A stretch of 64,000 nucleotides of DNA, from contig NW_002476375.1 of NCBI RefSeq assembly GCF_000189635.1, positions 311,479 through 375,478 of the forward strand, written 5' to 3'. The translations under genes and the position numbers were made by a program. Shown in pieces: positions 1 to 64,000 of this stretch. Position 1 is the first letter of the stretch. Every line of letters starts with the position of its first letter. The notes beneath the pieces were generated by a model. That model was not told where the DNA came from, did no database searches, and saw nothing but the letters and a program-made list of their open reading frames with translations. This stretch comes from Tetrahymena thermophila SB210 (taxonomy: Eukaryota > Ciliophora > Oligohymenophorea > Hymenostomatida > Tetrahymenidae).

Positions 1-147
1 ATCTTTTGCTAATTTAATATTTAATCAGATTCTAAAAATGTTAAATGTTTTTAATTGATTTAAAAATATTTTTGATCATATTTAAAAGATAATGAGTATA
101 TAGACATAATTAAAAATATATCTTCAAATAAAATTAAATTTATCTAG

Positions 148-176
148 TTATTTATTTATTTATTTATTTATTTATT
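148..176. repeat. (TTTA)n simple repeat
   Basis: About seven tandem copies of TTTA just downstream of the first gene's stop codon. It is typical AT-rich low-complexity DNA of this genome, and no function is visible. Confidence 0.9.
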
Positions 177-214
177 TTTTTGATACATTTTATTTATCTG
201 TATACATAATTAAA

Positions 215-904
215 TCAATGAGAATGAACGTGACCATGAGCGGTTATGTTGGCAGCTTATTCTCTGAAGTATTGACATAAACCTCTAGGGCAAATATTGT
301 TGACATCACAAACAGAAGGAACAGTGATGGGATAGAAATCATCTAATCTTCTAGTTTCAGCGAGGAAAACTTCATCATATGAACCTCTTTGGATTTTCAA
401 AAGAGTTCTTTCAAGAGGATTTTCTTCAGTAGTTTCCCAAACAATATTTCTGATATTGGGTAATTCAACGATGAGCCATTGATAAGCTTCTTGACCGTAT
501 AATGTAGTCTTACCCTAGAAAATACTTGTTTAGAGCCAGTGAGGCTTGAGAGCACCACATCCTTATGCTTCATTGCAGCACCAACAGCAATCGTTATCAT
601 CTGGATAGAAAATAAATCTATTTTCACCAACAATAATTTATTCACAAACGTGGTTTGTTTCATTGTATTGTTTGTATCCATTGCAAGTTTAGTCATATTT
701 ACCATTAGATCTGACCAAACGAGTAGAGTAGGTAGTATAATCGTAGTAATAACCTCCAACACTAGTGTGATTTGTAGATCCATAAAAAGTTTCAATAAAA
801 TCTTAAGAGAATTTTAAGGGCCAGACAGGTTTGGCAGGTTCAGGTTCTTCTTGGGATAAAACGAAAGAAACCAAAAGGAATAAACAAATTACTGAAGTTT
901 TCAT
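215..904 (-). CDS. Small secreted cysteine-rich protein
   Basis: A single exon of 229 residues ending at TGA, with five in-frame TAA/TAG codons read as Gln. The start at 904 is chosen because it opens a clear signal peptide (MKTSVICLFLLVSFVLS, residues 1-17). The mature part begins with a Pro/Glu-rich linker, then a Trp/Tyr-rich domain with N-glycosylation sequons (NHT, NET) and a striking DCCWCC motif near residue 107, followed by CGAL and further paired cysteines toward the C-terminus. The protein ends with His-rich GHVHSH. The overall pattern (hydrophobic leader, YYYDY, paired Cys, about 200 residues) recalls ependymin-like or lipid-transfer-like secreted proteins of protists, but that is an impression and not a match I can prove. 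It is probably secreted or vesicular and disulphide-bonded. No introns are needed. Confidence 0.8.
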
Positions 905-3277
905 TTATATTTTTGTTATTTGGGAAATTAATCTTTTTGATTGTTTTTTTAATTATATTTTTATTTAAATTAGGTTTATTTTTTTAAATATTTGAAGCAA
1001 ACATAATTTATCCTTTAATCAATCATCCATTTATCAATCTAATTAGTTATTTTTAATTTCTTTTATTTTATTTAGATTTTGATTTTTCTGATATAGGAGC
1101 ATCAATTTTAATAAAAAAGTAATCTTTCAGATCAGTCCTGAAATTTAAAATCTAATTAATATCTTTTATGAACGAATGAATAATTCTAAAATTAAAATCA
1201 GAATTCCAACTAAGAATAATTTATAAGTAAAATTGGTATTTTGAATTTACTATTTAAAAATCTTAAATCACTTTTTTTAATTAGTAATGTTTTTTTCTCG
1301 ATTTTTTCTTTTAAATACATAAAACTGTAAAACTGTAAAATATTTATTTCTAAAATCTTTAAAATAAAATAAAATAAATAATGTGTTTGACAAAGAACTC
1401 CAATCAAATTTAGAATCTACATTAATATATATTATGACTTCTAAGTTTGGTCTTTCTTTTTGTTTCTTTCTAGTAAAAATTGATAATTTTCTTTTATAAA
1501 TCGTATATTTGATCATAAATTTGTAAGCTAAAGAGAAAAATAATAATCAAAAAATAACTTTTATTTATTTAAATAAAATATTAATCCAGCCAGTTTATTT
1601 TTAAATTTTTTTCTTTATTTTATGTAACTTTAACTCACTTAAAAATTAAATAATTAACTGCTTTCATTTCTAATGTTTTATTGATGCTAAAGATACTAAT
1701 TTTTTAATCCTTAAAATTTACTAAATAGCTATGGAATCAAAAGTAGTTAAAAATAATTTAACATTTTGAAATATCAAAGAGAGATAATAATATTTTTTTT
1801 ATCTTAATATTTTTATAATTTATTTAGTTATTATCATTCTAAATATTTAAAGTGTTACCACAAACTACATTTTAATTACTTGATGTAGTAGTTGCAAAAT
1901 ATAAAGTATATTTGAGTAATAAAACAAAAAATACATTAAAATTTGAAAGATATTATTAAACTCTTTGATAGACTTGTTTGTTGCACAAATTCATTAGAAC
2001 TGATAGTAAGTATTAGGTTTGCAAAATTTATTTATATGTAGAAAATACAATGTTAATTTAAATATTTAAAAGTTAGAGTGTATGATTAAAAATATACAGA
2101 AATTACTTTTGGAACTATGAAAATAAACAAAATTAGATTTTTTTTTGAAAGTAAAAATTTTTTAGAGATTTATTTTTGAATTAACTAATATCCATTTTAA
2201 TTTATCTTCTAAAATTTGTTTGCAAAAAATTCTTTTATAGCATTTCAAATTAATAGTAAGCTGTAACTAAATGATTCGTTTTTGATAGGTAAGGCTTTAT
2301 GTAAAATAATTCAACATAAATTGTTGAGAATTTAAGCGATAAAGTAAATAATTTAGATAAAAATTAATTTAGTATGTTATTTTTTAGATATATTTATTAC
2401 AGATGAAGAAGAAATTTAAGATATATTGTCATTAATTTATCAATTACCTGCTCTTTAAGAAATTTGGTTCGATTTAATGTATTTATTTCTATTATTTAAA
2501 TCTAAAACATTAATAAATTTATTTATTTATTTCTTAGTCTAAGTATATACTTAAAAATATCATTTAGATAATATTTTTTAGCCTTTTCAAATAGAATTAT
2601 CCCTCATACCCATCAGATTATATTTAAAAATGTAAGGCAAAATTATAGATCCAAAAAAATAATTAATTTTTAAAAAATAAGACATATTAAAATGTAGAGT
2701 AACTAAAAAATTTAATCAATTTTCCAAAATATATATTAATTTTAAATTAAATTAATAAATTTAAGCCACCCAATCCATCCATCCATCAAGCCAATCTAAT
2801 TAATTCTTCATCTACTAAATAAAGAGTAAAAACATCAAAAAAAATTTTGATAAATTATGCAAAGGCGAAATATTGAGAATATTCTTTACTTTCATAAATA
2901 TTTAGCTTACTACAAAAAATTCATAAATAATTAAATATATTCTAAATTAATTAGGACTTAAAAAATATATAATAAAAAAGTATTTAAAACTTCATCCAAA
3001 GCGGCTTTTCATTAAAATACTTAAAAATAGACACTTCTATGTAGGTAGAATGAACAAACTAACATTTAATTTAATTATTTTTAAATAAAGATATCAGGAA
3101 TTAATCAATATTCTTCCATAACATTAAGAGCCGAATACCAATTTAAAGGGGCTTTCTTTAAATTTATGGTAACTTATCATAAAAAAATTAATTTTAGAAA
3201 TAATTTGAATTAATTTTTTAAATAAAATTAAATAAAAAATTTCATATTTTAAAATAGTTTGTAAATACTGTAAATCC
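905..3277. other. AT-rich intergenic DNA
   Basis: Mostly A/T with no long TGA-free frame of coding composition. One short stretch near 2400-2480 (plus strand) reads as an acidic peptide beginning DEEEIQDILSL and is followed by a possible GT...AG intron and a TGA-free frame to about 2871. This is too short and too AT-rich to call a gene. Confidence 0.6.
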
Positions 3278-3974
3278 TCATTATATTTATTTATACTTTT
3301 TTAATATAAAGGCTGATGTTTTAAATTTATTAGATTTGTATTAATTGAAGGAAGATAATTAAGTTATATTTTTAAAAAAGCTGAGGTTAGAATTTGGAAA
3401 AATATGACATTTTTTGCTTAAATCTCTCAAATATTAAATTTGAAGCTTGGTTTTACCTATCAACGAGATTTGTTGCTCATATATTTAGTTTGGTAGAGTG
3501 TCTCTGCTTTGTAAACTATTTTTTTGATAATATTTTAATCTCCAACTCTTTTTGGGCAATTTTTGAGTATGGATCTTCATTTCATCATCTAGTATAGCTT
3601 TAGACATATCTTCATCCTTGTGTGAGAGAATATTTCATCATTTATAGTTTATGGAATTGAGAAAGGTGAGGTATTTTCTCTATTTTATCAAAAACTATGA
3701 TATTATTTTTAATCATCCATTTTCTGATGTTTTATAGGGATTATTTTATTTTAAGCTCGTTTTTGATAATTTAGCTATAAAATAATATGCAAAATCAATA
3801 AAAATCTTGATTTTTTTTGTCATATTGTTGAGTCCAGAACTTCATTTATGAGATCTTTTATTAAAAGTGAGATTCCTTTCTTAAGTTTTGAAACAACATA
3901 TTATCCTGATCTTTGGGTGTAAGGTGTAGTAGCTTGTATTCTTCTGTGAATTTCTTTACAATTATTTATGTCAC
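3278..3974 (-). pseudogene. Possible decayed gene or unresolved small gene
   Basis: Two minus-strand frames here have coding-like content. Bases 3795-3974 read as 59 residues ending at TGA, preceded by a TTTTCAG that could be a 3' splice site. Bases 3278-3607 read as 109 residues starting MSKAILDDEMKIHTQKLPKK, rich in Lys/Gln and with mixed codons. The 190 bases between are AT-only and contain no clear splice pair joining the two frames. I do not recognise the product. It may be a relic, or a small gene whose introns I cannot place. The 67-codon ATG frame on the opposite strand (3394-3597) is a shadow of this. Confidence 0.3.
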
Positions 3975-4570
3975 TCTGAAAAAGTACCAATATACGCTAT
4001 TATTTAATTATTTGGGTGTCTTCATGCTTGGATTACTTCACCATTTTTATTGTAATGAAATTTGCAATTTTTAAATAATTAAAAAATGTACCTAAATTAT
4101 TTCTAAATAAAAATAATTAAACAAGGTATCCAATTTTTTCTTCTTTGTATTATGGAAATAAATTGACCTTTAATTAAGTTAAATAATAAATTTTCCATAA
4201 ATAATTACATGTAATATTAAAGTGAGGTCAGAGATCAAAAAAATTAAAATATTGGTTTTTTAGCAAGAAAAATAGTATCTAGAAAACATTAGGAGAATTA
4301 TGTAAAATCACAATTAATGGATTTGAAAATAGTTAATTAAATGTTTACTCTTTATCAAAAAAATTTCTTAGTTCAAAAAATAGATAAATAAATGTCAAAT
4401 CCTAATTTTAAAATTAAATAATTATTTGTTTTTTTATATGAATTTACAAAGTTAAATAAAAGCAAAATATAAGCTGAATAGTGTCTAAAAAAACATTAAA
4501 ATATCGAAAGGAACTTCTTAAGAGCGAATATTTGTATAAGGATATAATTTAAGTAAAAAATGATTTATTT
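3975..4570. other. AT-rich intergenic DNA
   Basis: I see nothing coding here. It contains the downstream flank of the first amine oxidase gene and short homopolymer A/T runs. Confidence 0.6.
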
Positions 4571-5908
4571 TCATTTGCTATATAGTTATATAATCCTTTA
4601 AGCCTCCCTAATTCCGGTATCTAATGCTCCATTTATTGTTGCAAAATATTTAGGATCAGTTGCTTCTCCTGCAAAGAATAATTAATTATTAACAGGCTAG
4701 GCTAAAACACTTCTATAAGAGCCCAAATTAAGAGATGGATAGGAATAAATACCCTCAATATACTTTGTTGTATTGTAATCTGTCCAAATATAATCTAACA
4801 ACAAATCTTCAACATTTTTCTTTACTTTAAATATTTATTACAATTTATTGAATAATTCACTCATCATGTATTTGCGCTTATTTGGATCATTCATATCAAT
4901 AGAAGTTTATCCAGAAATTAAGGCACACAAAACAAAACTAGCTTTACTGCGATGATAAGAACAATTCCATATTAATCCTATTTAAGTTCTTAGAATTAAA
5001 GAATAAGTGTCAGAAGGCCAGAATCTTTCTTTGAATTTCATATGCAACTTTCCTCCCTTTCCCATTTACAAAAGCTAAATTGCTTTTTGTTTCTCTTATG
5101 ATAAAGGTGGAATGAAGTTTATAGAGTTATTTTTTAGTTAAGAAACTGGAATAGTAACTACAACATGGTCGGCTTTATATTCGTTACCAAATGAATCACA
5201 TACAACTACTCCATTATTTTGAAGTTAATTTGTTTAAATTGCTATGTAATTAACTGGTGTGTTGTATTTTACTAAGGGAAGAACAGTAGCAAAAGCACGC
5301 TCAATCACATCAAAATGAGACATATTTGTAACTATAAAATTCTTTTCATCATACTCCCATCTTTACTCATGCTCAGCATAGCCCTTAATAGACAAATCTT
5401 TTAACGTAGATCCATACTCTGTTGCTAACTCCATTTCATAAAATTAAAACAATTTTTGATCAACATTCTTAATTTTAAAATATTCTAAGATTGGCATATC
5501 GTCACAAAGAAGATTTTTTTCTTCCTCTTTCATTATAGAGTTATAGAATTTTTCTAATTTGTATTTTTCATAAAAATCATCTTCTTCAATCAAAACTCCA
5601 TTACCTTTTTAAATATCTTCTCCTTTTATTCCAATATCCTCAATAAATGAGTCAAAATTAGAGTCAGGTTCACAATTAGCGCCAACTTATTTTGCTAATT
5701 TGTAGTATTTAGTAGGGAGATGAATTTCTTCAGCTCCAGTTTCAATAGGAAAGTCAGCAAATGTTGTATTTTTAGAAATTCTTCCACCGTGGATATTACG
5801 AGCTTCTAAAATTAAAACAGAAAACCCATTTTTTTAAAGTTCATTAGCACAACCAAGGCCAGCTATTCCAGAGCCAACAATAATTACTTTCTTTTAATTT
5901 TAATCCAT
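4571..5908 (-). CDS. Flavin-containing amine oxidase, copy 1
   Basis: A single exon of 445 residues with many TAA/TAG codons read as Gln and a TGA stop. The N-terminus carries a Rossmann FAD-binding site, VIIVGSGIAGLGCA (residues 8-21, GxGxxG), followed by the ILEAR..HGGR box (residues 33-43) and TGAEEIH, as in monoamine/polyamine oxidases and amino acid oxidases. Near the C-terminus FFAGEAT and INGA match the second FAD-contact motif of this superfamily. The length fits a polyamine or L-amino-acid oxidase. It probably uses O2 to oxidise an amine, releasing an aldehyde and H2O2. I see no signal peptide or C-terminal targeting tripeptide, so it may be cytosolic. The start codon sits directly before the FAD motif. 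The next gene upstream (7258-8601) is a close paralogue in the same orientation. The substrate is not predictable. Confidence 0.92.
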
Positions 5909-7257
5909 TTATTTATTTATTTTTTTATATGATTTATTATTTTAAAATTTGCAATTACATTAAATTAGAAATTCAATTGATTATCCTTTAAAGTTAGATT
6001 TTTTGATAACCACTCTTTATAAAAGATTTTTAGACGAGTTATGATTAATTTTTAAATCACATTCAAGTCTACAATATTATTAATTTATATTTTAGTAAAT
6101 AGTAAATCTTAAAAATTATCATAAAACATTTTTATAATAAATAATATCACTGCTTATGAATTAAGGATCCCTAAATTTTGATGAAAAAAATAATAAAATT
6201 TAAAAAAATAAATTCGTTGATAAGTTAAAATTTTTTATATTTAAATAGGTATTTTTCAAACTTCAAATAATCCTTAAATTAAAATTAAAATTGTGTAAGT
6301 TTAATTATACATAAAGAAAAAAAATAGAATATAAATTATTTGTTTTTTTAATTTATAGACTTTGAAAAGGATATATTTCAAACAATATTTAATCTATTTT
6401 AATCAATAAATTAACATTTAGAAATTAAAAGGAATAAATTAATTGTTTTTATCAATTGTAAAATGGTTAATTTACTCAATTTCTACTGTAATCTAAATTT
6501 ATAAATCAATTGATTAGTTGGCAAGATATATTATTCTTTATTAGAATAGATCAAAAAATATATAGACTTATACTTATCGTAAGCTTAATTTATTTAAATT
6601 ATTCAAACATTCAAAATTTTTTTGTAACTCAAAAAAGTTTAAAAAATGATTTTATTTAGATTGTATCATAAATCATAATTCTCTCTAATCAAATTCCCAA
6701 TTTTCAAAAATTAAGATTTAATTTTACTTACTTTTCTATTCGTTTCCTAAAAAATCCATCAATAGTTTTAAGTAATCTAAATATTTTTTGATTCTGTGAA
6801 AATCTTATTTGGTAAATTTACAATTTAGCTCAAATATCTTCTGATCAATTATGAACAAAAATATTAATTTTCCTAAAATTAGTTCCATTTTACAATAAAT
6901 TAGGTTTTCTTAAATCATAAAGATAAGAATAGTTATCAATTTATATTTTATATATTTTTAACAGAATTTCATATTTATTCAAAAATTAAAGCAATAGTAT
7001 GTATCTTAAATATTTCATAAAAAAATTGTTAAATATAAACTAATAAATTCAATAACAAATAACTAAGATAAAAATTTAATATGAATTCTTCAATTAAGAT
7101 TAAAAAACTATAGATTGAATTATTGAGCATATCAAAAAAAATATTCTGTAAAAAATTGTTAGAATTTGAAATTATTTCTGAAAAGTTAAATGAAAACCAC
7201 AAAAAAACAAAAATAAATATTTGTTTTCAAATAAAATTTTATTTAGAATTGTTACAT
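5909..7257. other. AT-rich spacer between duplicated oxidase genes
   Basis: About 1.35 kb of A/T-rich DNA between the two paralogues. No coding frame or conserved block between the copies was noticed by eye outside the genes. Confidence 0.6.
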
Positions 7258-8601
7258 TCATTTTTTATATAATGAAATTATTTTTTAGGCTTCTCTTACA
7301 CCGCTGTCTAAGGCACCATTTATGGTTGCATAATACAAGGGCTCTGTTGCTTCTCCTGCAAAAAATATCTAATTATTTACGGGCTAAGCTAAAATATTTC
7401 TAAATAACCCTAAATTAAGAGATGGGTAGGTATAGGTTCCTTCAATATATTTCATTGTATTGAAATCAGTCCAAATATAATCTTCCAATAACTCCTCGAC
7501 ATTCTTTTTTAATTTGAATACTTACTGAAGTTTGACAAATAATTCACTCATCAATTATTTGCGCTTGTTAGGATCATTCATATCGATTGAAGCCTATCCA
7601 GATATCAAAGCACATAATACTAAACTCTTTTTACTACGATGGTAAGAACAGTTCCATACTAATCCTATTTATGTTCTTAGAACTACTGCATAGTAATCAC
7701 TAGGCCAAAATTTTTCTTTAAATTTCATATGCAACTTTCCTCCTTTACCCATTTACAAAAGTTGAATTGCTCTCTACTTCTCCTATGACAAAGGTGGAAC
7801 AAAGTTTATTGATCCATTTTTAAGCTGAGAAACTGGAACAGTCACAACAACATGATCAGCTTTGTATTCATTTCCATACGCATCAACTAAAGTAACTCCA
7901 TTGCTTTGATTTTGAAGCTAATTAGTTTATATTGCTATATAATTGATTGGAGTGTTGTATTTTACAAATGGTAGAACAGTTGAGAAAGCACGATCGACGA
8001 CATCAAAATGAGACATATTAGTTATTACATATCTTTTTTCTTCATATTCCCAATTCAATTCATGTTCTGCATAACCCTTTATAGACATTTCTTGAAGAGT
8101 TGAGCCATACTCATTTGCGAGTACTGTTTCATAAAATTATATCAATCTATCATCAATTTGCTTAAACTTAAAATATTCTAAGATAGACATATCATCTTTA
8201 AGAAATTTCTTTTCTTCTTCTTTTAATATAGATTTATAAAATTTTTCTATCTTATATTTATCATAAAAATCCTCTTCATCAATAAGAATTCCACTACCCA
8301 TAGATAAGTCTTCTCCTTTTTTAGGAAGATCTTCAATGTAAGAATTAAAGTCTGAATCAGATTCACATTTAGCTCCTACTTCTTTTGCTATCTTGTAATA
8401 CTTTGTTGGTAAATGAATTTCTTCAGCCCCAGTCTCTATTGGAAAATCAGCAAAAGTAGAATTTTTCGATATTCTTCCTCCATGAATATGACGAGCTTCT
8501 AAAATTTGAACTGTAAATCCATTTTTTAAAAGTTCATAAGCGCAACTAAGACCAGAAATACCTGAGCCTACTACAATTACTGTCTTTTAGATTCTTTCCA
8601 T
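7258..8601 (-). CDS. Flavin-containing amine oxidase, copy 2
   Basis: A single exon of 447 residues that aligns end to end with the gene at 4571-5908, roughly 70-75% identical by eye, with a two-residue insertion in the middle (around NQSNG). It keeps the FAD motif VIVVGSGISGLSCA, ILEARHIHGGR, TGAEEIHLP and C-terminal FFAGEAT. Differences are spread evenly and are mostly conservative, with no frameshift or internal TGA, so both copies look functional. The tandem, same-strand arrangement with intronless structure indicates local duplication. It is likely a polyamine- or amino-acid-type oxidase. Divergence of surface loops would allow different substrates or expression, but nothing in the sequence decides this. 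Confidence 0.92.
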
Positions 8602-10051
8602 TTTAATTTAAAATAATTATTTATATTAAATATTAAAGTTGTTTGTTTTTGCAGGTTTAAAGAGTAAAAAATTGACTTTCCTTTATTTTTAATATATGAG
8701 TCTTATGTAATCTTAATTCGCTCACCAATCATTCCTGATATAAATAAATCTTAAAAAATGTATTAGGGTATGTATATAGAAATAAGTTTATAATAGAAAA
8801 AGTGAAAGTATTTCAAAAATTTAGCGTAATTATAATAATAAATTTACCATTTTGAAAATGCTTTATGAGTTATAAAATTGAGCTGAAAAATAAATAATAA
8901 ATTATTAATAAAATCAATTTATTAAAGCATCTCTTAATAAATTTGTTTATTTTAATATTGAGTATTAAGTAAAATATTTCACTAACAATCTAATACCTGA
9001 AAAGTTATTTATAGTGATGAAAATCTTATAAGACAAGGTTATTTACGAATTTTACTTTTGATATCTAAAAATATATTAAAATGAGGTTACTCGATTTTCA
9101 ATTAATTAAATTATAGTGAAAATTGATTTATTTAATTTATTTTTTAGAAGTAAAAGTGAGCCCCTAAAAAAAATATTTACAATTCTTTTAAATTATGTTC
9201 TATTTTTTAATTTCCAAAATTTATTTTTAGATTTTTCTTTTCTTTCAAATTCAATTTCAAAATGTAAGTTAAATATTTAATCTATAATTGGATAGATAGA
9301 TAGATATATACACATTTTTATTATAATATTAATTTATGCACAAATTTTAAATTTTATAAAATCTATTTTTAATATTAAAAATTCTACATTTATTTTGATC
9401 TCAAAATATTTATATATTGATAATCCTCAATTTTGAATCTCAATTTTTCACATAAAAAATTTTCACTCTAAATTTACTAACAGAATTAAATAATTTTTAA
9501 CATTCACGTAAATAAGTTTTAATAAAAAAAAACCTACAGTTAATGAATATGTATACACTAATGATACAAATTGAGTATTGAAAGCTTGAAATTTAATTTA
9601 ATTTAATTTTATTTAAATTTCAACTAGGCTTAATGCTTTCAACATTTTCTAGTTAAACTAGAGTCAGTACATCAGTGCTTTATCTTTTATACTTTTCTTA
9701 AGTGTTGTTATTATCAGCTTATTATTATTTTTTTTTAAACAAACGGTATATATATATGCATGTGATAGCTATTATTATGCATATTGGAAAGAAAATTGCA
9801 ACATATAGAGCATCGTTATTCTTTTGTAGAATTATCTATATTTCTTTTATAAATATTCATTAATTTAAAGAAAAAATATAAAATATCATTATTTAAAATC
9901 CCAAAAACAGCTTTTTAAAAATACTATTTATTTTTTATTAGCAGAAGATACTTTTTTGTATTAAAAATACTCCTCTTGATTTTTATATCTTAAAAAGATT
10001 AAAATTTATTGCATTTAGTAATTTTTTTGAAAAAAATAAAAATAATAGGAC
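8602..10051. other. AT-rich intergenic DNA
   Basis: No gene seen. It includes a short GATA run at 9291-9306 and an inverted repeat ctagttaaactag near 9650. It is upstream of oxidase copy 2 and downstream of the Cys-rich gene, so it holds the promoter of the former, which I cannot delimit. Confidence 0.55.
9291..9306. repeat. (GATA)4 simple repeat
   Basis: Four tandem GATA units in intergenic DNA. Confidence 0.85.
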
Positions 10052-13000
10052 TCAAATAAAAAAAAAGAAAAAATATATTAATTTTTTACATTCCAAACAG
10101 TCTTCTAAATCAGGTCCAACACATCCTTTGGTACACTCTTACCTGCAAGGCTAACAGATTCTTTGTATGTCAGGATAGGTGTTAAGAGGACAAGAAAGGA
10201 GACATTAGTTTTATTCAAAAACATAGCTACTTTTTTCACATTTAGTACAATTAGAAGGACCATCTTTACACTCTTCACATTCTTTATCACATTTCAAGCA
10301 TTTTAGCACTCCATTTAAATTTGTTGAGTAAAATCCTACAGAGCAAGTTTATATGCACTACCCTTGCTGCAAAAAAAATCCATTTTAGCATTTAGAACAA
10401 TAAAAAATATGATTGCTACATGATTCACAGTTTTTATCAATACAATTTATACACTGATTTTTTGAAGTGTCTTAGAAATACCCAGCAGGACAGCTGCTTA
10501 GACATTTGTTTTGAAACAAAAAATAACCATTTAAACATTATATGCAAAAATCTTCTTTTTCAAGACACTAGCTACAATTATTAATACACTTTTAGCATTG
10601 AATTATATTGTCTAAATATGTTTCATAAAAGCCTTTTGGGCATTTAGCCTCACATTAACCTTTTACTAAAACTAAGGCAAGTTCACATTATATACATATG
10701 ATATCTTTTGGATTTTCATCACTATTTTAACAGATTCTACAAGTATCAGGACATTTTCTGCATTGCAAATCATCAGCACTTTTATCAATAAAATACCCTT
10801 CCTATGGGCATTTCTAATAACAATTATGATCTATTAAGAATTCATTATTATTACAGCTCGTACATTTATATGGTGTTTAAACACAATTTTTGCACCTATA
10901 TTAATCACAGGGAGAGCAGCCTCCTGAAGCATCTTAAAAGAACCCCTATTTGCACTCATCATAGCATTCCCCTTCAAATAGAATTTTTGAATAATCTGCA
11001 CACTTAGTGCAAAATGCTTTTTAATCTTTACACTCCTTACAAATTGATTTGTCACATTCAAGACAATTCAAAATATCATTTACTTTTATTGAAAAAAACC
11101 CACTTGGGCATTCTTCTAAGCAAATATTGTTATGTAATATAGGATTAATTTAAGGACATGATGTACATTTATCCTTATTTTATTCACATTCTAAACAACT
11201 TTCACTACAAGACAAACACTCATTAGTTGAACTATGTTTAAAATACCCTGCTTTACATTTGTTGCATTGAAAGCTAGAAGGTCCAAAGCAACCTTTTTCT
11301 TGATCACAACTATTATCGCATTCTTCACATTTATTTAGCCTGTTAAAATGGCCTGGAGGGCATTTATCGCACTTCATAAATAAGATTTCACCGTTTTGAT
11401 AGGACTATTAAGTGCAAGTGTTGCATACCATACCTTTACTTCCACGAACTATTGTTTAAGTTTCACATTCTAAACAATTTTCTTAACACTTTATACATTT
11501 ATTTGAAGTTCCTTCATATCCGTATCCAGGTTAACATAGTTCATTTCTAGATAGCACATTATCTACAGCTTTTATACATAAATTCTTGAATAGACTATAA
11601 TTTTCAGAACATGAAGTACAATCAAAAAAAGATTATCCTACACAAGTTTGGCACTCAGTTGAGCATTTTTAACAATTTCCTTAAAAACTTATTTCTCCAT
11701 CAGTGCATTTTTTACCTACGCTGTCAATCTTATGTGATTGTAAAACATTACAGTTGTCTTATGAATCACAATTCTGGCAGCCCTCGAAGCATTGTTAGCA
11801 CTGATTATTGCTATAGAATTCATTTTGGTTACAAGTGTCTACGCATTTACCACTATCCACTTTAAAAGTCTCATAACATTCCAAGCATGATTACTTATTT
11901 TCACATACCTTGCATCCATATCCGCATTAAATGTATTAATTTTATCCTCCATTCAATTGCTCTAGATAAAAGCTATAAGTATTTTGAAATTTATTTTTAC
12001 AAACGAAGCCTAGCTTATTTTAATTGTCAGAACAAGATTAGACACATTCATTTGTAGATAAATTTAAAAATTAGCCAATATCGCAAAGCTCAAATGATAT
12101 TTCTAATTGAGTTAGAGTATTAAGTTATTTCCATTCTATAGATATCAAATTTTAATTTGGAAATCTATTCAAACTAATTCCTTTTTTTGAAAAAGATTTT
12201 GAACCTTCTACAAAGCTGATAGTTTTTTCATTTGAATTATTTAGGATTGTGGCTGTTATTTTCTTAATTGCTTGGGATAAATTTTAAATGAAAAATCTGT
12301 ATCTATTTGATTTCCTATTTTACTTTAAAGATGTAATTTACAATTACAGGTTTTAGACATCATAAATCACATTTTTGTCTTCAGCTGATCTGAAAGAAAT
12401 TGTGTTATATTTATACCTAATAATTTGCATTTTAGAGTCACTAGCTTCAAAAATATAATCTTCATTGTTCGAAATATACATTTTATAGACCGGTTGCACT
12501 TCTTAAGCAAATTATACATTGATAACTTACAAATAAAATGGATTATAATCTAAGTGATATCCACTATTTAAATAATTAATCTGTTATATTTATAGAAATT
12601 CATTCCTCTAGTTATACTCTTCAATATAAAATAATTATTTAGTATCTACTATATTTAAATTTACTTAAATACTTTCTACATTAAATATAGGTTTCTTTTA
12701 GTTTAAATAAAAATTTTCATTTTCTAGAAAAGTTGATTTGTCTGCAATGAAATTATTGGCTTCTAACAAAAATGCAAAGGCCTCTGTTTCCGAACTTTGA
12801 GGATTTTATTTTTCAACATATTTATCTAAGAAATCAGGCTAACTCATAACACTATGAGTATACCCTATGAAAGTATTTTTAGATAGAAAAGAGGAAGATC
12901 CAAATTTTTAGTTTAAAATTCTTGATTAGAGAGATGGAACCAAAATAGGACTTTTAACAATTCCATTACAAAGAAAAGTATTCTCAGAGAGATAAAGCAA

Positions 13001-14373
13001 CATAATATCAATACATTGAGAAGTATCAATAACTACCTATTCAAACTAAGAATTTTTGATTTTAAGCACTTTAGTTTTTGTAGGTATTTTTATGTTGTTC
13101 ATCTAGGCAAAAATTGAGTTCTCTATTTAAATTATTTATATTTAATTTTCTTCATTAAATGTCATCAAAGAATTGTGCAGTTAAACATCTTACAATTCAA
13201 TTTGTAATGGTATCTAAAAGGTAAGCTTAATATTTGAATTTATGAATAAGTTTTAACTCAAAGATGACTCTAATTTTAATTCCAAGCAGGTATTTGAGAA
13301 GAATAAATTGTTTTAAAAAGAGGAACTCTTCTCACTAATTTAAATAACCAAATCTTTAGTTTGAGCAAAGATATTCATAACACTGATGTTATGCAAAGAA
13401 ATACTTCTTTTACTTTAATTTTATTTTAGTAGCTTTTCTTAATCGTATACAATATTATGAGTGAAAGTAGAATCTTATAAATTGATCGCCTTGATATCTA
13501 TAAAAGCAACGCCTTTAAAAAGGCTTTCTTTGCCTAGAATGCACATACTTTATATGAATTATAAGGAAATAATAAAAAATAAATAACTTAATTAGAAAAG
13601 AAGTTAAATAATCTAAAATAGAATAAATATAAAAAGAATAATACTTTTTGAAGAAAACACCTAGATTTCTTTTGTGATAAATGATAATCCTTTGATGCTT
13701 AATGTAAAACTAATATTTGCTTGGATCATCTATAAAATCATTCTAAATTTGTTCATAAAATTAGATGTCTTTTTGATTGATAGACTTTACAGTATGATTT
13801 TCTGAGATCAAATTGCTTGTATTTACAATAAAGACTTCTTAGCTTATGTATAAATGAGAACTAAATTGAGATTGCCTGATTGTTGAAGAGCCTTAATAAA
13901 CAGGAGCAGTCAAGTGGTTGTATTCGTAGTTAGCAGATTATATGATAAAAATACCCTGCGTATTTTAGTTATCACTGCATATTTTATCTCCTATTTCTTC
14001 TAAAATAACATAGTGATTTAAAATAGGAGAAGTGTTTCCAATTTGAAGAATTCCATTTTTTCCGAAAACTAATTATTCAAACTTGATGTGAATGTTTGCA
14101 TGATCTAAAATCTTGAGCACTCCATCGATTTTTAGCTCAGTTATAACATGATTCATCCATATTTCTTTTTAAAAAATCTCACAAGACATACCATAAGGTA
14201 CGTGATACATATGGCCATCATAAATACCACAAAGACAATTTACAGATATCAGAACGAGGATGTTTATTAGCTGAACTTTATTTATTTCAATAAAAATATG
14301 GAATAATAAAGATAAATACAAATTGGTTTTATTTAGAAGTATTACATTAATAAATGAGAGATAGTGCCTTCAT
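10052..14373 (-). CDS. Secreted furin-like cysteine-rich repeat protein
   Basis: Three exons: 14346-14373, 13645-14275 and 10052-13547, giving 1384 residues. Intron 1 (14276-14345, 70 nt) is needed to join an ATG to a hydrophobic leader (MKALSLIYQ then FQLINILVLISVNCLC). Intron 2 (13548-13644) restores frame and yields MCILGKES. Residues 1-700 form a Cys-poor N-terminal part with many hydrophobic/beta-like strands. About residues 700-1370 are an unbroken array of CxxC...C repeats of the furin-like/growth-factor-receptor type, for example CDKCPPGHF, CEECDNSC and CSESCLECE, with roughly 15 repeats spaced about 40-50 residues apart. Such proteins are abundant in Tetrahymena surface or secretory families. 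Unlike many relatives there is no obvious transmembrane segment after the array. The reading frame ends in a short oily tail (LIYFFFFFI), so it may be secreted or the true 3' end may be spliced differently. Confidence 0.85.
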
Positions 14374-15476
14374 CAAAGTAAAATTTTATTTATTTTATAT
14401 TATTAAATTATAATTTTGGTAACCGAGAAATAGTCCAATTTATAAACAATTTATATAAATAAATAGAGTTATTAGAACAATTAAAAGACCATACAAATCT
14501 TTTTATTGAAGTTATTCTAGAACTGAAATATTTTTACTTAAAAATAGATAACTTTCAAAAAAGAAACAAACTAAATTAAAAACTATTTTAGAAAAACTGG
14601 TTTGAAGCCTCACTTTTTAGATTTTTTAAGATAGTATTTTAGATATGATCAGATAATATTTTATTTTTTCTAAATAAAATTTAAATAATACTTAGTAGAA
14701 TTACATATTAAAATAAATCTTTATAGAAAAAGTTGAGTCCGTCCTTATTAGATTACAACTATTACCATTTTTCAATATTATTCACAATATTATTTGATGA
14801 TTCTAAAATAAAAAATACTCCAAAAATAGGCATCAATTCATTTAAAAGATATCAAGTTAGATATTTTTAAAATGATATTTTTATAGAAGAAAAAGAAAAT
14901 AGAATAATTTAAACATTAAATAAATTATTTAAAATTTCATTTTTTTACTTTTTTAATTACAAAAATTTTTTATTGATTTTAAACTAAATGATTTTTATAA
15001 TTATTAAATAGCTAAGAATAAGTAGTCTTTTTAACATTTTTAAAAATAATATTTTTCATTAAATTCTATCTATTTTTGGAAGTAAAAAATAAATGCAAAA
15101 CATTTTTTAGATAAAAATACTTCGCTTTAAGTAATAATTAATAGCTATTAAAAAAAAATTGTTAATTAATAGTAATTATTAGTCCAATTTTTAGTCTAAT
15201 AAACTAATGATTATAAACAAGTGCTATTTAGTTTTAATCAAAGTCTCTAATAATAGTTAATTGAGTCTAGTTTAAATCATATCTTTAATAGCTATTTTTG
15301 TTTCATAAATGATGAAATTTTAATTTACTTTTTTTACAGACGAACAATATAGGTAATTAATTTTAGTTCATTTATTTTGTAAAAATTTCATATAATAGCT
15401 ATAAAAAATAATAATTCAATTATAAAAATAAATAAATAAACTTATTTATAGCTTGCTTATAATCTATCTTAAATCT

Positions 15477-15505
15477 TCATTCATTCATTCATTTATTTAT
15501 TTATT
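15477..15505. repeat. (TTCA)n/(TTTA)n simple repeat
   Basis: Tandem TTCA units grading into TTTA units. Confidence 0.85.
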
Positions 15506-16138
15506 GATTTATAGTGCATAGTAGTATAGAATTAAAATTTTTCTAAAATTAGTTTAGTTAAGCAATGTATTTAAATGGATTGCTTTACTTTACTAGAGAT
15601 AGCACCTGAACCCCTCCTCACTCTATTTTAGGATTAATTATTGTTAAATTAAATAAGTTTTATTTTCTTTAGATTAGGTAATAAAATATTGACTAAATAG
15701 GTTAATAGGTAGATAAATTATCTTAAAATTTACAAACATTTTTTAAAAACATTTATTTATTTTTAATAAAGAATTATAAATAAAATTACAATTATTTTAT
15801 TCTCTTCTGGATACTCATGAATTTGAAAATAAATTGAATTTTGAGATAAAAAATATTAAATTATTGAAAAAATCTAATCTGTAGATACTGATTAATAAAT
15901 TATCTTCTCTTAACCTATCTTCCTAAGGCTGAAATAGAAAAAAAAATGATTATTTTTTTTGTAATTTAATCTACCTTACCTTTTAATGAGGAGAAATTGG
16001 TATATCTTATTTAGCTTTATAATATATCCTATTCCACTAATAAGTGTTAATTTGAGAAAATAGTATTTAAATTTTAGAATCAAATTGTAAATTTTTTAAA
16101 TAAATTACCTATGTATATTCTAGCTCTTTAATTAGGGT

Positions 16139-16164
16139 ACAAACAAACAAACAAACAAATAAAT
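16139..16164. repeat. (ACAA)n simple repeat
   Basis: Five tandem ACAA units ending in AATAAAT. Confidence 0.85.
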
Positions 16165-17165
16165 TTTTAAAAATACAAGTGTTTATAATTAAATTCTATT
16201 TTGTTTAAAAAATGGTTACCCTTGATCCTTAATTAATAAGGATTGATTATATTTGCAGATTATAATCAAATGTTGGCATTTATTTATCTAAATAAGGTTC
16301 TTATAGTTTAACTTTATTTTGTGTACAAAAAAAATATTTTGATATTTAATATTTTTATAAAAAATTACATTTTAGTGGATAAATATTTTAAATTAAGGAT
16401 TAAATTAGTAAGAAATAAATATATTTTATTTATAATAATTAATTCATCTATCACTAATAAAAATAATTTCTAAAGATAAAATAAATTCATTTATTCATTC
16501 ATTCATAGATATAAATACTTTTTTTGTAAAAAGTTAAATTATTTTCTAAAAAGACTATAAAATTTAAACAAATACAAATAAAAGTAAATAATTATTTTAA
16601 TATTTAATCAATTTTACTTTTAGTTTAAAAATTTAAAAAGGGCTGAATGAATACTTTACGGTTATTATTAATTTAATATAAGCAAATAGACTTGTAGCAA
16701 AATTAGATCTTCAGGATAATAAATTATAACTTTCAAGTTGTTTAGCCTTTTCAATAAATTAAAGCTACGAAACAAATAAAAATAATGTGTTCAAGCATTT
16801 AATTATGAGTTTAAAAATTTTTTAAATCAGAATTAAAATATTTTTAATTTTAGATTTTTATTTTTTAGTAGGATCTATCTAAATAATAAAAAGTAGCTAG
16901 TAGTTAATTATTAATAAATTAATGAGAATGTATGCAAATCTATTTATTTATTATTTTATTTGATTAAGGCTTATTGAAAAGAATATTGATTATTAGAATA
17001 AAGATACACTCAAAAAACACATGGGTGTAAAAATCAATATAGTGAGAGATAAATAGATAGATAGTTAATTAATTAATAAATTAAAATAAATAATATCTGC
17101 ATTTATTATATCTTAGGTAAATAAAGCATTCTAAATCATTAAAACTATAAAGGAAGTTTAGTAGA

Positions 17166-20100
17166 ATGTCAGATAAAGCTTAGAAATACATTAAAGCAGC
17201 ATCAGAGCTTTTAAAAAAATAAGATTACTAAAATGCTCTACTAGAATTAGATGTTGGAAAAACATTTGCAAGTATGATTGGCTTTTAATTAGGGTTTTTG
17301 TTTTGTCAATCTAATTAATCAATTTGTATAATTAAAAAAATTATTAGGTAATAACCATATGATATATTTATTGATGAGTTCTTGCTATCTTAAGCTTAAC
17401 TAAATTGATAAAATGTACGATATAATTTAGGAAGGTTTAAGTATCTGTTAGGAAAAAGACAAACATGTGTTTTTAGCCGCACTTAATAAATATTATGAAA
17501 AAAAAGGGATGATTAGAGAAAATGTAGACGTTTTAAGTTAACTTTGCAAATAGCAATTGAAGTAATAAATATATTCTTTTAATTTTTAAATGCAAATCTA
17601 GTATTTAAATTATGCTACTTAATTAACTAAATATATTATTAATTCATTAAAAGGGGTGATTTATAAAAATTAGATTAACTTGTTTCTGATTTCGCCAAAA
17701 ATTAACTTTAATGGATGTCTGATTCATAGTTTATAGAATAAATAAACAGCAGGGAATCGATGAATGAAGAGAGAAACAGAGTCTACTCGGTAGCTATAGA
17801 TAGCATAGCAACTAAAAAGCTTTCTCCACAAACTCTGGAACTTCTCTTCTTCTTATTTTCAAATATTCTTATCAAAGCAGGTGAACAAGAAAAGGAAATA
17901 AAAGAAGTAAATAAATAAATAAAATAAAATAAATAAATAAATACCAATATTGCAAATTTTTAAAATGTTATTCAAAAAAATAAATGAAAATATTTTATTT
18001 TAAGAAAAAGAAAAGATATCAAATAAAATACTTTTATTAATTTGTTTATTTTCCAAAAAATATCCAATTGTGTCTATTTTATTGGCTTTTACATAAATAA
18101 GTGACTAATAAATAAATATACTAACTAATTAATTTTCAAAAGAATTATTATTATTTGATTAAAGAGCCAAAAATAATTCTTATAATAAATAAAATTAATA
18201 GGTTGTTTCATAGTTCAAATAGATAGTCAATTAATATCCTACTGATCTAAACGGTACAATCTTAGAAGAGTCTATATTTTAACTAGTTAATTGGTTGCTG
18301 AAAAACAATTATGTACAAGAAAAGAATATAATTATTTATGAAATTATTGCTCACTTTAAAAATTCTACACTTGCATTATTCTACTAGCTCAAGTTCTTTT
18401 CTACAAACCAAGGCTATGTTAAGAAATATATGCCTAGATTTTTGCAATAAGTTTATGAAACTATAGTTTATCTTTACTATCCTGAGCAAACTCTCCGTAA
18501 ACAAATCTAAAAATTTGAATTTTATAAATAATAATTTTAATTTATTTTTAAAAGCTGATTTTGATGAAGTGAATTCCTAATACAAAGTGTATTTAGGAGA
18601 GAAAGCCCCTAAAGAAGAGGAATCTCTAATAAATTTAGTGTTTTAGTTGTACGATAATTCATAAAAAAAACTCATTTGTGAGGAATTTAGAATCAGAGCA
18701 GAAATTTTCTTATTATATTCTTCCAAGTTTATAAACTAAACATATTTTAAGGCCAGCACTTTGTAGAATTTGAATATTTTTGAAAAAAGATTGGATTTCT
18801 TTGTTGAAATTTATACAAAATTACAAGAAAATGCAGATGCTAACACTGAAATAGATGACACTATATTTTGCAACCCTCTCTTTGAAGCATACATCCTAGC
18901 CAACTATAAAGCCATGAAATCAGCTGGCAGAAAGAGTTTATTATTTTAATTCAAAAAAACTATTGATAGATTAGAGCAACAACAAGAAAATGTTTCGTAA
19001 ATATTTAAATAACTTATTTATTCATTTAAATTTAAATCACTTTGCCTATTTTTGTTATTTTTTTAATATCTCTAAAATATTTATTTAAACATATTTAAAT
19101 ATTTTTTATTTTTAAAAAAAAAAAATTCTTTAATTATTTAATAGATATTTGAAAGAGATTTACAATAGATGGGGTCTAAAGATTATTGATGATTAAGATG
19201 AACTAGTTATGATTAAAAATAATTTGAAATACTTAATTTAAGTCAAAAAAGACGATATATTAAATCTGAAAGTTTACTATGAATATTGCATTAAGCTTAA
19301 CAAATTATATAGAATTTATGACGGTAGTATAAATTTACAGCAAATAATTGAGCAAATTATTAAGTAAGAACCTGATAATGTCTACTTTAAAGCAGAAAAA
19401 TGGTGGGTTGACTTCTCTAATTCGACAAATAAAAAAGAATATTATGTCTAAAACATTTCAAGTCTTTAAAGTAAATATAAATTAATACATAAATTAATCA
19501 TGATTTTGATAAAAATATTTTTGTAAATATAGACTTGAAGGAATCAGCTGTTTTGTAAAACCAAAAAGACGTAGCATCTAATCTCCAAAAGAGAATTTCT
19601 ATATTGAATTATTTATTTACTAGTTAAAGTGATGAGGAAACAGTAAAATAACTTGAGGAAGCTCAAAAGCTTGATTCTAATGATTATCAAAACTATGTAG
19701 TTTTAGGTGTTGTGTATTATTTTAATGGAAATATTAAAGAAGCCCTAATTTAATTCCAAAATGCCTTCTTGTATCGCTAATATGACCTCTTTTTAAATAA
19801 GATGCTCTTCTTTTGTCTGCACAAACTAGGACAAAAGCAAGAAGCTATCGATTTCCTATTTCGTATCTACCCTGCCTTTAAACAAATATTCTGGATTAAC
19901 AGAATACTTGGTGTTTACTTTTCTGTAAAATTAATTATAAAAACAATAAATAAATGATTATTAAAACATAATTTATTTGAATTTAATAGAATATAGGTGA
20001 TTATAAGAGAGCAACATCATACTGTCAAAAAGCACTTGAATTGTATACATTTGATAAAGAAAGAAACTATCGTTTACATTATGAAAAGTTATCAGCTTTA

Positions 20101-23100
20101 GCCCCAGAAAAAAATGTTGATATCCCTCATATGATTGATTACAATGAATTAATTTATTTCGATGATTACATAATTTTTAATGACAAAATTTATGCAAAAG
20201 AAGCTGTAAATTTATCAAACAATTTAATCATAGATCCTTAACACAGACTCCACATCAAGCTTTGTATTTCTCTTGCCTAAGCGTATTTACTTTGCAATTT
20301 CTTTTTACTAAATAGTTTTTACTTAAAACATTTAGAATTTTATAAAATTTATTTATATTATAATAGAGATAAAATGCAAGGTAAGACATGCTCATCACTT
20401 TCAGCTATTGAGGAGGCAGAAAAAGTGTATCTTTTAGCAAGTAACACTTCAGAGCATAAATAAAAAGAAGAAATTAATGTTGATGAAGATGATAAATCTT
20501 TGAAGAGTGAGCTATCTAAAGAAGTCTATCATACATTAAGTGTGTTCTCAAGCGTATTTTTGGTTAGCAAGCATGGTGATTAAATAATAAAAGAATATAA
20601 CTTGAATGACTCTGTAAGAAATTTTGTTGATGCCCTTACCATTAACTTCGAATTTGCATAAATTACTTCCTATCTTCAAGACAATCACAAAACATATTAA
20701 AGAATAAGAGTTTTCTTAGTAATTTGCTATAAAGTGCTTGAAAAAATATATGGTTAAGAACAATTCAAAGATCTAGAAAAGACAATTTTTAGTATTTATG
20801 AATAAATGACTGGTTTTATTCTTGAAATGAGCTTGAATTTTGTTTAATTCCACTGGAAAAAATACACACTGTCATCTGCTTAATATTTGATAGAAAAAGT
20901 TTTATAAATTAAAGCTCCTACCAGAAGAAGCATTCTTGTAAATGTTGCTTTCAGTGAATTTTATACACTTTCTGGCTTTATCAACAAAAACTAAGATTTA
21001 ATAAAGAATTCTATTGTTTATTTGAAAGAAATATTATAGAGTCTATCTATTGACTTTGAATCTGACATCATAAACAATATAAATGCATAAAAAATAAATA
21101 GTCTTTAAGCCAATCAAAGTTCACTATTTAAATACACTCTTAAGAATATTTGCTTAAGCTACTTTTATTTATATAAAATTAATAACGAGAATAGCGAAGC
21201 ATATTAAATTTCTCTGAAATTATGCACAGCTGGTATTCTTATTTTCAATCTCGATATAGACTTCTATAACTATTATGGTAATTTATTTATTTTAAATTCA
21301 AATTATTCTTTTTTTACTTAGATATATTAAATAAATTTCACAATTTCAATAAATCTTTTAATTAATTTATTTCAATTATTTATATAATTATAAATACTAA
21401 TGAATAATAAATATATTTATTAACATTTTAAGTTGTTAACTTTTTTTTTTTACTATTTTAGAAATTTATTAATAAATTATTAAAAAATATTTTCAATAAA
21501 TATTTGTATTAAATAAACATAAAATTAATTGAAATTTAATAAAGGTCTTATTGAAGCAAATGAAGAAATTAAAATAGGTGCATTTATAAAATCTAACAGA
21601 ATTCAAAAGGTATGAATAATGAATAAAAAATGCTTATTTTTGATTTTATTTTTAAATTTGTTTAATATAGAACTCCTTGGCTTTAGACAGCTTGGCCTTC
21701 ATTTACTTAAAGAAGGGAAGGTACGAGGAAGCTGCTAATATGCTCTTAAAATCAATTGAAGTTAATACTAATAATCCAACTGCTTACATAGGTTTGTTTA
21801 TTATCTAATACAATATGGCTTTAGCTTTTAACACAATCGTTTAAACTGGTAATGATGATTCAACCCATTAATATGCTATGCTTCAAAAGCAAATGATAGA
21901 AAAATGCAGCTCTTATTTACATTTTGTAAAGTAAATAGAAATCAGTGTAATTAACTAATTAATAATTATAACTTTTAATTGATTGATTTGGATAAAAGGA
22001 TTTTAATAAAGAAAATATTTTAATTTGATAAATAATAGGCTAGCTCAGTCTTGTTTGATGGTTTACTAGAATTTTTAAATTATCATAATGAAAGATCTCA
22101 TATTTCTTATCAGTTTTCAACTGATTTGTTTGATAGAGCACCATATTTAGTTCATACTTAACTCGGATAGCTTTACAGTATCATGATCTTAAAGCAGTCA
22201 TCTACAAGAGAAAAGAAATTAGAAATATTTAACTAAATTAGTGATACTATCCCCACCTAAAATTTAAGCAAACTATTTATTAGTAAATCAGCAGAGTTAA
22301 ATGATGGCTTCATGTAACTAGTTCAAAATAGAATCTTATAAGAAATGGACAGCATAAAACTTTCCACAAATAAATGTGATCAGTTAGATTCACAGCAATT
22401 CGTTATTGTTTGCAGAGAATTCGATTATCTTGTTAAAAACTTAAAGTTATACCTCTCTCTTGCTCTATACACTCAATAATATGAAAAGGGATTAGATTTC
22501 TTCTATAAATAAGCTAAAAATATTTAATAAATTCAAAATATCTCCACCTTACTACAAATGCAGTCTCATTATTTTGATTTAACACCAATTTATATTTAAA
22601 TGACAGAGATCGAATACCATTTGGTGCAAAACGTAATTAATACTTACATTTATTAACTTGCTATTATTTTTAATTGATTCATTAAATATTCCAATAATAA
22701 AATTTTATCTAATGTTAAAAACCCAAAAACTATTAAGCTGAAATTTAAAACAATGACTAAAATTATCATTTTTAAGATTCTATTTCCAATTAAAATCTGA
22801 AATAGAATTTAAAAAATTCACAAAAAACAAAAAATAAAATGTAAATAAACTAAATAAAGTTTAAACTTAAAGCATTTATTTGAAAATAAACTAAAAAGAT
22901 TTATGATTAGATTGATTAAATATTGGTTTTTTGATTTTTTAAAAATATAATATATATTACTCTAGTTATTTTAATGTATTTACAAATTTAATTAAATTTA
23001 ATAGAGTAAACCTGAAGAAATAGATTTAGTCATTAAGAGATTGGCAAACTTGAAAAATGTTAAGAATAGTAAAAAGAACATTCAGGAGTGGCCCTACTCA

Positions 23101-24830
23101 GAGAATTTTACAAATAAAATAGAATAAGTCTCTGAATACAAACACTTGCAAGGTATCCATAGCTACAAGAGAAAGGACTATCAGAAATCTAAAAAGCAAT
23201 TTTATCAAGCTTTGCTTATGGATCCTTCTGTAAAGGAATACAGAAGTTCTTATATTGAATATCTAATTACTTAACAGAGATTCCCAATGCTTAATCCATA
23301 TAATAATAGCAACATTTAAGAGCAAAGCTTAATAATTTAATTAAATAATCCCAACTTCAGTCTTAAAAAAAAAATTTCTCATATTACAAAGGCTGCAATT
23401 TACCTTGATAAACCTTATCTCTATTATTTATTAGTACATTTCTAGTTCGAAGAATCATCTAATTACACACCTTCTCGCTTAATAGTAAAAATATAAAAAA
23501 ATACAAACACTTTTTAATGTTTTTAATTAAAATTAGAAATTATTATTGCTGTTGAAAACTAAAGTATTAAATGAAAAATATGATCCTGAAGGAGTTTGCA
23601 AGAAGAAAGGCATAAAATTATTTATGGAAATTTACATAGCTTTGGAAAAAATGAATTCAAACGATACCGAAATAAAAGCATAGCAAGAATAATTCAAATA
23701 ATTTGTTTAAGAAGTATGTGAAGCTAATTCTAGATTCTAAGAATACATAGAAATTCTGAACGTATTCTATAAAGATTTAAGTTCTAACGAGTTTGTTTAT
23801 GATTTATAAGCAATACTTGAAAAAGACAGAGTTTCTGCTTACATTTTAGCCTTCGTAATATTTATTTTATAGTTTTAAAATATCCATTTATTAATTTATA
23901 ACAATTAATTATATAGAATATCATAAGAAGACTCATTAAAGAATAAAAAACTAATGGTATGATATAATTGCTAAGTGCATTAAGCCAGTGCATCTTCACT
24001 TCTGTTTAAGAAGGATTAATTTCTTAAGAAGTCTAAAAGAGCAACAAAGGAAAAATCTTAATGAATATGTTATAACACATTGATGGTTACCAATATATCA
24101 TGGCATTACAAGAAGATTACCGCGAAGATACTCTGTACGAGAAAGAAGACATCCAAGAAATGATTCATAATGCTGCATCTTATGTAAATATTTATTTATT
24201 TATACATTCAAATCATTAGCAATATTTATTTCAAAAACTCCTACAAAAAAGTGTTATGAAAATTACCCTGCATCTATTAGCATGAAGTTCTTGTATATGT
24301 AACATTTATACAGATAAGAAAACATGGAAGACTTAAATAAATTGTTATCTTTCATGAATTCTACTCAATTTACATCTAAAGACGACGATTTAATTACAAT
24401 ATTCTTCTACACTTTATATTACTACTATAAGAGTTGCAAAGTAATATTATTATTTAAATATTTTATTTCATAAATTTATTATTTATATTATAAAATTATT
24501 CACTTGTTTGTGTTGAAAAGTAACATTTTTAACCATTTATTTTATTTTTTAAGTATCCATTAAACAAAATTACAAATAATTAATTAGGACTCTCAAGAAG
24601 AAAACATTTATAGATTTGTAGAATACGTGACATTGATTTAAGATTAATACAAATAAGTATTATCTTCAGATTTAAATACCTTGCTTCATTTCCTTTAAGG
24701 TGTCATTTATCTTAAAATTTACGAAAGAAGACCTGATTTAGATAAGAAGACAATTATTAAAGAGTTCAAACAAGCAATTTTATACAGTCCATAATTTGCA
24801 CAGACTATTCTTAATTTTATACAATAGTGA
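17166..24830 (+). CDS. Large TPR protein, Ski3/TTC37-like
   Basis: I model 17 exons, 1880 residues: 17166-17271, 17348-17561, 17654-17906, 18202-18496, 18555-18996, 19145-19470, 19533-19924, 19990-20282, 20367-21277, 21545-21609, 21671-21925, 22039-22632, 23005-23484, 23537-23854, 23917-24183, 24252-24440, 24588-24830. All 16 introns are GT...AG and keep phase. The protein is almost entirely helical with TPR-type motifs, e.g. ALLELDVGKTFASNN at the N-terminus, VLGVVYYFNGNIKEALIQF mid-protein and LAFIYLKKGRYEEAANMLL later. The N-terminal MSDKAQKYIKAASELLKKQD and the LAALNKYYEKKG block recall Ski3/TTC37, the TPR scaffold of the Ski complex that feeds mRNA to the cytoplasmic exosome. The length is near that family's (1400-1600) plus insertions. 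It ends FIQQ then TGA. The TPR assignment is firm and the Ski3 orthology is an inference. The 84-nt intron at 20283-20366 is a stopless multiple of three and could be retained. Confidence 0.82.
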
Positions 24831-25078
24831 AAGAAATCATTTAAATTGTTTAATATGAGATACTTTTGTGTTTATTTATAAACAGCCTTACCATTTTAAC
24901 TAAATCTAAATTTATAACTGTTCGTTCTGTTTAAAATATAAATTTTTATTATATTTTGTTGTTTCTGACCAAATCTTTTATATAGAAAAATATTAAATTA
25001 TCAAATTATTTCTGTGACTCTGCAATAATTATCAATCAAAAAATATTTATCAAAATTTTGTTAATTCAGAAATTAGAT

Positions 25079-25858
25079 ATGCTTCAAAATATTCAAGGTG
25101 GAACTGATTGTAGAGTCCTCCTTTGCGGACCACATTGTTCTGGCAAATCTTCAATAATGGATACTCTCTAAAATAATTTTAATTATAATGAGAAAGAATA
25201 TTTTGAAAGTGCTGGAATTTTAGGATGTATTGTAAATGTATAGCTCCAAAATTTGGGTTTATTCTAATTTAAGATTACTGAAATTTCAGGAATATATTTC
25301 CAAGGAGATTAGATGAAGTTTTTGACTAAGGCAGCTAACAGGTTCGAATAGAATTAGTATATTATCTTTACCTACAACAGATAAAAAAGAGAGCAGTTCG
25401 ATAAGGTAAAAAAAGCCTTATCGATTTTGAGCTAAATATTTAATGACAAGTTTATTTACATTTTAGGTACATTTAGTGATGTAGATTAATCTTTATTACA
25501 AATAACTGACTTAGAAGGAAAGAAATTAGCTGCTAAGTACAACGCTTAATACTTATCATATTCCTCTAAGTAAAAACCTATTATAAAATCTGTTTTTTAT
25601 TCGATTGGATCCTGCTAAGAATTCATAAATAGACATCCAAACAACATCTAAGAACTAAAAAATTACATTAATTTAATATCTTAAATGAAAAGATAAAAAG
25701 AATCAGCTGTATATCAATACAAAACACTTTAAAATATATATGATCAAAAAATTCGCAAGGAAATAATTTATGAAACATTGCGCTTAATTTCTCCAATTAG
25801 CTCATAAATTTAGAAAATACTTGAAAATTAGCAAGTCTACTAATTTATATTTGTTTGA
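25079..25858 (+). CDS. Atypical small GTPase-like P-loop protein
   Basis: A single exon of 259 residues with a TGA stop. The start is the ATG 19 codons before the P-loop; an upstream exon cannot be excluded because TTAG lies just before it. The G1/Walker A motif is GPHCSGKSS (residues 17-25), embedded in a hydrophobic beta strand (RVLLC) as in Ras-superfamily proteins. The expected DxxG switch II is replaced by EISG, and there is no clear NKxD; LGTFSDVD sits roughly where it should be. The second half is Lys/Gln-rich and helical. It therefore looks like a divergent Rab/Arf/SR-beta-type fold with altered nucleotide specificity or lost hydrolysis. It follows the TPR gene by 248 bases on the same strand. 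I cannot assign a subfamily. Confidence 0.75.
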
Positions 25859-26922
25859 TATTTCTATTAATATGCTCTATAATTCTAAAAACCTTTGAAG
25901 AAAAGGATAGTCAAATACCCAATAAAACTTGTATATCTGTCAATACTTATAAGATTTATGATCAATTAATTATTTATTTATTAAACATTTTTTATTTGTA
26001 TTTTTAGGAATATTTTCTTTTAAAAATTGAACTAATTATTATTTTTTATTTTGAAATTTATTATTTTTTATACATTTTCTCTGAAAATTAATCTTAATTA
26101 TTGAGAAGCTGCAGTTTTTTTATAGCAACCTTATATTAAATTTGAGATTCTTCCTAAAAAAGGTGTACTAATATTGACCCAAAGGGTTTAAAATACTTAG
26201 GAAGTGGGATTTCAATACTCAACAAACCTATATTAAATATAATAGTTGAACTAAAATTATTAAATAAATGCTTATATTCTTTGACTTAGTAAAATATGTT
26301 TTTAAAACTATAATACTTTAGAAAATAAATAACATAATGCATATTCCTAAAAAATTTGTATTTATTTTAAATTCTATTTTAAGTAAAATATAGTTAATCT
26401 TTTGATTTATGAGGCAATTTTATACCCTTAATTGATTACAATAGATTAATGGGTATTTAATGCAGTGGCGAAATTTTGGCATTAAGATATTATTTGAATA
26501 TAATTTAGAACCTTTGATAATGATGAAATAAAGTATTAATTAAAAAATTAATTTTTATTTATTAATTAGATTTAATCAATAAACTAGATTAAATTTAACT
26601 CCAAAATATAAATTAGAGAACTCCAAATTAAAATCTAAATTAAATCGTTCAGCTTATTATTTTATTTGAAATTTATACAGCATTTAATTAATAGTAAGTG
26701 ATTGAATAACTTTATTGATGATTTTTTGATCATTTTATTTTTAAACAAAAAATAGGAATTTATTGTTTATCAATTTTTTATTATGATAAACACTTTGATA
26801 CTTATAAGTGTTATTTTTTCCTTACTAGTTTTTAATGATTTTTAAAGTTAAGATTTTTCTTGAATAGTTTATATATAGGTTATTGGGCTGAATTATTATA
26901 AGAAATAATACAAATAATAAAT
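25859..26922. other. AT-rich intergenic DNA
   Basis: No supported gene. It includes the 3' flank of the GTPase-like gene. Confidence 0.6.
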
Positions 26923-27462
26923 ATGTACAAAGTAATTAATTAATATCATTTAGTTTTAACATTAAAATTAGGGCCATCTCCTGATTTAGCAAATGCTTTT
27001 TGGTATTCAGGAGACATTTAGAGTTATTTAACAAATTCTGAATACATTTTTTATGAAAGAAAAACCTAAGCTTAGAAGTGTTTGCTCAAACAATTTTCTA
27101 TTTATTAAATTTAAGAATTAAAAATGTAATAATTATTTAAAATTGCTGAAAAAGTATCATTTTAAAAACTTATCAGATTAAATATATAAATTGATAATAA
27201 TAAATTACTAGCACATAATTATTCCTTTTCATCTAATTAATTTTTAGTCATATCTCTTGCGCATATTTCAAAACATCTTTTTTTATTTATTAATTATTGG
27301 GTAAATTATTACATATTTAGAAAAATCTAAATTTATCAATTGAAATTTGCAATTTTATTAAATTAATCTACCTTTTATGTTCTAAGAATTATGAGCTATA
27401 AGGAGTTACTTTTATAGAAGGAATATTGTATCTACTTTCATCAAATTCTTGCATTTTATTGA
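26923..27462 (+). CDS. Doubtful ORF, 179 codons
   Basis: An ATG-started frame free of TGA for 179 codons, with TAA/TAG counted as Gln. The first 45 codons are richer in G/C than the flanks and read like protein (LGPSPDLANAFWYSGD, then YLTNSEYIFYERK). The later part is very AT-rich and hydrophobic (LFLFINYWVNYYIF). At this base composition a TGA-free run of this length arises by chance at a few percent per frame, so this is weak evidence. It could be one real exon followed by an intron or UTR. No family is recognised. Confidence 0.3.
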
Positions 27463-29287
27463 CTAATTTATTTACTTATTTACTTACTGATAACTATTAA
27501 TTCTATTTGTTTATTTATTTATTTTTTAGTTAATAAATTAATTTTGTGTTTTAAGATTTATATTGAATATGCATATCTTAACTATCTATCAATCTATCTT
27601 TTAATCAACTAATTAATCAATTTGAAACATTCTAAAAGAATATTTTAGAAACTATTTAATCCTCAAGTCTAAATCCATTCAAAAATTAATTATATAATAA
27701 ATTAGTTATTTGTATTTAAGCCAAAATAAATGCATTCAAAATCTTATTATTAATTTACATTAAACCTATTTTGTTAACAGCTAATTAAAATAAACAAAGA
27801 AGATTAATAGCAAAAATAATAAAATGTTATAAATATATCATTTTATGTTTTTCTTTTAAATTCAATAATAAAGCTATATGTTTAATTAAGATAAAGAAGA
27901 TTTTCTTCTTTGATTTTCAAATAAATAATGAAATGACAGCAAAACAAAATTATAAAAGTATCTCAATATTTTAAATAAATATTATAGAAATTAATTTAAT
28001 TTTTCTATTAAATACTTTTGCAAAATTAGTAAATTTAAAAAATTTTAATACCAGCTAAATTAATTTGCTGTTTTTCTATTTGTTTAATTAAAATAATACA
28101 TTTTAAAACAAAAAACAAATCAATTAGCTCAATCATTATATGCAAATAAACAGATTGCTTATTAGAAAAAATTTGGAATACTAAATTAAAAAAATATTGA
28201 GAAAGAAGTACAATATTTAATAAAGTTAGGTTACTCAAACTAAATAAAGTAATTTTAATCAATTTATATTAAAAATTTAATTTTGATGTTTTATTTTAAA
28301 CATATATTTCAATTGATACTATTTAAAATAAAATAAAATCTAAATTTAATTTTAAATTTAAATTTAAAACAAGGAATTTTCTTAATTTAAATGTATTAAA
28401 TTAAAAATTGTGCTGATTAAAGTTGTTGAGATTTTATTAATTTATTACTTAAATATCTTAAGAAAAAAGAATTTATTTTGTATTATTTTAGAGTTTATTT
28501 GCTTAAAAGATGTTGATTAGAATATTTTTGATTTTTTAATTTAATCCTATGATTTGGATATTAATTTTAAGAAGTAAATAATTGATATTAAGTAGAAATT
28601 AAGATGGTCTGTTTTGAAAACGAATTCTACTATTGATTTATTTTTTTTCTCTACTATTTATTTTTTAGGGAATAAATTAGTAGAAATTAGAAATGAGTTT
28701 TCAAAAATTCAATATGAATTTTTTTCAGATAATATTAAATAATCTTATTTGAATTTTTCTACAATTTTGTAAGTTATTCAAACAATTAATATATTTATCA
28801 AAAAAGAAAAATGAATAATATAAAATGTATATTTTATTCAAAATTAGTTAATTAAATTATATATAATTGGGGAAGGAGAAATCAAAAATGCTTCTTTATT
28901 TATTTATTAATTAATTTAAAATGATAAATGATAATGAATGATATGAATAAATGTTAACTATATCAAACATAGATTTTTTTGAAAAATGAATGGAAAGAAA
29001 CAAATGCATTGATAGATAGATAGATTGATAAATAAAAATAGGCAGATAAATAGATAGGAAGACAGTAAATAATTAAATTATAAAAATCGATTGAGTGATT
29101 TATCGAATATATAATTGATTATTTGACTGATTGAATTTTAATTCATTTTGAATTGATTTACCAAGTAGTAAACCTTAATAATTAAATTTGATATTATTAA
29201 AGAATTTCTTATAGAAGCAAGCAAGCAAGAAGGTAAACAAACAAAAGCAAAAAATTATAAGAAATAGAATAAATAACAACGTTAAAT
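27463..29287. other. AT-rich intergenic DNA with GATA/TTTA runs
   Basis: No gene seen. There are TTTA/TTTACTTA runs near 27465-27530 and GATA-type imperfect repeats at 29010-29062. Short minus-strand frames such as 28035-28262 are AT-rich shadows without coding character. Confidence 0.6.
29010..29062. repeat. Imperfect GATA repeat
   Basis: Repeated GATAGATA/GATAAATA/GATAGGAA units upstream of the Asn/Ser-rich gene. Confidence 0.7.
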
Positions 29288-32200
29288 ATGAACTCGCCTT
29301 TAGCTCAACAATATAGTAGTGGTGCCAAGGAGAATGCATAGTATTTGAATGGAAATTCCTAGAAGGGTAATTTAGGTCATTTATCCTCATATTCAAGCAA
29401 TAATTCTTCTCATGTACAGTCAGCAAATTCCTCAAACCGTACCACCTATTTATTTATTTACTTTATCTTGCCTTTATTAAAAATTTAATTTCAAATGGTA
29501 GCGTTAAGCATTTTTTAAATTTAACAGGATTTTCAAGTCTGGCAGGACTCAAGTCAATAGTAAACCCTAGCCCAACTGTGTAAAATCCATAATTGCGTAA
29601 AGGATCTATGGCATCAAGTAATCAAGAATAGAGAGCCACAAATATGAATTTTTCTTAGGGGCATATTGGTAATTCTTAGTAATAATCATTGCCGTCTTCT
29701 CAATTAGGTAATCATTAACGATCTTTTAGCAATTCGAAGCTCCTCCAGCAAAAGTACGTCTCATAATCTAGCAAAAATAATAGTATTTAAAATTAAACGA
29801 ATTCAAACGGAAATATTAGCAACTCAGAAAATATATACGTATCGAATCATTCATCAGCAAATGCAAATTATCCTAACGCACATATTTCTAATTAGTAAAG
29901 TGCATTACCTAATAATTAAAGCGTCAACAATTAATGTAGTTCAGTAAATAGCAACTAGAATAGCCATTTTTAAAGTGCAAATTTACATAATTTTTCGAAT
30001 AATGAAAGCGGAGCTGCCTAATAATAGCAGAGTTTGCTTGGCCCAAAGAATAACTCTCCTCCTAAATAGAACTTTAGTTCATCAACTTAATCAGCAACAA
30101 ATGCAGCTTTTAATTTGTTCAAAAATAACTATTTAAAGTAGAGCAGTACTACAGTAAATTTAAGTCTAAATTAAGCAACCAATAGCACAAATTAAGTATC
30201 AACAGTCAACCCTACTAGCAATAACTAAAATAATACAGCAAGTAAAATCTCTCAGCCTATTGGAAATAACTAGCAGAGCTCAACAACATAGTAATATTAG
30301 CATTCTAATAATACAGGAAAAGGTTAAATAAATATGAAGCAAAGATTAACTTACTCAAATTAGTCATCTACCCCAAAATAAGTTACACCTCCTTCCTCCA
30401 ATCAAGTAAGTGGAAATACAAATAAATAATTTATATTTAATTGAAATAAAATAGAAAACAATATTATCTGGTTAGTTAGTTATGGATTCATATTAAGCAT
30501 ATAATTGTTAAAAAAGTAGAGTAGCTTTAAAGAGAACTAATATTTTAATTAAATTTACTTCTTAAAATAAAGGTTTTGAATGAAAAAAGGAACTTTAAAC
30601 AAAAAAAGCTAATTTACATTTGAATAAATATCTTAATTTTACAATATCTTTTATTGATTAAGTAAGTTGTTAAATGTATAAAAGATAAACTGATAATTTA
30701 TTAATTAGTAAGTTAGTATTTTATAATTAAAATCGATCGATCGATTGACACCAATAAAATTTAATCCAGTGGCTTAAAAAATGCTAAAAAATATCTGAAA
30801 AAAATCTATCTATTTATTTAAAAATTATTGGTCTAAACAAAATTAATTATGATTAAAATTTATATGATATCATTTTCTGAACTAACTGACAATTTTATTT
30901 TATTTTAATCTGCTGCTGTTTTAGCATCAATTTTTATTTTATTTTACTTATTCAAATTTATTTATTTTTAAATTTTAGGGACAACTTGCTTAATATTAAA
31001 GTATTGATAAACAAAGTCATTTGTAATCTATAGAAAAGATTAAAGAAGATATCAATAAAAAACTTATCCTTTAATAATAGCTTAATGCATAAATTGGTGT
31101 AAGCAATTAGAATTCAAATGGGAGCAAATCGTCAACTCCTTAGGGTTTGTCGAATAAAATGAGCAGTTCGAATTCAGAGCATAAAAATAATAGCACAGCT
31201 GCTACAAATAATATTCTACTTTCCATAAATAATTAATCCACCTCAGTTAGCAGGAAGGCAAGCAGTGGAACTATGTAAACAAATAAAAATAATATAAATA
31301 GCATAGTAAATAACCATAGCAATAACTTGAATAGTTTGATGTGTAATTCTAACAGCAACAATAGCAACCAAATTTTGATTAACTCTTGTTCTAAAAGTTA
31401 AAACATGAGTTCAAATAATTAAACTAATAATGTAACTCCAATCAGCAGCAATACAGTTTTGAGTAACGCTAACAACATTAACAGGATTATTAACGAAACA
31501 ACTAGCTTGAATGCAACAACCAATAATCTAGCTTAAAACTCTCATACAAATCTGAACAATAATTCATTTACTAATATTAAAGGAGAAGATAATTCAAGCA
31601 CAAATATAATTTTTGAAAAAGTAAAAAAACGTAAAATGAATAATTTCTCTATTGGTAACCAAAATTCCCCTAATTAAATATCAACTTCTTAACCTCAATC
31701 GCATCTTTCTTCATAAAAAAATCTATAATACATCATTTAAAATAAGACCCCAAATATTCAAACTCCATCATGTGGCAGCAGCTAAAAGGGATTATCTAAG
31801 ACTATGAGCTTTTCTGGACACTCGAATAATTTTTATTCAACAAATTGCTACATAAAATCTCCACAAATTAATAACAATAATAATCAAGGAAATTATAGCC
31901 AAAATCACTCTATTGCTGCTACAAATTCTTTAAATTAAACTGGGAAAATAAAAAATAAAAAATTTAATAGTAATTATGATATTCCTTCTCAATAATTAGA
32001 CAATATCAGTAGCAATAAAAGTCACATCAATTAAGGTATATCGAATATTATCCACAATCAAACTAATTTATCATCAACTCCCTTTTCAGTTGCTCATAGC
32101 TCAAATCCTCAACTCTAAAAAAATAATTTCTCTTTAGAAGGGCCAGGATCTACTTCAGGAAATATGACTAATCATGCTAGAAATAACTCTTCTAACAATC

Positions 32201-34347
32201 TCTCTCCAAAATTAAACAAAGAAAATTTGTTTATGGAATCTTAGTTTAATTCATTATAAGGTAATATTCACGGAATAGGTAATTTGAATACTATGAATGG
32301 GAATCAATTGTTGCTAAAAGACCCGAAAATGTTTTTCAAAAATTCAAATTAGCTTTAAAACATAAATAGCAGTAAAGCCTTTTTCTAACAAACAAGCTCA
32401 TAAAATACAACTCCAACTCATTCTAATTAAGTAACTTATCCTACTTTGAATGGCTAGAGCTCATATAATCAAAAATACTCTGATAGCAATGTTCACCGTC
32501 AAAATAATAACTAAAACCTAAATCCTCTTCCTCTGCAATCTATACAAACATTTCCACAACAAAATTAAAGTTTGAATTCTTCATTTATTTAAAATAATGC
32601 TCATATAATTTAAAACTAGCCTTAAGTAGTAGGTAGTTTAAATAGCTCCTTCTGGTCTCAATAAACTGTAAACAATAAGATCATTTTAAATAAATTAGAT
32701 AATTTCGATCTTGAGAATACATCAAACCCAATAGATCATATCTCAGAGATTACTTCTCTCCTCTTGATCTCTCTACAAGACACACCTTTAGCAGAAGCTA
32801 TAAAGAAATTCGAAGAAAATGTCTTGAAAATAAATACAGAAAACAAATAAAAATAAAGATAAATCTAACATAAGCTGAACCAAAAGTTAAAAGAAATTGA
32901 AATTTTACAACAAGATCTGAATCTAGTATAAAATAAATTAAGCTAAAAGGAAAACGAACTATCAAAAGGCACCAGCACAGTCGGTTTAAATAAAAAGAAA
33001 ATTGATTAATAAACACAAACCTCATCAAAAAAGAAACAGCAGAATAATAAAAATTCAGTAATTTAAATATGTGATCAAGACGGAAATGTGCAGGAAGTAG
33101 ACACTGACAAAGAAAATGAAATGCTAAAAGATTACATCCTAGAACAAGAGAAAAAAGTTAATCAATTCAAAGAAAAAGAATCTAAAATGATCAAACTACT
33201 GCTTGCAGTCAAAAAGAGAGGTATAGACATAGATGATATTTACAACAATGATGTTCTAAACGAAGAGTCAAATGACGAAATTCTAAAAAATAATCCTCCC
33301 TAAATTTTCCCAGTCAAAAAGAAACGAAATCAAGTAGATACTGAATTCTTTAAAAAATTAGACAACGATTTCTAATATGCAGACAATTCAAGTAAATATT
33401 TTTGGAGTTTTATATTAAATTAAACATAAAATTTAAATTTAATTAGAGATGAATTTTAAAGTTTCGATTTTTTAAATATAAAAGAAAAATTAAAATAAAC
33501 CTTTTAAATATGAGAATTTTATTCATTTTTAAAGAATTAATTAAAATTTTTTGCTTTATTTAATAAATTTAATCATCAAAGCAAATATTTAAAGAAATAA
33601 AAAAAAATAAAAATATGTTTTTATATAGATTTTTTTAATCTATTTTATTGGATTTGTTTAATAATATTTACTAATTAAAAAGTTGTCAATGACTCTGATG
33701 AAAGTAGCTTTGGATTTTTCGGTAAACCAAGTGATAGAGAAATTAGTCAATCAATTACAATTAAACCTTAAAAGAGCAAATTAAAACAACAAACTAAGGC
33801 ACCACCAAAAATACCTTAAAAATTGCAAGAAAAATTCAAATAAAATCTTTAGAATATTTAAAAACAGGAGAGTGATGATGACGAAGAAGATGATGAAAAC
33901 AACAAACTACACCAAAATATTTTAAAAACATTAAATATAAATTAATAATAATTAGATTAATTATAAGAATAAATATAAAAAGATCCTAATAATCTTACAC
34001 CTGAGTAGATTAATTTGATTTAATAAATTCATCAAATTCAATAAATGCATGAAAAGTAATAAAAAGAAGCTGTTTAAAATAAAAATTAGAATTAAAATTA
34101 AGCTTATTAATAAAATTTTTAACAACAAGTTTAAACTATTAACACTGACTAACAGATTTTAAACTTTGACCAAGAATCTTCTTGTACTGATAGTTAGCTA
34201 GATGTGATGCAAAGTAATATTTTACCTTCTGATCTGAAAAAATAGCTAACTACTATTTCGAGGTAATCTGAAGATGACATCTAAGTTATTGATGAATAGT
34301 AACTAAATGTAGAAGAAGAATTTGCAAAATATTTTGTTCAAAAATGA
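29288..34347 (+). CDS. Asn/Ser/Gln-rich protein with C-terminal coiled coil
   Basis: Four exons, 29288-29438, 29528-30405, 30979-33391 and 33683-34347, giving 1368 residues. All introns are GT...AG (89, 573 and 291 nt) and phase-consistent. Roughly the first 1000 residues are disordered, dominated by Asn, Ser and Gln with scattered Pro/His (stretches such as NSNNSNQ). From about 32,690 a structured region starts (LDNFDLENTSNPIDHISEI), followed by a helical/coiled-coil block rich in Lys/Glu/Gln and the motif KMIKLLLAVKKRGIDIDDIY near 33,190-33,240, then an acidic patch (SDDDEEDDE), Gln-rich helices and a Glu-rich end. I do not recognise a family. The likely role is a scaffold or regulatory protein with a low-complexity, possibly phase-separating N-terminus. 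The long second intron contains no additional exon that I could see. Confidence 0.8.
30731..30746. repeat. Perfect 16-bp palindrome in intron
   Basis: aatcgatcgatcgatt is a perfect inverted repeat with three overlapping ATCGAT sites inside the 573-nt intron of the Asn/Ser-rich gene. It is GC-rich relative to its setting. No function is known to me. Confidence 0.6.
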
Positions 34348-35609
34348 AGCTAAGATTCCAGTCATCTAATAAAATAACAATAATGAAAATTGTATAAAAC
34401 TTAAATCTAATCTAAAAAAGAATTATAGATTCAGCTCTTAAAATATATAATATAAAATAAATCAGATTCATAAGAAAAATAATTTATAGAAATTTAGAAG
34501 CATACTTTAATCTTAAAACATATAGATTAATAAATTGGCTTATAGAAAGAAAAACTAAATTGTAAATAAAATACATCTTATTTCATAAAAAATAAATTAA
34601 TTAATTAAAAAAATAAATAAATAAAAAATTATATATAATATCAAGTTAATAAGTCAGAGTTTACTTAGTAAAACATCTTCATGCATTAAATTTTTCATAT
34701 TTTTGAGTAAGTTGTTCATAAATGCTAACTAAAAATTAAAAAAGTTGGCATCTATAATAGTATTTAGTAAAAATATACTTATAAAATCAATGAATAAATA
34801 TCAATAAGTAATTATTTTTTCCTTTATTTATTTATATTATTTGCTTTATATATATCAAATTATATACAAAATGACCAACTCATTCTTATTTCTTTCTTTC
34901 TATCTATCTAATTCTTTATATCAAAATTAGTCTTACACTTTATTAGTTAAGAAATTATTACATTTGTAAATATTATCTTATTTTCTTCAATTATAAAAAA
35001 ATTAATTTCTTTCAAAATCCAAAAAATATTTAAAGATATTGAAATAAACGATGATTTATAATTTTATATTTAAATTAAGATATTTTATATAAATTAGATA
35101 TTAATAAATATTTAAGGAAATAATTTTATAAGAAAAAACCACAGATTATTAATATTTTATATTTTAAAGATTTTTGAACTTTAAATTTAAAAAAAATTAT
35201 TTTGATTTTTGTAATATTTTATTATTGTTAAATAAGCTATTATTTTGAAAATTAAATGTGCAAATATTCTAAATTTTTCTTGAAAACAAAAATGAAATTC
35301 AATAAGCAGTTAAAAATTAAATAAAAAATAAATAAATATTATTATGTATAATCTATTTCAAAATACTGCTTTTATTAACATATTAGCAATTATTGATACA
35401 TGAAATTTAAAAAATATAAAGAAATACATTGAGTGTATCTTTAAATTAGAAAATAACTCAATATTAGGTAAAAATGTTAAATATAATGATGAAGGCAGCA
35501 GATCCTATTCTAAAAGTAAATATGTTGAATTTAAATTAGACAAAAACTTTTTGTATTTTTTCAATATAAAATACAATGAAAAAGCTAAGCCATCAATCAA
35601 TCACATGAA
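34348..35609. other. AT-rich convergent intergenic region
   Basis: This lies between the convergent ends of the Asn/Ser-rich gene and the membrane/coiled-coil gene. It contains a TCTT/TATC repeat at 34891-34911. Bases about 35402-35611 (plus) form an open frame of coding-like composition without a start codon (includes GKNVKYNDEGSRSYSKSKY), reported as an observation only. Confidence 0.5.
34891..34911. repeat. (TCTT)n(TATC)n simple repeat
   Basis: Short compound tetranucleotide run in convergent intergenic DNA. Confidence 0.75.
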
Positions 35610-36267
35610 TCATTAGCTTTTGGTTGTATCAACTTTTTTTCTTCTTTCTTCTTAATACTTTTTATCATCTGCTAAAAACTCTTCTTGTTTTTTTTTCATT
35701 TCTTCTAATTCTTATTGCTTTCTTTTTTGCATTTCTTAAGTAATTTTATCTGAAACTTTCTTCTTTTATTCATATTCCTCTTGCTTTTCAGCTCTAACTC
35801 TTTCCTCTTCTTCTCTTCTTTCAGCTGCTCTTTCTTGTTCTTCCTTATTAATTTTATCCTATTCCTTGGTAATTTCTTCCAATAATCTCTTTTTTGTTGT
35901 TTGATATTTATTTTCTCCATAAGAGCTATATATCATAAATCCGATTATAAGCAATGAGAGAAGAGCTAAAGTGATAGCTACCAATAAAACTTGTGTTAAT
36001 TTGAATTCATTTTAACCCTAAAAAAATATTTTATTAATAATGGTTGAAAATCTATTTTGAAAATAGTAATGCTGTTACAGTAAAGGGGAAAGCCCATGAG
36101 ATATCGCCTAAATTTTTATAAATGAAAGTGCTTCTATCCTTTGAGTATTAATGCAAAAAGATCAAGGACTATGATAAAACTGTAGCTAATATTATATAAA
36201 GAGGAGCTATAAATACTAAAGACCAAACAGTGTTGATTATAGTACCAAAAGGAGTTAATCCTGACAT
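35610..36267 (-). CDS. Small two-pass membrane protein with coiled-coil tail
   Basis: Two exons, 36079-36267 and 35610-36017, with a 61-nt GT...AG intron in phase 0 and a product of 198 residues. Residues about 10-35 (TIINTVWSLVFIAPLYIILA) and 68-95 (LTQVLLVAITLALLSLLIIG) are hydrophobic and likely membrane-spanning. Residues 100-198 form one long charged helix of Lys/Glu/Arg/Gln heptads, typical of a coiled coil, ending KVDTTKSQ. Without the intron the first exon runs into a TGA straight after the first hydrophobic part, which supports the splice. The family is not recognised. It could be a membrane-anchored tether or a cytoskeleton-linking protein. An ATG frame inside this gene in another phase (35705-35920) is a shadow. 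Confidence 0.78.
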
Positions 36268-37031
36268 TTTATCAATCTCTTTTAATATAATTAACTAACA
36301 ATAAACAAATCTTTTCAGAATTAATTTTTTTAAATATTATATTTATTTAAAATTTAAAGCTTATTTGTCAGAAAAATAACATTATAATCCTCATATCTTT
36401 CTAAGTACCAGAAATACCTAATAATTAATCAATCACTATTTATTTTTACAAATTTTAACAAATAAATTAACATAATAAAAAATGTTTTATAATAAATTTA
36501 TTTATTCTTTTTTATTAACTAAATTTATTTCAAAATAAATAATTTTAACTATTAAAAGTTTGAATTTATAAATGAGTTATAATTTTTACATAAAAATTCT
36601 GTTTTATTTTAAATAATTAATTCATAAATGAATATGAATTAAATTATAAAAGATTCATATAAAAATTAATTTTCTAATAACCTTTTAACTATTTAAAATA
36701 ATAAAAATATTGTGTTGATATTCGAAAAAAAAAAATTGAAATTATACTATTTAAGAAAATTTAAAATGTTAATTTTTTTATCTTTAAGTAAATAATAAAC
36801 ACTAATTTCTTAATTTAAAACTATTTTAAATTCGTTTATGTATGTTTGTGAAAAATTAATATTTGGGTAAAATTTAGTACTAAAAACTAACCTGTTGATT
36901 GTTTTATCGTTTTAAATAAGTTAATTTCATAAAAGATATATTAATGTTTAAAATAATAAATTTTAAATACAGAAACATAAAACTCTTTTTAATTATTTGA
37001 TTATGTACATTTTAATTAAGAACCTAATATA
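36268..37031. other. AT-rich intergenic DNA
   Basis: Promoter side of the membrane/coiled-coil gene and 3' flank of the TBC gene. No coding frame or recognisable signal. Confidence 0.6.
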
Positions 37032-40000
37032 TCAATTTAAATATAGTGATGGATTTTATGATATTTATTATTGCTATTGTTATTATGATTATACTTTAGA
37101 CTGTATAATCGGAGCCATCTCACTTTAAGTCAAAGAGAAACTTGTAAATTTAGCTTATTTTTTTCTTTCTTGTAGTTTTTAGAGGTGGTTGTTAGTAGAG
37201 GATATATTTTAATTTATATTTGAACTTATAATTTACTATTTATTTGGATTATTTATATGGGTTTGGTCTTCAGTAAATTAAGATTACTTCTACTGATTCA
37301 AAATAAGAGAAACTAATTATTGCTGATTTGATTGTATTTGTTATTGAAATGCATTAAGACTAACGTTGCTAGTTATATTATTTGAATTACTATTACTGTT
37401 GGAGTTAGTATAAGAATTTTGTTAAACTTTTTAGCTGTTGTTTGTTTTTTCATTAGTGTTTATATTGCTACTTAATTAAGTAGATTGGTTTATTTATTAA
37501 TTTTGTTGATTCTAAAAAAATAGGGCTTAAAATTTATTACTAGTAGGAGCATTGCTATTACTATTACTGTTATTATTATTTTAACTTAAAAGATGAATGC
37601 CAAAGTTCTTGTTAGAGTTTATTGTTGTAGTTTACAATTTCTTTGTTTAGTTTATTTATGATGAGCTGTTTTAATTCTATGGCTTTGCATTTTGATAAGA
37701 ATTAACTTTCAAAAATTTAGATTAATTTTAACTCATCTATAATTGAATGATATTTTAAATATCTTGCTTTTGTACTTACTTGTTCTCTTCTGATGGAGAT
37801 ACTGAATCATTTTTTAAATTTTTTGATAAAGAATTGAATTGGCTCTGTGAATTGCTATTTAATTACAAAACGTTGTTTTAGCTATTTTGATGGACTTAAT
37901 GGCTGGATTTAACCTAGCTTTAAAGCTATTATTTTTATTTTTGATCCATAGGAGATTAGTAGCCCCCATTTTGTATTAAATTTTATTTGCTTTGTTAGTT
38001 ACTATTATTTTAAATTTTATATTAATTGTTTGATTAATACTATGATTATAACTAATAAGATGAAGGTATTGGTGATTAAGATTAACTTTATTGGATTTAA
38101 TTTTGCTAAGCAGCTTTGTTCTAGTTAATTTACTGATTAACTCCACTAAAATTTTGCTAAGATTGAGAAGACTAAGGTTTTTGTAGTGATTAACTTGAGT
38201 GCTAATTATTATATTATTAAATTTAAAAAGTATGCGATTACTAACCGAGCTGACTTGAATTACCAGAAATGGTTAATGGATATTATTGTTACTGAACCTA
38301 GTTAGAAATACAGTTTATGCCTAACTTTGAGTTTTAGAAAAGTTAGTTCAAATTGTTATTTTGAATTTGGACTTAACCTGATTGAGTATACTGTTAAGGT
38401 AATTGGACTTGTTACTAATTATATTGAATTTTACTCTAAATTTAATTCTAAATTATGGCATTTTGATTAGAGGGCTAGTATTAATTTTATAAATTTTGGT
38501 TTTATGAAAGAGGGGGATTATTAAAGCTGGTTAAACTATTTTATTAACTAATTGATTTACTGATTTGGAGCATTTCGCTGTTATTGTTGCTATTACTGCT
38601 GTTGTTATTTTATTGATTATTTAAAATTTAAGTATATTATTCTCCTTGTGATGGTTGTTGCTATTACTATTACAGCTATTACTTGTTATTTTTAGTGTTG
38701 TTATTATGAAATTGAATACTAGAGATATTGTTGCTTGTGGTAGATTAGCTATTATTAGAGTAATTTCCATTTTTGTTGGCTGCTATGCATTAATTTTAAG
38801 GCAAATTTTAACTTTAGTTATTGTTATTACATAATGTAGCACTACTATTGTTGCTGCTACTATTTTTATTATTATTCTATATAGATTAATAGGCACTAAC
38901 TTATATCATCTAAGAGCTATTTTGGACGTTTCCATTTAGTTTATTTTAATTAAAGGTATTTACATTTGTATGCTTAATTAAGTTAGAATTACTATTTTAA
39001 TTTTACATAGAATTTTATTATTAACCAATATTATTAATATTATTATTACTTGCCTAGTTGATATGAGAAATATTATTAGCTTAGTTGCAATAAATATTGT
39101 TTCCTATCTGACTGATATGAGTACTATTTGTTTAATTATTACCTATATTGTTTGCCTAATTGATGTTACTGCTGCTGTTAATGTTGTTGGTTGTCTAGTT
39201 ATTATTACTATTAATTATCTAATTATTATTGCCATTGTTTATCAAATTGTTATGATTATTGCTATATTGATTGTTAATGCTTGTTTGATTTGGTTGGTTA
39301 GGCTATTAAAATATAGATGGCATGTTTTGTTGCAGCTGTATTGATGAGTGTATCTAATTATTAGGAATAAATTAAACTTGAGTATTTACTTATTTACTTT
39401 GATTAGCTATTGAATACATGGACATTTATGAATAGGATTTCTGAATTTGTTAAGGAAATTGGTTTAAATTGTTTTGATCTTTACTTAATACTTATGCATT
39501 TGAGGTTTATTGGTTATAATTTTAAGAATGAATTCCATTTAGGATGGCTGATGTAAATGAACCAGCTTATATCTATTAGCTTTGAGGAGTATTTTATGAG
39601 TCAGGAGTATTTCCAAACATCGAATATGCATGCTTTCTTGATAGAATTACTTCTTCGTTTGAATGCATAGAATAAGATGGGTGCAATCTCTCTTAGGGAA
39701 CAGTTAAGTCTTATAAGATTTATGACTATTAATTATTTTAATTCACTGTCTGGATATTGTTTGATACAGAAGAGTAGTTATGCTATTACTAATGCTACAT
39801 TTTGTTGTAATTTTATTTGTAAATGTCCTTAATTTTTTCTATTTGGTTTGAGCTCAAACTTTAGTTCAGCTACAAATAATTAGAGTAGGTCATCTGATTT
39901 AAAGAATTTTAATTATTTTATGATGATGAAGTTAAATTACTAATTTGGCCATTTATATTACCATTGATATTGTTATTGTTGTTGTTATTTGAGCTTGTGT

Positions 40001-43000
40001 TTACAAGAGAATTAGCTGAGAGCTCTCTTTCAGGTCTCTATTTGAGTTTTGAGTTATTAAGGGTCAAATTTTAATTTGAAAGAGTGTTTTACTAGCTGTT
40101 TACAGAAGTGTTTAGTTGATTTAGGTTTGGTTTCATTTAAATGTAATCTGTTTCTAGCTTCTTTTTGATTTCTTCTTGTATCTTCAAGTGATCTTTGAAA
40201 AATCTGCCTGGATTGTAGCTTTCAGGTTCTTAACCACTAGCTTAGTTTTTAGTGTTTTATTTTAAGAATTTCAAATAATTAATATCTAACCCATCCTTCC
40301 CATTTCCTCTTGGTGTTAATGATTTTCCTCCATTTGGTTAACTTTCTCTATATGAAAGATTACCCTATGAAATAGCGTGTTCAATTAGCTATTTACTAGA
40401 GATTAAAGTAGACGATGCATTATTCTAATCAATTAATAAATTTTTATAAGAAGTTGACTCCACTTTAAAATGGTCACTTTACTCGTTACTGTTACTTTAT
40501 TTCTTTTGAAAGTTTAAATCAGGCTGATTTTTTGCTGTAAAAAAGGAATTATTTTATTCTATTCTCTGCAGACTTGGAATGCTTTCTCTATGATTAGAAG
40601 GGTATTTCAGATTAACAGTAATTATTTGAGGTTATTTATTTTGCTATTTATTTTATTGAAGTGATGTATGGATATTTTATGATTAAGGAGTTAACTATTA
40701 ATTTTAATTAGTTTTATGGTTGATAAATATGCTTTAGTTTGTGATACTACGGAATTCTTTAAAAGATTAGTGATTTAACTAAGAATCGAGTGGTTTATTA
40801 GTCTTTTCATCTTCACTTTCTGAGGTAGATGGTTAAAGAAGAGCTTACATCTTCAAATCCTAATTTCTATCATTCTCATTTGAGTCAAATTTTATACCAT
40901 TTCTCCTTGTGTTATTTTACTCTGATATTTTTTATAATTCAATGTTTCTATAGCTGTCAATTCTCTAAATATCTTAGGCATTTTGATTTAAATAATTTTA
41001 TTAGTAACTGTTTTCATAAATATCTCTACTGCTGTATTTTTTTAAAGTTAGGATTTAATTTGCTTTATTGTAGCTAATACTATCTGCATATGTAATTGAA
41101 TGCTCTCTTTTCTAAGAAAGCTATTAATCTTAGCTTCTTTACCCACTTAAGTTAAGAAAAGAGCTATTGTTCGAATTCTTTTCTCTCCAACTCTTATTTA
41201 TCAAATCTCTTGCACTATCTGTTGTAAAAATTCTTTCACGAGTACTTGGGAAGTAATTATTAGATTGAGCGCATCTTTTTTATCTAGTTTTGTGTTTAGT
41301 AGTGCTTACTGGAGAATTAGTACCAAAATTATTGAACCACTCAAGTGTTCCATGATGAGTTTTTATCAACTCAAATAAAGGAATTTAATTATTTTTGCAT
41401 TTTTTGTATTTAATTCCACATTCATAAAGGAGCCTTCTTGTCACTTTGAATTTTTTAATTTCCCTCAAAAACAAGACCTTTAAATTAAAAAATATATTTA
41501 AATTATTTATAAAAATCATATTGATTACATGAGAAACTGGATACTCAGATATTTTTTCTTGGAGATATTCATAAATTTCTTCTTATGATTTTAGCTGTAA
41601 AATATTTTTTTTGTGGACAGACAAAAGGGCTATAACAGCTTTAATGATTATTTTAAATCCTTTAAATATGAAAAGATTTAATATTTTAATCATCAGTTAC
41701 ACATCCAAGTCATTAGCAAAGAAAGAAAGTACCCACCTTTGTATCGTAATTTCATATTAAACACTGAATATTTTCTTATTTTAATTTATTAAAATTATCT
41801 TTTTTGCCTTAAAAATCATATTTAAAATAATACCATGTGATTAAACAAATCTGGAATGAAATTCTTAAAAAAACAAGAAGCCTAAAAAGTGAATAACTCT
41901 AAGTTTTAAAATTAATCAAGAAAAAGAGACGCCAAGTTATATTTTTCAAGAATTTGTTTGGTAACCCAGTAAGTCTCTTCAGGTGGCATAATGCTGAGAA
42001 GGATAGCAGCTATATAATTAATTCCTTGAATGTATCCAAGCTATGAATTAGAGGAAGAAATAGCTTTTAGAATCTAATTCAAACAAATTTTGCTAATAAT
42101 TTAAATAATGTAAGATTAGTTTGCAGAAATAATTAAATCAAATTTAAATCTACTGGATTAAAAATATGTAAAAAATAATAATAAGTATTTCCAAATTAGA
42201 TAAGAAAAGCACTAACTTACTTGCGTACAGATTTAAAGAATTCTTGATCTTAAAATGTGCGTTCAACATCATTTTGAATAACTTCTTCATACTCATTTTT
42301 CAACTTACTGAAATGCTAAAATATAAAAGAGTAGGATGTTATTTATTGCAATAATTGTAAAAGTCAAATTATACCTGAAATTATTAGGTTAATAGCTTCC
42401 TATTTTAGTCGATTTGCATTGCATAATTGAACATGCTTTAATAATATATTATATTTTCCTAATTATATATAAATTTGAAAATTAATACCTCAACATTTTA
42501 ACAGACAAAGTAATAAAAATAGATTGATTATTTTAATATGATATTGCCCTTTTAAGAAGTAACATAAAACTTCGTTACAGAGGCGAATGGATTATAAAGG
42601 AATAATATTAATTTTCTCAATACTAAATTTATTAAATTCTTCTTGGATGAATTGGGCATTCATAAGTTTAATATTTATTATATTTAGAATATTATTTACA
42701 TTAGTAATGAGGAACTCCATTCTACTTTCTATAATAGGCTTAAATTTATTATCACGAAATTATCTTGAGACTTAGAGTAACTTAAAGATTTCTGTAGGTT
42801 AAAGGTAATTAAGCACTAGCTTGAAAAGCATTTCATAGAAAAGTTATTTGTTGTTCTAAGCAGCCATATAGGCCTTTGCTTTGAGATAAATCGATTTATT
42901 ATAGAACTATTCAAGTATTTTCCAAGCTAATTTTGTATTTTTGCATTCATTTAGACCTTTCTCTTTTAAATTTGCTAGGTAGCTGTTACTTTATCATTTC

Positions 43001-43320
43001 AAAAAATAGTAAATTTTTAACGAATTTGCTAAAGCTAAATTGATTTTCATTAAAAGAATTTTGTCAAGAAGAAGTACTTAAATTTAGTTTTGATTATAAA
43101 TTCAATAATTTGCTTACTTATTTAAAGATGGTTTTTCAAGAGAATAGCGTAGCTTCATTTACTAAAATTGGTGATTTGACTCATCAAAATTTTGATCATC
43201 GTAAATGCATTCTGTATTTTGGTTATAATTAGTAGAAATTAAACTTTTCATTGAAACGCTCATATAGGAACCTGCAGCTATATCCTCTTATTTTAAATTC
43301 CTACTACTATCATTTTGCAT
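37032..43320 (-). CDS. TBC-domain Rab GTPase-activating protein with giant N/Q-rich tail
   Basis: Seven exons: 43118-43320, 42571-42988, 42375-42458, 42221-42315, 41834-42092, 41529-41774, 37032-41477, giving 1916 residues. The TBC domain spans about residues 210-440: the arginine-finger motif is VIQNDVERTF (IxxDxxR, Arg254) and the glutamine-finger motif is GYIQGINYIAAILL (YxQG, Gln289), followed by the W-LSFFANDLDV block. Both catalytic residues of TBC RabGAPs are present, so it probably stimulates GTP hydrolysis on a Rab in vesicle traffic. Upstream lies a helical region (residues 70-200). The last exon encodes some 1480 residues without TGA; after about residue 470 these are overwhelmingly Asn, Gln and Ser with long N and Q runs. 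The exon 2/3 splice is the least certain; the 51-nt intron at 41478-41528 is a stopless multiple of three. Short plus-strand ATG frames here are shadows. Confidence 0.85.
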
Positions 43321-45096
43321 ATTTATCATACCTGTTACTATATGTAAATATGTGAGCTAAAATCCTGCTGATGGTTATAACCTTTTAAACTTTGTGCTAT
43401 AAAATAAACAGCTCCCTTTCTAACTAATTAATTTGCTATTTTTGATATTTGTAGTTATAAATTAAAGCTTTTTTAGGATTAATTAAAAATATTACATTCA
43501 AAATGCTATTGATACGAAAACTAAAACGAAATTAACAAAATAAATTTTTGCAAGTAATTAATTAGAGCCTTTATAAATTATTAAATTGAGGATTACATGA
43601 AAAATACAAATTATTAATTAAGCAAAAATACAATGAAAATTTAATTTAGTTCAACTTTTTTAATTGATTCTAATTTACAGAGAGCTGATCTTTTTTTCAA
43701 AATTGATAAACTTTTAAAATCCATGTTCCTTAAAAAATATTTTAATCTCAATTAAATCACACTCATTATTAAAAATTTAAAATTACTTTGATTTGAATTT
43801 AAAAAAAGCTTAATTTCCAATTTTATTTTTGTATTTTGGTATTTTTTGGTAAATTAATTTAAATTTAAAAAAAAAAAATACTTTTTAGAATTAATTCATA
43901 AAAATTAAACTTAAAATATTTTGCTCAATATTTGGAATTACTAATCAATAAATTAGCTTTTAAATTTGAAAATTTTAATTGAAAGTCGATTTGTAATAAA
44001 ATTGTTGAATATATATTTTTTGTTTCTTCTTATTAAAATAACGTTAGATCAAATTAAAATGAAAGATAACCAAACATTATTTTTGAAAAATGGATTGATC
44101 ACATTTAATTCCTATCTTCTCTCAAATTTTAAAAAAATTAAAAAATATAATTTTGCTTTAAATAATTTAACTTTTTATTTATTTATGAATGTAATTTTGT
44201 GCTATTTATTTCCTCATATATATCACTCATTTGGATATTTGGATGAGTAATTTATATTAATTAAATTGTAATTTAATAACTTGATTTATTTGTTTATTTA
44301 TTTATTTAATTTTCGCTCTATGCTTATTTCCTTTTAATGATGACTATCCAAATCAGTGCTTAATAAAATCTTTTAAATCCTATTTCATAGCTTATGAAGA
44401 AGTTTAAAGGGTGAAATAGAACTTGCTATATACTATTTTTAAGCTCCATCTTCTAAATCTATATAGAATCACTCTCTTAAATGTTTTTGCTTGAAAAAAA
44501 ACTATGAATGCTTTATAAAAAGATATGTTTTAATAAAGTAAAAATAATAATTATAATGCTATTTTGTGTGTTCAATGATTGATAGATATTTAGATAGTTA
44601 TTTTAAGTATAAATTTGAGTGAATTGATTGATTGGTATCATGCATATTCAACAAGAGGAAAATAATAATCGAAATTGCAAAATATTTAGTAAGAGAAGAA
44701 TAAGATAATATAAGATGATTTTGTTCCAATTAAGCTTAAGAATAACAATGAAGAATGAATATATTAGTTATCATTTTTATTTGCAATAATACATGAGTAA
44801 AAATGTGTTAGTAGTTAGATGCTAAGTAATTTATTTATAATAATGAATAGCTTTAAATTTGCTTGAAGTATATCTAATGAATATCATTACTATTTCCTAG
44901 ATTTGCTTACTTGAGTCATACCCTAATGATGATTTTCCAAATTAATTTGTAATTAACCTATTTTTTGCTATGCTATTTTAGATTAATGCTAATAAAGATC
45001 ACGACAACCATAATGATATTGCAATTAGCACTTCCTAATTATTCATTTTTGCTATATACTTCAACTACTATTGCTATAATTTTTTAAATTGTTAAA
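43321..45096. other. AT-rich intergenic DNA
   Basis: Upstream of the TBC gene and downstream of the carrier gene. A 94-codon plus-strand frame (43966-44250) is hydrophobic and AT-driven and not supported as a gene. The stretch just downstream of the carrier (44860-45096) is less AT-biased and may be its 3' UTR. Confidence 0.55.
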
Positions 45097-46053
45097 TCAA
45101 ATTTGCCATTCCTTGAGGCCAGCCTTTCTCTTCCAGTCAGAGGTAATTTTATCAGTGATGAAAACGGTAGTCCAAGCATAAAGGAAAGTACGAATGTAGA
45201 AGGCGTAGAAACCAACATAGAAACCGCTAATACCTTCGTGTTAGATTAATTTTTTGGCAGCATCAGCCCAACCAGAATAAGTTAATCTATTTTTAGTAGG
45301 GTCAGCGTTTTGAGCATAGAGACGAGTTCTAATATTATCGAAGGGAAGAGTGGCAACACTACCCCAGAAGGAGGCCCAGAGAAGTGCAGCATATTTATTC
45401 CAGGTCATATCACCAAAAGTAATCCAAATCTTTTCATTTAAATAATCAAAAGGACCAGTCAAACTGATGTTAAGGATGACGGCTCTAAGAACGTTGGCGT
45501 AGGAACCTCTGAAGAGGGCGGCATTACCACCTTCAGTGGCAGCAATCTTGTTGATACCGTCCATTAAACCTTTATATCCCCATCTCCATTCCTTGGGCTT
45601 ACCACCTTCAGCGATGGTACGAGTATTGACTAAATCAGCAGGAGATGTTAAAAATGCAGCCAAACCACCTGCAAAACCAGCGATAACACCCTTTTCTCTA
45701 TGAGAAAGATCATTATGGGCCTTGACTGGCTTGGTTCTATCGTAAATAATCTTATAGGTAAGATTTCTGATGAAGAGGTAGCTCAAACGACCAATTAAGT
45801 GGGACTCAAAACCTTGGTAGAAACCGCGTAATCCGTTACCAGTGGCATGAATCTCACGGAATACTTTGTTGGGATTGATACCCATGTATAAGTTCTTGCT
45901 ACGAATACCAACTCCTTCAGTTCTAATTTGGGATCTTACCTTAACGAATTCGATAGGATAAGTAAGGGCAGCTGAAATAGTATTAACAGATAATGACAAT
46001 CCGATTACTTCAGCTGTTGAGGGCTCCCAGTATCTTTTGTATGAGTAATTCAT
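45097..46053 (-). CDS. Mitochondrial carrier, 2-oxoglutarate/malate type
   Basis: A single exon of 318 residues. The frame passes one in-frame TAA (Gln271) and ends at TGA. It shows three tandem carrier repeats: PIEFVK (residues 33-38), PADLVNTR (138-145) and PFDNIR (237-242) are the P-x-[DE]-x-x-[KR] signatures at the end of each odd helix, with GFYQG, ALFRG and GFYVG in the matching loops. In the second repeat the basic residue is displaced (N143, then R145), as in oxoglutarate carriers, whose second repeat also departs from the consensus; TRTIAEGGKP resembles their RMTADG segment. It is therefore likely an inner-membrane exchanger of dicarboxylates. The codons are strongly biased (CAA for Gln, many GCC/ACC/GGT) compared with neighbours, a sign of high expression. 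No N-terminal presequence, as is usual for the family. Confidence 0.93.
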
Positions 46054-47675
46054 CTCTTTATATTGAAATTGCTTTTATTTTTCTGCTTTACCAAAATTTG
46101 GCTATTCTTCTTTTCCTTCTTCTTAATTTTTCTTTTTGAAATTCTTTCAAAATAATTAAGATATTTCATATAATTTATATCAATCTCCAATACAGTCATT
46201 ATTATTTGCAATCTTTTTTTATTTATTTATAATTAATTGAAATCCTCATTATACTAAGATGTTTCTCTCTCCTCTATCAATCTATTTATCTATATATCAT
46301 TCCCTTTATCTGTCTTTCACTCTAAGCCTATCTAATATTCCTTCTTATCTTCTTTATTATTTTATTTATTTATTTATTGCTAGTTATTTGCAAAAAATAT
46401 TTGATAGCTACTACATACCTACTACCTACTTAATTTTCATTCATTTGTCGCGTTCTTTTCTTTATTTCTTTCATTCTTTTTTTTATTTATTTATTTTTTA
46501 TTGATTTGATATTTCGCATCAATTGATTCATTATATAAAACATTAAATATCTCTTGCATATTTTATTTATGAATGACCTTTATTTATTTCATAGATCAAA
46601 TGCAAATAAATCAATTTATAAAAAAGGATTGCTGAATTATTTATTATTTCTCATTTTATTTTTATTTTTCCCAATCTATTTTTTAACATTCACTTGTTTG
46701 TTCATATTATGTTTTTAGATAATATTTTTAAATAATCAGATCTTCATGATAAAAATGTAGATTTTATTTAATAATATACTTTGTTCTACATTAAATTTGT
46801 ATTTCATTATATTCATTACATATAAGGACTTTGTTTACTTATATATTTACTTATAATAATAGTACAACAATTTTATAAAAAAGAGTATTTTTTATTTGGA
46901 AATATTATCCTTTATTACTTAAGTTAAAAATGTTGTTTTTATGAATTAAAATAAATTAAAGATATTGCATAATCTTTAAAATTAGTTGTAATAAACATTA
47001 TTAAGTAAAAAATTGTTTCCTAATTTAGTTTCTATTAAATAATTACCTCATCATTTAATATAGACCAAGTAAAATAAAATTTATTTTTTTGATAATCATT
47101 TGAAAAATTTACTTAAACATAATATTACTGTTATTGACTTCATCAAAATGTTAAACTAAACTTATTTTGATGCGATTATACCAATTAAATTTAATTTATT
47201 TGGTTGATCTTTAGATAAAATTAACCATTAAATTATTTCAAAATAAAATTTAATTAAAATTTGAATTTTATTTTTAATGAAACTTTTTTAAAAGTTAAAA
47301 TATTTATTGTTTAATTTGAATTAAATTTGTTAATTTAATTATCATTTGTTCAAATTTGAATAAAATCTTTTAGATACTTATTTTGAAATGATGAGCTATC
47401 TATATTGAGATTAAGCAAAATTAGATAATTTATTTACTTAGATTTCAAACTTAAAATATACTTTTGAAGAAAAATAATAATAATAAAATATGGTAGAAAT
47501 ACAAAAATTAAAAAATAGATTGATATACACTTAAAAATAGATGGATGAATAGATAATTGATTAATTATTTGCAAACAAAAGATTGGACATAATTAAATAA
47601 ATAATTTTTTATTTAAAGATTTAACTATTATATTTTATTAATTAATAGATTAAAAGTTAATTATTAAAAAAATGT
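46054..47675. other. AT-rich intergenic DNA with pyrimidine-rich repeats
   Basis: Promoter side of the carrier gene. Bases 46259-46500 are a pyrimidine-rich low-complexity tract (TCTATCTATTTA-type words) that produces an artefactual plus-strand frame. The rest is A/T with no gene. Confidence 0.6.
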
Positions 47676-50311
47676 TCATTTTGCCTTTTTGTTAAGAGCT
47701 GAATTATATATTTTTTTGCATGATTCTAATAAATTTTTAATACCAAATATAACATTTGGGTCTCTTTAGGGTCCGCCCTCTGGGTGGTCGCCAACATAAT
47801 TAAAATCAATATATTTGAAAGCATAAGAATTGTTGGTATTATCAACAATAGCCATAATTGAAGAAGCTATAAACTAACGAGTATTGACATTTTCATGGAA
47901 GTCAAGCAATTCTTCCAAAAATTTAATAAACTCTTAAAGTGGAACAATATTAATCTAATCAAAGTGTGATGTGTTTGAAGAAAAAAGCTTTTTAATATAT
48001 TAATGGATTTCTTTCAATGACAAACAAAGTAGATAGGTTCCTTTCTTCAATATCTCAACAGGGATACCTAAGTCATTTTTTAAAAGTGCACCACTTAGGC
48101 GATATCCGTACTAGCGAGAAGTGCTCTTGGTATCTTTTTTATCTGCTTGCTTTTATTTTTCTGCACTATATGAACTATGAAGTGTTGTGCGACCTAATTT
48201 AAAATCAATAATTGAACCCTTTGATCTTCCAAAATTTAAATTTTCGAGTACAACATATTCATTGTTATTGTAATTTTCAATTCCAATTAATTTTGGTAAG
48301 AATTTCTTGAGTTTTTCATTTTCTTCTTTATATTTTGAATTAGGATTATTCAAGTCTTTATAGAATGCTATTTCATTTTTTTTACATTTTTTCCAAAGCT
48401 AATCACCTTTTATCATGAAGTTTAATTCATGTCCAGCTGATATTTATGATGTCTCAGTAACATTCCTTATCATTTATTTATCAAACTAATTTCCAAACTC
48501 TCCTAACATTTTCCAGTATTAGCCATATTCCTATAAGCATTACTTAACTGCATTAAATCCTACAATATTTGGCTAAATGCGATCCTTTAATTCCTAAATG
48601 CTGCATTTTCTTTATCCCTTTTCCAAAGGAAAAGCTTCTCCTGTTAGTGTTCTAAGAACAGACTCTGCAGCCCAGCTAATACTTTCTAAGTTATATCCTC
48701 CCTCTAATACTACTAATATATTTTTACCATTAGTTATATCCATTAATCTTCTAGTCAAATATCTATATTATTAAAATTTAAATTAAATATATAATATAAT
48801 TTCTTATAAAAATAGATTCATTTTTATTTTTAAACTTTCTTGATTTCTTTTTAGTTAAAGTAATTAGTCTTAAAATAAATGAAAATAAAGTAGCTCTTTT
48901 AAATACAAAGATTTACAATAAGTAAATTCATTTGAAGTCTAATGTTTTTAATTTTAAGTTATAATTAAGATTTAGTCAGTATGTTCTATTTTACAACGCT
49001 TTAAATTAAAATTAAATTCTAAGATTAATAAAGATAGTATTATTAATCAAATTTTGCTGTTTATTTTAAATCCCTCTAAAAAATAGATTTTTGCCCAGCA
49101 AAATAATTAATTAGTAAAATTTAAAGGGCTGATTTAAAAGTACAAATTTGTATTTTATTTATTCTTTAGGGCTATTGAAAAAATTAATAGCTTTACAAAA
49201 AGATTATTTCATTATGATTTTAAAATGATTAATTAATGAATGAATGGAAAATTACGCATATCCTTCATAAGTGAGTTTGCACTGTCCTAATGGATCCCCT
49301 TCAGCAGAATCAAAGCCAGCAGATATCAAAATAAACTCTGGCTGAAACTCTTAAATAATAGGAAAAGCTATTCTTTCAAAAGCATATATATACTCATCAG
49401 TACCTGCAGTGAGTGCATTTTAACTATATCCTATATCCCATGGGATATTTATCTTGAAACCTTTGCCTTCTCCTGATCCGTTATTAGTTACTGAGCCACT
49501 TTGGGGATAGAATGATCCTGTTTTAAAATGATTAATTATTTTTTGTATTTATATGCAAATATCTATAAATAAAGACATATTTAGTTTTATTAAAAAGATA
49601 AAAATTATTTCTTAAAAGTGCCAAAATACAAGCTAAGATATCAAATCAATTTTAGGTAAAATTACCATCGTCATGCCTGTGCATGGATACAAATAGAACG
49701 TTAGGATCATCCTAGAAAATGTGCTAGGTACCATCTCCGTGATGAATATCCCAGTCAAATATAAGAACCTTTTTAACTCCATGATTCTTTTAAAGATATT
49801 TTGCTGCAATTGCTACGTTGTTGAAGAAACAAAATCCTGTACAAACTTTTGATTCACCTGAATGATGACCAGGAGGTCTAATTATGCAGAAAGCGTTTTT
49901 CCATTACTTGCTAATAATTCTATCTACTGATTCGATAACGCCTCCAACACCTAAATATGCTGCATCTTTACTACTCTAATTGAAGTATGTATCAAGCATG
50001 TAGATTTCTTTCTTTTTTGTTTTTTCTGGCCACATGCCTTCAATAAACTCTATATAATTATCATCGTGAGCATATTTTACTATAGATTTTTCGGCTGGTT
50101 TGAGTTTATCTACAATATGGACAAGAGGTGATTTCAGCAACCCTTGGGTTGTTAAATGATTAAATATGCTTTAAAGTCTGGCTGGACATTCAACATGTTA
50201 TCTTACTGATTTGTGTTTTAACTGTTCTAAATCATAAACAACTCCTGTCTGTCCGTTTATATTCAATCCATTGAACTATTCTTCTATACCTTCTATATTA
50301 TCCTGTTGCAT
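47676..50311 (-). CDS. Histone deacetylase fused to inositol polyphosphate kinase
   Basis: Three exons, 49666-50311, 49256-49517 and 47676-48762, giving 664 residues. Residues 20-345 are a class II-type HDAC: ECPARL (41-46), RPPGHH (145-150), GFCFFNN (159-165), [11 protein letters not shown] (186-196), [30 protein letters not shown] (281-293) and LEGGYN (322-327). The Zn ligands (Asp186, His188-type motif, Asp of GFDSAEGD), the active-site HH pair and the catalytic Tyr are present. Residues 411-655 are an IPK-family kinase: [47 protein letters not shown] (PxxxDxKxG core, 487-496), [17 protein letters not shown] (SLL motif) and YIDFNYV...[11 protein letters not shown] (IDF motif). The junction (residues 345-411) lies inside exon 3, so no splice choice creates the fusion. 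It probably acts in the nucleus, coupling inositol phosphate phosphorylation to lysine deacetylation. The 3' intron of 493 nt is unusually long. Confidence 0.93.
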
Positions 50312-50845
50312 AGTTTGTCTGTTTTGGAAATCTAAAAGTAAATAAATAAGTGACTGAGTCCTTTGATTAATCTTGCTTTTTTTTGGCTTTTTTTTTGAGT
50401 TTGAAAAATATCAAAATCTATCTAATTAATCTTATTATTTAAAGTAAATGAATTCAATCTTATCATATGAAATAAATTCTTCTGTAATTAAAAAAGATAA
50501 GTAAGTATTCAAAATTCAATGATGTTTTTAATTATTAATTGATTATGACTCATAATAGATAGAAAAAATGATAATGTTTTTGATTGACTGATTTATTGAT
50601 TAATATCTTAATAGATAAAAAGCAATTAAAAGAACGCAATTTAAAATTACGTAAAAATTTAACATTTTTTATTTATTAATAAGAATAATATCATGTAAGC
50701 ATTAGTTAATAAATAACGATGACAAACGCACTTTAATGATGATTTAAAAATTAATCGAGCTGCGAATTTACTCATTTACATTAATTGCTTCTACATTAAA
50801 TTAAATGATTTATATAACACAAAAGGCAACTATTTCTCAGAGATT
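50312..50845. other. AT-rich intergenic DNA
   Basis: Short spacer between the deacetylase-kinase start and the stop of the surface protein gene, both on the minus strand. No signal recognised. Confidence 0.6.
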
Positions 50846-53800
50846 TCATATGAATACTTAAATAATTAAAAATAGTAGCACTAGAAATTTAGTGCTAAAT
50901 TCTAATTTGGTTCCAGTATTTATATCTAGTTCTAAATCTATATTCATTAATTAAAAATATTTAATTTTCACATTTTTTCTTTAAAGTAAATTAAATTTAC
51001 CTGAAGGTGAAGGAAGTGTTGTAAATTAAATTCTTACTATTTTGGATGCGTCCATTAAATCTGGGTATCCAGGCTGGACACTTCCTCCAATTATGTAAGC
51101 AAAATACTTTGAATTTGGTTTAAGGTTACGTAGAGTTAAGTTAAATTAAGTATATCCTTAGCTTACTTCTACATATCCGCTAGGTGCTTTAATGTTTGTA
51201 TGGTCATAACCCCAATAAATTTAATCAGGATAAGGAGAGGGCTAGGTATTTGAGACATATAACTCTCCAGTCACATAAACAAATCCTGGTTAGTCTAAGA
51301 CGACTGTGAAATTAGCAGTAGACCAGTCATTAGACAAAAATTAAGGAGGCTAAATAAAATTAGGATAGTAGGATACAAATGTGTTTGGGATTACTAAATA
51401 CGAGCTATCATAAGTGGGCATTGCAGCTTTCAGCAATACAGTTTTATTGTTCAAAGAATTAGCTAAAGTTAATGGCGAAGGATAATACTCTACGAGTCTA
51501 TTTGAAGATATTTAGATGTTCAGTAAAGTATAAATTGAAGTCGAAACATCTAATATTCTATTAGCCTTTTATCTTTTTTAATTACCTTGATTATCTGTAG
51601 TTTCTTAAATTTGGTTTATTTAATCAGCTAATTGTGTGCTTTACAGAATTCTACTTGAGCTAGTACTTGAGGAGGTATTATTAAAATAATATTTCTAGAT
51701 GTACAAGCTATTTAATAAATTTGTAGTTATAAATTTAGTAAATTTTTTTTAATTAATAAGCGAAAACGAAAACAACCAATTCAAAAATAATATTAATAAA
51801 AATTGATGATATAAAATTAAAATTAAAATTAATTTATTTAAATTTCTATTTATTAATTTACGTATTCAAATCAATAGTTAAAATATTCGATAAATTAATA
51901 AGCACGCTCTTGATTTCAGTAGCTGATAGTTAAAGGACTTAGAATCTCAGACTAAATGTTGCGGCATTATATCGATCTTTTTGTTAATGATGTTAATTAG
52001 TGATAAAATTTACTTTAAATTAAATTTACTGCTTGTGACAAAAGTTAGAGTCTTATTTGCAACATTATTTCCTCTATCTTAGAAAAATAGATGGATGATA
52101 TAAGGAGTTTGGGCAGTGAGGTTTGTTATGTTAAAGTAAAAGTTTGCATTAGCTTAATTTAAGACTAATTATCCATATTAGCTTTAAGTAGTATTGGCAG
52201 GAGGAGCAGTTTTATTAAAAACTTAAGAGAAGCTTGGATATGATGTTCCATTTAAACTACACATATAGTAAACTACAGTTGGTTCATTAGTCATAACGTT
52301 AATTTAAACACTATTTTTTAATATATTAACTGTCTGAAGCTAAATAATTTGAGGTGCTATGTTATCAGCCGCTATTAAATTGAAGTACATTTAAGTATAT
52401 TGTAGTTAAAATATAGTTGAATCTATTCCCAATAATGAGAAAACTATAGAACCTCTTGAAACAGATGAACTAGTATTATTTGTAGGAGTAGAAATAACTC
52501 TAAAACTGAGCTAGTTTATTCCTTTGGTGAAATTTAGCATTTAAGTACTTAATGAAATTCCTGGATACTAAGAGGCTAAATTCATATGGACTTCAAAATA
52601 AATATCAGATGCATAAGTCACAGAAAGTATTGTGTCTAAAGAAGTTCCTCCATAAGGAATATCTAAGATAGAGTTCATGAGCACAGTTTAAACTATTGAT
52701 TCAAACAAAAATTATATAATTTATTATAAAATTTTTTTTTTGGCTATTTAACAAAAATTAAAAAAGATAAAATAAAAAAAGAAAGAAAATTAGTTTCAAG
52801 CTATTTTCTTTTTTAAAATATAAAATTTAGTAAATGTTTAGTTAGTGAATTAATATATATTTTTCATTTTAATTAGTTTAATTAAAATTTATATTACTAA
52901 TAAAACTATTCAAATCTTTGATTTTTAAAAGGAACATTTGTGTTAAATTTGTTTTATTAATTTAATTGTATTAAATAAAATATTAAAGATTTTTATAAAA
53001 ATTTTATCTTTAAGTTTCAAAATTTATTTAAAAATTAATTTTTTTTCCTGTTTTTAATAAAAACTAAAAAATTTGACTTACTTTTTTAATTTGATATCAT
53101 AATAATTTAATATCAACCTTAAAGTAAAAAATCAATAAATTTTAAATAATTTTAATAAGCTATAATTTTATTTTTTTTTTTTACTTGTAGGATTGAGGAT
53201 AGTAATTTAAGAAGTTTATATTGGTGTGTAGATGGGAGGCACATTATCTCCTAGTGTTACCCATTAGAGTGTATAAGAACCAGAAAATATTTATTATGGG
53301 CAGGATATTCTGAAAGGGATGGATGTCTAACCTAGATGAATAGGAATGTCGAATGGGATTACTTTGAAACCTGGTAAGATATTTGGCTTTACACTTAACT
53401 CAAGTAATGAAGGGAAATCTAGTGTAATATATAGATCAACAGTTTATGTACCAGGGTAGAGTGAGATGCCTTAATCATTATTTACGTGAATCAGTGGACC
53501 AGGATAAACGTAGCTAAATGAAAATGGATCTAAATTTATGTAGCTTCTATCAATAATAATTTGGTTTATGCCATCAAATGAACTTACATAAAAGTTATCA
53601 GTAATTCCTTAGAAAGTAGGATTTAGAACCGACGCTATTGATACCTAAAGCTAACCAGAGAAATCTTGAGTATTACCTGTTACATTGTAACGATTTTGAA
53701 TGGTGTAACAATCTATAACCTAAGCGAAAGAAGCTGTTGTAGTTGTACAAGAGCCTCTTCCGTCTGAGACTTAATCAAATTAAGGAGGAAAATCTATAAA

Positions 53801-56800
53801 TATTGCTCCTTATGATAAAATCTTTGGAACATTCTTACTTAGAGTAAAAGAAAATTAATAACTAGCAGTGTACCTCACATTAAATTAACTAGCTGTTACA
53901 GTCTAAACAGATAACCATCCTGGATTTCCGTACATTTATAATTATCCTGCCTAAGATTATGAATTGATGAATTTGTTATCCCCTTTATATAGCAATGATA
54001 TCGAGAACTAACCAGTATTAGTATAAGCTATATTAGGGTTTGTTACACCAAATATCTGAACAACTATAGGATTTGAGCTACTTGGTTGATAAGAATCAAA
54101 ATTCTATAAATAAACTCCGCCATTTTACACATAACAACTATAAAAATTACCTAAAAAATATTTTAAAAAAAATCATCAATTTCATTTTTAGAAATAATCT
54201 CATTTGATTATTTGATAGATTGTTTATTTATTTACCTAATATACCAGAGACTATAATACACTTAACGTTTTTTCCTAATAGCTTATCATAGTCTGATGGG
54301 AACTAGAATAGAATTTACATTTAAGAAGTGATGATATCACTTGTAATAAATGAGAAGGTGTATGTACTTCTTTCGCTTATATTTTATGGACTAAAGGTAA
54401 TAGAGTTTACAGTAATTTCAGGAGCTCTTTAGACTGTAGTTATTGTTCTACTACTCAAAGTGGTTTAATCTGTAATATCTAAAGTCTGACCGTCGTAAGT
54501 TGTTTCTATTATGAAGCCATCTGAAGTACCTTAATCTGGGTTTTTTATATTAGTTATGGATAAAGTGATACTTCCACTACCAGAATTATACTAATCTTAA
54601 ATCACAATTGAGAAAGTAGAGCCACTAAGAGTACAACTACTAAAAGTTGTAACTGCTCCTCCCATACTACAGTTTGGAGGAGAGGGGAGAGACTAGTTTT
54701 TTTAAAACATTAAATTGATTGATCATTGAAATGTAAATTTAATTAAAATACTTTAAAATTATTTTAAGGAAAAGTAATTTAGATGACACCCTAAATAGGT
54801 ATGTTAGTATATGGAGTGAACTGAATAGTATAAGTTGCAGTTTCGTCAGCATTGAGTGGAAAAGCTGTAATTGAATTGAAAACAATTGTCCCAGGTGTGA
54901 AAACTGGATCAAAAGCGAAGCTGTAAAAGTTTAGTTATTGCATAACTAAATTACTGATATCATTTACAGCATCGTACTATACTACTTGAATTCCCCATCC
55001 AGTAGATAGACCATTAGCAGGCATAGTTGAAGGATTCTTAACTCCTGAAACTGTTACTGTAAATGTAGAACCTGCTGGCAGATATTAATTATTTGAAATC
55101 TATTTTTTATATTAATTTTAAAAAATTTATGTTAAATCATTTATTAATCTACTGTAATCATTTAAATTGTTATTTAAATAGATAGTTGTTGTGAAGAACT
55201 ATAGCTAGTCAACCCTGAGTATGTCACTGTTGGCAGTGGGGTAGATCCTAACAGGTTGTAATTATTGGGGAATATAACTTATATCAAGCTCAAGGCTGGA
55301 ATATCAGCATTACCAGTGAAACTAAACTGGTAAGAGCAATCTACATATTGAATTCCCTATTAATAAAAAAAATTTATTTTATTTTATTTTTATTTTTATT
55401 TAAATTTAATACTTTTTTAGGGATAACAATCGATGCATTAGAAAATTAGTTTGGAAGGTTGTTAATTAATTAGTTATTTCTTTCAGCCTTATTTGTAACT
55501 CCTGTCGAAGATGTCCAATATACATCGAGAGTTGAAAAAGTTGCAACGAAGTTACTTTGATATTGAGGCCAGTTTATATTTGATATCAAAATTGATTATT
55601 ATGGTGATGCAAAATTTTAAGAAATCATAATTAAGATCATATCAGCTTAATAGTATGGAATGCAATACATATTGATAGAGTTTACTGAGCATGAGATAGT
55701 TTAGTCTTGAACTATGAAACCGTTTGAGAACGTTGGTAGCTAAATAAGGAGTAAATCTCCTGCAGAGGGTGAGGTTTTTGTATTAAAACCTAAATTGAAT
55801 GTTTATCCCACATAATTAGTTGAATAGCTGAGATTCAATACATTTTAAACAACAAAAGTACCAATAGCTAATTCATAATTAAATAAATAATATTTTTATA
55901 AACCTAAATGAGAGGAAATACTAAAATAATTTTCAAATATTTAAAAAATAAAATATAAAAAAAACTAAGTAGAAATATAAATTAAAATTTTACGTTTATC
56001 TGTAATTAAAATCGATTTTTAAGCTAAATATTAATAAACATTATTTGTGTTTGAAACAAGTCTTATTGATAAATCAGAAGTAGTTCCACCTCCTTAAGGA
56101 TTAAGAAGGTTAGGAATATGAATTCTAACTAAAGTGTTTGCTGGAATTTGTCTAATTTTTATTAATTATATTAATTTTGTTTTTTAATTAGGTTTTTTTA
56201 ATTAAGGAAGAAATTAAATATGTTGTCAAAATATGAGCATTAATTAACTTAGTATGAAATCCTTTACTCATAAAATAAATAATTGAATATTACACAAAAT
56301 TTTTTATGAAGATCTAAGAAAATGTAGTAGTGGTTAAAGCAGTGTATGATGCCTATACATAAGTACAAATAATTGATGATCCTTAAATGGGTATGATTCC
56401 TTAAATACCTCTACATGGTATTTATGTCCCACTGGGTACATTAAGACCAAGTCCAAGCTACCATGCATCACCACCTGATAATTACCTAAAATCTAATTAA
56501 ATAAATCCTTAAGTATCAGTTGATTTATATATTGGTTAGCCACTAGGGATAGTTATGTCTGTTGTTAATTAAATATCTAATATAGATTTTGAGATAGTAG
56601 CTACACTAGAAACGTAATTATTTATCAGATTGACTACTGGAGTTGTTGTAAGCTTTAATTGAGATATATTTAATTAAAGTTTTAAAAATAGTATTGATAT
56701 TATTATAATTTACATCTTTTGGGTTTATTTAAAATGCATCTTTCCATGACTCTAAGATTGTATATTTGTCACTGTCATAAGACGTTAAGGCAAAAAAGTA

Positions 56801-59556
56801 AGTTCTAATTAAAAATAATTATGCTTTAATATAACAAATAAATAAATAAATAAACATACGCATTTCTTGCTGGAGTCATAACCCAATTTTTTAATACCAA
56901 TATATGAATGAGTCCCTGGTTCCCAAAAAGCTAAAATTAAAAAAATGATAAATTTAAAGTATCATATGATTAGTTTAATTACTGTATTCTGAATGCCAGA
57001 TATTGTCATTATATTTCCTGTAATTGAAGTTTAGCATGCAAAAGAATTAGAACCAGCAGTTCCAACAGGCTGATAAGTTTAAAAGAGAGTAGATCTTTAT
57101 CTTTATGAAGGATATATGTTATTAAATTAAGGGGTATTTCCTGCAGTCATGGTAAACTAAGAATATCCATAATAAATACCACAGTCAGTCGCAGTTGTAG
57201 CTTTTGGCATTAAAATAAATATAATTAAAATTACAAAAATCTAATAAATTTTGATAAAATTAGAATTTTTATGAATGTAATTATTTATTTGTATTCTTAA
57301 TTATTTGAATTTAATAAATTTTATAAATTGAAAAATATGAATTACGAAATGCAGGATTAAAGGTGAATTCTTTAGGAATTGCTATTTTGATTAACCCTCC
57401 AATAGGAATAGTTTTCAAAGGTTTAAACTCAAATTAAATTGAAGGAATTACAACTGGAGTTTAAGTTGCCTTAGGCCAAGCATTATTCCATAGATAGTAG
57501 TTGATACTTGCTAAAATCTAATCAGTTGAATGGTCACATGATGCTTTTTTTAAAAAAGCCAAATTATTTTCAACAATATTAAAAATGATATGTTACTATA
57601 AGGATCTATATTAGCAGTAGCAGAATTCACATCTTATGCTATTAAAGTAGACTAGGTAGTATCTTGGTATATGTATATCTTCAATGGAGTAGCTGTTCCA
57701 GCTGCATCTGGGTTTCTTGTCATGATAATAACTGATATTTCTTAAATGAACTGCTGTGTAGCAAAGTTCGAAATGATAATAGAATTTGAACTGACTGAGA
57801 TTTAAACTTTATTATTTTCTGATAAATTATCAAGTCCATAATTTATATAATGCAATTAATACATATTTTCCTACAAGTACATTAATTACTAACTTACTAA
57901 TACCTAAAAATAAGCAGGGAATGATATTACTATACAATTTCCTATTATTATTTAAATTCAAAAAAAATTTTGAGTAAATTGTGACTTTTGACAAACAAAT
58001 GCAGGTTGTTTTTATTCATTTTTTATAATAAATAAATAAATATTCAAATCTAGTTCAATAATTAATAAAAAGAAATTTTTGGTTTTTTTGAAAGTTTAAA
58101 TTTGACCAAAATTAAGTAAATAAAATGAGTAAATAAGTAAATTTTTTTAATAGACTATGTGTGGGTACAGCTAGCTAATTTGCTTGAAATTTTATATTAT
58201 CATTAGAAAATAGATTAATTTATAATTAATTTACCATTTTCAAGCGCCAGAGTTGGTGTAAAGTTTAGCTTGTATTCGGCATAGATATATCTGTTATTTA
58301 AGTTTAATTAATCTGTAGGAGTTAAAGAGATATTATTTAATCCAGCAGCATTGATTGCAGGACCCTAAATGCCAGAGATACTTTCAAATAATATTTGAGT
58401 TCCTTGTTTGTAAATTTAGAAAGAGAAGACATAGTTACTACTAGCTGTGTTAGGATTAATAGTGTATGGAGGATTTTGCATTGAAATTTATAAGACATAA
58501 TTGATACCTTAGGTGAGAACTCCTACTACTCCATCTATTCTAACCTAATTATTACTTTATAAAGTGCATATAAGCTGACCAGCTATAAAGTAACCATTTA
58601 AACTTGGTGATATGCATGTAGGATAGTCCTATTTTAAAAATAATTTATTAATTATTTCATTTATAATTTAAATTCATTTTATTTATTTATTTCAATAATA
58701 TCTTCTCTTTAACTATTATTAATCAATCAACTAGTCAAAAGGTCTTTATAAATATTTTTTAATGTATGCTTTATAGACTTTGCTTTATATAAATATAAAA
58801 TATATTATGTTTACTTCTAAGGTAAAATCTGTTGGGATCTATAGGATAAAATAACTTCCTGCAGGTATGTTACTAGCTGTTTAAAAGGTGAGCTAATATG
58901 AAGTGTAGTCTCCAGCTAGATCACTACCTGAAGGATTAACCTAAATGTTAGCAGAAATTAGATTTGTTGAGATATCAGCTATTCCAATAATTCCAAAAAT
59001 TTTATTCTAATCTACGATATTCTATCCTTATAATGTTTGGAGTATAAAACTTCCTACTCCACCTTTAGTGGAAGGATTTAAAACTTGCTAAACAGTAACA
59101 GTTTGGGCTAATAGAAAATTTATTTATACAAAAAATATAAATAATTAATACATATTTTATAAAAAATGAAATATTTTTAAGCTTATTGTGAATTTAATGG
59201 TTATTATTTTATGTGGAAATATAAATTAAAAATTGGATACCTATTCCTGCTGCAAGATCATAAGGAAATGTGAAAGTTAGAGTTAATCCGCTAGCTTAAC
59301 AAGTAACACTGCACACTAAATTATTTATCTAAAAAGCCTATGTAGCACTATATTGAGAAGGAAATATAATTTATAAGTTTCCTCCTGCAGGTAAAAATGT
59401 TTGTGGAATGAAAGAAAAAGTGTAGTCAGCTCTAACTCCCGCATTAGCCAATGTATTATAAATCGGAGGTGGTTGCGTTGTTGGAGTAATTGTACCTGCC
59501 TATGTAGTTCTTAATATTTAGTAGATTGTAGCTAACAGAAAAATAAGTTATTACAT
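50846..59556 (-). CDS. Giant secreted surface/adhesin-like protein of repeated beta domains
   Basis: I model 20 exons, 2138 residues: 59241-59556, 58815-59107, 58235-58628, 57904-57941, 57597-57870, 57346-57543, 56983-57200, 56860-56930, 56714-56804, 56294-56652, 55994-56151, 55413-55867, 55153-55356, 54752-55099, 54236-54692, 53185-54150, 52030-52692, 51862-51976, 51001-51707, 50846-50937. All splices are GT...AG and in phase. The N-terminus has a signal peptide (MQQLIFLLATIYQILRTTQA). The body repeats a beta-rich unit with the hallmark Y-x-F-x-F...(I/L)PAG-x-(I/L/F)-x-I-x-(F/I)P, e.g. FLPAGGNLQIIFP, NIPAGSYFILQIP, IPIGGLIKIAIP, IPANTLVRIHIP, each followed by a Cys-containing strand. The last third has fibronectin-III-like traits (TAQTPYIIHLFFQDRGNN). 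The C-terminus is an oily tail (FLVLLFLIIQVFI) fitting a GPI signal or membrane anchor. Probably cell-surface or cyst-wall. No named family recognised. Confidence 0.82.
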
Positions 59557-60399
59557 CTAAAATATTAGCTTAAAAATCTTAAAACAAATAATCTTTATAT
59601 TTAAATTAGATTTTTTTCTATATTCCTCTCCTAAAAATAAAATGTTTTCTTAATTTTGTATTCCTTGAAAATGATTTTGCTTTGACTTTAGATTTTAGAA
59701 TTCTCCTACTAAGAAATAAATATCAAGTAGCTTTAATTAATTAGTAAATAAACAAATGATTTTTATATTATATAAGATAAATAGATATATAAACTTATCT
59801 TTATTGAATAATGATTGCAAAATCTTATTATAAATCATGATTTATTAATAAATTAATTAATCTAAATGATTGTAAAATCTGTTATTTTTAAACCTGAATT
59901 TTTACATTTATAAAATTTATAATGCTATCCTAAAAATAAATCTTTTGATTAATTCACATTTTAGTCTATTTTTTCAAAATATATATGTACATATATATAT
60001 ATGCAACCAACAGCTTTAATTTAAATAAATTTAGAATTACCAATATTTATTATATCATTAAATATTTAATCTAGATGAAATTTTAGATCAACATAAATGA
60101 GAATTAAAATTTTGAATTCCTTTGATTTTATAATAATATTTTTCTACTTACTTAGTTCTTGAATTACAAAATTTTTAAGAAACAATAATAAAATAACTAA
60201 ATTTAAATGGTTTTAAAATATAAAATTAAAAATTTTAAGATCAATATGATTTTTATTAAAGTATATTTAATATTTTTTTTCTTCTCTTCACTTTCAACAT
60301 TTTCATCTTTAGTATATAAAGACAAATGGCAAGAAGGGAACAATATCTAATTCCTTTATGATTTTTTATTGATAGTTTTGTTGTGCAAATATCATAATT
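59557..60399. other. AT-rich intergenic DNA
   Basis: 5' flank of the surface protein gene and 3' flank of the next gene. It contains an alternating TA tract with a self-complementary core around 59978-60001 (atatatgtacatatat). No gene seen. Confidence 0.6.
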
Positions 60400-61187
60400 T
60401 CAGTAAATTTTCTTACTTATTTATTTTTTCTCTTAAACATAAGATCTTTTCTTTTCTGATGATGAAGGTTTCATTTTCAGTTCTAAAAATATAAAATATA
60501 TCTTTCTTTACCTTAACATATATGAAACATGAGCTTAGTTAGTTTATCATCTAAAAATGTATGTACTTAACTCAGTAACTTCAGTCCCTTCCATTAATTG
60601 ATTAAGAAATCCGATTAAGGTCTATCTGATTGTGTAAGGATGATACTTAGCAGAGACTTTTTGGAGGTATTTGAGAGAAAGTTTTCTTAATTGAAGATAT
60701 ATCTAATTATTATCCATTTCCAAAATTTAATTTCTGAATTTGAATCTGAATTTCTCTAACTCATCATATTCTAATTCAAATTCTAAAATTATCTGATAAA
60801 GTAGTGGTGAAGCTCTTTTATAAAATATTAAGTTGATCCATGGGAGTAATTTTAAAAATTAATTTCAGTAAGTATAATTTTTGTTGTACTAATAAGCCAA
60901 ATAATTTTTATGAGGTTCTTTCTTCCTTGCGATTTTATAGAATATACTTATCTCCTAATTTTCTATCTGTACTCAATTCATATAGATTTTGACTATGGTA
61001 ACTGGTAATATCACATTCATCATTATACAAACTATCACTAAACTTTCCCCTCTTTAATAAAAAAATAGTAGAGCCTATTCAGAAGGTATCTTTTTATTAA
61101 CATAATGACGACATAGTTAAGTCTAACCTAAATTTCTTCTTTTTTTTCCAATATCTCTAATAATTTTTTTATTAAATTGGTTTCCAT
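60400..61187 (-). CDS. Unknown small helical protein
   Basis: Four exons, 61128-61187, 60948-61051, 60567-60814 and 60400-60482, giving 164 residues and ending at TGA. The three introns (76, 133 and 84 nt) are GT...AG and keep phase. The start codon opens a Lys/Glu-rich helix (METNLIKKLLEILEKKEE). The central part (residues 56-137) is strongly helical and charged: LEFELEYDELEKFRFKF, QLRKLSLKYLQKVSAKYHPY, then LIGFLNQLMEGTEV. The C-terminus is basic (SSSEKKRSY). Another phase across the third exon is also open, but its residue composition is poorer. The family is not recognised and the exon 2/3 splice is the weakest point. It could be a small scaffold or basal-body type protein, but nothing in the sequence shows this. 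Confidence 0.55.
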
Positions 61188-61751
61188 AAATTTTAAAAAA
61201 TAATAAGTAAATTAAAAATTTATATGAAAATATTAAAAGGAATAAATGATTACTAATTTATATCTTGAAAAAATACCTCAAAATTTAATTGACATGATAA
61301 AAATAAACTCTAAAATACTTTAGGATAAATTAATTTTGTATTATGTGGAGGATTTGCAGTAATATTAAATTATATTGGCATAATTAAAAATATTCAAATC
61401 TTTACTTAAATTTATTGAAATATATTATAGTATATTTTATTTGCATGTTATTTGATTCGAGTAGAATATTTTAAATTTGTATAGAATCTAAAAATACTCA
61501 TATTCGAATAGCTAAGTCATACTCGTTTACATCTCAAAAACAAATTAATAAAAATTCAAACACATTTAAGATAAAATAAATACTATATTCATTTAATCAA
61601 CATTTTAACAAAAATGAAAAAACTAAAAATTTAAGATAATGCTAACTAATAAAATTAGAAAAAATTAAATACATCAGGAAATAAATACAAACATATAAAA
61701 TACCTCCAAATATTTAATTATTCATATTTTATTTCGCTTTACTAATTTATT
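61188..61751. other. AT-rich intergenic DNA
   Basis: No gene seen between the unknown helical gene and the small secreted protein gene. Confidence 0.6.
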
Positions 61752-62099
61752 TCAGAACAAAAAAGCAAAAGTAGCAAGGATCAAAGCAGTTAAGCTTAAT
61801 AAAGCACCATAAACACAAGAAACTTGTTCATCAATATAATTTTGAACCTTATCATTATCAGATTTGCATGATGAATTAAGACAACTAGCATAATCACCTA
61901 AGTTTTATGACTTTGAAGCACAGTTATAAGCAACGCAAATACCAAAAGAAAGATAAGCTTTAGCACAAGCACTATCTTAAGCTGCAACACCACAAGGCTT
62001 AGGAATACTAGCAATACAATTAGCAGCATCAGTATTAGTATCAGCTTTAACAGAGGTTAAAGCTAATAAAGCGATCAAAAAAATAGCAGTGAATTTCAT
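61752..62099 (-). CDS. Small secreted/GPI-type cysteine-rich protein
   Basis: A single exon of 115 residues with a TGA stop and two in-frame TAA codons. Residues 1-19 are a signal peptide (MKFTAIFLIALLALTSVKA). The mature domain has eight cysteines in a compact pattern (CIASIPKPC, CAKAYLSFGIC, NC, SC, SC, SC) with an Asp/Ser-rich linker. The last 18 residues are hydrophobic (ALLSLTALILATFAFLF) right up to the stop with no cytoplasmic tail, as in GPI-anchor attachment signals. Nearly every Ala codon is GCT and the codon choice is highly restricted, indicating strong expression. A decayed partial copy lies at 63491-63571. Probably an abundant surface protein. The family is not named with confidence. 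Confidence 0.85.
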
Positions 62100-63490
62100 T
62101 TTTTTTATATTTTAAAGAATTGCTTTTTTATTATTATTTAATTGTTTATATATTTCTAAATGAACGAAATTTGCATCTATTTAAAGTTTAAGTTTACATC
62201 ATTAAATAATACAATCAATTAAATTGTAATACGAGAACTATTTATTAAAAAAAAATATTTATAAAATTCAAACAAAATATTAAATAATATTAAGCAATAT
62301 TTAAAACATTGTTATACTTATATTTATAAATATACTTTCATATTTAATATCTAGTCAAATAATAAAATAACAAAATTTGTTCTTATTATATAAAGGCTTA
62401 TATTTAATTCTACCTCAAAAAAGTTTTAAAATATCTTATTTATATATTGCCATGCATCAAATTTTACTTAAGGAATTCAAATTAATTTTTATCGAATTTA
62501 AAAAAAGCTTAAATTTTTGTTAATTTGTCTAAATAATCCAATTTAGATTTACATTTATTAATTTAAGTAAAATAAATAATTAAAACCATCAAATAAATTT
62601 AGAATCTTATCAGAAATATTTGTTATTTTAATTTTTATTATTTGTAATTAATTAAAGGATTTTCAATTTCGATGATAATAAACTTAACTAATAAAAATTA
62701 CAATTTCAAAATTTTAAAATAAGTTTAGGTTTACAATTAATCCAATTAAAAAAAATTGATTGCAATGTAAATAGTATGTGTGGTATTAATATAAAATATT
62801 TGAAATTAAAATTGTAAATCAAAAATAGAAAGCAAATTATTATGATTTTACTGAATAATTTTTGTTTAATTAATAATACTTTGTAAATTTTCAATAAAAA
62901 ATCAATTGTTGCACATATATATATTAGAAAAAACTAAATATTTTTATTAAATTAAAGCTAGATATTAAGTTTGTGGTAAATTTTAATTTCGAATTAGCAA
63001 AAAGCAATCATTTACTTAATCAATTAATAGTAAAAAAATAAAATTGCTGTATAAATATGTTTATATAATTTATATCTAATAAAAATAGATTTTACATTAG
63101 TTTACAATACGAAGTTGGAGTCTACATTTTATGGTACTCTTCAAATAAATTTTACTCTTTCTGGATTGATTTTTTATATTGCGCTGCTATTAAAAATACT
63201 GAATTCAATAAGCAAAAGAAACATTTTAGAAATAAATGAATTTTAAGTTAGAGAGAATATTATAAATCTACTCTAATATTCATTTAATACTTTTTAGAAT
63301 ATAGGGAAAAAAATTATTTTATTGATTTATTTGTTGAAGATATAAATTAATATTCATTTAAGCAATTTAAAAAAAATCAATTAATCTAAAATAAAAATAT
63401 TATATATAAAATTCTTTTATATGTAATAAAATTAATAAATTAACATTGTTAAGAAAATGTTAATAAAATAATCTAAAATGATCTAAAGTT
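62100..63490. other. AT-rich intergenic DNA
   Basis: Upstream of the small secreted gene. Only A/T-rich DNA. A 62-codon minus frame at 62706-62894 is compositional. Confidence 0.6.
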
Positions 63491-63571
63491 TAGGAAGATT
63501 AGCATTAAAATTAGAGGCATCAGTATTAGCATCAGCTTTAACAGAGGTTATTAAAATAAATAGCATTGAAT
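63491..63571 (-). pseudogene. Decayed 5' fragment of the small secreted protein gene
   Basis: This segment matches the first third of the gene at 61752-62099 in the same orientation. The block atcagctttaacagaggtt is identical (63531-63549 versus 62040-62058), and flanking positions match with substitutions. Relative to the gene, about 15 bases are missing in the signal-peptide region, which shifts the frame, and conserved cysteine codons are replaced (TGT to TTT, then AAT for ATT at nearby sites). Similarity fades on both sides, so no open frame for the full protein remains. It is a tandem-duplication relic. Confidence 0.8.
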
Positions 63572-64000
63572 ATCGTACTTTAGATTTAAAGGAATTATTT
63601 TTAAATTGATTTTAAGAGCAAAAATTTTTAGAGTAAGAAAAAGCAAAAATGACAACATATTTTTTATTATTTAATAATTTCAAATAAGAAGACATTTAGT
63701 AGATATTTCATATTACTTATTGGTAGTAAAGATAAAATTTAGTCTAATTTGAACCATTTTAAATAAAATAATGTAATCTAAAATTATCCTTTAATTTCAA
63801 ACAAATATTGCTCGAATTCATCAATAATCTAAATTATCTATCAAAAATATTGAATTATTATTATAATCATATTATAACACCCCTTCTCCACAATAAAACT
63901 TTTAACTTTTTTTTAGCATCACTTTAGATTTGACAAATGAGGGAGTAGGAGAGATGTTAATTAATGAGGATTTATGGTATTTTTAAACATAATAAGTTTT
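63572..64000. other. AT-rich DNA at window end
   Basis: No coding frame supported. A C-rich word (caccccttctccac) near 63880 stands out slightly, with no known meaning. Confidence 0.55.

Follow-up and report, generated by a model that had tools for sequence, protein, structure and literature searches.

A single predicted gene of Tetrahymena thermophila, lying within the 64,000-nucleotide stretch of DNA analysed here (the window), specifies one protein in which a histone deacetylase (HDAC) is followed by an inositol polyphosphate kinase (IPK). The two domains stand in one frame, each was recognised by its Pfam profile (Table 1) and by comparison with PDB sequences, and the predicted gene confirms that their join is real. 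From its domain content, the species and the published descriptions, the gene is very probably THD2. The fusion is already known: it was reported in 2008 as Thd2, according to the available passages of later papers, and being a published protein it does not represent a new type of system. An earlier note on this DNA had described the same two domains and proposed profile searches, which found both; its coordinates, its limits for exon 3 and its motifs agree with our gene model. It had known of no described fusion of this kind, but two have been published, one in Tetrahymena (PMC5854132) and one as Plasmodium HDA2 (PMC12694804), both as related in the accessible parts of those papers.

Gene structure and neighbourhood

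The coding sequence is 1995 nt long and in frame, and its product comprises 664 amino acids; the splice sites were inferred from sequence alone. GC content is 29-37% in the exons and 17% in the introns, as against 23.6% for the window. Glutamine is specified by TAA or TAG at 27 codons, and TGA occurs once, at the end of the coding sequence. A genome-wide IPK profile search recovered the copy in the window as a single stretch, free of TGA and containing both TAG and TAA.

Table 1. Features of the predicted fusion gene (window positions)
Feature	Position	Strand	Description
Three-exon gene	50311-47676	minus	script-built model, code 6 (TAA/TAG = Q, TGA stop)
Exon 1	49666..50311	minus	N-terminus, then the greater part of the HDAC catalytic domain
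Intron 1	49518..49665	minus	148 bp, GT..AG, 17% GC
Exon 2	49256..49517	minus	HDAC domain
Intron 2	48763..49255	minus	493 bp, GT..AG, 17% GC
Exon 3, no interruption	47676..48762	minus	HDAC end (LEGGYN), linker, IPK domain, TGA stop
Pfam Hist_deacetyl span	48645..50197	minus	residues 39-342 (spliced), E 4.5e-100
Pfam IPK (PF03770) span	47721..48257	minus	residues 472-650, E 1.1e-24
Candidate intron inside exon 3	48194..48385	minus	192 nt, A+T-rich, GT..AG; mechanical scan

Retention of intron 1 would end the product at 221 amino acids, and retention of intron 2 would yield a 395-amino-acid product lacking both LEGGYN and the kinase. Excision of the candidate intron in exon 3, which is one of four combinations listed below 24% GC, would preserve the frame (600 amino acids) with the loss of kinase residues ~429 to 492. 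This intron-like stretch may be a chance occurrence. Scans of the window for tRNA genes and for Rfam families each returned none.

Downstream of THD2 lies a mitochondrial carrier gene (PF00153; window 45097-46146, minus strand), whose product matches the 2-oxoglutarate/malate carrier in PDB entries 8bqs_DV (E 1.2e-218) and 7w5z_M2 (E 2e-218) over 318/319 residues; both entries are T. thermophila respiratory complexes. The telomerase RNA that Rfam recognised in the genome likewise resembles the T. thermophila one, and on these two grounds the species is very probably T. thermophila. Upstream, on the same strand, window 50849-52795 contains two long open frames of 339 and 282 amino acids, neither of which has a Pfam match at E 0.01.

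The join of the two domains

Exon 3 alone encodes the end of the HDAC and all of the IPK, with no stop between the domains, and the junction thus lies inside this exon, uninterrupted by an intron, as had been noted earlier. The closing helix of the HDAC is probably formed by residues 366-389, as would be expected from class II structures. We likewise take the AGH motif to mark the start of the kinase, which would place the beginning of that domain probably near residue 412 (about 48437). Between helix and motif there remain residues 390-411, a linker of ~22 residues within one exon, in which an intergenic region could not be accommodated. The explanation that two genes had been mistaken for one was rejected. 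When exon 3 was scanned against non-eukaryote contigs, none of 12 pattern matches in viral contigs and none of 48 in genome contigs was confirmed as a relative.

The deacetylase half

The Hist_deacetyl profile was matched from end to end (positions 1-298 of 298; 335.3 bits against a cut-off of 27.9). The motifs RPPGHH, DxDxHHG, GFD and GGY, whose residues have zinc and catalytic roles, start at residues 145, 186, 281 and 322, respectively, the last within LEGGYN at residue 322. Among the best 60 of 143 PDB sequences, the closest agreement was with HDAC6 (E 2.5e-145), followed in order by HDAC15, Hda1, HDAC7/4, Clr3 and HDAC10. In the same 60, the rows for HDAC6, 4, 7, 10 and 15, Hda1 and Clr3 scored 218-489 bits, bacterial-type deacetylases or amidohydrolases also appeared, and there was no chain named HDAC1, 2, 3 or 8. 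Because the names matched are those of class II enzymes, the deacetylase half is assigned by sequence to class II (HDAC6/Hda1-like). A class I assignment was rejected, HDAC1/2/3/8 being absent from the best 60 of 143 matches.

Two arginines of the inositol phosphate pocket of class I enzymes appear to be missing. At the presumed places of HDAC3 R265 and R301 the protein has a proline (EGDPLG) and a glutamate (EGGYNLE), respectively. The four loci of class I type in this genome provide a weak control for this marker. At the R301 place they carry R (C428), Q (the C188 pair) and P (C247), and at the R265 place, which was covered in two of them, R (C428) and K (C247, near an exon end), so that as far as covered only one of the four has both arginines. 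As evidence against a class I-style pocket the two positions are only suggestive.

The kinase half

The IPK profile was matched over positions 1-188 of 190 (87.9 bits against a cut-off of 22.2). A Pfam search of the 664-residue product found no third family at E 0.01, and an NCBIfam search, with models made for prokaryote annotation, returned 0 families. IIDFKLG occupies residues 487-493, SIMA lies in ASSIMAIVD from residue 602, YIDFNYV lies in KYIDFNYV from residue 619, and a further motif begins at residue 637. With the motifs PxxxDxKxG, SLL and IDF as defined in PMC12694804, the catalytic motif reads GxxxDxKxG, retaining the aspartate and lysine, SIM stands in place of SLL, and IDF is kept. 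YGYRLSG is also retained.

Since the catalytic aspartate and lysine and the IDF motif are present and the profile is matched almost throughout, the kinase is predicted to be probably active. It may instead be weak or dead, because of the change of P to G in PxxxDxKxG and of SLL to SIM. Against the PDB, the C-terminal 275 amino acids matched an inositol polyphosphate multikinase (2iew, 1.2e-8) and, nearly equally, an inositol hexakisphosphate kinase (4o4c, 4.3e-8), which are yeast Ipk2 and an Entamoeba enzyme, respectively; the kinase is here treated as putatively of the Ipk2/IPMK type. A structure predicted for exon 3 alone (mean pLDDT 38.4, pTM 0.27) was too poor for use.

HDAC and inositol phosphate kinase genes in the genome

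The 101-Mb genome, in which the window belongs to contig C162, was searched exon by exon, and the family counts are accordingly lower bounds. The HDAC profile gave 14 matches, which we grouped into at least seven genes: two on C188 and one each on C247, C428, C162 (THD2), C271 and C78. By their motifs four are class I-like and two class II-like (THD2 and the C271 gene), with the C78 gene falling elsewhere. A review lists three class I, two class II and two HDAC-like enzymes in Tetrahymena besides 11 sirtuins (PMC7339932, available passages); the non-sirtuin total of seven equals ours, and the class split is off by one.

The second class II-type gene (L023, G000:C271; ~96051-96669 of the contig, minus strand) has the motifs RPPGHHS, FDFDVHHGDGTQ and LEGGYN, and is without an IPK match.

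At least two IPK loci were found, THD2 on C162 and one on C304, and only the THD2 locus is accompanied by an HDAC; the genome-wide HDAC profile search gave no match on contig C304. The C304 locus (L018, G000:C304:37500-47400) lies at ~42465-44104 of its contig on the plus strand. Its motifs PCILDIKMG, SSLLLIYDG and LIDFANI are spread over two open frames, and IDF is preceded by a long insert. Searched against its own genome, the 275-residue kinase half found itself alone (E 10), as did a 44-residue segment from the C304 kinase. The genome also has inositol phosphate kinases of the ITPK type (C270) and the PPIP5K type (C158); the IPK1 type (PF06090) was not found, in a search that was silent in 14 of 14 controls as well.

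Probable identity with Thd2 and relation to other proteins

Thd2, which is known to us by description, is like the protein studied here a class II HDAC joined to an IPK-family domain, described for Thd2 as IPMK-like, and comes from the same species. In the 2008 report (Smith et al. 2008, Eukaryot Cell 7:471-482) the major spliced form reportedly carries a putative IPK domain. Among the available passages of later papers, PMC5854132 attributes an IPMK domain to a Tetrahymena class II HDAC, with reference to Smith et al. 2008, and PMC7339932 identifies THD2 as the class II HDAC of that study. According to the latter, Thd2 is micronuclear as judged by GFP and strips H3 and H4 of deposition-related acetylation, and upon THD2 deletion H3 and H4 acetylation persists in the micronucleus with a defect in H3 processing; the same paper has no occurrence of the word inositol. 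The same result is built upon in PMC13198579, and PMC2612030 describes Smith et al. 2008 as then the sole published case in which alternative splicing affected a reading frame in Tetrahymena (both in the passages available). The published passages on Thd2 or Smith et al. 2008 that were available contain no test of its kinase activity.

A protein of like design is P. falciparum HDA2 (PF3D7_1008000, HDAC2-IPMK2), described in the accessible part of PMC12694804 as a class II HDAC with a C-terminal IPK domain. With reference to Coleman et al. 2014 that paper calls the fusion indispensable for proliferation, and with reference to Stritzke et al. 2012 it calls the P. knowlesi IPMK2 kinase active; Tetrahymena is not mentioned (0 occurrences). 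PfHda2 is discussed without its kinase domain in the available text of PMC5061559, and that of PMC9286782 holds nothing on an HDAC-IPK fusion. By description, the two proteins share the order of the domains and their union in one polypeptide. They differ in that the HDA2 gene is intronless whereas the Tetrahymena gene has two introns, in that HDA2 keeps the canonical PxxxDxKxG where the Tetrahymena protein has GxxxDxKxG, and in that HDA2 alone has a further arginase-like/HDAC-superfamily domain, again going by the partial account available.

HDAC6, HDAC10 and fungal Hda1 align with the Tetrahymena protein over the full length of the catalytic domain, and domain 2 of HDAC6 also has GDPLG, but unlike it their C-terminal parts are not a kinase. 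These three end instead in a ubiquitin-binding zinc finger (HDAC6), a second HDAC-like domain (HDAC10) or an Arb2 domain (Hda1). Yeast Ipk2/Arg82 and IPMK, which are stand-alone proteins, share with the kinase half the IPK family domain, the catalytic D and K, and IDF, but have PxxxDxKxG where it has GxxxDxKxG.

Proposed function

We lean towards a reading in which the kinase half works beside the deacetylase and its products act in trans. The deacetylase, as reported by others in the passages available, has newly deposited micronuclear histones as its substrate. The kinase half would make higher inositol phosphates beside this newly assembled chromatin, and these would influence, in trans, remodelling factors or others that work on chromatin, presumably without being a bound cofactor of the class II deacetylase itself.

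The earlier note had instead argued from class I corepressor complexes that the kinase product might serve the attached deacetylase directly as a cofactor. Such complexes are indeed activated by inositol phosphates, with R265 of HDAC3 important for activation (PMC4848466, available passages; of the pocket positions it discusses R265 alone, R301, K25, H17 and G21 having 0 occurrences), and a fusion would put source and user together. The argument nevertheless fits poorly with a deacetylase that is class II by the best 60 of 143 PDB matches. HDAC3 activation needs R265, whose place is taken here by P, with E at the R301 place (presumed positions, own-genome control weak), and the cofactor idea is thereby weakened to one that we consider quite improbable. 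Alternatively, the kinase domain might have no catalytic role and serve to tether or stabilise the deacetylase, a part that the Arb2 domain may play in fungal Hda1. The loss of the P from PxxxDxKxG and SIM for SLL speak for this, and Q at that same P has been suggested to impair Plasmodium IPMK1 (PMC12694804, in part). The catalytic D and K, IDF and YGYRLSG are nevertheless retained along a nearly complete profile, and P. knowlesi IPMK2 is reported active in that paper, although with a canonical motif; a purely structural role appears unlikely to us.

It is very improbable that the locus mainly yields two separate proteins, through an internal promoter or an early-ending splice form, with the fusion minor or absent. 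Smith et al. 2008 is cited for alternative splicing that affects a reading frame in Tetrahymena (PMC2612030, in the part available). The kinase-free product of 395 amino acids expected from intron 2 retention and the 192-nt intron-like stretch of exon 3 would also suit such an arrangement, but no stop separates the domains and only residues 390-411 lie between helix and AGH motif. The major form, moreover, reportedly includes the kinase. An assembly chimera of two genes was rejected as having a negligible probability. Exon 3 does have a lower GC content (29%) than the other exons (34 and 37%), and the ratio of TAA/TAG to CAA/CAG glutamine codons is 16:8 up to residue 390 and 11:1 beyond it; yet the frame is continuous, third-position GC is similar on the two sides (0.256 and 0.230), and the published Tetrahymena protein, as briefly described in PMC5854132, has both domains. 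Our preferred reading remains the kinase role in trans, close to the deacetylase.

We suggest tentatively, and with some reserve, that the class II HDAC-IPK fusion may be one ancestral alveolate protein, represented by Thd2 in ciliates and HDA2/IPMK2 in apicomplexans, likened here by description. The literature searched, of which coverage was partial, held nothing that treats Tetrahymena, Plasmodium, histone deacetylase and inositol phosphate kinase together. If the suggestion is true, local inositol phosphate production would have been tied to chromatin deacetylation before ciliates and apicomplexans split, and a single ancestral origin of the Tetrahymena and Plasmodium proteins would mean that the coupling is old and under selection. 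The fusion offers a natural way to ask why inositol phosphate synthesis is linked to histone deacetylation, and in Tetrahymena, a laboratory organism that is harmless and has a reported micronuclear phenotype, the two activities could be separated.
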